From the NCBI RefSeq assembly GCF_010119205.1, contig NZ_WRXM01000001.1, positions 1,674,001-1,738,000 on the forward strand: a stretch of 64,000 nt of DNA, read 5' to 3'. A program made the translations under genes and the position numbers. Below the pieces are notes generated by a model. That model was given only the letters and a program-made list of their open reading frames with translations, was not told the DNA's origin and did not search any database. The DNA is from Haloarcula limicola. Lineage in GTDB: Archaea; Halobacteriota; Halobacteria; Halobacteriales; Haloarculaceae. Every line of letters begins with the position of its first letter. The first letter of the stretch is position 1. This document shows positions 1-64,000 of the stretch, piece after piece.

Positions 1-34
1 CCAGCGTCGAGATGGCATAGAGGAGTTCTATCAT
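1..34 (-). CDS. possible 5' end of a minus-strand gene cut by the window edge
   Basis: An ATG on the minus strand at 34 opens a frame reading MIELLYAISTL up to the window edge. A TATA-like ATTTATTA on the same strand (65-72) lies 31-38 bases before the ATG, the spacing expected of a leaderless haloarchaeal transcript. Only eleven residues are visible, so the product cannot be named. It could equally be chance. Confidence 0.3.
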   Translation of the reverse strand, partial: MIELLYAISTL

Positions 35-118
35 CGGCACTGCCTACGGCTATGCGAAACCCTGTAATAAATCCACTTGCGAAAATATCCGTCCTGATAA
101 TCAGGTGCGTACGGTCGC

Positions 119-457
119 TCAGCGGTCAGCAGAGAGCGTTCGCCAGGCCTCGTCGAGTTTGTTGGTGACCTCGGAGCGTTCCTCTACGTGAACGGTCAGT
201 TCGTCATCGAAGTCGACGCGGACCTCGTCGACGTTCCGGCGGTACACCTTGATGCGTCGCCGGTCGTCCGAGAGGATGTTGTCGTGGAGTTCGAGCAGGT
301 CGTGTTCGGTCAGCTCGTCGATGCGTCGGTAGCAGGTAGCGATGGGGATCCCGAGTTGGTCGCTCAGCTCTTGGGCTGACGCCGGTTCGTCGGTCGCGTC
401 GAGGATCTCGGCGCTGTATTTGTTCCCCAACGTCTGGAGAAGATCCGCTGAAGCCAT
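119..457 (-). CDS. winged-helix transcriptional regulator
   Basis: A 112-residue winged helix-turn-helix protein of the ArsR/HTH_20 kind. The helix-turn-helix is residues ~25-60, with SAQELSDQLGIPIATCYRRI giving the two helices; an acidic, probably dimerising C-terminal segment follows. I chose the ATG at 457 because the longer reading frame upstream is Arg/Pro-rich and unlike the rest, and because a promoter box sits 16-31 bases ahead of it. It lies 166 bases downstream of the KaiC-like ATPase on the same strand, next to the taxis genes, so a role in regulating motility genes is possible but inferred only from position. No metal-binding cysteine cluster is visible, so metal sensing is unlikely. 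Confidence 0.8.
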   Translation of the reverse strand: MASADLLQTLGNKYSAEILDATDEPASAQELSDQLGIPIATCYRRIDELTEHDLLELHDNILSDDRRRIKVYRRNVDEVRVDFDDELTVHVEERSEVTNKLDEAWRTLSADR

Positions 458-472
458 CGTTATCAAAACATA

Positions 473-488
473 TATTGTGACTACAATA
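473..488. promoter_or_regulatory. perfect inverted repeat over the promoter of the winged-helix gene
   Basis: TATTGT-GACT-ACAATA is a perfect 6+4+6 inverted repeat lying 16-31 bases upstream of the winged-helix start codon, inside an A/T-rich island (461-490) that also supplies the TATA element. A dimeric repressor bound here would block TBP, so autoregulation is a reasonable inference. Confidence 0.5.
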
Positions 489-623
489 AAACTATCGCCG
501 GTGATAGCGGGCGAGGTCGGCCGCGGGATGCGAATCGACAGAAAGCGCGTATATCGCCGTTTCGGACGCAATGCCGAACGTTTTCTTCGACAATAACGGG
601 GTTAGACGCCGCGTAAATCGACC

Positions 624-1349
624 TTACAGCGGCGAGTCCTCGTCGCTCATCATCGAGAAGGCGCTGGCGTTCTGGTGGACCTTCAGCCCGCCCCAATCGA
701 TCTCCATCGGATAGATGTCCGTCTCGATGTTCTGCTTTCGCATCTTCGCCACCCAGACGTAGCGGTTGACGCCGGAGTCGGTCGGCGTCTGGATGAGGTA
801 GATGTTCCCGTCGGTGAGGTAGTTCGCGAGGCCGATCTCGGTGTCCGGAAACACCGCGCCCTGTTCGTTGGTCAGCAGCGAGGTCAGTCCGTTCTCACGG
901 AGGATATCGGTGAACTTGAGCAGGTACGTGCGCTTCTCGCGCTCGTTCTCGAAGAACAGCTCGAACATCGCGAGCGAGTCGAGCACCAGTCGGTCGTACT
1001 GGTCGTCCTCCAAGTCGTCTAAGAGGATGTCCAGCGAGGAGGAGAAGTCGTTCTCTCGGAGGAGCACCTGCTTGTCGTAGACCTTGATGTCGCCGTTTTC
1101 GACGAATTCGGCCCACTTATCGAAGCCGAGTGACTCGGCGGCTTCTCGGAGGTCGGATTCGTTCTCCTCGAAGGTGAGGTAGATGCCCTTCTCGTCGAAC
1201 ATCTCGACGCCGTTGTAGATGTACTGGAGGCAGAGGATCGACTTTCCGGCACCGGGGTTACCGCTGATGAGCGTCGTCGAGTCTTTCACGATACCGCCGT
1301 TGAGGATGTCGTCGAGGCCGTCGATGCCCGTCTTCGTTAGCTCGATCAT
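624..1349 (-). CDS. KaiC-like RecA-superfamily ATPase
   Basis: A 241-residue single-domain KaiC/RadA-like ATPase. It starts MIELTKTGIDGLDDILNGG, the usual N-terminus of archaeal KaiC-like proteins; the Walker A is GNPGAGKS at ~30-37 and the Walker B is DRLVLDSLAMF at ~125-135. Two acidic residues follow strand 2 in TFEENES. The ATG at 1349 is used because the frame before it has no KaiC similarity. It sits between cheW and the winged-helix gene, all on the minus strand. Proteins of this type in haloarchaeal taxis regions are thought to act as signalling ATPases, but no partner or substrate is identifiable here. It has one ATPase domain, unlike the two of cyanobacterial KaiC. Confidence 0.85.
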   Translation of the reverse strand: MIELTKTGIDGLDDILNGGIVKDSTTLISGNPGAGKSILCLQYIYNGVEMFDEKGIYLTFEENESDLREAAESLGFDKWAEFVENGDIKVYDKQVLLRENDFSSSLDILLDDLEDDQYDRLVLDSLAMFELFFENEREKRTYLLKFTDILRENGLTSLLTNEQGAVFPDTEIGLANYLTDGNIYLIQTPTDSGVNRYVWVAKMRKQNIETDIYPMEIDWGGLKVHQNASAFSMMSDEDSPL

Positions 1350-1432
1350 GATAGGAGTAGGTACTGAGTTGTGTAACCGTGAGTCGCCTGTGTTCAAAAG
1401 TCTTGTTCACGAACGGGCGGAAACGCCGGCGT

Positions 1433-1867
1433 TCAGGCTTCACTATGGACGACTGCGGGGTCGACCCAGATGACGAACGCTTCGTCGCGCTTGACGACGC
1501 CGTGGATAGACCCGGCGTCGTTGCCCGGCGACCGGTCTATCTGGTCGGGCGTTATCTGGACGACCTGATCGACTTCGTCGACCAACCACCCGACGGCGCT
1601 CTGGTTCTTCACGATATCCGGGTCGAAGACGATGACGCGCTTGCCCGCGCCGGCGTCGTCGATCCCGAAGACGACCTTGGGGTCGACGATGGACGTCGTC
1701 CGCCCTCGGAGGTCCATGACCCCCTCGACGTAGCGGGGCGCGTTGGGGACCTGCGTCAGGTCGCCGACGTCGACGATCTCGGTGACGTAGTCGATACTGA
1801 CGCAGTACGTTTCCCCGCCGAGTGCGAATTCGAGCACTTGGCCGGTTGTGGCTGACTGAGCTGACAT
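1433..1867 (-). CDS. cheW: chemotaxis adaptor CheW
   Basis: A 144-residue CheW. CheW couples transducer (Htr) signalling domains to the kinase CheA at the membrane-associated arrays. The whole protein is one CheW domain: LEFALGGETYCVSIDYVTEI at the start, the typical VMDLRGRTTSIVDPKVVFGI core, then the VGWLVDEVDQVVQI strand. ATG 1867 gives the usual CheW length. It is divergent from the cheB-A-R operon, with a 169-base intergenic region holding a TTTTATG box (minus strand, about 1901-1908) 34-41 bases ahead of this start. Confidence 0.96.
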   Translation of the reverse strand: MSAQSATTGQVLEFALGGETYCVSIDYVTEIVDVGDLTQVPNAPRYVEGVMDLRGRTTSIVDPKVVFGIDDAGAGKRVIVFDPDIVKNQSAVGWLVDEVDQVVQITPDQIDRSPGNDAGSIHGVVKRDEAFVIWVDPAVVHSEA

Positions 1868-2036
1868 GGCTTCTGGAATACCAACTGCTACGATAGCAAG
1901 CGGGCATAAAACTGCCTCCTGGGCTATCAACTTTGATTACGTGGGCGGTGTCTTTATTTCCGGGCGAAGGGGAGTACGCCACAGTGATGCAGATGCTCCG
2001 CCCGCGAACGACCACGTCACCGGAGGCCGCGTGACG

Positions 2037-3134
2037 ATGGCCGGTGCCGCCCCGCGCGCAGTCGTGGCCGACGACTCTCACTTCATGCGAAGCGTCATCT
2101 CCGACATGCTCGAAGAAGGGGGGATCGACGTCGTCGCCGAGGCCCGCAACGGACGCGAGGCCGTGGCGGCGGTCCGCGACCACGGGCCGGACGTCGTGAC
2201 GATGGACGTCGAAATGCCGGAGATGAACGGGATCGAGGCCACCGAACGGATCATGGGCGAGCGGCCGACGCCCGTGTTGATGCTCTCGGCCCACACCGAC
2301 GAGAACGCCGACGTGACCTTCGAGGCGCTCGATAAGGGGGCCGTGGACTTCTTCACGAAGCCCGGCGGCGAGGTGTCGATGGAGATGTCCCGGCTGAAGG
2401 ACCAACTCGTCGACATCGTGACATCCGTCGCCGAAGCCGGCGTCCGCGGCGCAGGCGCTTCCGATGCGAACGCGGGGGCGCAGAGTCGCTCCACCTCTAC
2501 TGGAACGACCGACAGTCGCTCGACCGAGGCGTCCCGGACGTACGTCGCGGACCCGACGGTCGTCATCGGCTCGTCGACCGGCGGACCGAAGATGGTCGAG
2601 CAGGTGCTGTCGGAGCTACCGGCCGCGGCCGACCTCCGAATCCTCGTCGTCCAGCACATGCCCGAGGGATTCACCGGGCGCTTCGCCGAGCGCATCGACG
2701 CGCGTAGCGAGTACGACGTTCGGGAGGCGATCGACGGCGCGCGAATCGGGGGCGGCGAGGCGCTCGTCGCCGCCGGCGACAGCCACATGGAGATCAAGAA
2801 CTACCGGAACGGCCGGCTCCGCGTGAAACTGACGAAGGACGAGCCGGTCAACAGCGTCCGACCGGCCGTCGACGTGACGATGGCGACGGCCGCGGCGACC
2901 ATCGACGACCCGCTCGTCGGCGTCATCCTCACCGGGATGGGCGAGGACGGCGCGGACGGCATCCGCCGGATCAAGGCCGCCGGCGGGCGGACCATCGCAC
3001 AGGACGAGGCCACGTCCGCCGTCTACGGGATGCCCCAGCGGGCGGCCGAGACCGGCTGCGTGGATTCGGTGCTCCCCATCGACGACGTGGCGGGCGGCAT
3101 TTTAGCGACGATCACGACCGAGGTGACCCCATAA
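2037..3134 (+). CDS. cheB: chemotaxis protein-glutamate methylesterase/response regulator CheB
   Basis: A 365-residue CheB with an N-terminal receiver domain (phospho-acceptor Asp57 in VTMDVEMPEMNG) and, after a Ser/Thr-rich linker (~130-165), a C-terminal methylesterase domain. The catalytic-triad segments are VIGSSTGGPK (nucleophilic Ser), VVQHMPEGF (His) and GMGEDGADG (Asp). It demethylates or deamidates transducer glutamyl sites and is activated by CheA phosphorylation. The ATG at 2037 is used; a GTG six bases earlier (2031), closer to the GGAGG at 2022-2026, is an equal candidate. Its stop overlaps the cheA ATG (ATAATG), implying translational coupling. No cheY, cheC or cheD lies in the window. 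Confidence 0.96.
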   Translation: MAGAAPRAVVADDSHFMRSVISDMLEEGGIDVVAEARNGREAVAAVRDHGPDVVTMDVEMPEMNGIEATERIMGERPTPVLMLSAHTDENADVTFEALDKGAVDFFTKPGGEVSMEMSRLKDQLVDIVTSVAEAGVRGAGASDANAGAQSRSTSTGTTDSRSTEASRTYVADPTVVIGSSTGGPKMVEQVLSELPAAADLRILVVQHMPEGFTGRFAERIDARSEYDVREAIDGARIGGGEALVAAGDSHMEIKNYRNGRLRVKLTKDEPVNSVRPAVDVTMATAAATIDDPLVGVILTGMGEDGADGIRRIKAAGGRTIAQDEATSAVYGMPQRAAETGCVDSVLPIDDVAGGILATITTEVTP

Positions 3135-5122
3135 TGGACGACCAGTATCTAGACGCGTTTATCCGCGAGAGCGAGGAAGCGATAACCGAACTGAACAACT
3201 CCCTGTTGGACCTTGAGTCCGACCCGTCCGACCGGGCGGCGATGGACTCCATCTTCCGCACCGCCCACACGCTGAAGGGGAACTTCGGCGCGATGGGCTT
3301 CACCGACGCGGCGAACCTCGCGCACGCGATGGAGGACCTCCTCGACGCGATGCGACAGGGCGAGATGGACGTCACCCCGGACGTGATGGACCTCGTCTTC
3401 GCGGGCGTCGACCGGATCGAGGTCATCGTCAACGAGATCGAGGCCGAGGGCGAGTCACAGACGACCACCGACGAGACGGTCGGGGAGCTGCGTGCGGTGC
3501 TCGAATCGGGCGCGGCGGCCGCCGGCACCGGCGCGGCTGCCGGCGCTGGTGCAGCGGCCGCGGGAAGCGCCGTGGCTGCGGCGAGTGAGGACGGCCAGAC
3601 GGCCGACATCGACGTCGAGACCGACCTCGACCCGGTCGACGCCGAGGAGCGGGTCGTTCGCGCGACGATCGGCGTCGGCGAGTCGGACATGCTCGGCGTC
3701 GACTCGATGCTTGCCTTGGAGGGCATCGAAGACGCCTTCGAGATCCTCGAGTTCTCGCCCGACCGGGCGGCCATCGAGGACGGCGAGTTCGAGGAGAGGT
3801 TCACGCTCTACCTCGACGCGCCGGACGCCGCGACGGTCGACGCCGAGCTGGCGTCGGTCGGCAAGGTCGACTCCTTCGAGGCGACGGACGTGACCGAGGC
3901 GCTCTCGGCCGACGAGGGCGGCGACGCCGACCCCCCGAGTCCCGCTCCCGGAGCGACCGAGGGCGGCGAGGAAGAGCACAGCGTCGACGAGATCAAGTCC
4001 GTCCGCGTCGACGTCGACCAGCTCGACGACTTACACGGGCTGGTCGAGCAACTGGTGACGAGCCGCATCAAGCTCCGGCGCTCCGTCGAGCAGAACGACC
4101 TCGACTCGGCCGGCGAGACGCTGAACGAACTGGACAAGATAACGGCGAACCTCCAGAACACGGTGATGGACATGCGGCTCATCCCGCTGAAGAAGGTCGT
4201 CGGGAAATTCCCGCGGCTGGTCCGCGACCTCGCCCGGAACTTAGAGAAGGACGTCGACTTCGAGATCGAGGGCGAGGACATCGAACTCGACCGCACCATC
4301 CTCACTGAGATCTCGGACCCGCTGATGCACATTCTCCGGAACGCCGTCGACCACGGCATCGAAGCGCCGGCGATGCGCGAGGGGAAGGGGAAGTCCCCGA
4401 CGGGACACATCACGCTGCGGGCCTCCCGCGAACGCGACCACGTCATCATCGAAGTCGATGACGACGGCGCGGGACTTGACGTGGAGGGGATCAGGCAGAA
4501 AGCCGTCGAGAAGGGCGTTCGCTCGCCGGAGGAACTCGACGCGATGGACGACTCGGCCGTCTACGACCTTGTCTTCCACCCCGGCTTCTCGACGGCCGAG
4601 GAGGTGACGGACACCAGCGGCCGCGGCGTCGGGATGGACGTGGTCCACGACACCGTCACGCAACTCGACGGGTCAGTCAACGTCGAGTCCACCGAGGGCG
4701 AGGGGACGACCGTCTCCCTCCGCCTGCCCGTGACGATGGCCATCGTGAAGGTGCTGTTCGTCGAGGTGGGCGACGAGGAGTACGGCATCCCCATCAAGAA
4801 CGTCGACGAGATAACGGCGACCGGCGCGGTGAAACAGGTCAACGGGAAGGAGGTCATCAAGCACAACGACGACATCTACCCGGTCGTCCACTTGGACGAC
4901 GCCTTCGAAGTCCCCGGCGAGACGGCGAACGGCGACGGAATGCTCGTCCGCATCCGGGAGTCCGAACGCCAGATCGCGCTCCACTGTGACTCGGTCAACA
5001 GCCAGGAGGAAGTCGTCGTCAAGCCCCTGGAGGGCATCCTCTCCGGGACCGCCGGCCTCTCCGGGACCGCCGTGCTCGGCGACGGCAACATCGTCCACAT
5101 CCTCGACGTGGTGACGCTATGA
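3134..5122 (+). CDS. cheA: chemotaxis histidine kinase CheA
   Basis: A 662-residue CheA with the full domain order. P1/HPt has phospho-acceptor His45 in RTAHTLKGNFG. An Ala/Gly-rich linker (~120-155) and the P2-like response-regulator-binding region (~170-260) follow. Then come the P3 dimerisation helices (~285-355), the P4 ATPase (N box HILRNAVDHG at ~398-408, G1 DDDGAGLD at ~441, G2 GRGVGMD at ~495), and the P5 CheW-like domain (~533-662). It autophosphorylates in response to transducers and passes phosphate to CheY and CheB. It overlaps cheB at the 5' end and cheR at the 3' end by four bases each. Confidence 0.98.
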   Translation: MDDQYLDAFIRESEEAITELNNSLLDLESDPSDRAAMDSIFRTAHTLKGNFGAMGFTDAANLAHAMEDLLDAMRQGEMDVTPDVMDLVFAGVDRIEVIVNEIEAEGESQTTTDETVGELRAVLESGAAAAGTGAAAGAGAAAAGSAVAAASEDGQTADIDVETDLDPVDAEERVVRATIGVGESDMLGVDSMLALEGIEDAFEILEFSPDRAAIEDGEFEERFTLYLDAPDAATVDAELASVGKVDSFEATDVTEALSADEGGDADPPSPAPGATEGGEEEHSVDEIKSVRVDVDQLDDLHGLVEQLVTSRIKLRRSVEQNDLDSAGETLNELDKITANLQNTVMDMRLIPLKKVVGKFPRLVRDLARNLEKDVDFEIEGEDIELDRTILTEISDPLMHILRNAVDHGIEAPAMREGKGKSPTGHITLRASRERDHVIIEVDDDGAGLDVEGIRQKAVEKGVRSPEELDAMDDSAVYDLVFHPGFSTAEEVTDTSGRGVGMDVVHDTVTQLDGSVNVESTEGEGTTVSLRLPVTMAIVKVLFVEVGDEEYGIPIKNVDEITATGAVKQVNGKEVIKHNDDIYPVVHLDDAFEVPGETANGDGMLVRIRESERQIALHCDSVNSQEEVVVKPLEGILSGTAGLSGTAVLGDGNIVHILDVVTL

Positions 5123-5931
5123 GCGGCGACACCGAGGGCCGGCAGTTCGACCGCCTGCTGTCGTTCATCGGGTCGGAGATGGACTTCGAGTCCTCGTTCT
5201 ACAACGACGCGTACCTCGACCGTCGCATCACCGCGCGGATGCGACGAACCGATACCGACGGTTACGGCGCGTACAGGCGACTCCTCGAACGAGACGACGG
5301 CGAGCGCGAGAAACTCCTCGATTCCCTCTCGATCAACGTCACCGGCTTCTTCCGGAACCCGGACGCGTGGGAGCAGCTGCGCTCGGTCCTGCGCGAGCTG
5401 ACGGCCGAGAACGACAGAGTCAGGGTGTGGTCCGCGCCGAGCGCCGACGGACGGGAGCCGTACTCGGCGGCGATGCTGGCGCTCGACGACCCCCGGATCG
5501 ACGCCGGTCGCGTCGAGATCACCGGGACCGACATCAACGCCGACATCCTCCGAGAGGCCCGGAAAGCGACCTACCGGACCTCACAGACGACGGACATCGC
5601 CGAGGAGCTCGCGCCGCTCAGCGACTACGCCGAGTACGTCGAGGAGGACGGCGACACGTTCGAGGTCCGCGACGCCGTCACGGACATGGTCACGTTCCAG
5701 CGACACGACCTCATCCGCGGCGACCCCAAGCGGGACTTCGACCTGGTGTTCTGTCGGAACCTCCTCATCTACATCGACGCCGAGTACAAGGTCCCCATCT
5801 TCGAGACGATCCGCGGGTCGCTCCGGGAGGGCGGCTACCTCATGATCGGGATGACCGAGACGCTCCCGACGGCCTGTCGGGACTCGTTCGAACCCGTCGA
5901 CAAGCAACACCGCATCTACCGCCGGGTGTAG
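5119..5931 (+). CDS. cheR: chemotaxis protein-glutamate O-methyltransferase CheR
   Basis: A 270-residue CheR that methylates transducer glutamates using S-adenosylmethionine. The N-terminal helical CheR_N domain (~10-65) is followed by the methyltransferase domain (~75-270). TGFFRNPDAW and the CRNLLIYID motif near 214 are typical. The SAM-binding loop reads WSAPSADGREPYS rather than the usual Ala-Ser/Cys-x-Thr-Gly-Glu-Glu-Pro-Tyr form: the Thr-Gly-Glu is changed to Asp-Gly-Arg while Glu-Pro-Tyr-Ser is kept. ATG 5119 overlaps the cheA stop (ATGA). Only one base separates its stop from the HEAT gene start. Confidence 0.95.
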   Translation: MSGDTEGRQFDRLLSFIGSEMDFESSFYNDAYLDRRITARMRRTDTDGYGAYRRLLERDDGEREKLLDSLSINVTGFFRNPDAWEQLRSVLRELTAENDRVRVWSAPSADGREPYSAAMLALDDPRIDAGRVEITGTDINADILREARKATYRTSQTTDIAEELAPLSDYAEYVEEDGDTFEVRDAVTDMVTFQRHDLIRGDPKRDFDLVFCRNLLIYIDAEYKVPIFETIRGSLREGGYLMIGMTETLPTACRDSFEPVDKQHRIYRRV

Positions 5932-5932
5932 C

Positions 5933-7165
5933 ATGAGCCTCTACGAACTCGAACGCGACGGCGAGATACAGGAACTCATCCGGGTGTTGCGCGAGAGCGA
6001 CAACGAGCGCGTCCGGACCCGCGCGGCCGAGCTATTGGGGAACTTCGAGCGCCATGACGACCGACGGGACGCCGTCAACGCGCTGGTCGGGGCGGCACAG
6101 GGTGACAGCAGCGCCGTCACCGCGGCGGCCATCGACTCGCTCGACGAACTCGGGGAGGGAGCCATCGAGCGGCTCATCGGCGAGATGGCCGGCGTCGAAC
6201 TGGACGGCGACGCGGCCGACTGGGTGACCGCGAAGGCGTTCGTCCGGGCGCTCTCGGCGGACGTCCCCGAACTCCGGATGGCCGCCGCCAACGGGTTGGG
6301 CCGGCTGGGACAGGCCGACACCGTCCCGCAACTGGCCGAGCGCTTCGACGACCCCGATCCGCGGGTTCGAGCGCGGGCCGCCCGGTCAGCGGGGAAGATC
6401 GGCGACTCGCGAGCCGCGGGGCCGCTCGAATCGTTGCTGACGGACCCGAAGAGCGCGGTGCGCCGAGAGGCCGCCGAGGCGCTGGGCAACGTCGGCAACC
6501 GACAGGCGCTGCAGGCGCTGCTGCCGATGTACGAGGACGACGACGAGCGCGTCCGCCGGATCGCCGTCGGCGCGTTCGGCAACTTCGAGAACGGCCGCCC
6601 CGTCGACTATCTGGTGGAGGCCCTCTCCGACGAGTCCGGGGCCGTCCGCCGGACCGCGGTGTACTCGCTCGTCGAACTCCTCTCGAACGTCCCGACCGAA
6701 CGGAGCCACGACATCCGCGACACCGTCGTCGAGAGGCTCTCGAACACCGACGACCGGAGCGTCGTCGTGCCGCTGGCGGAGATACTCGAAGAGAGCACGC
6801 AGGCCGCCCAGCGGCGCAACACCGCGTGGCTGCTGGGCCGAGTCACGAGCGACCGGGAGCGCGACCGCGTCATCGACGGGCTCGTCGAGGCGCTCTCCGA
6901 CGATGACCGGATGCTCCGCCAGTTCGCCGCGACGAGCCTGGCGGAACTCGGCGGCCCGGACAACATGGTCGAACGCCGTCTGTTGCCCGTCGTTCAGGAC
7001 GGGACCGTCGACCCGCAGATCCGGGGCCAGGCGATCTTCACGCTCGGGAAGGTCGGCGGCGAGCGCTCGCGGAAGGCGCTGGATAAACTCATCGACGACA
7101 CCGACGAAGACGCGGTCCGGCAGAAGGCCTTCTCGGCCATCTCGAAACTCGGTGGGCGCGGATGA
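5933..7165 (+). CDS. HEAT-repeat (PBS-lyase type) taxis-associated protein
   Basis: A 410-residue protein made almost entirely of alpha-helical HEAT/PBS-lyase repeats of about 31 residues; recurring signatures include VRTRAAELLGNF, VRARAARSAGKIG, VRREAAEALGNVG, VRRIAVGAFGNF and LRQFAATSLAELG. Such scaffolds bind proteins rather than catalyse. Halobacterium has a HEAT-repeat protein encoded beside cheF that was found to associate with Che and archaellum components; synteny here (cheR, this gene, cheF) supports the same role, which is inferred. It starts one base after the cheR stop and its stop overlaps the cheF start (GATGAG). Confidence 0.88.
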   Translation: MSLYELERDGEIQELIRVLRESDNERVRTRAAELLGNFERHDDRRDAVNALVGAAQGDSSAVTAAAIDSLDELGEGAIERLIGEMAGVELDGDAADWVTAKAFVRALSADVPELRMAAANGLGRLGQADTVPQLAERFDDPDPRVRARAARSAGKIGDSRAAGPLESLLTDPKSAVRREAAEALGNVGNRQALQALLPMYEDDDERVRRIAVGAFGNFENGRPVDYLVEALSDESGAVRRTAVYSLVELLSNVPTERSHDIRDTVVERLSNTDDRSVVVPLAEILEESTQAAQRRNTAWLLGRVTSDRERDRVIDGLVEALSDDDRMLRQFAATSLAELGGPDNMVERRLLPVVQDGTVDPQIRGQAIFTLGKVGGERSRKALDKLIDDTDEDAVRQKAFSAISKLGGRG

Positions 7166-8031
7166 GCGACGGCGAGCGCGCGCTGGCCGACTCGAAGGGG
7201 AAGTTCGTGCAGGTGGTCAGAGACGGCCGGAAGCGAAACGACATCGAGTGGCTTCCGGGCCGCGTCGTCCTCTCGAACAGACGGTTGGTGCTGGCGACGA
7301 ACCAGGGCAAGCGCACGCTCCCGCTCTCGAAGGTCACGAGCGTCACCGCCAGCCAGATGAACCAGTCGCTCGCGCAGGTCGACGGCTACGTCAAACTGCA
7401 GGCCGGCCGGGACGTGTGGCTGGTGTCGGCGACCGCCGGGGCGTTCGAAGTGGAACTCTATCGCGCGTTGCTCGACCAGATCGTCGTCCTCGTCAGACAC
7501 CCTGCAGTGAAAGGCGGGGTCGTCCAGGATACCGAGTGGGAGAAGGCCCGGCTGAAACTCGACGACGAGAGCGACGAGACCATCGACCTCGCCACCGCCA
7601 GCGGCACGTTCGTCGAGCTCGACATCGACGACGTGGGCACCGTCGAAGCCAAGCGAAAGGAGATCCGAGGCGAGGAGCGCCCGCTGCTGGAGGTCGAACA
7701 CACCATCGACGGCACGAGCGTCGAGACGTACATCTCCGGGACGCCGCGGCACGTCTCGCTCGTCGAGGGGTTGGTCCGTCAGGGCGAGCGGCGAAACGCC
7801 GCCGACGACGTGGACCTCGCCCCCGAGGAGACGCAGGTGTTGATGGCGCTGTACTCGGGCATCTCGCCGTTCGAGATCCCCGACTTCGTCGACATGGACA
7901 TCGACGAGGTAGAGCGCGTCTACGACCGCCTCATCGAGGCGGACATCTTAGAACCCGTCCGCACCCGCCGCGAGGTCCAGTTAGAGGCCCGCGGGCGCTC
8001 CATCGCGGGCGAGGCCATCGCCGACCAGTAG
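7162..8031 (+). CDS. cheF1: CheF-type taxis protein linking Che system to archaellum
   Basis: A 289-residue CheF (DUF439) protein. CheF is the archaeal adaptor that receives phosphorylated CheY and connects it to the archaellum switch. The N-terminal part has the family's PH-like features, GRVVLSNRRLVLATNQGKRT (~30-50) and PLSKVTSVTA; a C-terminal winged-helix-like region (~215-285) follows. The start overlaps the HEAT gene by four bases, closing the cheB-A-R-HEAT-cheF operon. A second cheF lies at 12578-13456 on the other strand. Confidence 0.92.
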   Translation: MSDGERALADSKGKFVQVVRDGRKRNDIEWLPGRVVLSNRRLVLATNQGKRTLPLSKVTSVTASQMNQSLAQVDGYVKLQAGRDVWLVSATAGAFEVELYRALLDQIVVLVRHPAVKGGVVQDTEWEKARLKLDDESDETIDLATASGTFVELDIDDVGTVEAKRKEIRGEERPLLEVEHTIDGTSVETYISGTPRHVSLVEGLVRQGERRNAADDVDLAPEETQVLMALYSGISPFEIPDFVDMDIDEVERVYDRLIEADILEPVRTRREVQLEARGRSIAGEAIADQ

Positions 8032-8178
8032 CGACCGGACGGCTGTCGATTTCTCACACCGGCGGCGAGCTACCGAGCAAGCGCGCGTAGTGAACCCGTT
8101 CGCTGACGGCTCGTGAGAGCGGTAGCAGGAACTCGCCGGTCGTCGAGATAACAGGCTTCGCCCCACACTCGGGTCGGT

Positions 8179-9711
8179 TCAGTTCTCTCCGTCGCGCTCG
8201 GTCCCGCCGTCGGTCACGGGCACGCCGCCCGTCTCGGCGAGGCTGTCGAAGTCGAACGCACCGTCCGAAAGTCGCGCCGCGAGCAGCGTCGCGCCGGTGG
8301 AGACGAGGAAGGCTCCCGCGAAGGACGTGAGATACAGCGGGTCCGCGGCCGGAAGGAGGTCGCCGACGACGGGAATCGCCGTCGTCACGCCCCGAAGGTC
8401 GGGGAAGTACGCCAATCCGACGGCGAGCCCGAGGAGACTCGATAGCAGCGCGCCGGGACCGGTGAGCCGCCGGGAGTAGAGGCCGTAGACGAGCGGGAAG
8501 GCGACGGCGGCCCCAAGCAGGTCCGCGAAGAAGAACAGGCGGAGGACGCTCCGGGCGCGCAGGCTGACGTAGATCGCGGCGACGGCGACGACGGCGGTGA
8601 GCGCCCGCGCGCCCAGCCGGAGGGTGCGGTCGTCGGGCTCTGCGAGCAGTCGGGGGAGGTCTGCGGTGACGAGGCTCGAGAGCGCCGAGAACAGCGAGTC
8701 GACGGAGCTGACCACCAGCAGGAGCGCCAGCAGGACGACGCCGAGCAGTAGCCATTCGCCGAAGACGCTCTCGACGAGGACGAAGAAGGCGACGTCGGCG
8801 TTGTACGCCGCGCTCGACGCGTCGGTGACCACGTCGGCGTGGCCGACGGCGACGATCCCGAGGACCGCGGCGACGAAGACGAGCGCGCTGTTGAGCAGCG
8901 TGGCGTTGCGGAAGCCGCGGGCGACCGTCTCGCCGTCGCGGCCGGCGTAGATGCGCTGCCACCACGTCTGGTTGACGAGTTCCGCGCCGAGGATGGCGAA
9001 GGCGAGACCGAGGCCGAACTGGAGACCGGGGAGGAACCCCGCGTCTACGAGCGCCGGGTTCGTCTCGACGACGCCGGAATACACCGCGCCGGGACCGCCG
9101 AGCGAGAGGACGACGACGCCGACGACCACCGCGAGAATCGGGAGGACGAGGACCGCCTGAACCGTATCGGTGACGATGGTCGCCCGGAGGCCGCCGTAAC
9201 TCGTGTAGAGCAGGACGAAGCCGCCGACGAGCGTCGCCGTCTGCCACTGCGGGACGCCCGCGACCAGTGAGAGGGCGCTGGCGATGCCAGTCAGTTCGGC
9301 AGCGACGAAGACGAACATGTAGAGCGCGCTGACGAGGAGGACGAAGCCGTACATCATCGATCCGTAGCGGGCGTGGGCGTACTCCGTGAGCGAGTGGCCC
9401 TTCGGGAGCAGTTCGCGCACGCGTGGGCCGAGCCGGGAGTAAGCGAGCATCGGCGCGGCCTCGCCGACCGCGTAACCGACGACGGCGGCGATTCCGAACC
9501 CCGCTCCCGCTTCCGGCGCGGAGAGGAGGATCCAGACGCCCATCACCGAGGCGACGAGCGTCGCGGTCAGGCGACCCTCGCCGACGGAGTCGCGAGCGGT
9601 GAGGAAGTCGTCGGCCGACCCCTCGCGCCCCCGCGTGTACCAGACGCCGAGCGCGGCGAACGCCGCGAGCGTGAAGACGGTCAGTCCCAGCGCGACGGCC
9701 GTGGTCACCAC
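8179..9711 (-). CDS. sodium:solute symporter, probable ThiV-type thiamin-precursor transporter
   Basis: A 510-residue SSS-family (PanF-like) symporter with about 13 membrane helices. The family core is visible in FLTARDSVGEGRLTATLVAS and in YGGLRATIVTDTVQAVL. The substrate cannot be read from sequence. Because its GTG start (9711) overlaps the upstream tenA by seven bases, and a ThiN-type thiamin regulator lies two genes away, it is likely a hydroxymethylpyrimidine or thiamin-fragment importer, like the SSS transporter called ThiV in comparative-genomics work. It is the last gene of the minus-strand thi operon. Pantothenate or proline transport are the alternatives if context misleads. Confidence 0.82.
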   Translation of the reverse strand: MVTTAVALGLTVFTLAAFAALGVWYTRGREGSADDFLTARDSVGEGRLTATLVASVMGVWILLSAPEAGAGFGIAAVVGYAVGEAAPMLAYSRLGPRVRELLPKGHSLTEYAHARYGSMMYGFVLLVSALYMFVFVAAELTGIASALSLVAGVPQWQTATLVGGFVLLYTSYGGLRATIVTDTVQAVLVLPILAVVVGVVVLSLGGPGAVYSGVVETNPALVDAGFLPGLQFGLGLAFAILGAELVNQTWWQRIYAGRDGETVARGFRNATLLNSALVFVAAVLGIVAVGHADVVTDASSAAYNADVAFFVLVESVFGEWLLLGVVLLALLLVVSSVDSLFSALSSLVTADLPRLLAEPDDRTLRLGARALTAVVAVAAIYVSLRARSVLRLFFFADLLGAAVAFPLVYGLYSRRLTGPGALLSSLLGLAVGLAYFPDLRGVTTAIPVVGDLLPAADPLYLTSFAGAFLVSTGATLLAARLSDGAFDFDSLAETGGVPVTDGGTERDGEN

Positions 9712-10499
9712 GAGCGGTCACCACCGTCGGTCGTCGCCGCGCTCCCGCCGTCGTCTTCCTCGCCCGTTCCCACGTAGGCCGCGTCGAAGAAGGCGACTTC
9801 CAGTTCGACAGTTCGACGGAACAGGTCAGCGAGCCTCTCCTGCCGGCGCTCGCTCGCGGCCGCGCCCTCCCGGTCGAGTTCCGCCCGGAGCCAGCCGACG
9901 AACTCCTCGAAGGCCGGAACCGCGTGGAGGTCCACCCATTCGGCGAGATAGAACCGGTCGGGGCGGTCACCGTCGCTATCCGCGGCCGTCGCCCACGCGA
10001 GGTACACCCACTCGGCGGGGACGAGGACGGCCAGCGTCTCGGCGTAGCCGCCCCGTCCGGTCGCCCGCAGGAGCAGGTCCCGGAACGCCGCCGTGGTCGG
10101 CGTCAGGTCGGGACTGTCGTGCGCCGATTCGTCGACGCCGAGCGCGTCGAAGGAGCGCTCGAAGTAGTCGCTCTCCTCGTCGGTGAGCGTCCCGAGAAAA
10201 TCGGTGAGACGGGACTTCGCGCCCATCGTCGGCGCGTCGCCGACGGCGTGGCCGAACGCGCCGACGAGCGTCTCCAGGAAGGCGTAGTCCTGCACGAGAT
10301 ACCGGCGGAAGACGGCGTCGTCGAGTTCGTCGGCGCGGAGTTCGCGGGTGAACCGGTGGTCGGTCGCCTCGGTCCACGACGGCTCCGAGCGCGCTCTGAG
10401 CCAATCGGTGAATCGCGGATTCTCGTGGTTCACTGCGTACTCGCCGTAGGTGGCCGGCACCGCCGCCGGGATCTCGTCCGTCCCCGTCACACCGACCAC
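9705..10499 (-). CDS. TenA family protein, cysteine-less (TenA_E-like)
   Basis: A 264-residue TenA-fold protein. TenA enzymes hydrolyse aminopyrimidine thiamin breakdown products for salvage. The substrate Asp is present in YLVQDYAFLE (~67-76) and the C-terminal Glu in TVELEVAFFDAAY, but the catalytic-Cys segment reads LVPAEWVYL, with Ala in place of Cys. That fits the Cys-less TenA_E class, which handles other pyrimidine derivatives, rather than classical thiaminase II. The acidic Gly-rich C-terminal tail is extra. It overlaps its paralogue (10487-11152) by 13 bases and the transporter by seven, so all three are one operon. Confidence 0.86.
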   Translation of the reverse strand: MVGVTGTDEIPAAVPATYGEYAVNHENPRFTDWLRARSEPSWTEATDHRFTRELRADELDDAVFRRYLVQDYAFLETLVGAFGHAVGDAPTMGAKSRLTDFLGTLTDEESDYFERSFDALGVDESAHDSPDLTPTTAAFRDLLLRATGRGGYAETLAVLVPAEWVYLAWATAADSDGDRPDRFYLAEWVDLHAVPAFEEFVGWLRAELDREGAAASERRQERLADLFRRTVELEVAFFDAAYVGTGEEDDGGSAATTDGGDRSW

Positions 10500-11152
10500 T
10501 CCTCCTCGCGCCAGGCGGCGTCCCAGAAGCGGTACTCGTAGCGGGCCGACGTCTCGAAGACCTCGCGGTAGCGCTCGCGTTCGGATTCGGTCGACTCGGC
10601 GGCCACGTCGTCCATCAGGCCCTTACACCACTCCGTGAGCTCGGTGAACTCCTCGCCGGCGTACATCTCGATCCACGCGGCGTACCGCTCGTGGTCCGGG
10701 CGGCCGCGCTCGTCCAGTCGGCGCGCCGTCTCGTTGAACCCCCACATACAGGGCAGGAGCGCCGCCGCGAGGTCGCCGAACGTGCCGGTCGCGGCGGTGC
10801 GGACGAGGAAGTCCGTGTATCCCCGCGTCGTCGGCGATGGGTCGGTCGCTTCGAGGTCCGCTTCCGAGATACCGAACTCGGCGGCGTACTCCCGGTGGAG
10901 CTCCATCTCCGTATTGATGGTCGAGTCGAGCAGTTCGGCGAAGGTTCCCATCCGTTCCAGGTCCGGGGCGTTGGCCGCGCCCAGCGCGAACACGCGCGCG
11001 TACTCGACGAGGTAGACGTAGTCCTGCCGGACCCAGTAGCGGAACGGGGCTCCGTCTAACGTTCCCTCGCCCAACTGTTCGACCATCGGGTGGGCGACGA
11101 TGGCGTCCCAAACGGGCTCGCCGATATCGGCCAGTTCGCCGGTGAAGCTCAT
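10487..11152 (-). CDS. tenA: thiaminase II / aminopyrimidine aminohydrolase TenA (Cys type)
   Basis: A 221-residue TenA with all classical active-site elements: Asp in YWVRQDYVYLVEY (~39-51), Cys in LLPCMWGFNETA (~135-145), and a Glu near the C-terminus in ARYEYRFWDAAW. It should hydrolyse 4-amino-5-aminomethyl-2-methylpyrimidine to hydroxymethylpyrimidine for thiamin synthesis. It is the first gene of the operon, starting 116 bases from the divergent thiR. Its neighbour is a TenA lacking the Cys, so the two probably act on different substrates. Confidence 0.92.
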   Translation of the reverse strand: MSFTGELADIGEPVWDAIVAHPMVEQLGEGTLDGAPFRYWVRQDYVYLVEYARVFALGAANAPDLERMGTFAELLDSTINTEMELHREYAAEFGISEADLEATDPSPTTRGYTDFLVRTAATGTFGDLAAALLPCMWGFNETARRLDERGRPDHERYAAWIEMYAGEEFTELTEWCKGLMDDVAAESTESERERYREVFETSARYEYRFWDAAWREEEWSV

Positions 11153-11268
11153 ATCGACCGCTCGGCCTTCCGGCGTGATATAACTTAGTATTACAATCGG
11201 CTTATCGTCTCGCAGTACGGTCGAGTCGATGTCGAACGCTTAAGCGACCGGTCGCCCAACGAGGGGGT
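11153..11268. promoter_or_regulatory. divergent thi promoter region with candidate ThiR operator
   Basis: The 116 bases between tenA and thiR are A/T-rich in the left half. An imperfect palindrome centred on ACT-T-AGT (about 11181-11196, with outer TA pairs) overlaps the likely tenA promoter. On the thiR side the perfect palindrome CGCTTAAGCG (11237-11246) sits 23-32 bases ahead of the ATG and may double as TATA box and operator. ThiR proteins are known to bind palindromes in thi promoters; which of these is the operator is inference. Confidence 0.45.
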
Positions 11269-12192
11269 ATGTCCCTCCGGCTGCCGAGTGAAATCGTCGT
11301 GCAGGACGTGTTGCCGACGCTGCGCGTCTTGCTGGCGCGGGAACTCTCGGCGCACGACCTCACCCAACAGGAAGTCGCGGCGCATCTCGGCGTCACGCAG
11401 GCGGCCGTCTCGACGTACGTCAACGGCGACCCCGACCTCGAACCGCGCGTCGCGGACCACCCCCGAACCGCGGAGACGGTCGAACGGGTCGCCGCGGGAC
11501 TGGCGGACGACGAGATGGACGGCTACGACGCGCTGGCGGCCGTGCTGGAACTTGTCCGCGCCTTCGAGGACCGCGGACCCGTCTGCGAACTCCACGAGGA
11601 GGCGATGCCGGAGTTAGAGGGGCTGGGCTGTGACCTCTGCGTCCGCGGCGCGAACCCGGAACTCCGCAGGGAACGCGAGGTCCTCGACAGCGTCCGCGAG
11701 GCGAGCCGCGTCCTCGCGACCACGCCCGGTATCGTCGGCTACGTCCCCAACGTCGGGACGAACGTCGGGACCGCCCTCCCCGGGGCCGACGCCGTCTCGG
11801 ACGTGGCCGCCGTCCCCGGCCGCATCTACGTGATGGACGGCAGCGTCGAGGTGCCGGCGAACCCCGAGTTCGGCGCGTCGAAACACGTCTCCACGACGAT
11901 TCTGGCCGCGACGGCCGTCGACCCCGACCGCCGCGGCGCGCTCAACCTCGCCACCGACGACGCGCTCCTCGACGCGGCCCGCGCGCGCGGCCTCGACCTG
12001 CTGGAGTTCGAGGCGGACTACGACGACCGCGGCGACCGCCTCCGCGAGCGGTTCGAGGACCGCGGCGCGGTCCCCGACGTGCTCTACCACCGCGGCGCAT
12101 TCGGCATCGAACCGATCACCTACGTCCTCGCCGAGACGGGCGCTGCCGCCGCTCGCTTAGCCGCCGAGTTAGTCGCGGACGCGGAGGAATAG
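11269..12192 (+). CDS. thiR: ThiR: HTH-ThiN thiamin-responsive transcriptional regulator
   Basis: A 307-residue two-domain protein. Residues ~20-60 form an XRE-like helix-turn-helix (HDLTQQEVAAHLGVTQAAVS). Residues ~130-305 form a ThiN (thiamin-phosphate synthase-like) domain with GIVGYVPNVGTNVG, FGASKHVSTTILAA and YHRGAFGIEP. A linker holding several cysteines (CELHEE, CDLCVRG) joins them and may bind metal. Archaeal ThiR regulators of this build repress thiamin synthesis and transport genes when thiamin phosphate binds the ThiN domain. Divergence from tenA-tenA-transporter fits that role. It is not the ThiD-ThiN fusion enzyme, since no kinase domain is present. Confidence 0.9.
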   Translation: MSLRLPSEIVVQDVLPTLRVLLARELSAHDLTQQEVAAHLGVTQAAVSTYVNGDPDLEPRVADHPRTAETVERVAAGLADDEMDGYDALAAVLELVRAFEDRGPVCELHEEAMPELEGLGCDLCVRGANPELRREREVLDSVREASRVLATTPGIVGYVPNVGTNVGTALPGADAVSDVAAVPGRIYVMDGSVEVPANPEFGASKHVSTTILAATAVDPDRRGALNLATDDALLDAARARGLDLLEFEADYDDRGDRLRERFEDRGAVPDVLYHRGAFGIEPITYVLAETGAAAARLAAELVADAEE

Positions 12193-12264
12193 CGGTTGCG
12201 GGCGGTGGCCGGGAGAGCGCTCCGTCGCGCGACCCGGGGAAGGGCAGGCCTGCTTGAGAAGCAT

Positions 12265-12556
12265 ACCGCGCCGGAGGCGCGGTTTCACCGAACTCGCGGC
12301 GTCGCCGCGAGTTCGGCCTTTTTCGCCCACGTTCATCAGAGCGAAGCTCTGATGCAGTCGTCCGAAAGGCGCAAAGCGCCTTTCGGGATGAACGGGGGAC
12401 TCTACGAGTCCCACGAACCTGCGAACGGGCGGCGTCGCCGCCCGTGAGCAGATGACGAGAGAGCGTAGCTCTCTCGAACCACCCATCAGAAGTCGCAGAC
12501 TTCTGAGGACGTTTTTCGAGGAGCGGTTCGAGCGCGCCGGAGGCGCGACTCGAACC
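12265..12556. repeat. array of nine hairpins, each with a 3-base loop
   Basis: Nine consecutive inverted repeats fill the space between the convergent genes thiR and cheF. Arms and loops are: 12265-12272/12276-12283 (loop GGA); 12288-12300/12304-12316 (GTC); 12334-12342/12346-12354 (GAA); 12362-12372/12376-12386 (AAA); 12396-12402/12406-12412 (TAC); 12425-12433/12437-12445 (GTC); 12456-12464/12468-12476 (GTA); 12486-12494/12498-12506 (GCA); 12525-12538/12542-12556 (GGA, one bulge). Eight are perfect stems of 7-13 bp. Loop centres are spaced about 28, 42, 30, 30, 31, 31, 30 and 44 bases. Stem sequences differ from one another, so this is neither a simple tandem repeat nor CRISPR. No plausible protein is encoded. 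A GCAGGCCTGC palindrome (12244-12253) precedes the array. Confidence 0.9.
12288..12323 (+). terminator. terminator-like hairpin with T run after thiR
   Basis: The second stem of the array, 13 perfect base pairs with a GTC loop, is followed at once by CCTTTTTCG, the layout of an intrinsic terminator on the plus strand about 100 bases after the thiR stop. Archaea usually rely on T runs alone, so the stem may not be needed for termination. Confidence 0.45.
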
Positions 12557-12577
12557 CGACGACGAAAAAGGTGGTCG

Positions 12578-13456
12578 CTAGGCGTTGACGTCCTCCAGGT
12601 GCCGGCTGGCGACGATCTTCCCCTTCGGGGTGAGCGTCGGGCCGTCCGGACCGTCCTGGACGAGGTTGTCCGCGTCGAGGTCTCGCAGGAGCATCGACAC
12701 CGCGGCGGAGTCCTTCCCGAGGATGTTGGCGAGGGGCATCCCCTCCATATCGCCGGTCGAGTACATGGCGACCAGCACCTCCTTCTTGTCCCGCGTGAGG
12801 TCGACGCTCCGGATCTCCTCCATCAGTTCGGAGTACTCCCGACGGAGGTAGCGGCCGAGGATCGACATCTTCCGGGGGGACGCGAGCGTCGCCATCGTCG
12901 TGACGGCGGTGCCGTCCTGCATGTGCCGGACCTCCAGAACGGGGCGTTTGCTGCCCGATACTTCCCGAGTGGTTCGGGAGAAGTCGGAGACGGTCTCTAA
13001 GTCGATGGCGAAGGTGCCGTCCTCGCGGCGGAACTCGACGGTCCCGGGAGACAGAAAGAGGCGAGCGGTCCGCTGGGCGTCGTCGGTGACGCGACCGCCG
13101 ACGCGGGCTCGCTCCTTGACCGTCGTCTCGGTGCCGTTGACGATCGCCTTGAACAGGAGCGTGCCGAACTTCTCGATCTTCTCGTCGCCGGCCTCGATGG
13201 CGGCGACGAGGCGGCGGCCGTTCTTCTCGAAGGCGACGGTCACCGTCGAGTCGAAGAAGTCGCCCAAGTCGGGGGGCACCTGCCCGATGGCGACGTCGAA
13301 GACCGATGACAGCGGAATCGTCAGCTTGTCGTCCTCGCTGGCGGCCAGTACCAGTCGCTTCTGTGAGAGGACCACCCGACCCTTGATCGGGTCGCTGCGG
13401 GTGGAGACCTCGGAGTTGAACTGGCCGACGAAGTCGGCGATGACTGATTCCGACAT
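12578..13456 (-). CDS. cheF2: CheF-type taxis protein (second copy)
   Basis: A 292-residue CheF (DUF439) paralogue of the protein at 7162-8031. It shares the same plan: KGRVVLSQKRLVLAASEDDK (~25-45), PLSSVFDVAIGQ, a middle domain with KRPVLEVRHMQDG, and a C-terminal winged-helix segment (~215-285) reading LTRDKKEVLVAMYSTGD. Archaea often carry two CheF proteins; in Halobacterium the pair act together at the archaellum switch. It is transcribed alone on the minus strand; a TATA-like CAATATACGG lies about 30 bases before the ATG. It is separated from the che operon by the thi genes and the hairpin array. Confidence 0.9.
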   Translation of the reverse strand: MSESVIADFVGQFNSEVSTRSDPIKGRVVLSQKRLVLAASEDDKLTIPLSSVFDVAIGQVPPDLGDFFDSTVTVAFEKNGRRLVAAIEAGDEKIEKFGTLLFKAIVNGTETTVKERARVGGRVTDDAQRTARLFLSPGTVEFRREDGTFAIDLETVSDFSRTTREVSGSKRPVLEVRHMQDGTAVTTMATLASPRKMSILGRYLRREYSELMEEIRSVDLTRDKKEVLVAMYSTGDMEGMPLANILGKDSAAVSMLLRDLDADNLVQDGPDGPTLTPKGKIVASRHLEDVNA

Positions 13457-13531
13457 GCGGGGGGTTGGCCGTTGCTTGTCCGCCCCGTATATTGAGCGTT
13501 TCGCGCGAATATCAGTTCGTAGAACGAGAGA

Positions 13532-13960
13532 TTACCCGTCTACGTCCTCGGCGATGTCGGCGAGCGAGGAGTCGGCCCCGCCGGTCGAGGTGTAGACGAC
13601 GCGCGTGCCGGGCGTCCGCAGGCCGTACTCGGTGCCGTCGGTAATCACGTCCAGGTGCGCCGAGCCGCCGAGCGAGACGGTGCCGTCCGCGACCCACTCG
13701 GCGAGGCGGTTCTCGCCCTCGCGCTCGCGGGCGAGGCGGCGGTTGTCCGCGACGTGGGCGATACCACGCTCGCCCTGGATGTTCGTCTCGACGGCGGCGT
13801 AGTAGCCGTCGCCGTCGAGGGCGAGGCTGACGACGTCGCCGTCCTGTAAGCCGACGGCGTCGGGGAGAGCGACCCGCGGGCGGTCGGTACGGCCCACCGA
13901 TTCGACGGTGACGCGGTGGGTCTCGATGGCCTCGTGGTCGCTCGGGACGCGCTCCGTCAC
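13532..13960 (-). CDS. conserved haloarchaeal protein (DUF7112-like)
   Basis: A 142-residue protein conserved in haloarchaea beside S6e. The N-terminal half resembles a small beta-barrel ([20 protein letters not shown]), followed by a helical [24 protein letters not shown] segment quoted here only in part: [17 protein letters not shown] assign the DUF7112 name from memory. No catalytic motif is visible. Its ATG overlaps the rps6e stop by four bases, so the two are co-translated; a link to ribosome biology is only contextual. Confidence 0.72.
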
Positions 13961-14346
13961 TCGTCGCCGTCGCCGAGCAGGTCCTCGACGGAGTCGCTGC
14001 CGCGGCCGACGATCTTGGCGTTGATCTGGCGCGTCTCGTCGCTGACCTCGCGGCCGCGGACGGTGATGCGCTTGCGCTCGCCCTCGGTGGTCGGCTCGAA
14101 GCCGACGCCGCCGTCGGACATGATAGCGGTCGTCGAGACGCCGCGGACGTCCGACCGCATCGGTCGGCCGGCCTTGTCGGAGCCACCGGTGAGTTCGAGC
14201 GTGTAGCCGTCGAGACCGACCGCGCCGCCGTCGACCTCGTCGCCGAGTTCGCGGCCCATGAAGCGGTTGGCGTCCTGTCCGTCGACGTCGATCTGGTACG
14301 TGTGGCCGTCCTCCGGGTCGGAGACGGCGACAGTGAATTCAGCCAT
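13957..14346 (-). CDS. rps6e: 30S ribosomal protein S6e
   Basis: A 129-residue S6e, the archaeal/eukaryotic small-subunit protein. Signature segments are [20 protein letters not shown] (~17-36), [17 protein letters not shown] (~49-65) and [11 protein letters not shown]. It is the short archaeal form without the eukaryotic phosphorylated tail. The ATG at 14346 gives the usual MAEF-type start. It shares an operon with the following DUF7112-like gene (overlap). Confidence 0.97.
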
Positions 14347-14422
14347 ACCTGTTCTCAATCAATCCCGCGCCAAAAGCGCATCGAAGCAGTGGCGCTATTT
14401 CCCGTCCGTAGCGAGGCCACAG

Positions 14423-14845
14423 TCACTCCTCGACGTCGACGATGGTGCTCACGCGGGCGTTGGCCTTGAGCCTCAGTCCCGCGCCGCCGACGGATAGCGG
14501 TACGCGGGGGAGTTCCGCGACGGTGAGCGTCGGGTGAGTCGCGCCGCGTTCGAGCAACTCGGTTCGGGGCTGGAACGTTACTGTCCCCTCGCCGGTGAGC
14601 GACTCGTTGAACTCGACGAGGTACTGCCCCTCGCGCAGCGTCCACCACTCGTAGTCGTCGTCCGGGTCGCGTTTCGCGCTGCGGTGCGGAACGGTTTCGG
14701 CGGGTTCGAGTTCGCCGCCGCCGAAGTCGATGCGGCCGGGTTCGACCACATCGAACACCTCGGCGACCGTAAGATCGAAGCCCGGGCTGTCGCTTTGGGT
14801 CGGCTCGTGGACGATATCGGTGACGTATTCGCCGTAGTCGGGCAT
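14423..14845 (-). CDS. dCTP deaminase/dUTPase-family protein
   Basis: A 140-residue protein of the dUTPase/dCTP deaminase superfamily, about the size of the short haloarchaeal members. Segments pointing to the fold are RIDFGGGELEPAE, EWWTLREGQYLVEFNESLTG (the strand before the nucleotide site, ~66-85) and a C-terminal GGAGLRLKANA that replaces the canonical flexible motif. The full set of catalytic motifs is not obvious, so activity (dCTP deamination or dUTP hydrolysis) is uncertain. It is minus strand and upstream of rps6e by 76 bases, but probably transcribed separately. Confidence 0.65.
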   Translation of the reverse strand: MPDYGEYVTDIVHEPTQSDSPGFDLTVAEVFDVVEPGRIDFGGGELEPAETVPHRSAKRDPDDDYEWWTLREGQYLVEFNESLTGEGTVTFQPRTELLERGATHPTLTVAELPRVPLSVGGAGLRLKANARVSTIVDVEE

Positions 14846-14953
14846 AGTCGGAGGTATCTCCCGCTCGTGTCAAAACAGTGGGGGCGGACAACGGCACTCT
14901 CCGGATTCGGGTCCGAGCGTCCGTCGCCGCCTCGACGGCTCAGCGCTGTTCCT

Positions 14954-15006
14954 GTACGGTTCTTCGACAATATTTACCCCAATATCTATTGGTTAGCAAA
15001 CCGTAC
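14954..15006. promoter_or_regulatory. inverted repeat flanking A/T-rich promoter of divergent genes
   Basis: GTACGGTT (14954-14961) and its exact reverse complement AACCGTAC (14999-15006) bracket an A/T-rich core with AATATTTACC and AATATCTATT. The interval lies in the 277-base space between the dUTPase-like gene and the divergent HTH gene. It resembles a two-site operator around a promoter; the HTH protein itself is a candidate binder (inference). Confidence 0.45.
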
Positions 15007-15122
15007 GTAGGTAGTAGACTCGGATTTGCATCCCGTGTGCCGCTCGGGGTGAGTATCGGACGGACGAGCAGCGAAATGGAAAAGCGACCCCATCCGGCGT
15101 GCTCGAAAGCGGAGAGACGACG

Positions 15123-15677
15123 ATGACAGACGAACACAGTGACCCACACACGACGGCCCGGACACGGACTCGCGGACGAGAGCGATCGGTAGCGCACCTC
15201 ATGGACGCACTGGATACCGACGAGGTAGCCGAGAAGGACTACGTGATACGCGAGGTGCTCCAGTTGCTCACCGTCACCGACTCGCGGAGCGGACAGCGGT
15301 CGGTTCCGCCGGAGCTATCGGATACGTCCTTAGACGCCATCTTCGAGACGCTCAGCCGCCCGGTCCGCCGCCGGATCCTGCTGGCGCTCGCGGAACGCGG
15401 CGAGTGCGACGAGACGGAGTTCATCGCCGAGACGTTCGCGGACGGGGAATCGGACGACACCCTCGCCGCCGCGAAGCAGGGACGCGTCCGCGTCCACCTC
15501 CAGAAGCTCGACGCGCGGGAGTACGTAGAGTGGGACCGCGAGGCGGAGACGATTCGCCGCGGGCCGAATTTCGAGGAGGTCGCGCCGCTACTGGACCTGA
15601 TCGAGGACGCCGAGACGCCGGGCCGCGAGGCGGAAGAAGAGCAGTCAGCGGATTCACAGATGGGCGCGGACGACTAA
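15123..15677 (+). CDS. HTH regulator with DUF7344/ArsR-like winged helix
   Basis: A 184-residue protein with a central winged helix (~65-150). LDAIFETLSRPVRRRILLAL is the typical haloarchaeal DUF7344/ArsR entry helix, followed by VRVHLQKLDAREYVEWDRE as recognition helix and wing. The N-terminus is Thr/Arg-rich and unstructured and the C-terminus is acidic. The ATG at 15123 is preferred to the frame-opening start eight codons earlier because it begins the usual MTDEHS-type leader. It stands alone, divergent from the dUTPase-like gene; target genes are unknown. Confidence 0.82.
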   Translation: MTDEHSDPHTTARTRTRGRERSVAHLMDALDTDEVAEKDYVIREVLQLLTVTDSRSGQRSVPPELSDTSLDAIFETLSRPVRRRILLALAERGECDETEFIAETFADGESDDTLAAAKQGRVRVHLQKLDAREYVEWDREAETIRRGPNFEEVAPLLDLIEDAETPGREAEEEQSADSQMGADD

Positions 15678-15732
15678 CTCGGTGGACGCCGAAGTCCCGG
15701 TCGTCGAATGGGTTCTACCCGCCGTCGGGCTC

Positions 15733-16455
15733 TCACAGCGTGAGATACGTCCCGACCAGCAGGACGGCGTTGTACCCGCCATGAGCGACGACGGGAACCA
15801 GCAGATTACCCGTCCGTTCGTAAATCGTCCCGAAGATGACACCGCCGACGGTGACGATGGCGACGCCGCCGAGCGCTCCGACGACGGAGCCGGTGTAGTT
15901 CAGCAGATGCGTCGACCCGAAGACGAGACTCGCCAGCCCGACCGCCGCTGCCGGACCGAACGATTCGCGCAGACGGCCCTGAATCGCCCCGCGAAAGAGC
16001 AGTTCCTCGGCCGGCGCGACCAGCACGACGGAGAGCGCCGCCAGCCCGAGCGCCACTCGCGGATCGGCCATGATGGGGTCGTCGAAGACGCTCCCCTCCG
16101 GCGCGACGCCGAGCGCCGTGACGACGACGCTGAGGACGACGGCGGCGACGAGCGCGCCGACGAGACCGCCGATCGCATACTGTACGTCTCGCCGCGTCGG
16201 CCATCGAATCCGGACGCCGCCGCGCGACCGGACGTACGCGTAGCCGACGAGGAGGAACGCCACCTGTCCGACGGCGGCCAGCGCCAGAAACGCCGTCGGA
16301 CTCTCGACGTTCGTCCCGAACAGAATCAGCGGTACGGTGAACACGATCCCGAAGGCGACGCTGACGGCCAGTCCCGCGAGCAACAGTCCGAACGCGACCC
16401 CGACGGCGCGGAGTCGACGTGGCGAATCGGCGAGCGTGGTGTCGTCGTGGGCCAT
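15733..16455 (-). CDS. CPBP-family intramembrane metalloprotease
   Basis: A 240-residue membrane protein with about seven helices and the CPBP (Rce1/Abi) signature: motif 1 PAEELLFRGAIQGRL, motif 2 FGSTHLLNY and motif 3 VPVVAHGGYNAVLL, which supply the Glu-Glu, Arg and His metal/catalytic residues. Family members are glutamyl-type intramembrane proteases; substrates in haloarchaea are unknown. The ATG at 16455 places the first hydrophobic helix ~20 residues in. It is convergent with the HTH gene and next to the tRNA-Arg locus. Confidence 0.88.
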   Translation of the reverse strand: MAHDDTTLADSPRRLRAVGVAFGLLLAGLAVSVAFGIVFTVPLILFGTNVESPTAFLALAAVGQVAFLLVGYAYVRSRGGVRIRWPTRRDVQYAIGGLVGALVAAVVLSVVVTALGVAPEGSVFDDPIMADPRVALGLAALSVVLVAPAEELLFRGAIQGRLRESFGPAAAVGLASLVFGSTHLLNYTGSVVGALGGVAIVTVGGVIFGTIYERTGNLLVPVVAHGGYNAVLLVGTYLTL

Positions 16456-16492
16456 AGACGCTGCTTCGCCGCGAACTGCGAAAAAGGTCGGC

Positions 16493-16513
16493 GGGCGGCG
16501 GGGGATTTGAACC
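16493..16513 (-). repeat. stray copy of the tRNA-Arg 3' end
   Basis: These 21 bases repeat the 3' acceptor/T-arm end of the tRNA-Arg gene at 16606-16626 in the same orientation with a single mismatch (20/21). A third, inverted copy of 14 bases (TTCAAATCCCTCGC, 16549-16562) lies between them. Partial duplicates of a tRNA 3' end usually mark integrase attachment sites. Here the two direct copies are only 113 bases apart, so any inserted element has been lost or was tiny. Confidence 0.6.
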
Positions 16514-16605
16514 ACGCGAACGCCGTCGCTTCGCTCGGCGTTCTCTACTTCAAATCCCTCGCGTGACGTATTCGTCGCTCGCGGATATGCGAGCGACAGA
16601 AGTAC

Positions 16606-16677
16606 GGGCGGCGAGGGATTTGAACCCCCGACCATCTGGTCCGGAACCAGGCGTTCTGTCCGCTGAACTAGCCGCCC
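16606..16677 (-). tRNA. tRNA-Arg (anticodon CCG)
   Basis: A 72-nucleotide cloverleaf on the minus strand: acceptor GGGCGGC/GCCGCCC, D stem GTTC/GAAC, anticodon loop TTCCGGA (anticodon CCG, reading CGG), T stem GGGGG/CCCTC with loop TTCAAAT. The top pair of the anticodon stem (C-A) is mismatched. The CCA end is not encoded, as usual in haloarchaea. No intron is present. Confidence 0.95.
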
Positions 16678-16719
16678 ACGTGACGAGATATTCGACAGTC
16701 GCGTTTAACAGTTGCGAGG

Positions 16720-17310
16720 TTACGGCGACTCGCTGGTTTCGAGCGTGAAGTCGTCGACGGGGTAGGCGACGCAGGTGAGACAGTAGCCGTCCTCCATGTC
16801 GTCTTCGAACAGGGACTCGTTCTGGCTGTGGCGGATGTAGTCCTCGGCCGGGCCGTCCTCGATGTGGCCGGCACAGGAGATACACTGGCCCTCTCGGCAG
16901 GCGTAGGGCAGGTCCCAGCCCTCGTCTTCGCCCGCTTCGAGCAGCGGCTCGTTGCTGGCGACCTCGATGGTCTCGCCCTCCTTCGCGAACTCGACCTCGT
17001 AGTACTCGACCTCGTCGTCGGCGATCGCGTCGGGGTCGAAGCCCTCCTCTTCTTCTTCGGCTTCCCCTTCCTCACCTTCGGCGAGTTCGCCCTCGCTGCC
17101 GCCGGCGGGGATCGCGGCCGCACCGCCACCGCCGATGGAGCGGTTGTACGGTTCGGGGAAGTCGGTCTCCGGAACCGACGCGGCGCGCTGCTCTAAGACC
17201 TCCTGGGAGATGTCCTCCGACGCCTCCCAGCCGGTCCCTTTCGCGTAGTGGAGCGCCACCACGGTGAGGGCGAGCACGGCCCCGCCGAGGACGCCTGCGA
17301 GTTCAACCAT
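16720..17310 (-). CDS. membrane-anchored 2Fe-2S ferredoxin
   Basis: A 196-residue protein with one N-terminal membrane helix (~3-21), an acidic low-complexity linker rich in Glu and Gly (~55-95), and a plant-type 2Fe-2S ferredoxin domain (~98-190). Cluster ligands are in CREGQCISC and the later CLTC. The tether suggests electron delivery to a membrane or membrane-associated partner, which is not encoded nearby. Most haloarchaeal ferredoxins of this fold are soluble, so the anchor is a distinguishing feature. Confidence 0.9.
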   Translation of the reverse strand: MVELAGVLGGAVLALTVVALHYAKGTGWEASEDISQEVLEQRAASVPETDFPEPYNRSIGGGGAAAIPAGGSEGELAEGEEGEAEEEEEGFDPDAIADDEVEYYEVEFAKEGETIEVASNEPLLEAGEDEGWDLPYACREGQCISCAGHIEDGPAEDYIRHSQNESLFEDDMEDGYCLTCVAYPVDDFTLETSESP

Positions 17311-17417
17311 ACGGGCGGCTATGGAGTACTGGTTTAACTAAGCTTTGGATTCCGCCGTTTGGCCGCGCCGGATGGGAGAAACGGACCGGGTCGTAGCGCA
17401 CTCGCGTCGCAGCCGTC

Positions 17418-18317
17418 TCACTCGCGTCGCGGCACGTCGTGCCGGCCGAAGCCGTACCGGAGGCGACTGGCGAGCCGCCGGGCGAAGCGGCCGTCGTCGG
17501 CTCGCGACCCGAAGCGCTCGGCCAGCGCCTGGTAGATGAGCGGGACCGGGACCTCCTGTTCGAGGGCCTCTTGGACCGTCCACGTCCCCGTCGAACCGCC
17601 CTCGACGCGGTCGGCGACGGTTCCGAGGTCGACGCCCTCCTCGCGGAAGGCCTCCTCGCAGAGTTCCAGCAGCCACGAGCGGATGACCGCGCCGTTGTTC
17701 CACGTGCGCGCGACGGCCTCCAGGTCGAGGTCGTAGCGGCCGTTGGCGAGCAGTTCGAAGCCCTCGCCGTAGGTCTGCATCAGCGCGTACTCGACGCCGT
17801 TGTGGACCATCTTCACGTAGTGGCCCGACCCCGCCGGCCCCATCCGGTCGTGGCCCGCCGGGCCGGTCGCTACGGCGTCGAAGACCGGTTCGAGCTCGTC
17901 GTAGGCCCACTGCGGGCCGCCGACCATCAGCGAGAAGCCCAGTTCCGCGCCGGCGGGACCGCCGGAGGTGCCGCAGTCGAGGTAGGCGGCGTCGGTCGAG
18001 TCGGCGCGTCGGACCGAGTCCTCGAAGTGGGAATTCCCGCCGTCGACGACGACGTCGTCGCCGTCGACGTGAGGCGCGAGTTCGTCGAGCGCGGCGTCGA
18101 CCGGGTCGCCGGCGGGCACCATCAGCCAGATGCGCTTGTCCTCGCCCAGCGACTCCGTGAGGTCCGGGATGGTGTCTGCCGGGCGCGCGCCCGCGTCGGC
18201 GGCGTCGGCGACCGCGTCGTCGTCGATGTCGAAGACCGCCACGTCGTGGCCCGCGTCGAGTACGCGGTCGACGACGATCCGTCCCATGCGTCCGAGTCCG
18301 ATGACGCCAAGTTCCAT
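17418..18317 (-). CDS. gnd: 6-phosphogluconate dehydrogenase, decarboxylating
   Basis: A 299-residue short-form (GndA/YqeC-like) 6-phosphogluconate dehydrogenase. It has the N-terminal Rossmann motif GVIGLGRMG, DGGNSHFEDSVRR, the substrate motif CGTSGGPAGAELG, and the catalytic Lys/Asn in HYVKMVHNGVEY. It converts 6-phosphogluconate to ribulose-5-phosphate, the oxidative pentose-phosphate route known in Haloferax. An acidic Asp after the second beta strand (VFDIDDD) suggests NAD rather than NADP. It is single, minus strand, and divergent from the M29 peptidase gene by about 110 bases. rpiA lies at 59843. Confidence 0.95.
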   Translation of the reverse strand: MELGVIGLGRMGRIVVDRVLDAGHDVAVFDIDDDAVADAADAGARPADTIPDLTESLGEDKRIWLMVPAGDPVDAALDELAPHVDGDDVVVDGGNSHFEDSVRRADSTDAAYLDCGTSGGPAGAELGFSLMVGGPQWAYDELEPVFDAVATGPAGHDRMGPAGSGHYVKMVHNGVEYALMQTYGEGFELLANGRYDLDLEAVARTWNNGAVIRSWLLELCEEAFREEGVDLGTVADRVEGGSTGTWTVQEALEQEVPVPLIYQALAERFGSRADDGRFARRLASRLRYGFGRHDVPRRE

Positions 18318-18428
18318 GCCTGCTGATTTCCCAGCGTACAGGTAGGGATTCCGGTTCGGCTACGCGCCCCGCTCGGGAACCGTTCCGGAGACGATACGCT
18401 TTCTATCGGGCCGGTTCCACGAGCGAGC

Positions 18429-19511
18429 ATGGACGACCGCGTACGCGAACACGCACGGACGCTCGTCGACTGGAGCGCTCGCATCGAGGCCGGCGACGAC
18501 GTCGTCGTGCAGGTCGAGGAGGGCGCGCACGACCTGGGCGTCGCCGTCGCCGAGGCGCTCGGCGAGCGGGGGGCGAACCTGCTCTCGACGTACCGCTCGG
18601 ACGAGCTCACGCGAGCGTACCTCCGAGCGCACGACGGCGAGTTCGAGGCGAATCCCGGCTACGAACTGGCGCTGTACGAGCGAGCCGACAGCGTCCTGAT
18701 CCTCTCCGGGACGAACAACACCGCCGGCACCGCCGACGTGGCCGGCGAACGGCGACAGGCGTACTCGAAGGCTCGGCGAGATATTCGGGAAGCGCGGCTC
18801 GATACCGACTGGGTCTCGACCCAGCACCCGACGCGCGCGATGGCCCAGCAGGCCGGGATGGCCTACGAGGCCTATCGGGACTTCGTCTACGACGCGACGC
18901 TGCGGGACTGGGAGGCGCTGGCCGAGGAGCAGGCGCAGTTGAAGGAGATACTCGACGACGGAGCGGAAGTCCGCCTCGTCGCCGACGGGACGGACCTCAC
19001 GATGTCGATCGAGGGCCGGACGGCCGTCAATTCCGCGGCCAGCGTCGCCTACGACTCGCACAACCTCCCCTCCGGCGAGGTGTTCACCGCGCCGGAGGCC
19101 ACCGAGGGCGTCGTCACCTTCGACGTGCCGATGACGATCCAGGGCCGCCGAGTCCGCGACGCGGAACTCACCTTCGAGGACGGCTCGGTCACGGACTTTG
19201 CGGCCGCACAGGGCGAAGCGGTCCTCGAAGACGTCCTCGACACGGACGAGGGCGCACGTCGGTTGGGCGAACTCGGCGTCGGGATGAACCGCGGCGTCGA
19301 CCGCGTCACCGACAACATCCTCTTCGACGAGAAGATGGGCGGCACCGTTCACCTGGCGCTCGGTCGGGCCTACGACGCCTGCCTGCCGGCGGGGGAGTCC
19401 GGCAACGAGAGCGCGGTCCACGTCGACCTCATCACGTCGATGGACGAGGGGTCGCGGCTAGAGGTGGACGGCGACATCGTACAGGAGGACGGGCGGTTTC
19501 GGTGGGAGTAG
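18429..19511 (+). CDS. M29-family aminopeptidase
   Basis: A 360-residue M29 (aminopeptidase T/AmpS-like) metallopeptidase. The metal-binding and catalytic elements are in the C-terminal half: LPSGEVFTAPEA (Glu, ~220), the Glu region around NILFDEKMGG, GTVHLALGRAY (His, ~303) and HVDLI (His-x-Asp). The N-terminal half is the alpha/beta cap. It should remove N-terminal residues in the cytosol using two divalent metals. A shorter relative is at 42039-42992. Its end is followed by hairpins and a G-rich tract. Confidence 0.9.
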   Translation: MDDRVREHARTLVDWSARIEAGDDVVVQVEEGAHDLGVAVAEALGERGANLLSTYRSDELTRAYLRAHDGEFEANPGYELALYERADSVLILSGTNNTAGTADVAGERRQAYSKARRDIREARLDTDWVSTQHPTRAMAQQAGMAYEAYRDFVYDATLRDWEALAEEQAQLKEILDDGAEVRLVADGTDLTMSIEGRTAVNSAASVAYDSHNLPSGEVFTAPEATEGVVTFDVPMTIQGRRVRDAELTFEDGSVTDFAAAQGEAVLEDVLDTDEGARRLGELGVGMNRGVDRVTDNILFDEKMGGTVHLALGRAYDACLPAGESGNESAVHVDLITSMDEGSRLEVDGDIVQEDGRFRWE

Positions 19512-19810
19512 CGCGGTTCCGACCGTCGGCCGGAACCTCGAACGGCGAACGAGTCGCGCGCAGTCGAGACACGCGTCGCTCAGCGACGTCGAAAGTAGGA
19601 AAGATCGGAAAGAGGGGTGGGGGGTGGGGGGTGGTGGCACCCAAAGTGGGTGCGCTTAGAGATTCGGGAGTGATAATTAAGAATCTTCCGGCCGACCCCT
19701 CTAGTGGTAAGTATCTGTATGTATTTCAAAAATGAAATTCGGAGCGGATGTCGAGAACGGAGCCGCGGCCGGCGGTAACACATATGCGTACGCGCTCCGT
19801 AGGTGCGTCC
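19512..19810. other. intergenic stretch with hairpins and a G-rich tract
   Basis: No gene is seen in these ~300 bases. They hold GGTTCCG/CGGAACC (19515-19537), CGTCGC-TCA-GCGACG (19574-19588), a plus-strand G tract of runs 4, 6, 6, 2 and 2 separated by single Ts (19614-19637), GCACCCA-AAG-TGGGTGC (19637-19653), and AGATTC/GAATCT (19660-19686). Two of the hairpins have 3-base loops like those at 12.3 kb. An A/T-rich stretch at 19709-19735 may be the promoter of the acetyltransferase gene. Confidence 0.7.
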
Positions 19811-20305
19811 GTGACGACGGTGGCACCGGGCGGTCGCGACGGGACCGACAGACCGGGGGTTCGACAGGCCGAGCGCGCCGACCTGCTGGAGATTCATCGC
19901 ATCGAACAGGCGTCGTTCCCCCAGCCGTGGCCGTTCTCGGCATTGGAGAGCTACCTCGGCGAAGAGGGCTTTCTCGTCGCCGAGGCGGGCACCGAGGACG
20001 GCGTGCCGACGGTGGCGGGGTACGTCATCGCCGACACCGTCCCGAACCACGGGACGCCGCTGGGCCACGTCAAGGACCTCGCGGTGCGCGAGGAGTACCG
20101 ACGGGAGGGCGTGGCGACGGCGCTGTTGGAGAGCGCGCTGGAGGCCGTGATAGCGACCGGTGCCGGTTCGGTCAAGCTCGAAGTGCGCGCGGACAACGAC
20201 GGCGCGCGGCGGCTGTACCGGCAGTTCGGCTTCCAGCACCGCAAGACCATCCCCAACTACTACAGCAACGGCGAAGACGCGCAGGTCATGGTCCGCTTGC
20301 TGTGA
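19811..20305 (+). CDS. rimI: GNAT acetyltransferase, RimI-like
   Basis: A 164-residue GNAT protein resembling ribosomal-protein-alanine acetyltransferase RimI/archaeal N-alpha-acetyltransferase. Landmarks: VRQAERADLLEIHRIE at the start of the fold, the RimI-type FPQPWPFSALESYL, the acetyl-CoA motif VREEYRREGVATAL, and the C-terminal EVRADNDGARRLYRQFGF. It acetylates N-termini of proteins using acetyl-CoA. The start is uncertain: the GTG at 19811 gives an MTTVAPGG-type leader; an ATG at 19784 is also in frame. Confidence 0.85.
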   Translation: MTTVAPGGRDGTDRPGVRQAERADLLEIHRIEQASFPQPWPFSALESYLGEEGFLVAEAGTEDGVPTVAGYVIADTVPNHGTPLGHVKDLAVREEYRREGVATALLESALEAVIATGAGSVKLEVRADNDGARRLYRQFGFQHRKTIPNYYSNGEDAQVMVRLL

Positions 20306-20371
20306 GACCGGCAGTCCCGTCCCGCTGAGACCCGGCTTTCTATAGAGCTCCGTCGCCTCCCTTCCGATACA

Positions 20372-20848
20372 ATGGGATACGCGTGCCCCGTCTGTGACGA
20401 CCCGCAGGCAGACGCCCGTCACCTCGCGAACCACCTCGCGTTCACGGCGATGACCAGCGGCGGCGACCACGAGTCGTGGCTGGACGATCACGTCGAGAAC
20501 TGGGGGCAGTTGGGTGAGAACGAACTGGCCGAAGAGGTCACCGCTCACGCCGAGGAGACGGAGTTCCCGCAGGTGTTCGAAGAGAGCGGCGTGGACTCCG
20601 GACACGACCACGACCACGATCACGGCCGCGGAGGCGTCCCCGGGGAGGGCGACCTGCCGCCGGGGACCGACAGCCACCGCGGCCAGCGGTCGATGAGCGA
20701 CGAGGACAGAGAGGTGTTAGCCGAGGCCCGCGACCTCACGCGGGAGATGCTGGACAACGAGAGCGAGGACGGGGAGAGCGGCGACGAAGGGGACGGGACC
20801 GACGGGCAGCGCGCGGACGGCGACGCGACCGGAGACGAAACCGAATAG
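20372..20848 (+). CDS. DUF5810 haloarchaeal zinc-binding protein
   Basis: A 158-residue haloarchaeal protein beginning MGYACPVCDDPQ and continuing ARHLANHLAFTA, a CxxC...HxxxH zinc finger. The middle is alpha-helical; a His/Asp-rich patch (SGHDHDHDHG, ~85-95) may bind metal; the tail is acidic and disordered. I recognise the family as DUF5810, which sits next to DUF5809 in many haloarchaea, as here (24 bases apart). Function unknown. Confidence 0.8.
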   Translation: MGYACPVCDDPQADARHLANHLAFTAMTSGGDHESWLDDHVENWGQLGENELAEEVTAHAEETEFPQVFEESGVDSGHDHDHDHGRGGVPGEGDLPPGTDSHRGQRSMSDEDREVLAEARDLTREMLDNESEDGESGDEGDGTDGQRADGDATGDETE

Positions 20849-20872
20849 TTCCGCGGCTACCTAGGTCCGGGC

Positions 20873-21286
20873 ATGGAGACCGAGGGGCAGTTCTCGCCGA
20901 CGACAGTCGCCGAGGCGCAGGACCGCTACGAGGCACTGGGACCGACCGCGCAGGTCGTCGTCAAGGAGGTGGCGAAGGCGATGGGGCTCGACGCCGAGGA
21001 GTACCGCGACCGCGTCACGAGCGAGGTCGTCGAGACGGCGCGGGACGTGCTGTTCGCCGAATCGCTCGCGGTGACCGTCGGAACAGCCGAGGAGTTCGAG
21101 GCGTGGGCGGCCGACGCCGATCACGAGGTGACCGTCGTCGGGGCCGACAACGTCGACAACGTCGTCTGGCACGCGCCCGAGTTCGCCGAGGAAGCGGTCG
21201 CGGCCACGTTCCAGTCGGAGCGCCAAGCCGCCGTCGGCACGCTCCGCCGGCAGGCGTTCGGGCGCATCTACAGCGAGGTCGTTTGA
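20873..21286 (+). CDS. DUF5809 haloarchaeal protein
   Basis: A 137-residue protein of the DUF5809 family, mostly alpha-helical: YEALGPTAQVVVKEVAKAMG (~17-36), EEYRDRVTSEVVETARDVLF, and a conserved C-terminal AVGTLRRQAFGRIYSEVV. No catalytic residues stand out. It shares an operon with the DUF5810 gene, and its TGA overlaps the start of the next gene (TGATG), indicating coupled translation. Confidence 0.8.
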   Translation: METEGQFSPTTVAEAQDRYEALGPTAQVVVKEVAKAMGLDAEEYRDRVTSEVVETARDVLFAESLAVTVGTAEEFEAWAADADHEVTVVGADNVDNVVWHAPEFAEEAVAATFQSERQAAVGTLRRQAFGRIYSEVV

Positions 21287-21699
21287 TGCGGACGGTCACC
21301 CGCAACTTCATCTTGGGCGTGGGCGTCGTCGTCCTCCTCCTCCTGGCGCTGGGCGCGCTCCCCAGCTATCTCAAGAGCGGCGACCCGTACTACCTCACCG
21401 CGACGCCGGAGAACGGGAGCTTCAGCGTCGAGGACGGCACGGCGGCCAACGGCAGTACTCTCTCGGCACAGCGCTACCCCTACACGACCGCCGCGCTCGC
21501 CGACGCCGCGGCGAACGACACCGGTCGGTCGGAGCTCTACTGGCGCGGTCCCGTCGGACTGAAGGGAGCGTTCACCCACTCGCCGTTCGACGAACTCGAC
21601 GCGCTCCGTCAGCAGGCGCCCGCGGCGGCCGACGGCGAGACGGTGGTCGTCCGCCACGGCGGGACGTTTTACCGCCTCGCCGTGACACAGCGACCATGA
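21286..21699 (+). CDS. membrane-anchored protein of unknown function
   Basis: A 137-residue protein with one N-terminal membrane helix (FILGVGVVVLLLLALGAL, ~8-25) and a ~110-residue outside domain containing YYLTATPENGSFSVEDG and GETVVVRHGGTFYRLAVTQ. I recognise no family. The ATG at 21286 overlaps the DUF5809 stop by one base, and its stop overlaps the Nudix gene start (CATGAC), so it is part of a four-gene operon. Confidence 0.78.
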   Translation: MRTVTRNFILGVGVVVLLLLALGALPSYLKSGDPYYLTATPENGSFSVEDGTAANGSTLSAQRYPYTTAALADAAANDTGRSELYWRGPVGLKGAFTHSPFDELDALRQQAPAAADGETVVVRHGGTFYRLAVTQRP

Positions 21700-22238
21700 C
21701 CCGCGACCAGACCCACGAGTGGCCAGTCGTCGAATCGGCGACGGAGTACGAGACCGGCTGGTACGCCGGCGGCTACGACCGCGTCCGGCAACCGGACGGC
21801 TCGGAGAAGAACTACTACTGGGCCGAACTCCCCGACGCCGTCGTCGTGGTGGCTCGCACCGGCGACGAACTCGTCTTCGTCGACCAGTTCCGGCCGGTCA
21901 TCCGCGAGCAGTGTCTCGAACTGCCCGCCGGCATCGTCGAGGACGGCGAGTCCTACACGACGGCCGGCGCGCGCGAACTCCGCGAGGAGACCGGGTTCGA
22001 CCCCGCCGGCGTCTCCCTGCTGGAGGAGTTCTGGTGTTCGACCGGCGTCCTCAGACACCGCCGGGGTATCGTCTTCGCCGAGGGACTTGACCCCGTCGAC
22101 CGGAACTTAGACGACAACGAGTTCCTCTCGGTGACGACGGTCCCCGTCGAGGACGCCCTCGACGTCGCTCGCCGCGAACCGGCCAACGACGCCACCATCG
22201 AGGGGATTCTGCTCGCGCGGGCCGACGGTTTGCTGTAG
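21696..22238 (+). CDS. Nudix hydrolase, ADP-ribose pyrophosphatase-like
   Basis: A 180-residue Nudix protein. The Nudix box is complete: G at ~75, GESYTTAGARELREETGF with the RELREETGF metal-binding core. Upstream VVVVARTGDELVFVDQFRPV and CLELPAGIVEDGE match ADP-ribose/NDP-sugar pyrophosphatases, which clear reactive ADP-ribose. The C-terminal STGVLRHRRGIVFAEGL segment is also typical. It overlaps the preceding gene by four bases. Confidence 0.88.
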   Translation: MTRDQTHEWPVVESATEYETGWYAGGYDRVRQPDGSEKNYYWAELPDAVVVVARTGDELVFVDQFRPVIREQCLELPAGIVEDGESYTTAGARELREETGFDPAGVSLLEEFWCSTGVLRHRRGIVFAEGLDPVDRNLDDNEFLSVTTVPVEDALDVARREPANDATIEGILLARADGLL

Positions 22239-22276
22239 TCGGAGCACGTTTAGGGCTCGACCGTTTTCGAAGGGAC

Positions 22277-22633
22277 ATGGACGGCGAAATCAACGGCGAG
22301 GAGCTGCGAGCGCTGCTCGACGAGGACGAGGCGCGGGTCGTGGACATCCGCTCGCCGAACGCCTTCGAGCGAGGCCACATCCCCGGCAGCGAGAACGTCC
22401 CCTTCCCGTCGCTCGTCGACGAGGTCGAACGGTTCGAGGACGAGGAGCGAGTCGTGACGGTATGCCCGAAGGGGAAGTCCAGCGTACAGGCCGCCCGGCT
22501 CATCGCCTCCTACGAGGGGTTCGACGGCCGTGTCGACAGTTTCGCGCCCGGCCTCACCGGCTGGGAGGGCGCGCTCGAATCGAGCGACGACGGAGATCAG
22601 ACCGCGAACGAAGGTCCCGAAGCGCCGTTCTGA
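22277..22633 (+). CDS. rhodanese-domain protein
   Basis: A 118-residue single rhodanese domain. It has VVDIRSPNAFERGHIPGSEN (CH2A-like) and an active-site loop CPKGKSS with the sulfur-carrying Cys at ~63. It probably transfers sulfane sulfur. The acidic tail (~105-118) is unstructured. It starts 38 bases after the Nudix gene, so it may be the last gene of that transcript. Confidence 0.9.
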   Translation: MDGEINGEELRALLDEDEARVVDIRSPNAFERGHIPGSENVPFPSLVDEVERFEDEERVVTVCPKGKSSVQAARLIASYEGFDGRVDSFAPGLTGWEGALESSDDGDQTANEGPEAPF

Positions 22634-23129
22634 AGCGAACGTATCTGACGGAGTATCCGGACGAGACTGCGATTTTCTCGAAACGACTCCCCCGAGCGAA
22701 CGGCCCGCTCGATAGTCCGCAGTAGGCTATCGGGGGGTGTTTCGACCGCGCTCTCAGTATCGGAAAACCCCGCTCCCGCCGCCGGGTTCTCCAGCCGAAG
22801 CGACCGGGTTCGCATCGCTCGTCGCACGGAAACGGTGGCTCGGTCAAAAGCTCTCATCACAAGGGGCTGAGCGGGGGTAACTGCTCGTCATCGCCACCGA
22901 GCCGTACTTCGCGACCACGGCTGAAAAGCACGTCCGTTTCGGTCGGGCGACCGGGCCCGTGAGGGACCGACCTCGTATCACTCCAGAAACGGGTCGCTGA
23001 CGTCTTCGTCCGGGATCATGCACCGGTCCCCTCGTCCGCGCGTTCGAACAGTAACGGTTGTCGGCGACGAGACCGAAGAGGGCGTCGCGCGGTCGTCGCG
23101 GGAGGAGTCGCCCGACGCTCGCTCGGCGG
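22634..23129. other. ~500-base stretch without a convincing gene
   Basis: Both strands were read. A minus-strand open frame (22597-22860) overlaps the end of the rhodanese gene and reads as Arg/Ser-rich shadow sequence. A 13-codon frame (MIPDEDVSDPFLE, 22978-23019 minus) has no promoter. Short inverted repeats occur near 22950-22975. The region may be a decayed gene or a long 3' spacer between convergent genes. Confidence 0.55.
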
Positions 23130-23840
23130 TCAGGCGTCTCCCGGGAACTCCGACCACCGCCGGCTCACGGCCGCCTCGACGTCCAGTCCCGGACTGTAGT
23201 AGTACACCGGGTCGGCGTCCGGGCGGGCGAACCCCTCGGCGGTCAGAAGCGTGTCGGTCTCGATGTCCGCGGTCGCGGGATAGAGCGTCCACGGGTCGTG
23301 GTCGACGCCGGTGTAGCGGAGGGTCCCGTCGGGGGACTCCGTGAAGAAGCGGTAGCGCTCGACGAGGAACTCGGCGAGCGGGTCCTCGGGGGCCGCGAAC
23401 GGTTCGCCGGTCGGCCAGTAGGTCGCCTCGTACCGCGCGGGGCGCGTGCCCGGCTGACACCGACGGCTGGCGAACCGCACTCGGCCGTCGTCCAGTTCCA
23501 GAGAGATGCGAGCGTAGCGATAGGGGAGGTGCTGAAAGAGGCGCGCGCCCGCCACACTCAGCAGGCCCTGCGCGTCGAGGGTGAAGAAGTAGACGCCGGG
23601 TTCGCCGTCGCAGGTGACGTACGTCCGCAGGTTGAGTTCGGGCAGGCGGATGCCGACGCGGGCGGGAAACCCCCGCGGCCGCACCGCGACGTTGGTGAAC
23701 GGAACGGCCGAGAGCCACGCGTGCCCGTCGTGGACGTCGACGGTGAGCGCGTCCGGCAGGTGGGCGTCGACGACCGACGGCTCGACGGGCCAGTTCTCGA
23801 ACAGGAGGTGTCGCCACCCCATCTCCAGCGGGACGACCAT
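23130..23840 (-). CDS. DUF2071 (YqjF) family protein
   Basis: A 236-residue YqjF/DUF2071 protein. Typical segments are MGWRHLLFENWPVEPSVV at the N-terminus, AWLSAVPFTN, LPELNLRTYV, GVYFFTLDAQ and FLVERYRFF. The family is widespread and uncharacterised. The ATG at 23840 is preferred because the frame upstream is Arg-rich. It is minus strand, divergent from the phosphate operon 200 bases away. Confidence 0.87.
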   Translation of the reverse strand: MVVPLEMGWRHLLFENWPVEPSVVDAHLPDALTVDVHDGHAWLSAVPFTNVAVRPRGFPARVGIRLPELNLRTYVTCDGEPGVYFFTLDAQGLLSVAGARLFQHLPYRYARISLELDDGRVRFASRRCQPGTRPARYEATYWPTGEPFAAPEDPLAEFLVERYRFFTESPDGTLRYTGVDHDPWTLYPATADIETDTLLTAEGFARPDADPVYYYSPGLDVEAAVSRRWSEFPGDA

Positions 23841-23992
23841 ACGAACGGCTACGCCTTCCGCACCGAAAACGGCACCTGTTCGCATCTGGCACAAGGGGGC
23901 TCGTTTCGGAGTCCGGACTCTCAATAGCGCTCTATACCCGGATATAGCGATACGATGCCTACGGAGGAAACTGAACTCCCCATACCCGAAAG

Positions 23993-24019
23993 TACCCCTA
24001 TTATAAACGGGTTTAACAC
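23993..24019 (+). promoter_or_regulatory. phosphate-type promoter of first pstS
   Basis: A 27-base block containing tacccctattataaacg followed by GTTTAA lies 22-48 bases before the pstS ATG. The identical block, with two changes, precedes the second pstS (25288-25314), as does the shared CCTCGGCCT that follows it. ATTATAAA is the probable TATA box. The conservation of the flanks suggests a shared operator for phosphate control (inference). Confidence 0.7.
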
Positions 24020-24040
24020 TCCCTCGGCCTGTTTCAGGTG

Positions 24041-25186
24041 ATGACGCAGGACTCAGAGCGGCTCTCGGACCGCGTTTCGCGTCGCAAGTTCATCGCGGCG
24101 ACAGGGGTAACGGGCGCAGCGACTATCGCCGGCTGCTCGGGCGGCGACGGCGGCGACGGTGGAAGCACGAGCGCACCTGATACCGACGGCTCGACCGGTT
24201 CCGGCGGCGGGAGCGCCACGGAGGACACCGACAGCGGGAGCGAGTCCGGCGCGTCGGGGCCTCTGGAATCCGGCGGCTCCTCGACGGTGTACCCGATCAT
24301 GAACACGGCGGCGTCGTACTGGAGCGCTAACCGGCCTGCCGACGACACGGAATACTGGCCTCACGGCGAGTACGACATCGAGACGGACAGGGCCCTCGCT
24401 AGCTACTGGGGCGGTCTCTACGGCTTCAGCAGCGAGGACGACGGCCCGCCCTTCCAGTTCACCGTCGGTCTCTCCCACTCCGGGACCGGCGTCGAGAAGG
24501 TCATGAACGGCCAGCTCGACATCGGCAACTCCAGCGGGAACGTCGAGGACGAGCTCCCCGAGCGAGACTCTTACGAGAAGTTCGTCGACCACGTCGTCGG
24601 CGTCGACGGCCAGCCGCTGGTCGTCTCTCAGGAGATCGCCGACGCCGGCGTCGAGAAGATCACCGGCGATCAGCTCAAGGGCCTCTACAAAGGCGAGATC
24701 ACCAACTGGAAGGAACTGGGCGGCCCGGACCGCGAGATTCAGGTCCTCGGCCGCGTCAAGGACTCCGGGACCCGGACCTCGTTCGTCTCGAACGTCTTCG
24801 GTAACCCCAAGGAGAACACGCAGGTCGCCAACCGCTACGGGCAGAACCAGCGCCTGGCACAGGCCGTCGCACAGGCCGACAACGCCATCAGCTACCTCGC
24901 GCTGGCGTTCATCGACACGGAGGGGGTCGCCCCGATCGCGCTCGAATGGGAGGGGACGACCTACGCTTACCAGGACGACCAGAACGGGCTGGACTCCAAG
25001 GAGTACCCGCTCTCGCGCGACCTCCACTGTTACACCTGGGACGGCACGTCGAAGAAGGAGGCCGCGGTCCTCAACATGATACTGCACGACTTCGGTCAGG
25101 ACACCTTCGTCGCGCCGAACAACTACTTCAAACTCAGCAAGCGCCGCCAGGAGGAACAGAAGAAGAAGCTCCCCGAGCAGGTCTAA
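24041..25186 (+). CDS. pstS: phosphate ABC transporter substrate-binding lipoprotein (copy 1)
   Basis: A 381-residue PstS. The N-terminus is a Tat lipoprotein signal: SRRKFIAATG twin-arginine, then lipobox IAGC with Cys ~33 lipidated. A Gly/Ser/Thr/Asp linker (~34-80) spans to the phosphate-binding domain (~80-381), with GGSSTVYPI, LSHSGTGVEKV and RVKDSGTRTSFV forming the phosphate site. It captures phosphate outside the membrane for PstCA. The ATG at 24041 is preferred to the GTG three bases earlier. A near-copy follows at 25336 with its own promoter. Confidence 0.96.
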   Translation: MTQDSERLSDRVSRRKFIAATGVTGAATIAGCSGGDGGDGGSTSAPDTDGSTGSGGGSATEDTDSGSESGASGPLESGGSSTVYPIMNTAASYWSANRPADDTEYWPHGEYDIETDRALASYWGGLYGFSSEDDGPPFQFTVGLSHSGTGVEKVMNGQLDIGNSSGNVEDELPERDSYEKFVDHVVGVDGQPLVVSQEIADAGVEKITGDQLKGLYKGEITNWKELGGPDREIQVLGRVKDSGTRTSFVSNVFGNPKENTQVANRYGQNQRLAQAVAQADNAISYLALAFIDTEGVAPIALEWEGTTYAYQDDQNGLDSKEYPLSRDLHCYTWDGTSKKEAAVLNMILHDFGQDTFVAPNNYFKLSKRRQEEQKKKLPEQV

Positions 25187-25287
25187 CCGACCGTCAGACG
25201 GTCACGCGACTCGACTACGTTCGACTATATAGCGCTCCCTAACGCTATGTCGTCTACTGTGTGGACTAGACCCATCATACTGGAAAA

Positions 25288-25314
25288 TACCCCTATTATA
25301 AACGCGTTTAATAC
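25288..25314 (+). promoter_or_regulatory. phosphate-type promoter of second pstS
   Basis: This 27-base block matches the promoter of the first pstS at 25 of 27 positions, including the central ATTATAAACG and GTTTAA. It lies in the 146-base gap between the two pstS genes and 22-48 bases before the ATG at 25336, the same distance as in copy 1. The second pstS can therefore start its own transcript reading into pstCAB. Confidence 0.7.
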
Positions 25315-25335
25315 GTCCTCGGCCTATCTCGGATG

Positions 25336-26472
25336 ATGACGGACTCCCAGCGGGTATCCGACCGCATTTCGCGCCGTAAGTTCATCGCGGCGACCGGAGT
25401 AACGGGCGCAGCAGCTATCGCCGGTTGTTCGAGTGGGAGACGCAACGGGGGCGTACCGAGCAGCGGCGGATCCGGTTCGAGCGGGTCCGACGGCGGAGCC
25501 TCCACGAACGCGACCGACAGCGCGGGCAGTTCCGGCTCGGTGGGGCCGCTGGAGTCCGGCGGCTCCTCGACGGTGTACCCCATCGTGAAGTCGGCGTCGT
25601 CGTACTGGAACGCCAACCGGCCGGCCAGCGACTCCGAGTACTGGCCCCACGGCGAGTACGGTATCGAGACGGACAAGCGCCTCGCCGACTACTGGGGCAG
25701 CCTCTACGGCTTCGACGGGAGCGAAGACGGCCCGCCGTTCAAACTCACCGTCGCGCTCTCTCACTCCGGGACCGGCGTCGAGAAGGTGATGAACGGCCAG
25801 CTCGACATCGGGAACTCCAGCGGGAACGTCAGGGACGAACTCCCCGAGCGAGACTCTTACGAGAAGTTCGTCGACCACGTCGTCGGCGTCGACGGCCAAC
25901 CGCTGGTCGTCTCCCAGGAGATCGCCGACGCCGGCGTCGAGAAGATCACCGGCCAGGAGCTCAAGGACCTCTACAAGGGCCGCATCACCAACTGGAAGGA
26001 ACTGGGCGGCCCGGACCGCGAGATTCAGGTCCTCGGCCGCGTCAAGGACTCCGGGACCCGGACCTCGTTCGTCTCGAACGTCTTCGGCAATCCCAAGGAG
26101 AACACGCAGGTCGCCAACCGCTACGGCCAGAACCAGCGCTTAGCACAGGCCGTCGCACAGGCCAACAACGCCATCAGCTACCTCGCGCTGACGTTCCTCG
26201 GCACGGCGGGGGTCGCCACCATCGCTCTCGAATGGGAGGGGACGACCTACTCCTACAAAGACGAGAAGCACGGGCTCGACTCCAAGGAGTACCCGCTCTC
26301 GCGCGACCTCCACTGTTACACGTGGGACGGCACGTCGAAGAAGGAAGCGGCGGTCCTCAACATGATACTGCACGACTTCGGCCAGGACACCTTCGTCGCG
26401 CCGAACAACTACTTCAAACTGAGCAAGCGTCGCCAGGAGAAACAACTGCAGAAGCTACCTGAGCAGGTATAA
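25336..26472 (+). CDS. pstS: phosphate ABC transporter substrate-binding lipoprotein (copy 2)
   Basis: A 378-residue PstS, a tandem duplicate of the preceding gene. The Tat lipoprotein signal (SRRKFIAATGVTGAA, lipobox IAGC) and the binding domain from ~80 are nearly identical to copy 1; the linker (~34-70) and a segment near TVALSH and LTFLGTAGVATI differ. Long stretches in the second half match even at third codon positions, pointing to recent duplication or gene conversion. An ATG three bases earlier (25333) is an alternative start. Confidence 0.96.
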   Translation: MTDSQRVSDRISRRKFIAATGVTGAAAIAGCSSGRRNGGVPSSGGSGSSGSDGGASTNATDSAGSSGSVGPLESGGSSTVYPIVKSASSYWNANRPASDSEYWPHGEYGIETDKRLADYWGSLYGFDGSEDGPPFKLTVALSHSGTGVEKVMNGQLDIGNSSGNVRDELPERDSYEKFVDHVVGVDGQPLVVSQEIADAGVEKITGQELKDLYKGRITNWKELGGPDREIQVLGRVKDSGTRTSFVSNVFGNPKENTQVANRYGQNQRLAQAVAQANNAISYLALTFLGTAGVATIALEWEGTTYSYKDEKHGLDSKEYPLSRDLHCYTWDGTSKKEAAVLNMILHDFGQDTFVAPNNYFKLSKRRQEKQLQKLPEQV

Positions 26473-26553
26473 ATGCCTGCCGGTGATTGCGACAGTCGAA
26501 GGGAACACGGGATGGCACAGACGACAGCACCGACGCTCGATACGACGCCATGA
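26473..26553 (+). CDS. 26-codon mini-ORF bridging pstS and pstC
   Basis: Immediately after the second pstS stop (TAAATG) an ATG opens 26 codons ending in TGA that overlaps the pstC ATG (CCATGATAG). The encoded peptide contains DCDSRREHGMAQTTAPTLD and has no recognisable motif. Its exact fit between the two genes suggests translational coupling; it could also be a fortuitous frame if pstC starts earlier. Too short to name. Confidence 0.4.
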   Translation: MPAGDCDSRREHGMAQTTAPTLDTTP

Positions 26554-27671
26554 TAGACGACGCACAGAACAGCGCACGAGAACTGCTACTGGGCGGGGAC
26601 GCCACGGACGGGTCCGCGTGGGCCGTCGGCGCGTCGGGAGCGGCGCTGCTGGCGACGCTCGCCGTCTTCCTCGTTCGACCGGCCATCGCGCCGCTGGTCT
26701 TCGGGGCGTTCCTCGTCGTGACCGCGATCGGCTGGGTGACGTATCAGGCCGAAATCGCGCGAATGCTGACGCTGATAGCGACGGTTCTGACGGTTCTGAC
26801 GGTGACGTTCATCACTATCTTCCTCTTCGCCCGATCGGTCCCCGCGTTTCTCGAACACGGGCTGGGGCTCTTCCTCATTCCCGAACAGAACGGGCAGACG
26901 CGCTGGTTCTTCTGGCTCGACGCCGTCTTACCGAGCGGCTACCCCTACTGGAACCCATCTAGCGACGCGTTCTCGCTGATCCCGATGATATGGGCGACCG
27001 TCGTCGTCACGCTCATCGCGGGCGCGATCGCCGGCCCGCTCGGCCTGTTCGGCGCGCTCTTCATCGCCGAGGTCGCCAGCGACGGCCTCCGCGAGGTCAT
27101 CAAACCCGGCGTCGAGGTGCTCGCGGGAATCCCCTCGATCGTCTACGGATTCATCGGCTTCCAGGTCCTGAACGGCTTCATCCAGAAGTCCTTCCTGGAC
27201 GACGGGGCGAGCTTCCTCATCGCGGGCGTCGTCGTCGGCGTGATGGCGCTGCCGACGGTCGTCTCGGTCGGCGAGGACGCGCTGTCGAGCGTTCCCGAGG
27301 CGATGGGCGACGGGTCCATCGCGATGGGCGCGACGAAGTGGCAGACGATGAAGAGCATCTCGATCCCGGCCGCGTTCTCGGGCATCTCGGCCGGCGTCAT
27401 CCTCGGTCTCGGCCGCGCCATCGGCGAGACGATGGCCGTCGCGGCCATCATGGCTTCGGGGACGCAGTTCGCCGACCCGCTGTTCGACATCTTCGACGCG
27501 AACGCCACCCTGACGAGCCTCATCGCCACCCAGTACGGGAGCGCCTCCGAGAGCACCATCGAGGTGCTGTTCGTCGCCGGCGTGATGCTGTTCGTCATCG
27601 TCGCCGGGATGAGCGTCGTCTCGCAGTACATCGAACAGCGGATGCAGGAGAAACTCAAGGGGCAACAATGA
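26550..27671 (+). CDS. pstC: phosphate ABC transporter permease PstC
   Basis: A 373-residue membrane permease. After a short cytosolic N-terminus, helices at ~18-95 precede an external segment (GQTRWFFWLDAVLPSGYPYW). The ABC permease core follows (~150-365) with its EAA loop reading AMGDGSIAMGATKWQTMKSI. With PstA it forms the membrane channel for phosphate. ATG 26550 is used; a TTG at 26487 is in frame but less likely. Its stop overlaps the pstA start (ATGA). Confidence 0.95.
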   Translation: MIDDAQNSARELLLGGDATDGSAWAVGASGAALLATLAVFLVRPAIAPLVFGAFLVVTAIGWVTYQAEIARMLTLIATVLTVLTVTFITIFLFARSVPAFLEHGLGLFLIPEQNGQTRWFFWLDAVLPSGYPYWNPSSDAFSLIPMIWATVVVTLIAGAIAGPLGLFGALFIAEVASDGLREVIKPGVEVLAGIPSIVYGFIGFQVLNGFIQKSFLDDGASFLIAGVVVGVMALPTVVSVGEDALSSVPEAMGDGSIAMGATKWQTMKSISIPAAFSGISAGVILGLGRAIGETMAVAAIMASGTQFADPLFDIFDANATLTSLIATQYGSASESTIEVLFVAGVMLFVIVAGMSVVSQYIEQRMQEKLKGQQ

Positions 27672-30319
27672 GCGACGCCTACGCGAACGAGAACGCACTG
27701 GTCTCGGCCGAATCGAACCTCTACGACCGCGGGCTGGACACCGCGATCGCGCTGAGCATCGTCAGTTTCACGCTCGGGATGATAACGCTGGTCGACGCGG
27801 TCGGCCTCGACGCCAGCGGCGGCGCGCTCGGGGAGTTCTTCCTGCTGTTGCTCGCCGTCGTCGTCGGCGGCGTCGGCGTCGTCGGGGCGTTCTCGTGGGC
27901 CAACGTCACGCCCATCACCTCGAAGCGAGTCCGCGGCATCGCGCTCGGTCTCGTCGTCAATACGCTCGCGCTGACAGTGTTCGCCTACGCGGTCCCGGTC
28001 ACGCTGGCGACGCTTCTGGGCGTCGTCCTGCTCGTCGAGGCGGCCGCCGTCGCCGCGGCCGGTCTCGCCTCGAAGGCGGGGGTCGTCGACACGGAGCCGA
28101 GCGCGAGCGCGGGGCTGCTCGCCGGCGGCGCGTTCGGCGTCATCGGACTGATACTCGGGGCTACGCTGGGGGCCTCCGTCGCCGAGTTCGGGTCGCTTCC
28201 GTGGCTCGCCATCGCGCTGGTCGGCGGTGCCGTGCTGGCGACGCTGACGGTCGTCCCGAGCGAGGACGTCGGCTCGACGCTGCCGCCGGCCCTCGTCGTC
28301 GGGACGTTCGGTGCCGTCATCGCCACGGCGGTCATCGGCGTCGGCTGGCAGTGGAATCCCCAGAACATCTCCGGCGGGTTCACCGGCGGAGCGGTCATCC
28401 CGATATTCGTCGTCTTCGGCGCGATCCTCTCGGCGTGGGCCGCGGCGAAGTCCCGCGCCGGGTTCGGGGCGCGCGGCCGGCAGTTCGGCGCGTTCCTCGT
28501 CATCAACCTCAACGCGTTCCTGATGGTCGCGGTCATGGCCACCATCGTCGTCTTCGTGACCGTCAAGGGGGTCGGCTACGCGCTTCACGGGCTCACCATC
28601 GGCGCGCTGTCGGCGCTCGCGCTCCTCGCACCGGCGCTCGTCTTTTCGGTCGCACACGCGCGCAAGCCCGCGGGCACGGACGACTGGAACACCGGGGCGC
28701 GCCAGCTGTTCCGGCTGCTCCCGCTCGCCGCGACCGGCGCGGTGGCCGCCCTCCTGCTCGCCACGGCGGCGCTGGGTCGCCGCCTCGCGCTCCCCTTCAC
28801 CTACACGGTCTGGGTCGACCGCCAACCGCAGGTGCTCGACACCGCCGTCGCGGTGACCCCCGACCCCAGAGTCGGCGCGTTGCTCCTCGTCGCGCCGGCG
28901 CTCGTCCTCTTCGCCTACTTCTATCGGTCGTACGGGAACCTCCGTAACGTCGGGAGCCGGTTCGACCGCCTCGAGACCGTCCAGCGGGCGCTTCCGCTCG
29001 TGATCGGCGGCATCGGCGTGCTGATCGGCGTCTTCCTCCTGTTCGGATACGCGCCGCTGGGGATTCCGCTGGGCCTCACCGTCGCCTATCCGCTGGTCAT
29101 GGTCGGTTCCGCGGCCGCCCTCGGCCTCGCCGCGCTGCCGACCGCGAGCGTGCTCGTCGGCGACGGCTCGCTCGCCGACCGCGCACAGGACCGCGCGAAA
29201 TTCTTCGTCGTCGGTCTGCTCGGCAGTCTCGGTCTGCTGACGGCCGTCCTGTTCCTGCAGACGCCGGCGAACATCGTGCCCATCGTCGGCCCGGTCAACG
29301 TCGTACCGGTCGTGGCGCTGTACGCCGCCGTCGCGTCGCTCGCGGCGACGGCGCTGGTCGCCTCGGCGAAACGAAACAGTACCGACACGCTCCAGCGGCG
29401 ACTCCTCGGTGAGGAGATCACGCTCGGACTGGCCGCGACGGCGGGCCACCTCGCGCTGGTCGGCCTCCACGTCGCGGTCACGGGCGTCCAGTTCAACGTC
29501 CTCAGCGTCTCCGTCTCGAACGAGGGCACGCTGTCGTTCCCGATGGCGCTGACGCCGTACATCCCGCTGGGGGCCGACCCCGGCGGCATCCTCCCGGCCA
29601 TCGTCGGGACGGTGTGGCTCGTCGTCGGCGCGACGCTGTTCGCGGTGCCGCTCGGCATCGGCGCGGCCGTCTTCCTCACCGAGTACGCCGAACAGGGACG
29701 CTTCACCGCGCTGGTCGAGATCGCGACCAACGCGCTCTGGAGCACCCCCAGCATCGTCTTCGGCCTGTTCGGGGCCGCGTTCCTCCTCCCCCGACTGGGC
29801 GGCGACGAGTCGCTGCTCGCGGGGATGCTCGTCCTCGGGTTCATGCTCCTGCCGCTGGTGCTCATCACCTCCCGGGAGGCCGTCAAGGCCGTCCCGGACG
29901 AGTACCGCGACGCCAGCGCGGCGCTCGGCGTCTCGAAGTGGGAGACCATCCGGAGCGTCGTCGTTCCGGCGGCGATGCCGAGCGTCATCACGGGAATCAT
30001 CCTCGGCGTCGGTCGCATCGCCGGCGAGACGGCCCCGCTCATCCTCGTGTTGGGGTCGACCCTGAACTCGACGGAGGCCATCGACGTCATCGGCGGGTTC
30101 CGATTCACCGCCCAGCCGCCGTTCGTCGCGAACGACGCGCTACTGTCCTCGACGGCGTCGCTGCCGACGCAGGTGTGGGCGGTCATCTCCGCGGGCGTCA
30201 GCGGCTCGCCCTCCCGCGGATGGGCAACAGCGTTTATCCTGCTGATGGTCGTACTGACCTTCTATGCCGTGGGGATCACCGCGCGGACCTACTTCCGGAG
30301 AAAGCTGAACTATGAGTAA
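27668..30319 (+). CDS. pstA: phosphate ABC transporter permease PstA with very long N-terminal membrane region
   Basis: An 883-residue protein. The last ~285 residues are a normal PstA permease: [34 protein letters not shown], and the EAA loop [20 protein letters not shown] (~742-761). The first ~600 residues are almost wholly hydrophobic, with about a dozen or more additional predicted membrane helices separated by short loops and one external-type segment ([16 protein letters not shown]). Bacterial PstA is about 300 residues; haloarchaeal ones are extended, but this extension is unusually long. No frameshift is seen. It overlaps pstC by four bases and pstB by eight. Confidence 0.94.
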
Positions 30320-31223
30320 CGCAATCAACGACGCGGACATGGAGACGGGTACAGACCAGCAGACGACCACCACGGCGGGCGAGAGCGAAGAGCGCGTCCG
30401 CGAGGAGTGGACCGACTACTCCTTCGCGGGCGAGCCGAAGCTCTCCGTCGAGAACCTGAACGTCTGGTACGGCGACGACCACGCCCTGAAGGACGTCTCG
30501 ATGGACATCCCCGAGAACTCCGTGACGGCGCTCATCGGTCCCTCGGGCTGTGGGAAGTCGACGTACCTGCGCTGTCTCAACCGGATGAACGACCGCATCA
30601 AGGCCGCGCGCATCGAGGGGTCGGTCGAACTCGACGGGACCGAGATCTACGACCCCAACGCCAACCTCGTCGAACTCCGCAAGCGCATCGGGATGGTGTT
30701 CCAGTCGCCAAACCCGTTCCCGAAGTCCATCCGCGAGAACATCTCCTACGGGCCGCGAAAGCACGGCGACATCGACAAGGGGCTGCTCGCGCGCTTGTTC
30801 GGCCGCGACGACACCGAGAAGGAGGCCGAACTCGTCGAGCGCTCGCTCAGACAGGCGGCGCTGTGGGACGAGGTCAGCGACCGACTGGACGACAACGCGC
30901 TGGGACTCTCCGGCGGGCAACAGCAGCGGCTCTGTATCGCCCGCTGTCTGGCCGTCGACCCGGAGGTCATCCTGATGGACGAACCGGCCTCGGCGCTGGA
31001 CCCCATCGCCACCTCGAAGATCGAGGACCTAGTCGAGGAACTCTCGAAGGAGTACACCGTCGTCATCGTCACGCACAACATGCAGCAGGCGGCCCGCATC
31101 TCCGACCAGACCGCCGTCTTCCTCACCGGCGGGGAGCTGGTCGAGTTCGACGACACCGACAAGATCTTCGAGAACCCCGAGAGCCAGCGCGTCGAGGACT
31201 ACATCACCGGCAAGTTCGGCTGA
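30312..31223 (+). CDS. pstB: phosphate ABC transporter ATP-binding protein PstB
   Basis: A 303-residue ABC ATPase. It has Walker [10 protein letters not shown] (~77-85), Q-loop [12 protein letters not shown], signature [13 protein letters not shown] (~198-210), Walker [14 protein letters not shown], and H-loop [12 protein letters not shown]. The N-terminal ~45 residues are an extra acidic, Thr-rich tail. It powers phosphate import through PstCA. Its start lies within the end of pstA (eight-base overlap). Confidence 0.97.
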
Positions 31224-31301
31224 CCGCCCACGCGCGGCTCGAATAGCGCCCGTCACGCCGCGAGTTCGGCGCGCGGGCCGGACGACTGCATCGACAACCA
31301 C

Positions 31302-31321
31302 GCCGGGGCCGCGTCCCCGGC
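31302..31321. repeat. hairpin between pstB and the PhoU-like gene
   Basis: GCCGGGG (31302-31308) pairs with CCCCGGC (31315-31321) around a six-base loop, about 80 bases after the pstB stop and 30 before the next start. There is no T run, so it is more likely an RNA-stabilising or processing stem than a terminator. Confidence 0.4.
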
Positions 31322-31351
31322 AGTGAGAGAGTAACACGTCACGAGCGACCG

Positions 31352-32398
31352 ATGGAAACACGCAAGATACAGCAGGTCGGCGGCGGGACCTACACCGTCT
31401 CGCTCCCCAAAGAGTGGGCCGAGACGGCCGACATCGAGCCCGGATCCGTCGTCGACCTCCACACCCACATCGACGGCGTCCTCGTCGTCCAGGCACAGGA
31501 ACGGGACGCGGAGACGACCGGTCACGTCGCGCTCTCGGTGCCACACGCCGGTCCGGCGTGTATCGAGCGCGCCCTCCGCGCGGCCTACGCCGCGGGGGTC
31601 GAAGCGCTCACGTTCGAAGCCCCCGACGGGTTCGACGACGACCGGCGCCGCGCGGTCGAACAGGTCGCGCGGACCCTCTCCGGCGTCACCGTCACCGAGT
31701 CGACGGCGACGACGGTGACGGTCCGGACCCTCCTCGACGCCTCGGAGGTGTCGATACAGCAGTCGGTCCGACAACTCCGGTTCGTCGCGCTGTCGATGCA
31801 CCGAGACGCGACGGCGGCCCTGACCGATCCGGCGGTCGCGGCGGGGGACGCCGACCGGGACGACCGGGCCGACCGCCTCTACGCGATGATAGACCGCTAC
31901 TTCCAGCGCGCGCTCGTCCGACTCGATGAGGTGGACGCGCTGGGTCTCACTCGTTCGGAGTTGTTCGTCTGCTGGACGACCGCCCGCGAGTTGGAACGCG
32001 TCGCCGACCACGCCGAACGCATCGCCGCCACCGCCGAGGCCATGGACGTCGAGGCCGTCGACGACGAGACGGCCGAAGAGGTGGCGTCGCTCGCCGAGAC
32101 GGCTCGCGGGATCGTCGAAGACGCCGTCCGCGCCGCCGTCGGTGACGCCGACGTGACCGCGGCCCGAGCAGCGCTCCACGCTCGTGACGCCCTCCGAGAC
32201 GACGTGGAGGCGCTCGACCGCCGCCTGTTCGAATCCGAAGCGGCGGCGTATCGCCTGACGCGCGTCCTCGACAGCGTCGCTCGGACCGCCGAACACGGCG
32301 GCAACGTCGCCGAACTCGCCCTCCGGACCGCGATTCGAACGGGCGAACTCGGCGCGCCCTCGGCCGAGGACGCCCTCGACGGACCGCTCGCGGAGTAG
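31352..32398 (+). CDS. AbrB/PhoU-domain phosphate regulator
   Basis: A 348-residue protein with an N-terminal AbrB/SpoVT-type DNA-binding domain (METRKIQQVGGGTYTVSLPK, ~1-45) and two PhoU-like helical repeats in the C-terminal half (~140-335), where ARELERVADHAERIAATAEA is the PhoU signature. In haloarchaea such proteins lie beside pst genes and are thought to tie phosphate-transporter state to gene expression. It follows pstB by 128 bases and may be in the same transcript. No nucleotide-binding motif is present. Confidence 0.88.
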   Translation: METRKIQQVGGGTYTVSLPKEWAETADIEPGSVVDLHTHIDGVLVVQAQERDAETTGHVALSVPHAGPACIERALRAAYAAGVEALTFEAPDGFDDDRRRAVEQVARTLSGVTVTESTATTVTVRTLLDASEVSIQQSVRQLRFVALSMHRDATAALTDPAVAAGDADRDDRADRLYAMIDRYFQRALVRLDEVDALGLTRSELFVCWTTARELERVADHAERIAATAEAMDVEAVDDETAEEVASLAETARGIVEDAVRAAVGDADVTAARAALHARDALRDDVEALDRRLFESEAAAYRLTRVLDSVARTAEHGGNVAELALRTAIRTGELGAPSAEDALDGPLAE

Positions 32399-32473
32399 CC
32401 CGCGGCGCTCGGCGCTATCGTCGCGCTCGCTCGAAACCGCCGATTTATCTGTCTCGTCGCCCACTCTCCGACG

Positions 32474-33220
32474 ATGACCGTTCGCCACGAGGGACTGACC
32501 GTCGATTGGCTCGGGTACGCCACGCTCCGCATCGCCGGCGGCGACAGCGTGGTCTACACCGATCCGGGTCGCTACGGTATCCTGACCGGCGAGTGGGAAC
32601 CCCACGAGGACGACGTCGGCCATCCGCCGGCGACCGACTACCGGGCGGAGGACGCCGACGTCGTCTGTGTCACCCACGTCCACCACTACGACCCCGACGG
32701 CATCGAACGGGTGGCGAACGAGGAGACGACGATAGTCGCCTTCGAAGGTATCGACGGCCGGGACGTGGAACGGGACCTCCCACCCATTGTAGACCTCCCC
32801 TACGAAGTCCGGCAGGTGGGCGCGAAAGAGCAGATTACCGTCGGCGACGTTCCCATCTGGACGACGCCCGCACACAACGAACCGGACGGCCCGCACACGC
32901 TCCCGGACGGCACGCCGTACCACCCCGAGGGATTCGGCTGCGGGTTCATGGTCAAAGTGGACGGGACCCGCGTCTACTATCCCGGCGACTCCGACGTGCT
33001 GCCGGGTCACCGGACGCTCGATACCTCGCTGTTCTGCCCGCCGATCGGTCCGCGGGCGACGATGGACCGCCGCGAGGCCGCGGCGCTCGCGGCGACCATC
33101 GAACCGCGATTGGTCCTCCCGGTCCACTACAACACGTTCTCGAACCTCGAAGCCGACTCCCGCGAGTTCGCCGCCGACGTGGCCGAGGCGGGCGTGCCGG
33201 TCGTGCTGGACGAGAAGTAG
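32474..33220 (+). CDS. metallo-beta-lactamase-fold hydrolase
   Basis: A 248-residue MBL-fold protein of the UPF0173/UlaG-like type. The N-terminus has WLGYATLRIAGGDSVVYTDP. The metal motif reads VTHVHHYDPDGIE, i.e. H-x-H-H-x-D with a Tyr where Asp is more common in HxHxDH. Later ligands are the His in TTPAHNEPDG, the Asp in YYPGDSD and the His in LVLPVHYNTF. Substrate unknown. It stands between the phosphate cluster and the cyclase-family gene. Confidence 0.87.
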   Translation: MTVRHEGLTVDWLGYATLRIAGGDSVVYTDPGRYGILTGEWEPHEDDVGHPPATDYRAEDADVVCVTHVHHYDPDGIERVANEETTIVAFEGIDGRDVERDLPPIVDLPYEVRQVGAKEQITVGDVPIWTTPAHNEPDGPHTLPDGTPYHPEGFGCGFMVKVDGTRVYYPGDSDVLPGHRTLDTSLFCPPIGPRATMDRREAAALAATIEPRLVLPVHYNTFSNLEADSREFAADVAEAGVPVVLDEK

Positions 33221-33308
33221 CGAGGTTCTGACCGCAGGGAAGAACCTCGAATAGCGAGCGGCGAAGCCGCGAGCAGCAGCGAGGAACGGAACGGAGTGAA
33301 GTTCCTCG
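33221..33308. repeat. cluster of three inverted repeats
   Basis: CGAGGTTCT/AGAACCTCG (33221-33229/33241-33249), GCGGC-GAA-GCCGC (33258-33270), and CGAGGAAC/GTTCCTCG (33280-33287/33301-33308) follow one another directly after the MBL gene stop. The middle one has a 3-base loop like the 12.3 kb array; the outer two have loops of 11 and 13 bases. It probably acts in the 3' UTR. Confidence 0.7.
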
Positions 33309-33360
33309 AACCCGTGCGGCGAGCACCACACGTTTACGACCGTCCGCCCCTATCGCCGCC

Positions 33361-34002
33361 ATGCCCTACGCCGACCTCTCGCAGCCGATCCGCTCGGGGA
33401 TGCCGGTGTTCCCGGACGATCCGCCCGCCTCGGTCGAACCGCACGCGACCCACGCCGAGGACGGTTACCGGGTCGCCGCGCTCTCCTGTGGGACCCACAC
33501 CGGAACGCACGTCGACGCGCCGAGCCACACGGAAGCCGAGGGACGCGACGTGGACGAGTTTCCCGTCTCGCGGTTCGTCCGCGACGCGGTTCGGGTGGAC
33601 CTGCGGGGCCGGGACCCCCGCGCTCGCGTCCGCCCGGCGGACCTGCCGACGGTCGACGCTGAAGCGGTGGTACTTCACACCGGCTGGGACGCCCATTGGG
33701 GTGAGGAGCACTACTTCGACCACCCGTTTCTGACGCCTGCCGCCGCTCGACACTGCGTCGAGCACGGCTACGACGTAGCGATCGACGCCCTCAACGTCGA
33801 TCCGACGCCGACCGACAGGGCAGGTGAGGACGAACCCTCGGGGTTTCAGGCCCACCACGAACTGCTGGAGGCCGACCGCCTCATCGTCGAGAACCTGACG
33901 AATCTCGCGGGGCTTCCCGAGCGGTTCGAACTGCTCGCCGTTCCCCTCAAAATCGCCGACGGCGACGGCGCGCCGGTGCGGGCGATGGCCCGCTACGAGT
34001 GA
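33361..34002 (+). CDS. cyclase-family hydrolase (kynurenine formamidase-like)
   Basis: A 213-residue protein of the cyclase/KynB superfamily. The metal-binding motif is complete: CGTHTGTHVDAPSH (~40-53). LSQPIRSGMPVFPDDP at the N-terminus and VLHTGWDAHWG, VAIDALNVDP and ENLTNLAGLP later on are typical. Members hydrolyse formamides or amides of aromatic metabolites; the true substrate here is unknown and no tryptophan-degradation gene is nearby. Confidence 0.88.
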   Translation: MPYADLSQPIRSGMPVFPDDPPASVEPHATHAEDGYRVAALSCGTHTGTHVDAPSHTEAEGRDVDEFPVSRFVRDAVRVDLRGRDPRARVRPADLPTVDAEAVVLHTGWDAHWGEEHYFDHPFLTPAAARHCVEHGYDVAIDALNVDPTPTDRAGEDEPSGFQAHHELLEADRLIVENLTNLAGLPERFELLAVPLKIADGDGAPVRAMARYE

Positions 34003-34003
34003 G

Positions 34004-35302
34004 TCACTCGTCGGCCCACTCGCTCCGTTTTCGGTGGACGGCGGCCACGGAGCGGACGGCGTCGGCGTCGAGCGCCCCCCGTTCAGTCACGACGCGGTCG
34101 ACCGCGTCGGCGGGCGTCACGTCGAAAGTCGGGTTCGACACCGAGAGGTCCGCCTCGCCGTCGTACACCTCGGTCGCGTCGCGGGGTTCGAGGTCGTAGT
34201 CGGCGGTCGGCGCGACCTTGTCGCTCGCCGCGACGACGAGACAGTCGATACCCGCCGCGTTCGCACCGAGCGCCGCCGCACGGGTGCCGACCTTGTTCAC
34301 GACGCGGCCGTCCGGCAGAACGCGGTCGGTTCCCACGAGTAGGGCCTCGGCGTCCCACTCGGCGAGTTCGAAGGCGAGGGCGGCGTCCGTCGTCAGCGTC
34401 ACGTCGGCAGTGTCGGTCAGCGACTCGGCGACAGCGACCCCCTCGCGGCCGGGCCGGGACTCGGCGACCAACACAGCGTCGGGAGTCGCTTCCTCGACGG
34501 CCGCGGTGACCGTCCCCGACCGCGAGAGCGTCGCCACCCGGTCGGGCAGCCGTTCGGCGGCGCGCTTGGCGGCCTCGCGGTCGGCGGCGACGGCGCGGTC
34601 GAGCCCCTCGCGGGCCGCCATCTCGATCGCCTCCGGCGTCCGTTCCTCGCTCGCCTCGGACATCGCCCGGTCGACGCGGTTCCCGACGACCACCATCGAC
34701 GGCCGGGCGTCGCGCAGCGTCCGCGCCAGTTCAGCGAGGGCGATCCAGTCGTCGCCGCTCCGTTCGCTCGCCTCCAGTTCGTCGCGTCGGCCGTCTCCGG
34801 CGAGCGCCGCCTCGTCGCGCAGCACCTCCAGCGCCCGCAGCGAGAGCCACGCCGATCCGTGGCTGTGGTCGTCTCGAACCGTCGCCACGCGGGGGCGAAC
34901 CCGATCGTATGCCGTCCACAGACGCGGCACCATCTCGCGGCGCAGTATCTCGGGCGGGTGGACCCACGCCGTCTCGGCGACCTCCTCGTTCGGCGTCACC
35001 GCGCACGAGTCGCAATCGAAGAGGAACGGATGGACCTGCCACCGGGTTCCGCGCTCCTCGTCTTCGACCGGAAACGGCTCGCCCGACCGGACGAGCGCGA
35101 CCGACTCCTCCAGACCCGCTTCCTCGCGTATCTCGGCGCGGACGGCAGCCTCCGGCGGCCGGTCGTTTCCCTCGTCGTCGGCCACGTACCCCGAGACGCC
35201 GCCCCAGCACCCGGTGTAGGAACCGACTTCGTCGCTCCGGCGAAACAGGAGCACCTCGCCGTCGTCGCGGAGGAAGGCGGTGACGACGCCGCGTTCGTCC
35301 AT
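34004..35302 (-). CDS. Nudix-eIF2B fusion protein
   Basis: A 432-residue fusion. Residues 1-135 are a Nudix domain (VVTAFLRDDGEVLLFRRSDE, with box residues AEIREEAGLEE; the first Arg of the canonical REUxEE is Ala). Residues ~150-432 are an eIF2B alpha/beta/delta-like domain with GTDRVLPDGRVVNKVGTRAA and CLVVAASDKVAP. This domain family includes ribose-1,5-bisphosphate isomerase of the archaeal AMP/pentose-bisphosphate pathway and translation eIF2B. A sugar-phosphate isomerase role is more likely than guanine exchange, but which is unproven. ATG 35302 is the first with Nudix similarity. Confidence 0.85.
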   Translation of the reverse strand: MDERGVVTAFLRDDGEVLLFRRSDEVGSYTGCWGGVSGYVADDEGNDRPPEAAVRAEIREEAGLEESVALVRSGEPFPVEDEERGTRWQVHPFLFDCDSCAVTPNEEVAETAWVHPPEILRREMVPRLWTAYDRVRPRVATVRDDHSHGSAWLSLRALEVLRDEAALAGDGRRDELEASERSGDDWIALAELARTLRDARPSMVVVGNRVDRAMSEASEERTPEAIEMAAREGLDRAVAADREAAKRAAERLPDRVATLSRSGTVTAAVEEATPDAVLVAESRPGREGVAVAESLTDTADVTLTTDAALAFELAEWDAEALLVGTDRVLPDGRVVNKVGTRAAALGANAAGIDCLVVAASDKVAPTADYDLEPRDATEVYDGEADLSVSNPTFDVTPADAVDRVVTERGALDADAVRSVAAVHRKRSEWADE

Positions 35303-35340
35303 ACGCGAGAGAACGGTCGGCGCGTCAATCAATCCACGGG

Positions 35341-36447
35341 CTACAGCGCGTCGAGCAGTTCGTCCACGTCGTCCTCGGTGTTGAACGCGTGGACCGACGC
35401 CCGGACGGCCTCGGGATAGGGGATGTGTCGGACGACGATCCCCTCCCGCGCGAGTCGCTCGGCGGTCGCCTCGGGGTCGTCGGCGGCGAACGTGACCAGT
35501 CCGGACTCGTAGCCGCGGGGACTCAGCAGTCGGTCGCCCAGACCGTCTTTCAGGCGACCAGTCAGGCGTTCGACCCGATCCTCGACGGTGTCGAGACCGA
35601 TTCCCTCGATGGTCTCGATCGCCTCCGCGAGGGCGACGTAGGGAGCCGGCGACGTGGTCCCGACCTCGAACCGCCGCGCGCCCCCGTGGTAGGCGTACGC
35701 CTCGGCGCTCGGGTCCTCGACGCTCCGATAGCCGATGCGGGTCTGTCGGAGGCGGTCGTGAGCGTCCGGGTCGACGTACAGCATCCCCGCGCCCCAGACG
35801 CCGAGCAACCACTTGTGGCCCGCCGTCGCCACGAAGTCCGCACCCCAGTCGGTCACGTCGACGGGGTGCTGGCCGACCGACTGGACGGCGTCGACGAGCA
35901 CCTGTGCCCCCGCGTCGTGGGCGACCTCGACCACCTCGGAGACGGGCAGTCGCGTGCCGTGGCTCCACGTCAGCGAACTGAGGAAGACCAGGCGAACGTC
36001 TTCGTCGACGGCGGCTTTCACGTCCTCGACGTCGAGTCGTCCGCCGTCGGTCTCGACGACGCGGACCTCCACGTCGTGCGTGTCGGCGAGGCGGTCCCAC
36101 GGGAGGGTCCCGGCGGGGTGTTCTAAGTCGGTGCGGACGACCACGTCGCCGGGCTGCCAGTCGATGGCCCCCGCGACGAGGTTGACGCCGTCTGCCGTGC
36201 TCCGGGTGAACGCTACGTCTTCGGGCCGGGCACCGAGGTGACCGCCGACCACCTCGCGGGCGGCGGCGAGCGCGTCGAACGCGACCTCGTAGGGACCGTC
36301 GCCGGCCGGGGCCTCGAAGGCGTGTCGCTCCAGGAAGTCGGTCGCCGCGCCGACCACGTTGCGGGGGCTCGGGCCGCTCGCGCCCGTGTTGAAGTACGTA
36401 CATCGGTCCAGCGCGGGAATCGACGCGCGGAGCTCCGTCGGGTCCAT
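35341..36447 (-). CDS. class V aminotransferase (cysteine desulfurase-like)
   Basis: A 368-residue PLP enzyme of aminotransferase class V. Seen are YFNTGASGPSP at the N-terminus, FTRSTADGVNLVA, DAVQSVGQHPVD (PLP Asp/Gln/His) and the Schiff-base Lys in ATAGHKWLLGVWG (~216). It lacks an obvious catalytic Cys loop near 320, so isopenicillin epimerase-like or selenocysteine-lyase-like activity on an amino acid is as likely as desulfuration. ATG 36447; gap of 38 bases to the Nudix-eIF2B gene. Confidence 0.88.
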   Translation of the reverse strand: MDPTELRASIPALDRCTYFNTGASGPSPRNVVGAATDFLERHAFEAPAGDGPYEVAFDALAAAREVVGGHLGARPEDVAFTRSTADGVNLVAGAIDWQPGDVVVRTDLEHPAGTLPWDRLADTHDVEVRVVETDGGRLDVEDVKAAVDEDVRLVFLSSLTWSHGTRLPVSEVVEVAHDAGAQVLVDAVQSVGQHPVDVTDWGADFVATAGHKWLLGVWGAGMLYVDPDAHDRLRQTRIGYRSVEDPSAEAYAYHGGARRFEVGTTSPAPYVALAEAIETIEGIGLDTVEDRVERLTGRLKDGLGDRLLSPRGYESGLVTFAADDPEATAERLAREGIVVRHIPYPEAVRASVHAFNTEDDVDELLDAL

Positions 36448-36520
36448 ACGCACGCTACCGGGTCCCGGCCCCTTGAGCGCTGTGCGCCGTCGCGCGTCGG
36501 AGTGGGGCAGCGCCGTGCCG

Positions 36521-36865
36521 CTACAGCGCCGCGCCGACGAATCCGCCGACGGCGACGCCCGCGAGCGCGACGGCCAGCGTCCCGCCCGCGTACAGCACCG
36601 CCTCCCGCTCGTGGCCGAGTTCGGCCAGCCGAACGGTCTCGAAGGCGAACGACGAGAACGTCGTGAACGCGCCGCAGAAACCGGTTCCGAGGGCGAGAGC
36701 GACCGAATCGGTGATCGGCACGACGACGAGCGCCCCGAGCAGCACGCTCCCGCAGACGTTGACGACCAGCGTGTCCGCCCGGTTCCGTTCGAGGCGCGCC
36801 CCGACGAGGTGACGACCCAGCGCGCCGGCCATCCCGCCGAACCCGACGAGCAACAGCGGATTCAC
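36521..36865 (-). CDS. crcB: fluoride channel CrcB/Fluc (second of pair)
   Basis: A 114-residue four-helix Fluc protein: GFGGMAGALGRHLVGARLE, the Asn in LVVNVCGSVLLG, and the GTGFCGAFTTFSSFAFE motif lining the fluoride pore. Fluc channels are antiparallel dimers; two adjacent unequal genes often make a heterodimer. The GTG start at 36865 overlaps the TGA of the first copy (GTGA), so both are co-translated. Confidence 0.93.
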   Translation of the reverse strand: MNPLLLVGFGGMAGALGRHLVGARLERNRADTLVVNVCGSVLLGALVVVPITDSVALALGTGFCGAFTTFSSFAFETVRLAELGHEREAVLYAGGTLAVALAGVAVGGFVGAAL

Positions 36866-37257
36866 GATAGCCACCTCGCGACGAGACGACCCAGGACGAC
36901 GCCGGCGAAGGCGAGCGCGTAGTTGGCGGCGACGTTGGTCACGGCCAGCGCCGGGGGGAGCCCGCTCGTCTGGACCGCGAAGGTGCTGTAGGTCGTAAAC
37001 GAGGAGAGGAAGCCGGTCCCGAGTACCAGCCGGGTCTCGGCGGAGAGCGCGTTCGCCAGATGAGCCTCGTACAGTAAGACGCCGAGCGCGAAGCTCCCGG
37101 CGACGTTGACGACGAGCGTTCCGACGACGGCCCCATCCAGAGCCGCTATTCCGGGGGCTGCGAGCGCGACCGAACGGCGGAGTACCGCGCCGGCGAACCC
37201 ACCCACAGCGACGAGCAGCAGGGGTTCGACCCGCGAGAGGGCGTGTGATCCGGCCAT
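36862..37257 (-). CDS. crcB: fluoride channel CrcB/Fluc (first of pair)
   Basis: A 131-residue Fluc subunit with VAVGGFAGAVLRRSVAL, LVVNVAGSFALG and GTGFLSSFTTYSTFAVQ. It is the first gene of the pair. With its neighbour it should export fluoride passively and protect enzymes such as enolase. I saw no canonical fluoride riboswitch upstream; a different nested inverted repeat lies at 37351-37410. Confidence 0.93.
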   Translation of the reverse strand: MAGSHALSRVEPLLLVAVGGFAGAVLRRSVALAAPGIAALDGAVVGTLVVNVAGSFALGVLLYEAHLANALSAETRLVLGTGFLSSFTTYSTFAVQTSGLPPALAVTNVAANYALAFAGVVLGRLVARWLS

Positions 37258-37350
37258 TGGAGGCCACTCGCGGCGGCCGTACTCGGCAGTTGCGATGTGC
37301 GGTCGGTCCGCGGTGCGATAACGGGGGGCGTCGCTCGCTCGTACGGATTA

Positions 37351-37410
37351 TTGTAGCTGTTTACCGGTAATCGCCGTACCGGCCCCGGCGATGCCGGTAC
37401 GAGACTACAA
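37351..37410. repeat. nested inverted repeat upstream of crcB pair
   Basis: TTGTAG (37351-37356) and CTACAA (37405-37410) enclose a perfect 10-base palindrome TTACCGGTAA (37361-37370) and a hairpin GTACCGGC/GCCGGTAC (37376-37383/37393-37400). It lies between the DUF302 stop (37420) and the crcB start (37257) on the same transcribed strand, so it may be the DUF302 terminator or a 5' regulatory structure or operator for crcB. Confidence 0.6.
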
Positions 37411-37419
37411 GAGTCCGTA

Positions 37420-37833
37420 TCAGTCCTCGGCCGGTTCCGCGTTCGGCAGCGCCTCCAGTACGCGGGTGAGTCGCTCGCCGACGTCCTCGGCGATCGAGTC
37501 GAGCGCGTCGTTGTCGGCGACCGAGAGCATCACCTGCGGGTCGACCGCGCTCACGCCGACGTCGCCGTCGTCGCGCTCGTAGACGATGACGTTACAGGGC
37601 AACAGCGCACCGAGTTCCAGTTCCTCCTGCAAGGCCTCGTGAGCCAACGACGGGTTACACGCGCCGAGGATCCGATACTGTCGAAACTCCTCGTCGAGCT
37701 TCTTCTTCAGCGTCGCCTGCACGTCGATGTCACAGAGGACGCCGAACCCCTCCTCGGCGAGTTCGTCTTCGACCGCGGCGACGGTGTCGTCGAACTCGCC
37801 GTCCACGCGGTAGCGCACCGTGTAGTTTGCCAT
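37420..37833 (-). CDS. DUF302 family protein
   Basis: A 137-residue DUF302 protein: FDDTVAAVEDELAEEGFGVL, then DIDVQATLKKKLDEEF, YRILGACNPSLAHEAL with a conserved Cys, and LLPCNVIVYE with a second Cys. Crystal structures in the family show a small alpha/beta fold; some members bind heme or metals, but no role is established. ATG 37833 gives a MANYTVRY start; the frame upstream is not conserved-looking. Confidence 0.88.
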   Translation of the reverse strand: MANYTVRYRVDGEFDDTVAAVEDELAEEGFGVLCDIDVQATLKKKLDEEFRQYRILGACNPSLAHEALQEELELGALLPCNVIVYERDDGDVGVSAVDPQVMLSVADNDALDSIAEDVGERLTRVLEALPNAEPAED

Positions 37834-37882
37834 ACCGAGACCGACGTGCCCCGGGGAGTAAAAGCCACGCCCGTCCCTCGTC

Positions 37883-38911
37883 TCACGGCTCGCCGGCGGC
37901 CGAGGCGCTCGGACTGTCACCCCCGTGGGGCGTCCGTCGCTCGCGTACCTGCACGTGATGCGTCGATTCGGTCACGTCGTCGACGACCAGCGCTTCACCG
38001 GTCGCCACGGGCAATCGCTCGCCGAGGTTCCCCGCCAGATACGTCGGTCGAGCGTCCGTCAGCGCGCCGACGTCCGCCTCGCTCGTCAGGCGATGGGCGA
38101 TCAGCAGATCGGCCTGCGAGAGGGCGACGGCGGGGAGCGCGCCGGGCCGCTGGGTCGCCAGCCAGCAACTGACGCCCGGGTGCCGGCCCCGAGTCAACAG
38201 CCGGCGAAGCGCTCGCTCGGCGACGCCGTCGGTGAACGCGTGGGCCTCGTCGACCAGCAGCCACGGGAGCCGTCCCGTCTCGTTCTCGATTCGGGCATCG
38301 TAGAGCGCGCCGCCGACGGCGGCGACCACGGCGTTCGCGGGCGCGGGGTCGACGCCCGCGAGGTCGAGCACGGTGACGCCGCCGTCACAGAGTCCGTCAG
38401 TAGCTATTCCATCGGCGGCGAATACGTCCCACGAGCGCGCCATCGCGAGGTGGTTTGCCGCCGCCCGGCGCGTCTCCGCGGGAGCGTCCGCGCCCTCGAC
38501 CCACTCCGCCATCCCCGTCAGCGTCGTCGTTTCCGTCGCCGCCCGCCAGACGAGCGTCCCGGGGCCGCGCTCGGGGTCGAGACCGAGCAGCGCACACCAC
38601 GCTCGCGGGTCGAGCGCGTTCGCTCGGACGCGCGGGCGCACGACGGTCGCGTCGGCGGCGGCGTCGGCCAGCGGCGCGAACGCACCCATCGGATCGGCGA
38701 CGACCGGTGCGACGCCGGATGCGGCGGCGAGACCCTCCGCGAGGACGCCCAGCGTGTACGTCTTGCCCGACCCGCGCTTGCCGACGACGACGCCGGCGTG
38801 GGGCGCGTCGAGGTCCAGTTCGACGCGCGCGCCGCGGCTCCCGTCCCGCGCCCGATAGTGGCCGAGGTGTGCCGTCGGTCCCGTCGTCCGCTCGCGTCCG
38901 ATGACGACCAT
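37883..38911 (-). CDS. HerA-like/FtsK-type ATPase
   Basis: A 342-residue P-loop ATPase of the HerA-FtsK superfamily in its compact haloarchaeal form. Walker A is VVVGKRGSGKTYTLG (~41-55), Walker B LPWLLVDEAHAF (~215), and an arginine-finger-type TRGRHPGVSCWLATQRPGAL region follows, quoted only in part: RGRHPGVSCWLATQRPG. HerA proteins are DNA-pumping hexamers or membrane-protein motors; no NurA nuclease is nearby, so its job is open. It is divergent from a small secreted-type protein gene 75 bases away. Confidence 0.83.
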   Translation of the reverse strand: MVVIGRERTTGPTAHLGHYRARDGSRGARVELDLDAPHAGVVVGKRGSGKTYTLGVLAEGLAAASGVAPVVADPMGAFAPLADAAADATVVRPRVRANALDPRAWCALLGLDPERGPGTLVWRAATETTTLTGMAEWVEGADAPAETRRAAANHLAMARSWDVFAADGIATDGLCDGGVTVLDLAGVDPAPANAVVAAVGGALYDARIENETGRLPWLLVDEAHAFTDGVAERALRRLLTRGRHPGVSCWLATQRPGALPAVALSQADLLIAHRLTSEADVGALTDARPTYLAGNLGERLPVATGEALVVDDVTESTHHVQVRERRTPHGGDSPSASAAGEP

Positions 38912-38986
38912 AGCGGGGCTGGCCGCGCCTCCATATTTGAACCTCTGCACGAGGGTTCAAGTAGGGGTACGCGCCCATTCCGTGCC

Positions 38987-39433
38987 ATGCGTGACTCACT
39001 GTGGTCGGACGAACGGGCCATCGAAGGACTCCCGATACGACTCGTCATCGCGCTGGTCGTCGGCGTCGCCTGCCTGAGCGTGATGATGAGTACCATCTCG
39101 GGGATCGAGACGCTGCAAGTGACCGAAGTCGACGTCCAGCCCCATCCGGAGGTGACGACGCCCGGGTCGACGGACGTGACCGTCACCGTCGTCGATCCGG
39201 AGGGCGCACCGGTCGCCGGCGCGACAGTCGTCGCAAAGAGCGGGACCGCTACGCTCTCGACCGTCGGGACGGCAGAGACGGGAGCGGGGGGCAACGCCAC
39301 CCTCTCGCTGTCGCCGTCGCTGGGCGCGAACCAGCAACAGGGAACCGTCGTCTTCGACGTGAAACCACCCGCCAGCAGCAGCTATCGGGACAGTCGGTCG
39401 AACACGGAGTTACTCGTAGTCAGGGAGAGCTAG
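38987..39433 (+). CDS. small membrane-anchored protein with Ig-like carboxypeptidase-regulatory domain
   Basis: A 148-residue protein with one N-terminal membrane helix (LVIALVVGVACLSVMMSTI, ~18-36) preceded by positively and negatively charged residues, and an outer beta-sandwich (~45-145) with TVVDPEGAPVAGATVVAKSG and GNATLSLS, as in carboxypeptidase regulatory-like (DUF7382-type) domains. The N-terminus resembles a pilin-like anchor, but there is no clear class III cleavage site. It is divergent from the HerA-like ATPase. Confidence 0.75.
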   Translation: MRDSLWSDERAIEGLPIRLVIALVVGVACLSVMMSTISGIETLQVTEVDVQPHPEVTTPGSTDVTVTVVDPEGAPVAGATVVAKSGTATLSTVGTAETGAGGNATLSLSPSLGANQQQGTVVFDVKPPASSSYRDSRSNTELLVVRES

Positions 39434-40161
39434 CCGTCCCAGTCGATCCAGTTCTGCTCCCACCCGGTGCGGGACTGGGCGTTCCGCCGGGCGTGTTCGC
39501 GGTCCTCGCGGCGGGTCCGGTTGCGCTCGATGGTGTCGGCCTGCTCGCCCTCGACCAGCATCGGCTGGAAGGCGACGCTGCCGAGGCGCTGGGTCTCACC
39601 GTCGGGATCGACGGTCGCCAGCGTCTGCTCGTTGGTGCCAAGCGGCATCACGAGGCGACCGTCCTCTGCCAGTTGCGAGAGGAGCGCCCGCGGCGGTCTG
39701 ACGGCGGCGGCCTCCAGCAGGATTCGGTCGTAGGGCGCGTACTCGGGCAGGCCCTCGGCTCCGTCCCGGCGGTCGACGAGGACGCCCTCGTAGCCCGCCT
39801 CCGCGAGGTTCGTCCGGGCGTCGACGACGAGGCGTCGGGTGATGTCGATGGCCTGGACGTTGGCTTCGCCGACGCGCTCGGCGAGCACGGCGGCGGTGTA
39901 GCCGACGCCGGCCCCGACGACCAGCACGTCGTCGTCGGCGTCGGGGTCGAGCGCCTCCAGTAGGCGAGCGGCGGTGCTGGGCGAGAGGACGCGGGTGCCA
40001 AGTCGCTCGAAGGGGCGGTCGGAGTAGGCCTGTTCCTCGCCGACGAACGCCTCTCTCGGGACCGACCGCATCGCCGCCGACAGCCACGTGCTCCGGACGA
40101 CCCCCTTGCTCTCGTGTTGCAGGCTGTCGACCATGTCGCCGCGCAGTACCGCCGGGTCCAT
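39430..40161 (-). CDS. PCMT-like methyltransferase, divergent
   Basis: A 243-residue protein of the protein-L-isoaspartate methyltransferase family. The SAM motif VLVVGAGVGYTAAVLAERV (~79-97) is intact and the AYSDRPFERLGTRVLSP region aligns with the family's Q-T-I-S-A-P loop, but the sequence there is T-R-V-L-S-P, so the usual active-site Ser is displaced. The C-terminus has an Arg/Asp-rich extension (TRREDREHARRN). It may act on another carboxylate. It is followed upstream by a canonical PCMT; the pair plus the zinc-finger gene match the Haloferax HVO_0474-0476 order. Confidence 0.86.
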   Translation of the reverse strand: MDPAVLRGDMVDSLQHESKGVVRSTWLSAAMRSVPREAFVGEEQAYSDRPFERLGTRVLSPSTAARLLEALDPDADDDVLVVGAGVGYTAAVLAERVGEANVQAIDITRRLVVDARTNLAEAGYEGVLVDRRDGAEGLPEYAPYDRILLEAAAVRPPRALLSQLAEDGRLVMPLGTNEQTLATVDPDGETQRLGSVAFQPMLVEGEQADTIERNRTRREDREHARRNAQSRTGWEQNWIDWDG

Positions 40162-40222
40162 AACCGAGGTTCCCGCCGGAGCTATATGAATGACGCGGCC
40201 ACCGTCGGCCGGTCGGGGCCCG

Positions 40223-40852
40223 TCACTGCAGCGGGACGAACCGCACCGCGCCGTGGCTCTCGCGTTCGAGCGAGCCGTCGGCTCGGCGGCGTGCGCTGAC
40301 GAGCGTCTGTCGCCGGCCGGTCCCGATGGGAGCCAGTAGCACGCCGCCGGGTCGGACTTGCTCGACGACGGCGTCGGGGAACTCCCCGGCGGCACACGTC
40401 AGGTACGCGCGGTCGTAGGGCGCGTGGTCGGGCCATCCCCGTTTGCCGTCGCCGGCGCGGACCGAGACGTCGCCGTAGCCTGTCGCGGCGAGCGTCTCGC
40501 GGGCTTCCTTGGCGAGTTGGTCGTGATACTCGACGCTGTAGACGTTCTCGGGGCCGACCAGTTCGGCGGTGACGGCGGCGTGGTAGCCACAGCCGGTCCC
40601 GACTTCGAGGACGCGGTCGCCCGCTTCCAGCGAGAGCCGGTCGGCCATGAGCGCGACCATGTGCGGGGCCGAGATGGTCTGGTCCTGCCCGATGGGGAGC
40701 GGGCGGTCGTCGTATGCGCCGTCTCTGACGCGCTCGGGGACGAACCGATGTCGCGGGACGGCGGCGACCGCCGAGCAGACGCGTTCGTCGAGGCCGTACT
40801 CCTCGCGGAGGCGTTCGACCAGCGCCGTCCGGTCGCGGTCCCAGCCAGTCAT
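40223..40852 (-). CDS. pcm: protein-L-isoaspartate O-methyltransferase
   Basis: A 209-residue canonical PCMT: VPRHRFVPERVRDGAY, the active-site loop PIGQDQTISAPHMVALM (Ser of QTIS), and SAM motif VLEVGTGCGYHAAVTAELV. It repairs isoaspartyl damage in proteins. The ATG at 40852 touches the stop of the zinc-finger gene (40854). It is upstream of a divergent paralogue. Confidence 0.95.
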   Translation of the reverse strand: MTGWDRDRTALVERLREEYGLDERVCSAVAAVPRHRFVPERVRDGAYDDRPLPIGQDQTISAPHMVALMADRLSLEAGDRVLEVGTGCGYHAAVTAELVGPENVYSVEYHDQLAKEARETLAATGYGDVSVRAGDGKRGWPDHAPYDRAYLTCAAGEFPDAVVEQVRPGGVLLAPIGTGRRQTLVSARRRADGSLERESHGAVRFVPLQ

Positions 40853-40853
40853 C

Positions 40854-41507
40854 CTACCAGGCCGACCACGCCGTCGAGGACTCGTCGCGGACGTACAGCC
40901 GGTTGATGTCCTTCGCCACGGCGCTGTCCCCCTCGAAGTCCATCTTCTCGTGGTCGTAGCCGTGGGCGTCGTCGCGGACGTGGATCCCCTCGACCGTGAA
41001 CTCCTCGTCGCCGAACTGCTCGGTCTCGCCGACGACGAAGTCGTAGTCGCCCGGCACCTGCAGTTTGAAGCTCTCGGTCTCATCGTGGCGGCCGTCCTTC
41101 GGGTGCATCGTGACGTTGACGGCGACGTTCCCGACGGCCCGGGACCAGATCGTCTCGACGTCGTCGACGGGGGTCTCCTCGGTGCGGCCTTGATCGGTCT
41201 CCAGACTGGTAATTCGGACCGTCATGACGGCCTCCTCGGTCTCTAAGAGGAACTCCTCGCCGACGGCGAGGTCCTCGTCGTCGGGGACGTCGACCTGCGC
41301 GGTGAACGATTCGCCGTCCTGCGAGACGACGACGTCGCGCTGGACGGTGTCGTCGTCCGGTAACTGTTCCTTGTGGACGTGGTCGCAGTCGGTACAGCGG
41401 ACGGTGACCTGTCCACCGGGTTTGAGCACCTCGTGGACGGTCTCCAAGTCCGGCGAACAGGCCGGACAGGGGAGCGCGACGCGCTCCCCGGACGTGACGT
41501 CGGTCAT
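40854..41507 (-). CDS. HVO_0476-type zinc-finger protein
   Basis: A 217-residue haloarchaeal protein with an N-terminal zinc ribbon, CPACSPDLETVHEVLK and later CTDCDHVHKEQL (two CxxC knuckles, ~14-40), and a beta-rich C-terminal domain (~55-215) with AVNVTMHPKDGRHDE. It is known from Haloferax as HVO_0476 family. Its conserved position before the PCMT genes suggests a linked role, still undefined. Confidence 0.85.
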   Translation of the reverse strand: MTDVTSGERVALPCPACSPDLETVHEVLKPGGQVTVRCTDCDHVHKEQLPDDDTVQRDVVVSQDGESFTAQVDVPDDEDLAVGEEFLLETEEAVMTVRITSLETDQGRTEETPVDDVETIWSRAVGNVAVNVTMHPKDGRHDETESFKLQVPGDYDFVVGETEQFGDEEFTVEGIHVRDDAHGYDHEKMDFEGDSAVAKDINRLYVRDESSTAWSAW

Positions 41508-41603
41508 ACGTCGGCGTTGACGGGCCGGGCGTAAATGGTCGTCGGCACGCGCTCGTCACGAGCGAGACGCACGGTTAAGGCCCTCGCTGGCGTCCGCGAC
41601 GAC

Positions 41604-42020
41604 ATGCGCCTCGACAGGCGGACTGTCTCCGTCTCGGCTCTCCTCATTGCCCTGACGGCCCTCGCCGGCGTCGTCCTCTACCCGCGACTGCCGGCCAAGG
41701 TAGCGATCCACTTCTCGGCGTCGGGGACACCCGACAATTACGTCTCGAAGGCGGTCGCAGTCACGCTGTTGCCCGCACTCATGCTCGCGACGCTGTGTCT
41801 CATCGAGGTCGCGATGCGCGCGGACCCGCCCGACGATCCGCGTACGGGTGCCGTCGTCACGGTCGCCACGATGGCGCTCATGGCGGCCGTCCACGGGTTG
41901 GTCCTGGCGTGGAATCTCAGTTATCCGGTGCCGTTCGACCTCGTCCTCCTCGGCGTGGCCGTCTGGACGGTGGCCGTCTGCGGGTACGCGGTTCGCCGCG
42001 AGGGGTTGAATCTCGGCTGA
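41604..42020 (+). CDS. DUF1648-type membrane protein
   Basis: A 138-residue membrane protein with four helices. The motif LPAKVAIHFSASGTPDNYVS after the first helix is the DUF1648 signature ("P-x-x-I-P-x-H-F/W-x-x-x-G-x-x-D" form). The fold occurs alone or in SdpI-like immunity proteins. ATG 41604 lies just before the Lys/Arg-rich entry to helix 1. Confidence 0.82.
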   Translation: MRLDRRTVSVSALLIALTALAGVVLYPRLPAKVAIHFSASGTPDNYVSKAVAVTLLPALMLATLCLIEVAMRADPPDDPRTGAVVTVATMALMAAVHGLVLAWNLSYPVPFDLVLLGVAVWTVAVCGYAVRREGLNLG

Positions 42021-42038
42021 TGCTCACTCCGTTCGCCG

Positions 42039-42992
42039 TTACTCGCCACGTGGAAGGTCCACTTCTTCCCCATCCGCGTAGACGGTCGGTTCCGTCAGGA
42101 TGCCGTCCAGGTGGATGGGCGCGTGGGTGTCGCCACCGATGGCGTGGTCGTCGCCGATGGCGATGTGGACGGTACCGCCCGCCTTCTCGTCTAAGAGAAC
42201 GGAGCCGACCAGTTCGGTGACGGCGACGTTGGTGCCGATGCCCAGCTCCGCGAGGTTGTAGGCGTCCCGCCCGACCTCCTCGGCGGCCGTCTCGATCTGG
42301 CCGCGGATCTCGTCGTCGCTGACGTCGGTGACGTAGCCGTCCTCGACCTCGAAAGAGAGTTCGAGGCCGTCGAGTTTCCCGTGCGGGCGCATCGTCCCGT
42401 CGACGACGAAGGTGCCGTCGGCCGTCTCGGGGGCGAGAAACACCTCGCCCGCGGGGAGGTTCGACATCGCGCCGGGCTCGTGGACGATGCCCGTATCGAG
42501 GTTCCACTCCCGCGAGCCGACGCCGAAGGTGATGTCCGTGCCCTGCGGCGAGGTGACGCGGATCTCCTCGGCCCCCTCGACCTGTGCGAGAACGTCCTCG
42601 CAGTGCTGGCGGATGGCCTCGTAGTCGGCGTCTAATCCCATCCGGAAGACGTCTTCCGTGATGCCGGGGAGCGTGGCGACGCGAGCGCCGGCGGCGTTGG
42701 CCTCGCTTCTGGCCTCGGTGTGGGTCAGGCTCTTGGTCGTCGGCGCGAGCACCACGTCGGCGGCCTTCATCGCCCCGGCGACGGGAGCCGGCGGTTCCTC
42801 GCCGTGTTGGTTCCCCGGCGGGTAGCGCAGAATGATGGTGTCGTCGGTTATCTCGCCGGCGACGCGGTAGAGCGCCTCGCCGATGGCCTCGCGCTCGTCG
42901 TCGGTGACGATCGCACAGGACTCGTCGGCCCGTAGGTTCATGCACTGTTCGACCGCCGTCTCGGCCGGCGCGCGAAGCGAAGCGTCGTCCAT
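42039..42992 (-). CDS. M29-like aminopeptidase family protein
   Basis: A 317-residue M29-related protein, shorter than the one at 18429 in its N-terminal cap. Metal-site elements are kept: [11 protein letters not shown] (Glu), [21 protein letters not shown] (His, quoted in part as GGTVHIAIG), and APIHLDGIL (His-x-Asp). It is likely a leucyl aminopeptidase-type enzyme. ATG 42992 gives MDDASLR; it is divergent from gapB with a 166-base shared promoter region. Confidence 0.85.
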
Positions 42993-43158
42993 ATCACCGG
43001 GTCGGTCCCCCGTCGGATTAACTCTTGGTGGCCCGCCGTCTCCCCGCCGTGTGCGGGTTAATAGCACGGTTTTCGGCGAGAAGAGTACAACTATCCGAGT
43101 TAATTTCTTCTTCTTATCTACCGCAAAGAATATACTCCGGCCGCGAGAACAGGTGGGT
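42993..43158. promoter_or_regulatory. shared promoter region of M29 gene and GAPDH gene
   Basis: A/T-rich segments stand out against the GC background: GAGTTAATTTC (about 43098-43108), CTTATCTACC, and AAAGAATATACTCC (43126-43139), the last 20-33 bases before the GAPDH ATG and the best TATA candidate. Toward the M29 gene, GTTAATAGC (43057-43065) or GGATTAAC (43014-43022) could serve. AGGTGGGT just before 43159 is a possible ribosome-binding site. Confidence 0.5.
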
Positions 43159-44223
43159 ATGCTCCACGTGGGCATCAACGGCTTCGGCACCATCGGCAAG
43201 CGAGTCGCCGACGCGGTGCGCACACAGCCGGACATGACTGTCGCTGGCGTCGCCAAACGGTCCCCGAACTTCGAAGCTACCATCGCACATGACCGCGGAT
43301 ACAACCTCTACGCTGCAGACGGGCAGGCCCCGTTCGACGGTGCCGGACTGACGACCGCCGGGACGGTCCACGACATGGTCGAGGCCAGCGACGTCGTGGT
43401 CGATACCACGCCAGGCGGCGTGGGCGCGACCAACGCCTCGCTGTACGAGGAACACGACACGCCCGCGATCTTCCAGGGCGGCGAGGACCCCGACGTGGCC
43501 GACGTGAGCTTCAACGCCCGCGCGAACTACGACGCCGCGGTCGGTGCCGACACCGCTCGCGTAGTTTCGTGCAACACGACCGGACTCTCGCGCCTGCTCG
43601 CGCCGCTCCGGGAGAGCTACGGCGTCGAGAAGGCGCGCATCACGCTCGTCCGCCGGGGCGGTGACCCCGGCCAGACGTCGCGCGGCCCGATCAACGACAC
43701 ACTGCCGGACCCCGTCGAGATCCCGTCTCACCACGGTCCCGACGTCCAGACGGTCTTCCCCGACCTCGACATCGACACGATGGGGATGAAAGTGCCGACG
43801 ACGCAGATGCACACCCACAGCGTCAACGTCACGCTCGACTCCGAACCGACTTCCGAGGAGGTCCTGGACCTCCTCGGCCGGGAGACGCGGCTGTTCCTCG
43901 TCCCGGAGACCCTCGGCATCGACGGCGCGGGCAAGATCAAGGAGTACACTCGCGACGCCGGCCGCCCGCGCGGCGACGTCTGGGAGAACTGTATCTGGGC
44001 CGAATCGGTCACCGTCGAGGGCCGGGACCTCTATCTGTTCCAGGCCATCCACCAAGAGGCCGACGTGGTCCCCGAGAACATCGACGCCGTCCGCGCGCTC
44101 TCGGAGCGGACCGCGAGCGCCGAGCAGAGCATCGAGCGCACCAACGACGCCCTCGGCGTCGGCCGCGGCCTCGTCCAGCACGAGGGAGAGATCCGCCGGG
44201 CCGAAAACGTCGCCGACGACTGA
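43159..44223 (+). CDS. gapB: type II glyceraldehyde-3-phosphate dehydrogenase (archaeal)
   Basis: A 354-residue archaeal GAPDH (type II). Rossmann motif [17 protein letters not shown], then [13 protein letters not shown], catalytic Cys138 in [13 protein letters not shown], and HTHSVNVTL in the substrate region. In haloarchaea this enzyme serves mainly gluconeogenesis, with a bacterial-type GAPDH in glycolysis; that split is known for the group and not visible here. ATG 43159 starts [10 protein letters not shown]. It stands alone after a strong A/T-rich promoter region. Confidence 0.95.
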
Positions 44224-44265
44224 GTCACGCCGGTCTCGACTTCGATTCTCGCGTCGCCGTTCGGT

Positions 44266-44757
44266 CTACTCCAGTTCGTGAAAGGTCACGTCGCCGGTAT
44301 CGGTGTCCAGCGTCGCCACCGAGAAGTCGTCGGGGGCCGGCGGGATGCCGATGCCGCCGGGGTTGATTCGGGTCGTCCCCTCGTACTCTTCGGCCCCCCG
44401 GTCGTGGGTGTGGCCGGTGAACACGTAGTCGTAGGTCCCACACTCGATGAGGGCGTCCACGATGGCACCGCTCGTCCCGTGGTAGACGGCCACCTCGGCA
44501 CCGTCGAGGGTCAGTTCGCCCATCTCGCCCATGTAGGTCCCGAACTCCTCGACCGCCGACTGGAGGTCCCACTCGCCGTCGTTGTTGCCTCGGACGGCGT
44601 AGAACTCCCAGTCGCCGTCCCACGGCGTCGCGGAGAACGGGGCGACGAAGTCCCCGCAGTGGACGACCGTCTCGACGCCGGCGTCGGCGAAGGTATCCAC
44701 GGCGGCGTCGACTAACCCGGTGTTGTCGTGCGTATCTGAGACGATTCCGACCTGCAT
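44266..44757 (-). CDS. YfcE/MJ0936-type metallophosphoesterase
   Basis: A 163-residue calcineurin-like phosphoesterase with all metal-binding motifs: GIVSDTHDN (D-x-H), VVHCGDF (GD), VRGNNDG (GNxD), VYHGTSG (usually GH, here HG) and FTGHTHDRG (GHTH). It hydrolyses phosphodiesters such as those of nucleotides in vitro. ATG 44757. It is convergent with the GAPDH gene. Confidence 0.92.
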   Translation of the reverse strand: MQVGIVSDTHDNTGLVDAAVDTFADAGVETVVHCGDFVAPFSATPWDGDWEFYAVRGNNDGEWDLQSAVEEFGTYMGEMGELTLDGAEVAVYHGTSGAIVDALIECGTYDYVFTGHTHDRGAEEYEGTTRINPGGIGIPPAPDDFSVATLDTDTGDVTFHELE

Positions 44758-44814
44758 AGACGGGCGTTCAGCCGGGGGTCACAAGAACGTACTCCCTGCA
44801 CCGGGCCGACCCTA

Positions 44815-45534
44815 TCAGTCGTCGGAGGTCGCCGGCGACCGCTGCCCGTCGGCGTCGGCCGACCGCCGGGCTCGGACGTAGTCGGTGAAGTTCTCGAAGA
44901 GGCGCTTGGTGTCACAGGCCGCCCGGTAGTTCTCCTCGGTGATGCCGTCTAAGACGCCCTGAATCCGCTCGTCGGGGAGGTCCTTCCCCTTCGTCACCGA
45001 CTCGGCGGTCTCGGTGTCGTACTCCGGGTGGAACTGGACGGCGAAGACGTCGCCCTTCCGGAAGCCGTGGACGCCGTAGTCGTTCTCGGCGAACCGCTCG
45101 GCCCCCGGCGGGAGTTCGGCGACGTGGTCGGAGTGGGTGGTGAAGGCGGTGAAGGACTCCGAGACGCCGTCGAGCAGCGGGCTCTCTCCGGTGTGGTCGA
45201 TAGTCCGATACCCGATCTCGTACTCGTCCATCGGTTCGACGCGGCCGCCGAGGGCCTGTGCGAGCAGTTGGTGGCCAAAACAGACGCCCAGCACCGGCAG
45301 TCCGTGGTCGATGGCATCGCTGACCCATCCCTCGAGGGCGGTGATCCACTCCTCGTCCCAGTAGGCCGACGCGCGCGAGCCCGTGACGACGCAGGCGTCG
45401 AACGCGAAGGAGTCGGGTAGTTCGCGTTCGGTGGCGTCGTACTCCACGAGGTCGGCGTCGAGCTCCCGGCGGAAGTTCCGTCGGTTGTCCTCGCCGTCGT
45501 GGGCCGCGTTCAGTAGCGCGATGCGCAGACTCAT
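44815..45534 (-). CDS. class I glutamine amidotransferase
   Basis: A 239-residue GATase1 protein like the GMP synthase-type stand-alone amidotransferases (GuaA-N/YfeJ-like). Catalytic Cys in LGVCFGHQLLA (~92), His-Glu pair in VQFHPEYD (~178-183). It hydrolyses glutamine to ammonia or removes gamma-glutamyl groups for an unknown partner. The acidic tail (~220-239) is extra. No synthetase domain is near. Confidence 0.9.
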   Translation of the reverse strand: MSLRIALLNAAHDGEDNRRNFRRELDADLVEYDATERELPDSFAFDACVVTGSRASAYWDEEWITALEGWVSDAIDHGLPVLGVCFGHQLLAQALGGRVEPMDEYEIGYRTIDHTGESPLLDGVSESFTAFTTHSDHVAELPPGAERFAENDYGVHGFRKGDVFAVQFHPEYDTETAESVTKGKDLPDERIQGVLDGITEENYRAACDTKRLFENFTDYVRARRSADADGQRSPATSDD

Positions 45535-45592
45535 CGTTCCAAGTCAATCTGTCGAGCGTGATAAGCCTTCTATCTCCCCGAAGTTCTGCCGC

Positions 45593-46030
45593 TCATTCGG
45601 AGACCGACCGCAGGCCGACCAGCGCGAGCGTCCCGTACCCGACCGCGACGGCCGCGAGTCTCGGCTGCCACGTCGTCAGGAACCACGGGACTGCGAGGCC
45701 GTAGGCCAGACCCAGTAGCCCGCCGGTGGCCGTTCGGACCGTGTTCCTCCCGCGATGGCCTGTGAATGTCGTGAGCGCCCAGTCGACGAGCGCCGGGAGC
45801 GGTCCGAGCGCGACGACGGGGAACCACGCGCCGGGAGCGACGCCGAGGCGGAAGGCGAGGACACCGAGAGCGATGCCGGGATAGATACCCGAACAGCGCG
45901 CACAGACGAGAATCGTCCGTCCGGCGACGGGCAGGCGGTGACACCGGTAGCGCTCGTCGGCGGCGTGATGGGAGAGAAGGTACGGGGCCGTCGCGGCGAG
46001 CCCGCGTCGCAGTTCGCGTCGGCGCGACAT
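45593..46030 (-). CDS. DUF2085 membrane protein
   Basis: A 145-residue membrane protein of the DUF2085 family. The N-terminal half has the family motif CHRL...VCARCSGIYPG with conserved Cys residues (YRCHRLP, CARC), followed by three membrane helices. The cysteines may hold a metal or be redox active; no function is known. Its start is one base from the next gene's stop, so the two are probably one operon. Confidence 0.85.
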   Translation of the reverse strand: MSRRRELRRGLAATAPYLLSHHAADERYRCHRLPVAGRTILVCARCSGIYPGIALGVLAFRLGVAPGAWFPVVALGPLPALVDWALTTFTGHRGRNTVRTATGGLLGLAYGLAVPWFLTTWQPRLAAVAVGYGTLALVGLRSVSE

Positions 46031-46031
46031 C

Positions 46032-46538
46032 TCAGTCCCGGTCGACGTACTGGCGCTGGAACTCCTCGTCGGTCTTGGTCAGATAGATGATCCCCTCGAC
46101 GATTCCGGCGATGCCGGGCAGCCCGGTCCAGAAGAGACAGAGATAGAGGACGCCGAACGTCGTGTTACCCAGATAGAAGTGGTGGACGCCGAAACTCCCC
46201 AGAAGGAGCGCGAAGATGCCCGCCGTGACTCGGTCCTTCTCGCTGGTCGCGGCGGTCGCCGCGCTTCCCTCGACGCCGCCCTGTGACGCGCCACAGTCGG
46301 GGCAGAAGTTGGCGCTCGCGTCGATGACCACGCCACAGGAGCGGCAGTACTTCTCGCCCGGACCCGCCGTCTCGCCGACCGCCGACTCGTCGGCGGCGGT
46401 ATCGCTATCCGTATCGGTGTCAGTATCGGCGTCGTACTCGGCCATCTCGTCGCCGGGCGAGCCGACCGGTCCGTCCTCGTCCGAACTCCGGCCGCCTGAC
46501 GACCGGTCGTCGTCCGCCTCGTCGTCTCGGGGGGACAT
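46032..46538 (-). CDS. zinc-ribbon TM2-domain membrane protein
   Basis: A 168-residue protein with an Asp/Ser/Thr-rich disordered N-terminus (~1-60), a zinc ribbon (YCRSCGVVIDASANFCPDCG, ~63-82) and a TM2 domain (~105-160) with GIFALLLGSFGVHHFYLGN and the two short helices. Such proteins are common in haloarchaea; function unknown. It is followed by the DUF2085 gene. Confidence 0.88.
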   Translation of the reverse strand: MSPRDDEADDDRSSGGRSSDEDGPVGSPGDEMAEYDADTDTDTDSDTAADESAVGETAGPGEKYCRSCGVVIDASANFCPDCGASQGGVEGSAATAATSEKDRVTAGIFALLLGSFGVHHFYLGNTTFGVLYLCLFWTGLPGIAGIVEGIIYLTKTDEEFQRQYVDRD

Positions 46539-46564
46539 ACACCGTTCAATCGGCGCGCCGGCGG

Positions 46565-47341
46565 TTAAAACTCGGGGTCGGCGTGTTCGTCCAGAAACGC
46601 GGTCAGCCGGTCCGTGACGGCCGCCGAGTGCTCGACGAAGCAACAGTGCCGTCCCTCGACGGCCGCGGCGGTCCCCCGCGGGAGGTCCGCGGCCAGCGAC
46701 TCGGCGGCGTCGGCCGGGACCACCGGATCCTCGACGCCGTAGTACAGTTCGGTCGGTTGGGTTATCTCGTACAGCGGCGGCGCGTCGAAGTCGGTCATCG
46801 CCGCGGCCTGCGCCGCGAAGGCGTCGCCCGCGGCGTCCTCCTCGCGTCGCCACTCGGTGATCCGCTCGACGAGAGCCGACGTGCGCTCGCGGAAGGCTGG
46901 CGAGAACGCCCCGTCGAGTGAACTCTCCTCGCCCGCGTCCAGCGAGAGCGAACGGAGCGCCGCCTCGTCTACGTCGCCGCCCGACGCGGCGGTGCAGTAG
47001 AGCGTCAGCGTCCGCGCGCGGCCGTACTCGTGGGCGTACCGGAGCGCGACCATCCCGCCCAGCCCCGCGCCGACGAGGTGGACGCGCCCGACGCCGCGGT
47101 CGGCGAGGACCGCTTCGAGGTCGGCGGCGAGCGTCTCCACGTCGTAGGGGCCGGCCGGCGCGTCGGAGTCGCCGGTTCCCCGCAGGTCCCAGACCAGCGT
47201 CTCGAAGGGGCCGGAGAGCGCGTCGTAGTGCCAGCCCCAGATCCACGCGCCGTAGCCGACGTCGCCGACGAACGCCACCGTGGGGCCGTCGCCGTCGGTC
47301 TCGTAGTGCAGCGACACGCCGCGGTTCGTTGCGGTCGGCAT
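46565..47341 (-). CDS. alpha/beta-hydrolase-fold protein lacking nucleophile
   Basis: A 258-residue alpha/beta-hydrolase fold. Fold landmarks are WDLRGTGDSD (~51-60), HLVGAGLGGMVAL (~88-100), YYGVEDPVVPADAAESL and RHCCFVEHSAAV with the catalytic-type Asp and His. The nucleophile elbow, normally G-x-S-x-G, reads Gly91-Ala-Gly93-Leu-Gly, so the catalytic Ser is absent, and the oxyanion HG loop reads FVGDVGYG. Either it is a non-hydrolytic member or it uses other chemistry. The DNA at the elbow shows no frameshift. It is divergent from the antiporter by 83 bases. Confidence 0.83.
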   Translation of the reverse strand: MPTATNRGVSLHYETDGDGPTVAFVGDVGYGAWIWGWHYDALSGPFETLVWDLRGTGDSDAPAGPYDVETLAADLEAVLADRGVGRVHLVGAGLGGMVALRYAHEYGRARTLTLYCTAASGGDVDEAALRSLSLDAGEESSLDGAFSPAFRERTSALVERITEWRREEDAAGDAFAAQAAAMTDFDAPPLYEITQPTELYYGVEDPVVPADAAESLAADLPRGTAAAVEGRHCCFVEHSAAVTDRLTAFLDEHADPEF

Positions 47342-47424
47342 CGCTCGACGATTGCCCCGGCGACGGGGTGGCTCTTTCGGTCGGAACCGCTTAACACGGC
47401 GGAGAGTGAAGCAATACCAGACCC

Positions 47425-49284
47425 GTGTCCGCCGCAACGTCACTCGTCGGTGCCGTGGTCCTCGTCGCCGGCCTCGGCGTCACGGCACAGCTCGTCGCCG
47501 ACCGATTGCAGGTCCCGAGCGTCGCGTTCCTCCTCGTCGCGGGCGTCGTGGTCGGCCCGGAGGGATTCGGCGTCGTCCGCCCGGAGCTGTTCGGCGAGGC
47601 CGGCCTGCAGACCATCGTCGGCCTCAGCGTCGCCATCATCGTCTTCGAGGGGGCCTTTCACCTCACGGCCGAGCGGGTGAAAGAGGCCTCCCGGGAGGCG
47701 CTCGGGCTCGTCACCGTCGGGGCGCTGGTGTCGCTCGTCGGCACCACGCTCGCCGTGCGCTTCGTCTTCGGCACCACGTGGCCGGTAGCGATGCTGGTCG
47801 GGTCGCTGCTGGTGGCGACCGGGCCGACGGTCATCACGCCCATCATGCAGGTGGTGCCGGTCAGAGACCGGGTCGCGGCGGCCTTAGAGACGGAGGGGAT
47901 CATCAACGACGTCATCGCGGCCATCCTCGCGGTGGCGACCTTCGAGTTCGTCACCACCGCGGCGTCGCCGCTGGTGGTCGTCGAGGCGTTCGTCGCCCGG
48001 CTCGCGGTCGGTATCGGCGTCGGACTGTTGGTCGGCGGACTCGCCGCGCTCCTGCTCCGTCGGCTGTCGCTCTCGCGGGACAACGCGCCCCAGAACGCCC
48101 GGTTGGTCGTCCTGACGGCGGCGCTGGCGGCCTTCGCCGTCGCCAACGCGTGGCTCACCGAGGCGGGCATCGCGGCGGCGGCCGCGGCCGGTCTCGTCCT
48201 CGGGAACGCCGACATCCCCCACGAGGACGTGGTCGCGGAGTTCAAGGGCGGGGTCACGGTGTTCGTCCTCTCGTTCGTCTTCGTCGTCCTCGCGGCGCTG
48301 CTCTCGATCGACGACCTGCGGGCGCTCGGCGTCGGCGGGCTGCTCGTCGTCGTCGCCGTCGTCGCGCTCGTCCGCCTCCCCGGCGCGTTCCTCTCGACGG
48401 TCGGCGGGTCGATGACGAGAAACGAGCGGCTGTTCGTCGGCCTCGTCGGGCCGCGCGGCATCGTCCCGGCCAGCGTCGCCACGCTGTTCGCCATCGAGCT
48501 GCGGCCGACGAACCCCGAGGCCGCGACGGTGCTGGTCGGGACCGTCTTCTCGGTCATCTTCGCGACCGTCATGTTTCAAGCCAGTCTGGCCCGTCACCTC
48601 GCGCAGGCGCTGGATATCGTGCCAACCACCACACTCATCGTCGGCGCCGGCCGCGTCGGCACGGAACTCGCGGACCGGTTCGAGGCCCGCGGCGAGGAGG
48701 CCGTACTCGTCGACCGCGACTCGGACGCCGTCGAGCGGGCGCGCGCCGAGGGCCACCGCGTGGTCCACGGCGACGCGACGGACACCGCGACGCTCGACGC
48801 CGCCGACGCCGACCGCGCCGGCGTCGTCGTGGCCGCGACGGCCGACGACGACGTGAACCTGCTGGTCGCTCAGCTCGCGGCGACCCGGTTCGACGTGGAG
48901 AACGTCGTCGCGCGGGCGAACCGGCCGGACAACCTCGCGGCGTTCGAGGACCTGGACGTCGAACCGATCTCGGCCGGCTTCGCGGTGGCCGACGCCATCG
49001 ACGACGCCATCGAGCGGCCCGCGCTGAGCCACTGGCTCGCCGACGCGACCCGGACCGGCGACGTCCTCGAAGTCGAACTGCGGAACGACGCGCTCGTCGG
49101 CCGGCCCGTCGGGGAAGTCACGGCTGACCTCCCCGACGGCTCGCTGGTGGCGATGGTGAGCCGGGACGGACAAGACCGGGTCCCCGACGGCGAGTTCACG
49201 CTCGACAGCGGCGACCACCTCACGCTGGTCTGTGAGACCAACGACGCGATGCGGACCGCGCGCCGGCTGTGTCAGGGCGAGTGA
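47425..49284 (+). CDS. CPA1 cation:proton antiporter with TrkA (RCK) domains
   Basis: A 619-residue protein. Residues ~1-395 form about 12 membrane helices of an NhaP-type antiporter; the ion-binding segments read LVATGPTVITPIM and ETEGIINDVIAAIL (Asn-Asp pair of helix 6), with VGPRGIVPASVATL later. A soluble TrkA-N Rossmann domain follows (IVGAGRVGTELADRF, ~409-540), then TrkA-C (~545-615). Such RCK-bearing antiporters are gated by nucleotide. They exchange Na+ or K+ for H+, important for a salt-in halophile. GTG start at 47425. Confidence 0.92.
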   Translation: MSAATSLVGAVVLVAGLGVTAQLVADRLQVPSVAFLLVAGVVVGPEGFGVVRPELFGEAGLQTIVGLSVAIIVFEGAFHLTAERVKEASREALGLVTVGALVSLVGTTLAVRFVFGTTWPVAMLVGSLLVATGPTVITPIMQVVPVRDRVAAALETEGIINDVIAAILAVATFEFVTTAASPLVVVEAFVARLAVGIGVGLLVGGLAALLLRRLSLSRDNAPQNARLVVLTAALAAFAVANAWLTEAGIAAAAAAGLVLGNADIPHEDVVAEFKGGVTVFVLSFVFVVLAALLSIDDLRALGVGGLLVVVAVVALVRLPGAFLSTVGGSMTRNERLFVGLVGPRGIVPASVATLFAIELRPTNPEAATVLVGTVFSVIFATVMFQASLARHLAQALDIVPTTTLIVGAGRVGTELADRFEARGEEAVLVDRDSDAVERARAEGHRVVHGDATDTATLDAADADRAGVVVAATADDDVNLLVAQLAATRFDVENVVARANRPDNLAAFEDLDVEPISAGFAVADAIDDAIERPALSHWLADATRTGDVLEVELRNDALVGRPVGEVTADLPDGSLVAMVSRDGQDRVPDGEFTLDSGDHLTLVCETNDAMRTARRLCQGE

Positions 49285-49315
49285 ACCGACGCTCGCGGTG
49301 AGAGAGAACGGCCGG

Positions 49316-50233
49316 TCAGGGCGACCGAGCAGGGACCGTCTCGGTCGCCGTCGTCCGCGCCGAATCGTCGGCGTCGGGGGCGATCTTGGGAACGGTTCCC
49401 GCCTCGGCGGCCGCCCGGTACTGATACCCCCAGAAGGCAGCGAAGACGTAGCTCGCGTACGTCGAGACGAACACCGGGCCGACCAGCGTCAGGAGCGACG
49501 CCACCCAGAGCATCGTCGCCGCGAACCCGAGAACGAGCGAGCCCGCGAACGCGGCCAGATAGTGCGTCGATAGGGCGAACGCGCCGGCGTAGCGGCCGGT
49601 GAACGCCCGAGTGATTCGCCCCGTCACCGCGTAGGCGGTCAGCACCGCCGGCGTGACGTAGAGGCCCGCGAGCGCCGTCAGCGCCACCGCGAAGTCCGAG
49701 AGGGGACCAGCGAGGCCAGCCTGTTCCGTCACCGCCGCGACGGTCGCGCCGACGACGGCGGTGACGACGGCGAGGACGGCCGTCGCGACGGCCAGCCGCA
49801 GGCCGTCGACGAACAGGCGGCCGAACTCGTCGAACTCCGGGGGGTCCGCCCGCCCGTTCGCGGCCCACTCGATCAGACGGAAGACGTAGCCGTACGTGAA
49901 CAGGCCGACGAACGGGATCACCGCCCCGAGGAGCGCGACGATGCTCCCCAGCAGGAACGGCTCGTAGCCGGCCCGAGAGGGGTAGTACAGCCCGAACGAG
50001 AGACTGCCGCGCTCGTAGGGGCCGGCGTCCCCCTCGGCCGTCGCGTCGCGTTCGCCGGCCATGTCGACCCGTCGGCGCGACTCGGTCGTCTCGCGGGTAT
50101 CGGCGATTTCCCCGGATTCGACGGCGTCGGCCCCGGCGGCCTCGTCGCTCGGTTCGTGCCGTTCGAGCCCGCACTGCGGACAGAAGGCGTCGGTGGTCGA
50201 TACGGCGGCCCCGCAGGCCGTACAGTGGGGCAT
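49316..50233 (-). CDS. zinc-ribbon DUF4013 membrane protein
   Basis: A 305-residue protein with an N-terminal zinc ribbon (CTACGAAVSTTDAFCPQCG, ~4-22), an acidic linker, and a DUF4013-like membrane region (~75-285) with about six helices; GSIVALLGAVIPFVGLFTYG, LAVATAVLAVVTAVVG and AVTGRITRAFTGRYAGAF are typical. Unknown function. It is convergent with the antiporter. Confidence 0.85.
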   Translation of the reverse strand: MPHCTACGAAVSTTDAFCPQCGLERHEPSDEAAGADAVESGEIADTRETTESRRRVDMAGERDATAEGDAGPYERGSLSFGLYYPSRAGYEPFLLGSIVALLGAVIPFVGLFTYGYVFRLIEWAANGRADPPEFDEFGRLFVDGLRLAVATAVLAVVTAVVGATVAAVTEQAGLAGPLSDFAVALTALAGLYVTPAVLTAYAVTGRITRAFTGRYAGAFALSTHYLAAFAGSLVLGFAATMLWVASLLTLVGPVFVSTYASYVFAAFWGYQYRAAAEAGTVPKIAPDADDSARTTATETVPARSP

Positions 50234-50306
50234 ACACTCGGCGATTCGACCGGCGAGAACATCGTTCTTTCGACGCGACAGGTCACGCCGCTGGTGCGAA
50301 CCCCGC

Positions 50307-53090
50307 TCAGGCGTTGGCGACGGAGCGCAGGATCTCGCCGGCGTCGGCGAGCGCGTCGTCCAGCGCGTCGGCGTCGGGACCGCCCCCCTGTGCGAAGTCC
50401 GAGGGACCGCCGCCGCCGCCGCCGACGCGGCCGGCGAGTTCGCCGACGACCGCGCCGGCGTCCACGTCCACGCCGTCGGGGACGGCGACCACGAACTGCG
50501 CGCCGTCGCGTCCGGAGCCGAGCACGGCGATGTCGCCCTGTTCGACGACGGCGTTGGCCTGTGCGCGCAACTCGTCCATGTCGGCGTCGATGCGCTGGAC
50601 GACCGCGGTGGTGCCGCCGACGTCGACCTCCTCGGTGTCCGCGCCGCCGGCCGCGCGGGCCTCGGCGAGTTGCTCCTTGAGGTCCTCGATCTCCTTGCCG
50701 CGGGCCTTCCACTCGTCGAAGAAGCGCTCGGCCGTCTCGGGGACCGCGTCCGGGGCCACGTCGAGTATCTCGGCGGCCTCGTAGAGGGCGTCCTCGGTGC
50801 GCTGGGTGGCCTCGATTGCGGCGTCGCCCGCGGCGAAGGTCAGGCGGATGACGCCGTCCTGGATCCGCTCGGTGCCCAGCAGTTTGATGGCACCGATGTC
50901 GCCGGTGCGGGCGACGTGGGTCCCGCCGCAGGCCTGGATGTCCTCGGCGACCTGGATCAGACGGATCTGCTCGCCGGCCGGGATGCCGCCCTGATAGAGG
51001 TCGAAGCCGTGTTTCTTCTCGGCCTCGTTGCGGTCGGGCCACTCCTGGGTGACCGGGACGTTGTCCTGGACGAGGTCGTTGGCCACCGACTCGATCTCCT
51101 TGACCTGCTCGCGCGTGACCGACTCGTAGTGGCGGACGTCGATGCGCGAGGAGTCGACGCCCTTCTGTGCGCCGGCCTGCCGGACGTGGTTGCCGAGGAC
51201 CCGCCGGGCGCTGTGGACGACGATGTGGGTCGCCGTGTGGTGTTGCATCAGACGCTTGCGCCGCGTGGCGTCGATCTGCCCGCGGACGAACTCGCCCTTG
51301 CCGGGGTCGGCGTCGACGGTGTGGACGATGACGTCGTCGTAGCGCTGGACGTCCTCGACCTCGGCGGTCACGTCGTCGGTCGCGAGCGTCCCGTGGTCCG
51401 GCGGCTGGCCCCCGCCCTCCGGGTAGAACATCGTCTGGTCGAGCACCACGTCGAACCGCTCGTCGTCGCGCTCGAACACCTCCAGCACGACGGCCTCGAA
51501 CTCGGTTCGCTGCTGGTCCTCGTAGTAGAGCCGGTCGGTGTCCGGAAGCTCCGCGAGGCGGTCGGCGTAGGGCACGCCCTCCGTCTCGTCGGCGGCGGTC
51601 TCGCCGCCGTGGCGCTCGGCGACGACCGAGTAGAAGTCGTCGGGCACGTCCACGTCGACGCCCTTCTCGCCGGCGATCTCTTCGACCATGTCCGGCTGGA
51701 TGCCGTGGGAGTCGTACAGCTCGACGAGTTCCTCGACGGGAATCGGTTCGTCCTTCTCGGCGTATTCGTCGGCGAGCTGGCGGACGCGGCGGCCGCCCCT
51801 ATCGAGGGTCTCGCGGTACTTCTCGACCTCCGTGCGGACGATGTCGCGGATGGTGTCGCGGTTCTCGTAGTCCAGGCGGTCGGCCTGCATGTCGACCAGT
51901 TCGTCGAGCGGCGCGTCGACGCCGACGTTGTCGACCAGCCGCTTGGTGCGCCGGAGGACCATCCGCGCGAGGTAGCCCGTCCCGACGTTCGAGGGGACGA
52001 TGCCGTCGCCGAGCATGTACGCCAGCGTGCGGCAGTGGTCGGCGATGGCGTAGATGTCCTCCAGCGGGGCCATCAACTCGCGCATCTCCTCGACGCTGAC
52101 GCCGACGTGTTCGGCGATGGTGTCCCGCTCCGCTTCGATGTCCTCGGCCTCGTCGATGTCCATCCGGCCCGCCAGCTTCGCGGCGTTGTGGACGATCGCC
52201 TCCTCCTCCTCGGACAGTTCGACGCCCGCGTTGTCCTTGAGGAACTCGATCATGTCAGGGTAGACCGCCTCGTACACCGTTGGAGTGCCCTGTGAAACCC
52301 ACGTCCAGCGCTCCAGCCCGTAGCCGGTGTCGACGACGTAGGTGTCCATCTCCGAGTAGCGGTTGCCGTCCTTCATCTCGATGTCGCCGTCGGGGTCCTG
52401 TTCGAGGGACATGAAGACGAGCGTCGCCAGCTCCGCGCCCTCGTAGATGACCTCGAAGGCGGGGCCGGCGTTGCCGCCGCCGACCCACGGGTCCTCGATG
52501 AGCGTGAGCTCGTCGACGTCCGCGCCCATTTCCTCGAACAGCTCGACGCAGTAGGCGACGGTCTCCTCCTTCCAGTAGACCTCGCCCTCGTAGGCGTACT
52601 CCTCGGGGTCCTCGATGTGCTCGCGGGCGTTGAACGCGTGGTGGGCCATCATCTCGAAGGCCATCGTGTGTCGCCCGGTCTTGCCGACGTTGTCGATGTC
52701 CTGCATCCGGATGCAGGGCTGGCTGATACAGAGGGGGTTCGCCGGCGGCGGCGTCGTCCCGCTGGTCACCAGCGGCTGGAAGTCGTAGATCGACGCCTGG
52801 GTCAACAGTACGTCGTCGCGCCAGCGGTTGGCGGCGACCGGGTACGGGTCGATGCGCGTGTGGCCCCGCTCCTCGAAGAAGGAGAGGAACGCCTCGCGCA
52901 TCTCGCCGAGGGCGTACTCCTCGTCGAAGCCGGGGTTGTCGATGAACCCGTACTCCGCACAGGGGGGCTCGCCGCAGGTGTCGCGGTCGGCCCGCGACCA
53001 GAACATGTCGCCGCACTCGCCGCACTCCTGTCGGGTGAATCCCGACTCCTCGAAGTAGTCGAGCTGGTAGGCGTCCGAGAGGTCACTCAT
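50307..53090 (-). CDS. alaS: alanyl-tRNA synthetase
   Basis: A 927-residue archaeal AlaRS. In order: an N-terminal zinc-binding extension [20 protein letters not shown] (~19-38), class II catalytic domain (~55-460), editing domain (~580-760) with the [17 protein letters not shown] site and [13 protein letters not shown], and the oligomerisation/C-Ala region (~770-927) with the [15 protein letters not shown] loop. It charges tRNA-Ala and clears Ser/Gly mischarges. Length is normal for archaea. It is the longest gene in the minus-strand run beside archaellin and rfcS. Confidence 0.98.
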
Positions 53091-53156
53091 TGGCGTACTG
53101 TTGGCCCAGCAGCGGGTAAAACAGTTCCGAAGGGGTAGTGCGCGTGCCCCGAGCGG

Positions 53157-53777
53157 TCACACCGCCACCGCTGAACCGCCAGAGAGCGTCTTCGGGACGA
53201 CGATGCGCTCGATGGTCGTCGCGCCCGACGTGGTCGTGATCCGGACCGTCGCCGTCTCGCCCTCCGCGAGTTCCTCGCCGAACTGGTTGCCGTCCGTGAC
53301 GACATCCCTGCTTCCGATGTCCAGCGTGATCGTGAACCGGTCCTCCGTCGAGTCGAGGACGGGCAGGGAACTGTCGTCGTCCTGCACCTCACTGACCCCG
53401 AAACGGCCGTCCGGCGACCCCGACGCGCCGCTCTCGGCCAGTTGGTAGTACGACCCGCTGGGGCCGACCCACTGCACCGTCGCCTGCCCGAGGTCGACGT
53501 TCCCCGACCCCGGCGCTTTCTTGATGGTGAGTCTCACTACGCCGACCTCGTTGTCCGAGAAGTGACTTCCGGTCGCGCTGACGACCTGGACGCGATTGGT
53601 CGTCGAGTCGCTCGATTCCTGGCCGGTCGCCTCCGCGGAGTTCTGGAGGAAGCCGGCCGTGTTGATGAGGACGCCCGCGGCGATGGCGGCGACCAGCACC
53701 ATCGCGATGAACACGATGAGGGTCCCGATACCCACCTGCCCCCGCTCGTCCGCCCGCTCCTCTCGCAACCGATACAT
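53157..53777 (-). CDS. archaellin (archaellum filament protein)
   Basis: A 206-residue archaellin. The class III signal peptide ends at ERG/QVGIG, followed by the hydrophobic core [20 protein letters not shown] that packs in the filament, and then a beta-rich outer domain (~75-206) with [16 protein letters not shown]. It would be cleaved by ArlK/PibD and assembled into the archaellum. A TTTATAC box lies ~36-42 bases before the ATG. Only one archaellin gene is present and no arlCDEFGHIJ genes are in the window; the taxis genes are 45 kb away. An archaellin-like pilin is the alternative. Confidence 0.88.
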
Positions 53778-53869
53778 TTCAATCAGTGATACTGTCTCGA
53801 CTGCTCCCGTATAAATCTCCGTGAGTGATTATCGTCGGTGAAAACAGGCGAAACAGCCGCGCGTGAGGG

Positions 53870-54847
53870 CTATTCGGGCTGGGCGAGCGAGGCCAGCATC
53901 GCCTCCAACTGCACCGTCTCGTTGGCCCCCTGGGTGATGCGATAATCGGTCTCGCCGACGCGTTCGAGGATGCGGACCGCCGCCTCGTCGTCCACGTCGA
54001 ACTCCCAGACCGACCGGTGCAACTGGTCGATGACGTCGCCGCCGGCGATCCCCTCCTCGGTGAGCAGGCGGTCCAGCGTCGCGCGCGCGGCGGTGAAGTC
54101 GCCGTCGAGCGCGGACTGGACCATCTCGTGGATCTCCTCGGGCCGGGCCGTCGAGGTGATGGCGTACACCGCCTGTTCGTCCACCGTGTCGCCGCTGACC
54201 GACGCCGCCTGCAGGCCGTTGATGGCCTTCCGCATGTCGCCGTCGGCGGCGTAGACCAGCGCGTCCAGTCCGTCGTCGGTGAGTTCGATGCCTTCCTCCT
54301 CGGCGATGTGGCGGATCTCGGCTTCGACGGCGTCGTCCGACAGCGGCGAGAACCGGAAGACGGCACAGCGGGACTGGATGGGGTCGATGATCTGACTGGA
54401 GTAGTTACACGAGAGGATGAACCGGACGTTGTTCGAGAACTGCTCCATCGTCCGACGCAGGGCCGACTGGGCGTCGCTCGTCAACGCGTCGGCCTCGTCT
54501 AAGAAGATGATGCGGTACTCGTAGCCGCCGAAGCTAGTCCGCGCGAAGTTCTTGATGCGGTCCCGCACCACGTCGATCCCCCGCTCGTCGGAGGCATTCA
54601 GTTCGAGGAAGTTCTCCTGCCAGTCCTCGCCGTACAGCTCGCGGGCGATGGCCGTCGCGCAGGTGGTCTTTCCAGTTCCCGCGGGGCCCGAAAACAGCAT
54701 GTGGCTCAGGTCGTTGCGGTCGACGTAGCTCTGGAGTCGGCCCACGATGTCCTCGTGGCCCATCACGTCCCCGAGCCGCTCGGGCCGGTACTTCTCGATC
54801 CACACCTCTTCGCGTCCCGCCCGCGACTCGGACTCGGCCTCGCTCAT
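53870..54847 (-). CDS. rfcS: replication factor C small subunit (clamp loader)
   Basis: A 325-residue RfcS/RfcA. Motifs: [18 protein letters not shown] at the N-terminus, Walker [13 protein letters not shown] (~53-64), Walker [11 protein letters not shown] (~113), sensor 1 and the SRC motif [17 protein letters not shown], quoted in part as DPIQSRC. The small subunits with RfcL load PCNA onto primed DNA. No intein is present, unlike some haloarchaeal rfc genes. A TTTAAG box lies ~28 bases before the ATG. Confidence 0.97.
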
Positions 54848-55003
54848 GCTCTGAGGGAAGCGTGGACCGCCCTTAAACGAACCGCTAGCAGTGTCTGGAA
54901 GAGGCGGTATCGAGACGAATACTGCAGTCTTCTACGGCAGAGATGCCATCGAAAGTGCCATGACCCACTGCACCACGAACAACCGGACTACGTTTCAGAA
55001 CAG

Positions 55004-55323
55004 CCAGAAAGCCCCGAGCGTCTCGACTCGCGTGTCTCGTTGCGCGCTTCCTTCGCTCACTACGCTCGCTCAGTCCAGTGCTTACGTCGTCAGGCTTCGG
55101 CCGAGACGCTCGCCCCTCTCAGTCCCAGCCCGTGGGTCGTCCGCTCGGGCCGGACTGAAAGGGGCCGCTCGCTGGGCGTTCGAGATCGTTCGAAAGGCGC
55201 ATAGCGCCTTTCGTGATGACGAGAGAGCTTCGCTCTCTCGAACCACGAAGTAAGGACCGCAGAGAGCGAAGCGAGCGAGGACCGCAGCAAGTCGCAGTAG
55301 CCCAGCGAGCGGGGGCTTTCTGG
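55004..55323. mobile_element. structured non-coding element with terminal inverted repeats (MITE-like)
   Basis: CCAGAAAGCCCC (55004-55015) and GGGGCTTTCTGG (55312-55323) are exact terminal inverted repeats bounding 320 bases. Inside: GAGCGTCTCG/CGAGACGCTC (55016-55025/55102-55111); CCCCTCTCAGTCC/GGACTGAAAGGGG (55113-55125/55152-55164, one mismatch); CGAAAGGCGC-ATA-GCGCCTTTCG (55191-55213); CGAGAGAGC-TTC-GCTCTCTCG (55220-55240); and repeats of AGGACCGCAG. No protein is encoded and no clear target-site duplication is seen. It could be a MITE-type element or a structured RNA. It fills most of the gap between rfcS and the SAMP gene. Confidence 0.6.
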
Positions 55324-55426
55324 CGGTTCACGAATCCGGTCCGTCTCGATACGGTTCATACAGAGGGCGAAGTCACAATAACGCCTAGCCGACACACTCA
55401 AGCCCACGATTACGATAGACAAGGCC

Positions 55427-55627
55427 ATGAACGTCACTGTGGAGGTGGCCGGCGAGGACACCCACGAACTCAGCGTGGACGACGACGCCACCTACGCCGA
55501 CCTGCTCGGGCCGCTCGACCTCTCGCCGCACGAGGTGTCGGTGCTGGTCGGAGATCAGACGGTGCCGACCGACCAACCGGTCGAGGCCGACCGCGTGCGC
55601 GTGGTCCGGCTCATCAAGGGCGGATAG
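55427..55627 (+). CDS. samp2: ubiquitin-like small archaeal modifier protein (SAMP2-type)
   Basis: A 66-residue beta-grasp protein starting MNVTVEVAGEDTHELSVDDD and ending VRLIKGG with the diglycine needed for activation by UbaA. It closely resembles Haloferax SAMP2 (HVO_0202), which is conjugated to lysines and also supplies sulfur for tRNA 2-thiouridine. It overlaps the following GNAT gene by one base (TAGTG). Confidence 0.92.
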   Translation: MNVTVEVAGEDTHELSVDDDATYADLLGPLDLSPHEVSVLVGDQTVPTDQPVEADRVRVVRLIKGG

Positions 55628-55995
55628 TGTCGGTTCGCGAGGCGACCGCCGCGGACCTGCCCGACGTGATGAACGTCCTCGACGGCGCGGCGCTCGCCGT
55701 CGACGCGGAGACGGTTCGAGCGAGCATGGGTTCGGGTGGAACGCTCGTCGCGGTCTCCGAGGACGGCGAGCGCGTGCTGGGGGCGCTCGTCCTCGACGGC
55801 TGCCGTATCGAAGCCGTCGCGGTCCGCCGGCGGCGACGGGGACAGGGCATCGGGACGGCGCTGGTCGAGGCGGCCGGCGAACGCCGCGAGCGGCTGACGG
55901 CGGCGTTCGACGCCGACGTTCGACCGTTCTACGCGAAACTGGGGTTCGAAATCGAAGACGGCGACGAGTCCGGACGGCTGCGGGGCGAACGATAG
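55627..55995 (+). CDS. GNAT-family acetyltransferase
   Basis: A 122-residue GNAT domain. It has VREATAADLPDVMNVLDGA at the start, AVRRRRRGQGIGTALVEA for acetyl-CoA binding (~66-83), and PFYAKLGFEIE at the C-terminus. GTG at 55627 overlaps the SAMP stop, so the two are co-translated; similar pairing occurs in other haloarchaea. Substrate unknown. Confidence 0.85.
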   Translation: MSVREATAADLPDVMNVLDGAALAVDAETVRASMGSGGTLVAVSEDGERVLGALVLDGCRIEAVAVRRRRRGQGIGTALVEAAGERRERLTAAFDADVRPFYAKLGFEIEDGDESGRLRGER

Positions 55996-56066
55996 GATCA
56001 GGTCTCGGTGACCGGGACTCGTCGCTGAATCGGCCGCCCGAGTCTCGGGTCGCGTCGTCGTCCCCT

Positions 56067-56519
56067 TCAGTTCGTCCGACCCGCCAACTCCTCGATAGAG
56101 AGCTCGTAGAGCGTCAACTCTACCTCCTCTAGGGCCTCGTCGAAGATCCGTATCGGCGCGAACCGCTCGTTGATGGTAACGGCGTCGTAGGCCGGGTCGC
56201 CGGCCGGGACTTCCCGTACTGGCCCGCGAGCGAGGACGCTCCAGCCCCGCTGTGCGTCGGGGTCGTCCGTGGCCGCCACTTCGTAGACGACGTAGGTCGC
56301 CGTCTCCGTCGCCTCGATGTAGGCGGCCTTCCGGCTGTCTGGGGACTCGCCCAGTCTGAAGTACAGCGCGCCGTCCTCGTAGTGATGAAACACCGGGACG
56401 GCGTAGGCGTCGCCGCCGTCGGCCAGCGAGAGGACACCGTGTGGCGTCTCTCGTAGGTGTCGCTCTACTTCGGCTTCGGTCATGCCCTCGGTGTAGGCGA
56501 AGGAGACGTCGAGGTCCAT
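56067..56519 (-). CDS. pyridoxamine 5'-phosphate oxidase-like protein
   Basis: A 150-residue split-barrel flavin-binding protein (PNPOx-like). Typical strands: HGVLSLADGGDAYAVPVFHH (~29-48), ALYFRLGESPDSRKAAYIEA, and GWSVLARGPVREV. Proteins of this kind bind FMN or F420 but many haloarchaeal ones are uncharacterised. ATG 56519 chosen (MDLDVSFAY). Confidence 0.86.
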   Translation of the reverse strand: MDLDVSFAYTEGMTEAEVERHLRETPHGVLSLADGGDAYAVPVFHHYEDGALYFRLGESPDSRKAAYIEATETATYVVYEVAATDDPDAQRGWSVLARGPVREVPAGDPAYDAVTINERFAPIRIFDEALEEVELTLYELSIEELAGRTN

Positions 56520-56543
56520 GCCAGACGTACGCACGCCGTAGCG

Positions 56544-57932
56544 TTAAACCAGCGGTGCGACGAGTTCCCGACCGGCCGACAGCAGTTCGTCCAGTCGCTC
56601 CTCGCTACTCGCCTCGGCGTAGACGCGGAGCTTCGGCTCGGTGCCCGACGGGCGGACGAGCACCCACGTCCCGTCGGCCAGTCCGATCTTGAATCCGTCG
56701 ACGGTGTTGACGTTCTCGACGGCCTCGCCGGCCACCGACTCGGGCAGTGCCGATTCCAGTTCGTCGAGAACCGGTTCCTTCCGCTCCTCGGGGCAGTCGA
56801 CGCTGATTCGGCCCTGGTGGATCTCGCCGTGTTCGGCGAGCAGGCGGTCGACGCGGGCGTCGAGCGACTCCTCGCTGTCGGCGGCGGCGGTCACCAGCGC
56901 CAGCAAGACGCCGTCCTTGTTCCGGAGGTGGTCGGCGAGGCCGAACCCGCCCGACTCCTCGCCGCCCATCAGGGCGTCGTGGTCGGCCATCGCCTGTGCG
57001 ACCCACTTGAACCCGACGGCGGTCTCGTGGACCGATTGGTCGTGGGCCTCCGCGACCCGGTCGACGATGCTGGACGTGGAGACGGTCCGCACCACGTCGC
57101 CCGACCGAGTTTCGAGCAGGTAGTCGTACATCGCCGCGAAGTAGAGGTTCGGGTCGAGGTAGCCCCGCTCGGGCGTGACGACGCCGAGGCGGTCGGCGTC
57201 GCCGTCGTTGACGACGCCGAGGTCGGCGTCGCCCTCGCGGACGCGCCGGATCAGCTCCTCGACGTTCTCGGCGGTCGGTTCCGGGGACCCGCCGCCGAAG
57301 TCGGGGTCCCGCGTGTCCCGCATCGCCGTCACGTCCGCGCCGGCGCGTTCGAGGAGCGCGTCCGTGACGCCGCGACCGCTCCCGTGCATCGCGTCGTAGG
57401 CGACCGAGAGGCCCTCCAGATCGGCATCGGCGTACTCGATGGCGTGGTCGGCATAGTCGGCGACGAGGTCCGCCTCGGTGACCGACCCCCACTCGTCCTC
57501 GGGCAGTGACTCGGGGTCGGCGAGGTTCGAGACGATCTCCTCGGTCGTCTCGGGGAGCCCTGGCGCGCCCGAGTTCGGAATGAACTTCACGCCGTTGTAC
57601 TCCGGCGGGTTGTGGCTCGCGGTGATCTGGAGCGCGCCGGCCAGCCCGCGCTCCGTGACCGTCCACGCGACGACGGGCGTCGGCGTGTCGCGGTCGGGGA
57701 GCAGCACGTCGAACCCGTTGGCACACAGCACGCGGGACAGTTCCTCGGCGAACCCGCGCGAGGTCTCGCGGGCGTCGTAGCCGACGGCGACCGTCCCCGC
57801 CTCGCCGCGCTCTCGAAGCGTCGTGGCGACGGCCTGTCCGACCATCCGAACCCGGGGGGCGGTGAACTCGTCTAACGTCGCTCGCCACCCGTCGGTGCCG
57901 AAGGTTATCGCCGCGGCGTCGTCTTCGTCCAT
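56544..57932 (-). CDS. phosphohexomutase (phosphoglucomutase/phosphomannomutase family)
   Basis: A 462-residue alpha-D-phosphohexomutase. The N-terminus has ITFGTDGWRA. The phosphoserine loop is ITASHNPPEYNGVKF (~100-114), the metal loop is VVNDGDADRLGVV (~241-253), the sugar loop GGEESGGFG and the phosphate loop RPSGTEPKLRVYAE follow. All catalytic residues are present. Specificity (glucose, mannose or glucosamine) cannot be told. A second family member is at 60818. Confidence 0.92.
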   Translation of the reverse strand: MDEDDAAAITFGTDGWRATLDEFTAPRVRMVGQAVATTLRERGEAGTVAVGYDARETSRGFAEELSRVLCANGFDVLLPDRDTPTPVVAWTVTERGLAGALQITASHNPPEYNGVKFIPNSGAPGLPETTEEIVSNLADPESLPEDEWGSVTEADLVADYADHAIEYADADLEGLSVAYDAMHGSGRGVTDALLERAGADVTAMRDTRDPDFGGGSPEPTAENVEELIRRVREGDADLGVVNDGDADRLGVVTPERGYLDPNLYFAAMYDYLLETRSGDVVRTVSTSSIVDRVAEAHDQSVHETAVGFKWVAQAMADHDALMGGEESGGFGLADHLRNKDGVLLALVTAAADSEESLDARVDRLLAEHGEIHQGRISVDCPEERKEPVLDELESALPESVAGEAVENVNTVDGFKIGLADGTWVLVRPSGTEPKLRVYAEASSEERLDELLSAGRELVAPLV

Positions 57933-57963
57933 GCGCGTCACCTCACGGCGCGCCGGCAAAAAA

Positions 57964-58263
57964 TCACCCGTCGTCGCGGGGGTCAAGTGACTCGGGCGCG
58001 TCCGCTCCCTCGACCAACCGCTCCTTTCGGGAGCGGGAGAACTGCTTTATCTCGTACTCCCGGCTCATGGCCGCGGATTTCGACTCGAAGCGCTCGACGT
58101 GGACGAGTTCGACCGGCGTCCGGCCGCGCGTGTACTTCGCGCCGTCGCCCTCGTCGTGTTCGCGAACCCGTCGCTCCACGTCGGTCGTGTAGCCGGTGTA
58201 AAAACTCCCGTCACTACACCGCAGGACGTACGTGTAGTGACCAGGGCTCCGCGTGGTAGTCAT
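57964..58263 (-). CDS. GIY-YIG nuclease-domain protein
   Basis: A 99-residue YhbQ-type GIY-YIG protein: HYTYVLRCSDGSFYTGYTTD (variant of the GIY...YIG motif), the catalytic Arg in VERRVREHDEGDGAKYTRGR, and ERFESKSAAMSREYEIKQ with Glu. These small single-domain proteins are probably structure-specific DNA nucleases. It overlaps nothing but is tightly placed upstream of the phosphohexomutase gene (31 bases). Confidence 0.9.
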   Translation of the reverse strand: MTTTRSPGHYTYVLRCSDGSFYTGYTTDVERRVREHDEGDGAKYTRGRTPVELVHVERFESKSAAMSREYEIKQFSRSRKERLVEGADAPESLDPRDDG

Positions 58264-58290
58264 CGCACGATGCGGGCGGCCCAGCGGGCC

Positions 58291-58440
58291 TCACACTTGG
58301 TGGGCGCGTTCTTTCGACACCTCGGCGATGCCAGCGTTCGCCGAGCAGTTCGGACAGGCCCGGATATCTCCGCCTTCGTCCGCGAATACACGGGCGAACT
58401 GGTCCGAGACGTGCGCGCCGCAGTGATTACATTCAGGCAT
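58291..58440 (-). CDS. tiny zinc-ribbon protein (DUF7563-like)
   Basis: A 49-residue protein, MPECNHCGAHVSDQFARVFA then ACPNCSANAGIAEVSKERA: two CxxC knuckles of a zinc ribbon. It belongs to a small haloarchaeal family I know as DUF7563; a paralogue is at 62242-62400. The ATG at 58440 is chosen because the motif starts there, as in the paralogue. Role unknown, perhaps nucleic-acid or protein binding. Confidence 0.8.
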   Translation of the reverse strand: MPECNHCGAHVSDQFARVFADEGGDIRACPNCSANAGIAEVSKERAHQV

Positions 58441-58542
58441 CGTGTTCGTCGGCGACACCACCGCCGACGTCTGAATCGAGGGGTCCCGGAGGGATATTCG
58501 TTTACCCAATTATGTAGGTATTCTCCCCCAATTTCCCGTTTT

Positions 58543-59316
58543 TCAGTCATCTGTGGCCCGAGCGGCGTCGACCTGTCTGGCGATGAGCCCCGCCTGCGCG
58601 CCGGCGGTGAAGCCCGCGTCGACGTTGACCGTCGAGAGCGCGGTACAGGACTGAAGCATTCCCGAGAGAGCCGCCTCGCCCTCGCCGGCGTGGCCGTACC
58701 CCGTCGAGACCGGCAGCCCGATGACCGGCGTGTCCACGAGGCCGGCGACGACGGTCGGCAGCGCCCCTTCCCGGCCCGCCGCGACGACGAGGACGTCCCG
58801 GTCGCGCAGGCGGTCCACCGCGTCGATGGTCCGGGCGATGCTGGCGACGCCGACGTCGGTGACCCGCGTAACCTGTGCGCCCATCTCGCGGGCCATCATC
58901 GCCGCCTCGCCCGCCGGGACGGCGTCGGACGTGCCCGCGGTCACGACGGCGACAGCGGCGTCGAGTTCCGGTCGCTCGAAGGCGGGCGCCGTCGCGACGA
59001 GCCAGTTCGACCGCTCGTTCCAGCGCACCGTTGCGTCCGGTTCGAGCGTCGCCAGTTCGTCTCGGACGGCGGCCGCCGCCGAGGGGTCGATCCGCGTGAC
59101 GATGGCCCGCCCGGTCGTCTCGACGGCCGTCGCCGCGAGGTCGGCGATCTCGCCAGGTGTCTTTCCGTCGCCCAGTACCGCCTCCGGGATGCCGGAGCGG
59201 GTCTCGCGGGCCGCGTCGAACCGGCCGGCGCCGCTCGTTGCGTAGCCGGAGAGTCGTGCCTCGGCCTCGGCGGGAGTCAGGTCGCCCGCCGCGACCGCGT
59301 CGAGTAGGTCGCGCAT
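58543..59316 (-). CDS. larB: nickel-pincer cofactor synthesis protein LarB
   Basis: A 257-residue LarB. The N-terminal part has MRDLLDAVAAGDLTPAEAEA; the C-terminal AIRC-like domain (~120-255) has AVVTAGTSDAVPAGEAAMMA, RDVLVVAAGREGALPTVV and GLPVSTGYGHAGEGEAAL. LarB carboxylates and hydrolyses nicotinic acid adenine dinucleotide on the way to the nickel-pincer cofactor. LarC, LarE and a racemase are not in the window. ATG 59316; a GTG two codons upstream is possible. Confidence 0.93.
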   Translation of the reverse strand: MRDLLDAVAAGDLTPAEAEARLSGYATSGAGRFDAARETRSGIPEAVLGDGKTPGEIADLAATAVETTGRAIVTRIDPSAAAAVRDELATLEPDATVRWNERSNWLVATAPAFERPELDAAVAVVTAGTSDAVPAGEAAMMAREMGAQVTRVTDVGVASIARTIDAVDRLRDRDVLVVAAGREGALPTVVAGLVDTPVIGLPVSTGYGHAGEGEAALSGMLQSCTALSTVNVDAGFTAGAQAGLIARQVDAARATDD

Positions 59317-59531
59317 GCCCACCTCTCGGAGGTCGGGCTACTCCTATTCGTCGGTCCGCGACGAGCGCGCGCGAGGAAGGCAATTGGGCGCGCTGGCTCT
59401 CACAGAAGACGTTTTCCCCGGCGTATGCAAACACCACCCGCGATCCCCCCCTTCGAGCGGGTCATTTATATAGTCGATTCCGGCCAAAAACCTCTCAAAC
59501 CCCCGTGAATACCGGCGAGAGCGAACGCATT

Positions 59532-59572
59532 GGGGAAAGTATTTAAGCGGCCCCTTCGGATGAGAGGAGTGT
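59532..59572 (+). promoter_or_regulatory. promoter and ribosome-binding site of the 55-residue protein
   Basis: GGGGAAAGTATTTAAGCGG (59530-59548) gives a purine BRE followed by a TATTTAAG TATA box about 30 bases before the ATG at 59573, the best promoter match in this part of the window. GAGAGGAG (59562-59569) just before the start is a possible ribosome-binding site. Confidence 0.65.
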
Positions 59573-59740
59573 ATGGCAGACCTAATCGTCAAAGCCGCTG
59601 TGAAGGAAGAGCTCGATGACATGAACGTAGCCTCGGACTTCTACGACGCCCTGGACGACGAAGTCGAGGAGCTGCTCTCGGACGCCGCCCGCCGAGCCGA
59701 GGAGAACGACCGCAAGACGGTCCAGCCGCGCGACCTGTAA
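59573..59740 (+). CDS. 55-residue histone-fold-like protein (DUF1931-type)
   Basis: A tiny acidic protein (MADLIVKAAVKEELDDMNVA ... RKTVQPRDL). It matches a strongly conserved haloarchaeal family related to DUF1931, in which a helix with ASDFYDALDDEVEELLSDAA and the ending RKTVQPRDL recall the C-terminal half of a histone fold. It lacks the second helix pair, so it may dimerise to complete the fold. Its strong promoter suggests high expression. Function unknown; DNA binding is only inferred from fold, and its acidity argues against it. Confidence 0.8.
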   Translation: MADLIVKAAVKEELDDMNVASDFYDALDDEVEELLSDAARRAEENDRKTVQPRDL

Positions 59741-59842
59741 GGTCGGCTCTTCAACCAGTCTTTCTTTCGACGCGAGCGCCGAGTAGCGACGGCGTAATCC
59801 GCGACGACGCCGTTCGAGGGGACGAGCGACAGCGCCGCTCGG

Positions 59843-60523
59843 CTACGGTTCGCGGACGGTGACGCCGTCCTCGCTCCCGACGTAGACGGCGTCGGCCAGC
59901 CCGACGAACAGGCCGTGCTCGACGACCCCCGGCGCGGTCGAGAGGGCCGTAGCGAGGCGCTCGGGGTCGGCGATCTCGCCGAACGCACAGTCGAGGACGA
60001 GGTTGCCGTTGTCGGTGACGACCGGGCCGTCCTTCCGCTCGGCCCGCCGGAGGTCGGGGTCGCCCCCCAGCGCCTCGACGCGCTCGGCGACGGTCGAGCG
60101 GGCCGCCGGGAGCACCTCGACCGGGACCGGGTGCGAGAGCGCCTCGGCCTCCTTCGTCGGGTCGGCGACGACGAGGAAGCGATCGGCGCTCGCGTCGACC
60201 ACCTTCTCGCGGGCGTGGGCCGCGCCGCCGCCCTTCACGAGGTCGCCGCCGGCCACCTCGTCGGCCCCGTCGATGGCGACGTCGACGCTGACCTCGTCCA
60301 AGTCCGCGAGCGGAATCCCCTCCTCGCGGGCGAGCTCGCGCGACTGGAAGGACGTCGGGACGCCGACCGCGTCCAACCCGGCGTCGACCCGCCGCCCGAT
60401 TGCGCGGATCGCGTGGGCCGCGGTGCTGCCGGTCCCGAGCCCGACGACCGCCCCGTCCTCGACTGTCTCGGCCGCCGCCTCGCCGGCCGCGCGCTTCGCC
60501 GCGTCGGAGCCGCCCTGTTTCAT
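59843..60523 (-). CDS. rpiA: ribose-5-phosphate isomerase A
   Basis: A 226-residue RpiA. It has GAVVGLGTGSTAAHAIRAIG (~27-46), VDVAIDGADEVAGG with catalytic Asp, KGGGAAHAREKVVD with Lys/Glu, and FLVVADPTKEA. It interconverts ribose-5-phosphate and ribulose-5-phosphate for the pentose pathway together with the 6-phosphogluconate dehydrogenase encoded at 17418. ATG 60523 is the first with family similarity. Confidence 0.95.
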   Translation of the reverse strand: MKQGGSDAAKRAAGEAAAETVEDGAVVGLGTGSTAAHAIRAIGRRVDAGLDAVGVPTSFQSRELAREEGIPLADLDEVSVDVAIDGADEVAGGDLVKGGGAAHAREKVVDASADRFLVVADPTKEAEALSHPVPVEVLPAARSTVAERVEALGGDPDLRRAERKDGPVVTDNGNLVLDCAFGEIADPERLATALSTAPGVVEHGLFVGLADAVYVGSEDGVTVREP

Positions 60524-60582
60524 GGGCGAACGTCGCGCCGAGGCGGACAAAACGTTTGTTCTCCGGACCGCGTTCTCCTCGT

Positions 60583-60753
60583 ATGGAGTGTACGTACTGT
60601 GGGTTGCCGGTCGAGGACCACGACCCGCTCTATCTCTCGACCGCTCCGGAGAGCGAACCGACCGCACAGTTCTGTAACTACGGCTGTCTGGCGACCTACA
60701 TCGACGAGGAGGAACTCACCACGGGCACGGCGTGTAGCTGGTCGCCGGAGTGA
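60583..60753 (+). CDS. small zinc-finger protein
   Basis: A 56-residue protein with CTYCGLPVEDHDPLYLS and CNYGCLATYIDEEE, a treble-clef-like zinc finger as seen in MYM/TRASH-type domains. It stands between rpiA (divergent) and glmM. No family name is certain. Its acidic, Cys-rich makeup is typical of the many small haloarchaeal zinc-finger proteins. Confidence 0.75.
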   Translation: MECTYCGLPVEDHDPLYLSTAPESEPTAQFCNYGCLATYIDEEELTTGTACSWSPE

Positions 60754-60817
60754 GTCCCGCTAGCGAGGACCCCGCCGTAGTCGGTATCCTTTTGCGCTCG
60801 CCGGACGCTCCGTCGGT

Positions 60818-62134
60818 ATGACTCTGTTCGGGACTAGCGGCATTCGCGGACCGGTCGGTGAAACGGTGACGGCGGACCTCGCGCTGTCGGTCGGCCGGGC
60901 GCTCGGCGTCGACAGCGACCGCGTTGTGGTGGGACGGGACCCGCGGGGGAGCGGCGAGTTCCTCCAGTCGGCGCTCGTCGCGGGCTTACGCGAGAGCGGG
61001 ACCGACGTGGTGGACGTGGGTCTGGCGTCGACGCCGACGGTGGGGCGGGCGGTCGGCTGGCACGACGCCGACGCCGGCGTCTCCGTCACCGCGAGCCACA
61101 ACCCGCCGCAGGACAACGGGCTGAAGCTCTGGCAGCCGTCGGGGCAGGCATTCGATAGCGAGATGCGCGAGACCATCGAGGGACGCATTCACGAGGGCGC
61201 GTTCGACCCCGCCGACTGGGACGAGACCGGTGGCCTCGAATCGGCCGACGCACGAACACCTCACGCCGAGGCCATCCGAGCAGCGCTCGACGCCGACTCG
61301 CTCGACAGCGACGTCGTCGTCGACGTGGGCAACGGGGCCGGCGGCGTCACCCCCGACGCGTTGCAGTCGCTGGGCTGTCACGTCGAGACGCTCAACGGTC
61401 AGCCGGACGGCGCGTTCCCCGGCCGGCCGAGCGAGCCGACCCCCGAGAACTGCGAGTCGCTCTCGACGCTGGTCGAGGCCTCCGACGCCGACGTGGGAAT
61501 CGCCCACGACGGCGACGCCGACCGGATGCGTGCGGTGGCGGGCGACGGCACCTACCTCTCGGGCGACGTGCTGCTCGCCATCTTCGCGCGCGCCGCCGCC
61601 GAGGCCGGCGAGCGAGTCGCCGTCCCGGTCGATACGAGCCTCGCCGTCGCGGACCACCTCGCCGAGATCGACGTCGACGTCGAGTACACGCCGGTCGGCG
61701 ACGTCTACGTCGCCGAGGCCGCGAGCGAACCGGGCGTCGCCTTCGGCGGCGAACCCAGCGGCGCGTGGATATGGCCCGACCGGACGCTCTGTCCCGACGG
61801 CCCGCTGGCGGCCTGTACCGCCGTCGCGCTGGACGCCGAGCGCTCGCTCGCCGACCGGGCCGCCGAGGTGCCCGACTACCCCATCCGCCGGGACAACGTC
61901 GAAGTCGAGGACAAGGGCGCGGTGATGTCCCGCGTCCGCGACAGCGTCCTCGACGAATACGACGACGCGACCACGCTGGACGGCGTCCGCGTCGACCTCG
62001 GCGACGGGTGGTTCCTGCTGCGAGCCAGCGGCACGCAACCGCTGATCCGCATCACCGCAGAGGCTCGCGAGGAAGAACGGGCGGACGAGGTGCTGGCCGC
62101 GGCCCGCGAGATTCTGACCGACGCCCGCGAGTAG
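60818..62134 (+). CDS. glmM: phosphoglucosamine mutase
   Basis: A 438-residue phosphohexomutase closest in form to archaeal GlmM. Start MTLFGTSGIRGPVGETV; phosphoserine loop VTASHNPPQDNGLKLW (~89-104), metal loop GIAHDGDADRMRAV (~228-241), sugar loop FGGEPSGAW, and phosphate loop RASGTQPLIRITAEA. It should form glucosamine-1-phosphate for UDP-GlcNAc used in glycoprotein synthesis. ATG 60818. Confidence 0.9.
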   Translation: MTLFGTSGIRGPVGETVTADLALSVGRALGVDSDRVVVGRDPRGSGEFLQSALVAGLRESGTDVVDVGLASTPTVGRAVGWHDADAGVSVTASHNPPQDNGLKLWQPSGQAFDSEMRETIEGRIHEGAFDPADWDETGGLESADARTPHAEAIRAALDADSLDSDVVVDVGNGAGGVTPDALQSLGCHVETLNGQPDGAFPGRPSEPTPENCESLSTLVEASDADVGIAHDGDADRMRAVAGDGTYLSGDVLLAIFARAAAEAGERVAVPVDTSLAVADHLAEIDVDVEYTPVGDVYVAEAASEPGVAFGGEPSGAWIWPDRTLCPDGPLAACTAVALDAERSLADRAAEVPDYPIRRDNVEVEDKGAVMSRVRDSVLDEYDDATTLDGVRVDLGDGWFLLRASGTQPLIRITAEAREEERADEVLAAAREILTDARE

Positions 62135-62241
62135 CGGGCGCGAGTGTATCGCCGCGACTGTCGGCACTCACAGGCTGGCGAACGCCCCGCGCGAGCCACG
62201 GTCGCGGGACGAGAGAATCGACGCTTCGACCCTGTTGATAG

Positions 62242-62400
62242 CTATCCGCGTCGTGTCGACCGGGCCTCTCGGACGTCGGCCCCGTCCCGGATCTTGTCCT
62301 CGCACTGCGGGCAGACCCGCGGTTTCTCGACCCCGTTCGGCGTAAAGACACGCGCGTAGTCAGCCGTTACAAAATTGCCGCAGTTCTGGCATTCCGGCAT
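62242..62400 (-). CDS. tiny zinc-ribbon protein (DUF7563-like)
   Basis: A 52-residue protein read from the minus strand: MPECQNCGNFVTADYARVFT, then VCPQCEDKIRDGADV. It is a clear paralogue of the 49-residue protein at 58291-58440, with the same MPEC..CG..V....ARVF spacing and a second CPxC knuckle. ACTATATCG (62418-62426) upstream may be its TATA box. It stands alone, after glmM and convergent with it. Confidence 0.85.
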   Translation of the reverse strand: MPECQNCGNFVTADYARVFTPNGVEKPRVCPQCEDKIRDGADVREARSTRRG

Positions 62401-62633
62401 ACACCTGCACAGGACGCACTATATCGCCTTAATTGTTGGTGGTTTGGTAAGTGGTGGCACACCGGACACGTCGCGGCGCTTGGCCGCCCGGAACTCGCTC
62501 GTGGCGGTGCCGTCCGCCGCGAATGTACCGGCGACGCTTAGAGGGAAGCGGTACCCGAGTGCCAGTGGGGAGCGAGGGCGTCTCCCCCGCCCTCTGCGAG
62601 ACGCGAATTTCGTCGGTTACCCCGAACGGGACC

Positions 62634-63689
62634 TCACCGCTGTGAGTCCCGCAGGATCAGCGGTTCGATCGCCAGCGTTCGCTTCGCCACGGTGACGATT
62701 CGCAACACGTAGGACGTGAACAGCAAGAACGGGACCAGCGTTATCGTGAACGCGGCACCGACGAGCACCGTTATGTGTGCGACCCCGAACGTGTTTCCGG
62801 GAAGCGTCGCCCCGGTAACGGTGGTGAGCATGACGCCAGCGACGAGCAACGCCGGAATCGCCGCGTACAAGATCAACTGCGAGAGAGTGACCAGCGCCCA
62901 CTCGAAGTACAGCGTCTTCACGTGCTCCCTGGCCGGGCCGAACAAGGAGAGCGCCGTCTTCAGCTCGGTGAGCAGCGTGTTTTCAGGCTCACCGAGGTCT
63001 TCGGCGTGGTCGTTCGCGATGCGTTCTACTTGGTAAATTTTCCAGCCGTAGTTGTAGTTGAGCGCCGCGAAGAGCACGTCGAAGGTCCCGAACTCGGCGC
63101 CGTCGAGTTGCTCGCGAACCGTCTCGGAGTTCCCGGTGAGGCTCTCGGTGAACTGCTCGACTTCCCACTGGAGCTGGTCGCTATCGATGTCGCTCAACCC
63201 GTCGTGAACCGCGTTCGCGCGCTGCTCCGCCACGTCGACGAGATTGCGGAGGAACGCCGACGGATCGGCCGGACTCGGGGAGCCGATGAGTTCCTCGGTG
63301 TAGTCCCGGAAGTCCATCGAGTTCTCCATGCGGCTGCGCTGCTCTCCCAGCGGGCCGTTTTCCTGAGAGAGCACTAACTGGCCGATCGTCACGACGAGGG
63401 TCGTCCCCGTGATTATCGCGCCGATCATCGTAGAGAACATCGTCTCGATAGTGTCTCCCGACCTGAGCTGTGGGAGGAGCGGTGGCGGCAGAAGCGTCAC
63501 GAGCGCCACGAAGAGGACGAAGACCGCGAGCGCTAGCACGGCGGTGACGTGCCACCGATTCGCGGCGAGCAACAGCCAGATCTTGACGCGGCTCTCCCCG
63601 GCGCGGTCGCGCATCGTGTTGGCCGTGCTGACGTCGACATCGGTATCGACGTTCGGGTTCGCCTCGCCGTCGATGGAATCGGGGCTCAC
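62634..63689 (-). CDS. haloarchaeal membrane protein with C-terminal membrane bundle
   Basis: A 351-residue membrane protein. After an acidic N-terminus (~1-40) come two helices (VLALAVFVLFVALVTLLPPP and MIGAIITGTTLVVTIGQLVL), a long soluble helical segment (~120-250) with DFRDYTEELIGS, and two C-terminal helices. I recognise no named family; the two-plus-two layout with a cytosolic middle resembles DUF2254-like proteins. GTG 63689 overlaps the DUF4177 stop (GTGA), so the pair is one operon. Confidence 0.78.
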   Translation of the reverse strand: MSPDSIDGEANPNVDTDVDVSTANTMRDRAGESRVKIWLLLAANRWHVTAVLALAVFVLFVALVTLLPPPLLPQLRSGDTIETMFSTMIGAIITGTTLVVTIGQLVLSQENGPLGEQRSRMENSMDFRDYTEELIGSPSPADPSAFLRNLVDVAEQRANAVHDGLSDIDSDQLQWEVEQFTESLTGNSETVREQLDGAEFGTFDVLFAALNYNYGWKIYQVERIANDHAEDLGEPENTLLTELKTALSLFGPAREHVKTLYFEWALVTLSQLILYAAIPALLVAGVMLTTVTGATLPGNTFGVAHITVLVGAAFTITLVPFLLFTSYVLRIVTVAKRTLAIEPLILRDSQR

Positions 63690-63907
63690 GACGACTCGCT
63701 CTCGCTGTCGGCGGTCGACCGCGCGGGTCGCTCGAACACGATGAACTTGGTACCGCCGCCGGTGTAATCGATCGTCTCGACGAGTCGCCATCCCTCCGCG
63801 GCGAGCTCGTTCAGCTCCGACTTCGGGTCCTCGGACTCTTTCTTCGTCTCTCCGCGGGGAACTCTGAGCGTCTCGTACTCCCAGCGCTCGCTTTTCGGCT
63901 GACTCAT
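63686..63907 (-). CDS. DUF4177 small protein
   Basis: A 73-residue protein: WEYETLRVPRGE, then LNELAAEGWRLVETIDYTGG and FIVFERPA, the pattern of DUF4177. The family is of unknown function and often coupled to membrane proteins. Its stop overlaps the start of the downstream membrane-protein gene, implying joint translation. Upstream (63908-64000) no gene is seen. Confidence 0.82.
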   Translation of the reverse strand: MSQPKSERWEYETLRVPRGETKKESEDPKSELNELAAEGWRLVETIDYTGGGTKFIVFERPARSTADSESESS

Positions 63908-64000
63908 CAGTGAAACGTTGCCGTCGGAGTCGGATAACGGTGGTCGATTTAGACGAGAACGTACCGCTCGGTCATCCGAGACGCAGGTCAGACGACGGTC

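Follow-up and report, generated by a model that had tools for sequence, protein, structure and literature searches.

What a row of nine closely spaced hairpins represents, and how it came to lie between two convergent genes, is the question raised by a locus of Haloarcula limicola that we studied within a stretch of 64,000 nucleotides (the window). A thiR-like gene (11269–12192, + strand), recognised by its open frame and codon score, faces the interval 12193–12577 with its 3′ end, and a cheF-like gene (12578–13456, − strand) converges on it from the other side; both names are those of a preliminary description of this DNA, and further species that carry the element described below have a homologous thiR-like neighbour. 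The nine inverted repeats with 3-nt loops claimed for this interval were all found again, namely 12265–12283 (hairpin 1, here PA; + strand, loop GGA), 12288–12316 (hairpin 2, PB; + strand, loop GTC), 12334–12354 (loop GAA), 12362–12386 (AAA), 12396–12412 (TAC), 12425–12445 (GTC), 12456–12476 (GTA), 12486–12506 (GCA), and 12525–12556 (hairpin 9, PC; + strand), whose perfect part surrounds the loop GGA. Their centres are spaced by 28, 42, 30, 30, 31, 31, 30 and 44 nt, as had been reported. Every one of the nine loops is closed by 5′C-G3′, and the two GTC loops can equally be read as 1-nt palindrome spacers. On the + strand, a T5 tract comes after hairpin 2 and another after hairpin 8; next to the cheF stop codon lies an A5 tract, which is T5 on the − strand.

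The array is not a product of chance, because by a strict count the 385-nt gap holds seven triloop repeats of at least 6 bp, whereas 2,000 first-order Markov sequences averaged 0.16 and never exceeded three. The comparison with randomised sequence, by which the preliminary description had proposed to dispose of the array, thus left it standing, and its other suggested way out, a decayed gene, does not apply to this interval. In the rest of the 64-kb window, no stretch approached the triloop density of the gap. The nine hairpins are nevertheless a composite, neither a single array nor phased: hairpins 1, 2 and 9 belong to an element of about 190 nt, and hairpins 3 to 8 are an insert. The impression that the stems are unrelated in sequence holds within the array and fails across copies, where every stem either turns up again as a module or occupies a position of conserved structure.

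A dispersed family of structured gene-end elements

The sequence of the thiR-cheF gap is repeated throughout at dispersed sites: a BLAST search of its own genome returned dozens of partial matches, and many more were found in relatives of the same genus. With R1, a covariance model of the 5′ domain, 17 copies were detected in the own genome at E ≤ 1e-3 (23 at E ≤ 0.1); the domain is present in 31 of 32 Haloarcula genomes, with 2 to 23 copies each, and R1 matches occur in 73 of 293 Halobacteriales genomes, while a sample of 247 genomes across the phylum gave none outside this order. Exact matches to the core pattern in bacteria (L183, L187, L190, L199) were taken as chance. Searches of phage and plasmid collections returned no match to the element, and Rfam gave nothing above the gathering score, the matches being sub-threshold and hairpin-driven (best CrfA, 26.7 bits against 38). 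Neither Rfam 15 nor the literature covered by our searches contained a description of the family. Comparison of the copies identifies the row of hairpins as belonging to a hitherto undescribed family of structured elements at gene ends, which occupies the same junctions across haloarchaeal species. Such elements, kept at the same junctions across a genus, are found across an archaeal order.

The composite element as a whole occupies 12207–12574 (+ strand) and comprises the 5′ domain, two T5 tracts, the inserted cassette, the 3′ hairpin and A5. Its core of about 190 nt has a conserved 5′ domain, consisting of a CCGGG hairpin and GGGGAAGGGCAGGC, and three T5 tracts, a pair on the + strand and a single one on the − strand. 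The hairpin P1 (12209–12237, + strand; CCGGG-AG-AGCGC-(TCCGTC)-GCGC-GACCCGG) shows compensatory changes and is supported by 107 distinct copies, and its loop is a conserved hexaloop, YTYYRT, across the family. The purine-rich core GGGGAAGGGCAGGC (12236–12249, + strand) has columns that are mostly 83–98% identical in the 107 copies. Aligned copies share the order GGCCGGGAG-stem-YTYYRT-stem-GACCCGGGGAAGGGCAGGC, a short variable stretch and GCAT, followed by PA, a conserved TTCACC, PB, CCTTTTT, an 8-nt linker, TTTTT, PC and AAAAAGG.

Conservation of the fold was evident at several levels. A MAFFT alignment of 12 copies had standard pairs in 91.7% of pair cells and double changes in 11 of 18 pairs; no shuffle reached the paired percentage, 1 of 500 reached the double-change count, and slid structures paired in at most 46%. 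For PA, 776 of 796 pair cells are Watson-Crick across the family. RNAalifold on full-length cores recovered P1, PA, PB and the T5/A5 stem, together with an unprompted pairing of GGAAGGGC with GCCUUUUU.

The stems obey a near-absolute closing rule. Among 243 stems of at least 8 bp in the 107 copies, 227 are perfect and 200 have 3-nt loops; 5′C-G3′ closes 198 of these 200 triloops, compared with 19 of 45 in flanking coding sequence. This C(NNN)G rule provides a means of telling apart selection on an RNA fold, selection on DNA and a palindrome-making mutation. The last of these would be snap-back template switching, in which a 3-nt loop closed by C-G lets one arm be copied onto the other, including the stop-plus-T5 end of the − strand gene onto the + strand. 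The perfection of the stems, the closing rule and the joint change of whole words on both arms (CCAC/GTGG, TCGAC/GTCG, GTA/TAC, TGAAC/GTTCA, CTAAA/TTTAG) are what it would produce; it leaves the conserved core, the linkers and the positions unaccounted for, and it would have to be restricted to such intergenic sites for no apparent reason, given 8.3 triloop repeats per kb in the elements versus 0.25 in coding sequence. We therefore regard it as very improbable.

The positions of the copies are strongly shared. For 85 of 109 copies, the flanking gene, side and strand are the same as those of a copy in another species, and many neighbours, as read by eye, resemble core genes. At the thiR-cheF junction itself, seven other species carry the element, and an eighth (L002) has a related gap with hairpins; in one species (L024) the gap is 83 nt long and lacks the element. 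Neighbours on both sides were predicted for 101 copies, of which 57 are placed between convergent, 40 between tandem and four between divergent genes; counting by position cluster gave 23, 23 and 3, versus 7, 25 and 10 for window gaps of at least 50 nt. Because the predictions rest on an ad hoc codon score, individual assignments may be mistaken.

Dispersed, modular and hairpin-rich copies could also suggest a non-autonomous mobile element (PATE, MITE or REP-like), moved by a Y1 transposase of the IS200/IS605 or RAYT type that reads single-stranded DNA hairpins. Haloarchaeal PATEs with near-terminal palindromes exist (PMC3119063), and the cassette within our copy did insert. The genome, however, lacks Y1_Tnp (PF01797), and copy number does not track this domain (17 copies and no domain in each of G000, the genome itself, and G044, three copies and four domains in G005). 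Most copies sit at shared positions, as described above, and likeness within a genome (0.70) is that of orthologues (0.71) and of unrelated copies (0.69). PATEs, moreover, leave no target duplication, and the cassette has one. Recent amplification or gene conversion was likewise sought and not seen, within-genome copies being no more alike than between-genome copies. With no Y1 transposase in the genome, and with copies that are old and lie at shared positions, active movement of the IS200/IS605 kind is disfavoured, and we judge the mobile reading of the family decidedly unlikely, although the core may have had an ancient origin as a mobile element. Without a link to Y1 transposases or greater likeness within genomes, the core behaves as an old inherited feature, and insertion is seen for the cassette only.

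REP/BIME elements are intergenic, lie at gene 3′ ends and are rarely found between divergent genes. Those of enterobacteria and pseudomonads resemble the present family as mosaics of recurring palindromic modules with proposed roles in termination and mRNA stability, and the family is likewise an intergenic palindromic repeat in many copies per genome. It differs in being longer and archaeal, with a conserved unpaired core and strict triloops, and in having neither a GTAG-type tag nor a RAYT: the alignments showed no GTAG/CGTC tag at the base of the hairpins, and no RAYT/Y1_Tnp (PF01797) was found in the genome. REPs usually exceed 100 copies (PMC2817692), and the haloarchaeal element has fewer. 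The PATEs and MITEs of Haloquadratum (PMC3119063) are similar in being short, transposase-free, palindromic haloarchaeal repeats, and the cassette shares with MITEs its short inverted ends and target repeat; the core, in contrast, is old, position-conserved and adjoins stop codons in a genome without Y1 transposase. The lack of PF01797 and a 3′ boundary at a stop codon also set it apart from PATEs and other IS200/IS605 derivatives.

T5C tracts and the 3′ ends of opposing genes

The first T5C tract of the window copy (12319–12324, + strand), a terminator-like site, lies just 3′ of PB, the second at 12512–12517 (+ strand), and GAAAAA (12564–12569), T5C on the opposite strand, is a candidate − strand terminator 8 nt after the cheF stop codon. 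This geometry recurs: past the 5′ domain, 96 of the 107 copies show at least one T5 tract and 84 show two, which in 74 are separated by 12–14 nt, and for 61 of 71 copies measured A5 is at most 11 nt away from where the convergent gene stops. The word before the second T5 and the word after A5 pair at 225 of 284 positions versus 133 in shuffles, or at 166 of 216 versus 102 when each position cluster and word is counted once, which makes the 3′ half palindromic, T5 being present on both strands. In the window, CCAC (12327–12330, + strand) pairs in this way with GTGG (12571–12574, + strand), the A5 tract forming part of the 3′ arm.

In Haloferax volcanii, RNA 3′ ends have been mapped to T-runs, and T5C gave 95% termination in a reporter (PMC7237163). 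By analogy with these tested sites, and because T5C is placed on both strands, the element probably stops transcription from both sides, termination at its own T5C being supported by transfer from Haloferax. The statement that a terminator does not explain the array thus holds only in part: T5C tracts are present on both strands of the element, but its hairpins far exceed what a terminator needs. The conserved GGGGAAGGGCAGGC is also more than a plain terminator would require. Like the element, the Haloferax T5C terminators are intergenic and lie just after gene ends, with hairpins upstream of some 3′ ends; unlike them, the element has two T5 tracts 12–14 nt apart and one on the opposite strand, an inverted repeat with covarying outer words, and tracts joined to a conserved folded domain (PMC7237163).

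Our preferred reading, which we consider reasonably probable, is that the element is a bidirectional T5C terminator with a structured 3′-UTR domain, into which a MITE-like cassette has been inserted, and that the folded domain would protect the RNA 3′ end. Transcripts of thiR would pass through P1, the purine core, PA and PB, which make up the folded domain, before ending at either + strand T5C, and those of cheF would stop at the − strand T5C past their stop codon. The domain would then stay on the RNA 3′ end, where its hairpins, which are GC-rich and have very stable triloops of the C(NNN)G type, may guard the RNA against 3′ decay; this protective role is suggested by the stability of the hairpins.

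Pairing of GGGAAGGGC with GCCUUUUUC might add to such protection. RNAalifold and single-sequence folding predict that the core GGGGAAGGGCAGGC could pair with GCCUUUUUC, which is the first T5 region, and a register swap agrees. In this swap, by which the complementarity of core and T5 is preserved in one or the other of two registers, CCC follows T5 in 16 of 32 copies without a preceding C versus 4 of 61 (Fisher's test, p 3e-6 by copy and 0.012 by position), and this swap, together with the RNAalifold pairing, supports a putative GGGAAGGGC-GCCUUUUUC clamp. The model is weakened by its modest free-energy controls, since core-to-T5 pairing exceeded a reversed-core control only modestly (38 versus 29 of 88 copies), and pairing with the own T5 was not clearly stronger than with the T5 of another copy.

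The T5/A5 palindrome argues against a purely RNA-level reading: it covaries, yet terminated RNAs would hold just one of its arms. Long-stem mismatches do not favour G-U (5) over A-C (4), contrary to an RNA-only constraint on one strand; the model alignment has 41 G-U versus 13 A-C, but it is itself fitted to the structure. Twenty-nine copies have an upstream gene whose direction differs from that of the element, so that the 5′ domain there would need another promoter or act as DNA. These features would suit an element acting at the DNA level (a cruciform, a supercoil sink or a nucleoid-protein site) at convergent ends, where positive supercoils gather, like a gyrase-bound REP/BIME, with transcription incidental. 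Perfect Watson-Crick stems and the convergent bias fit such an element. It would not, however, call for conserved unpaired stretches and a conserved hexaloop, for T5C tracts at fixed spacing beside stop codons, or for the strand bias of the loops (GNA 74 versus its complement TNC 36), and we consider it unlikely, although the constraint on the fold may act at the RNA or at the DNA level.

Beyond the bidirectional terminator with a structured 3′ domain that we prefer, we tentatively raise the more speculative possibility of a new archaeal class of 3′ ends, in which the tail GCCUUUUUC left after T5C would fold onto GGGAAGGGC, a compact multi-hairpin cap would shield core-gene mRNAs from 3′ decay, and the T5/A5 mirror would terminate the opposing gene. 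ENE/MALAT1-type ends are structured RNAs that protect 3′ ends. The likeness to them lies in a possible pairing of a U-tract with an upstream conserved element; here, in contrast, the purine core mixes G and A, the organism is archaeal, the end is a terminated one and not a poly(A) tail, and the model involves pairing only, with no triple helix. The locus offers a testable case of the insulation of opposing archaeal genes, of possible mRNA 3′-end protection in haloarchaea, and of the spread of hairpin cassettes into the gap between two terminators.

The inserted hairpin cassette

Hairpins 3 to 8 form a 175-bp cassette (12334–12508) flanked by ACGTT as a 5-bp direct repeat on the left (12329–12333) and the right (12509–12513). 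At the orthologous thiR-cheF site of H. amylovorans (L158), the linker CGCCCACGTTTTTCGAGG is uninterrupted, and in the window it is split by the cassette. The cassette ends, CATCAGA and TCTGAGG, are inverted at 6 of 7 bases, and a 94% copy lies at G000:C2:790918-791104. Terminal inverted repeats and a target duplication against an empty site, as in MITEs, are thus found for the cassette (12334–12508 only), on one clear filled/empty pair. From this pair it follows that six of the nine hairpins were added by insertion of a separate MITE-like hairpin cassette, and for these six the earlier suggestion of a hot spot where modules accumulate was borne out. The cassette would have entered between the converging terminators in H. 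limicola, giving rise to the row of nine. Since transcription from each gene would meet a T5C before reaching it, the cassette may see little transcription.

Within the cassette, a unit of four hairpins, H1–H4 (12357–12482, + strand; alignment A5, model R2), is found again in other Haloarcula genomes; its linkers (GTGATGA, GAACCTGCGAAC, GTGAGCAGATGAC, GAACCAC) hardly vary there, whereas the stem tips do, and 98.7% of pair cells are kept. Low-scoring R2 matches were left out, as the two-strand specificity of this model, mostly stems, is poor. In eight cassette copies, hairpin spacing (28–33) follows stem length at constant linkers, and the proposed protein-phased chromatin with three helical turns per hairpin is therefore rejected. 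The H3 hairpin (12419–12451, + strand), with an internal tandem G-A motif (CTGC-GA-ACGGGC...GCCCGT-GA-GCAG), is invariant in eight aligned copies. The GTGATGA linker is box-C-like.

Cassette modules also occur elsewhere. H3-type hairpins, TGCGAACGGGC...GCCCGTGAGCA, with the tandem G-A motif are found in many arrangements outside the cassette (L041, L043, L175, L205, L240), and the cassette unit lies within a different host element in L235 and L238. In the window, an intergenic structured stretch at 55100–55330, GGGCCGGACTGAAAGGGGCCGC ... GCCCAGCGAGCGGGGGCTTTCTGG, is closed by a stem and contains one hairpin each of module types H1 and H4 (55191–55240, + strand), and similar frames, CCAGAAAGCCCC...GGGGCTTTCTGG, surround the cassettes of L235 and L238; stretches of this type are possibly a second dispersed haloarchaeal RNA family. 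In one copy of the element (L041 / L076, G000:C1:808704-809084), a cassette-like hairpin pair is inserted beside P1 and closed by a long stem of its own, GTCAGAG...CTCTGAC. Pairs of copies of the element about 900 bp apart flank a hisH-like gene (L070, L072 at G000:C2:779490-780482, L161, L174, L176), and an RNase P RNA-like sequence adjoins one of these copies in G000.
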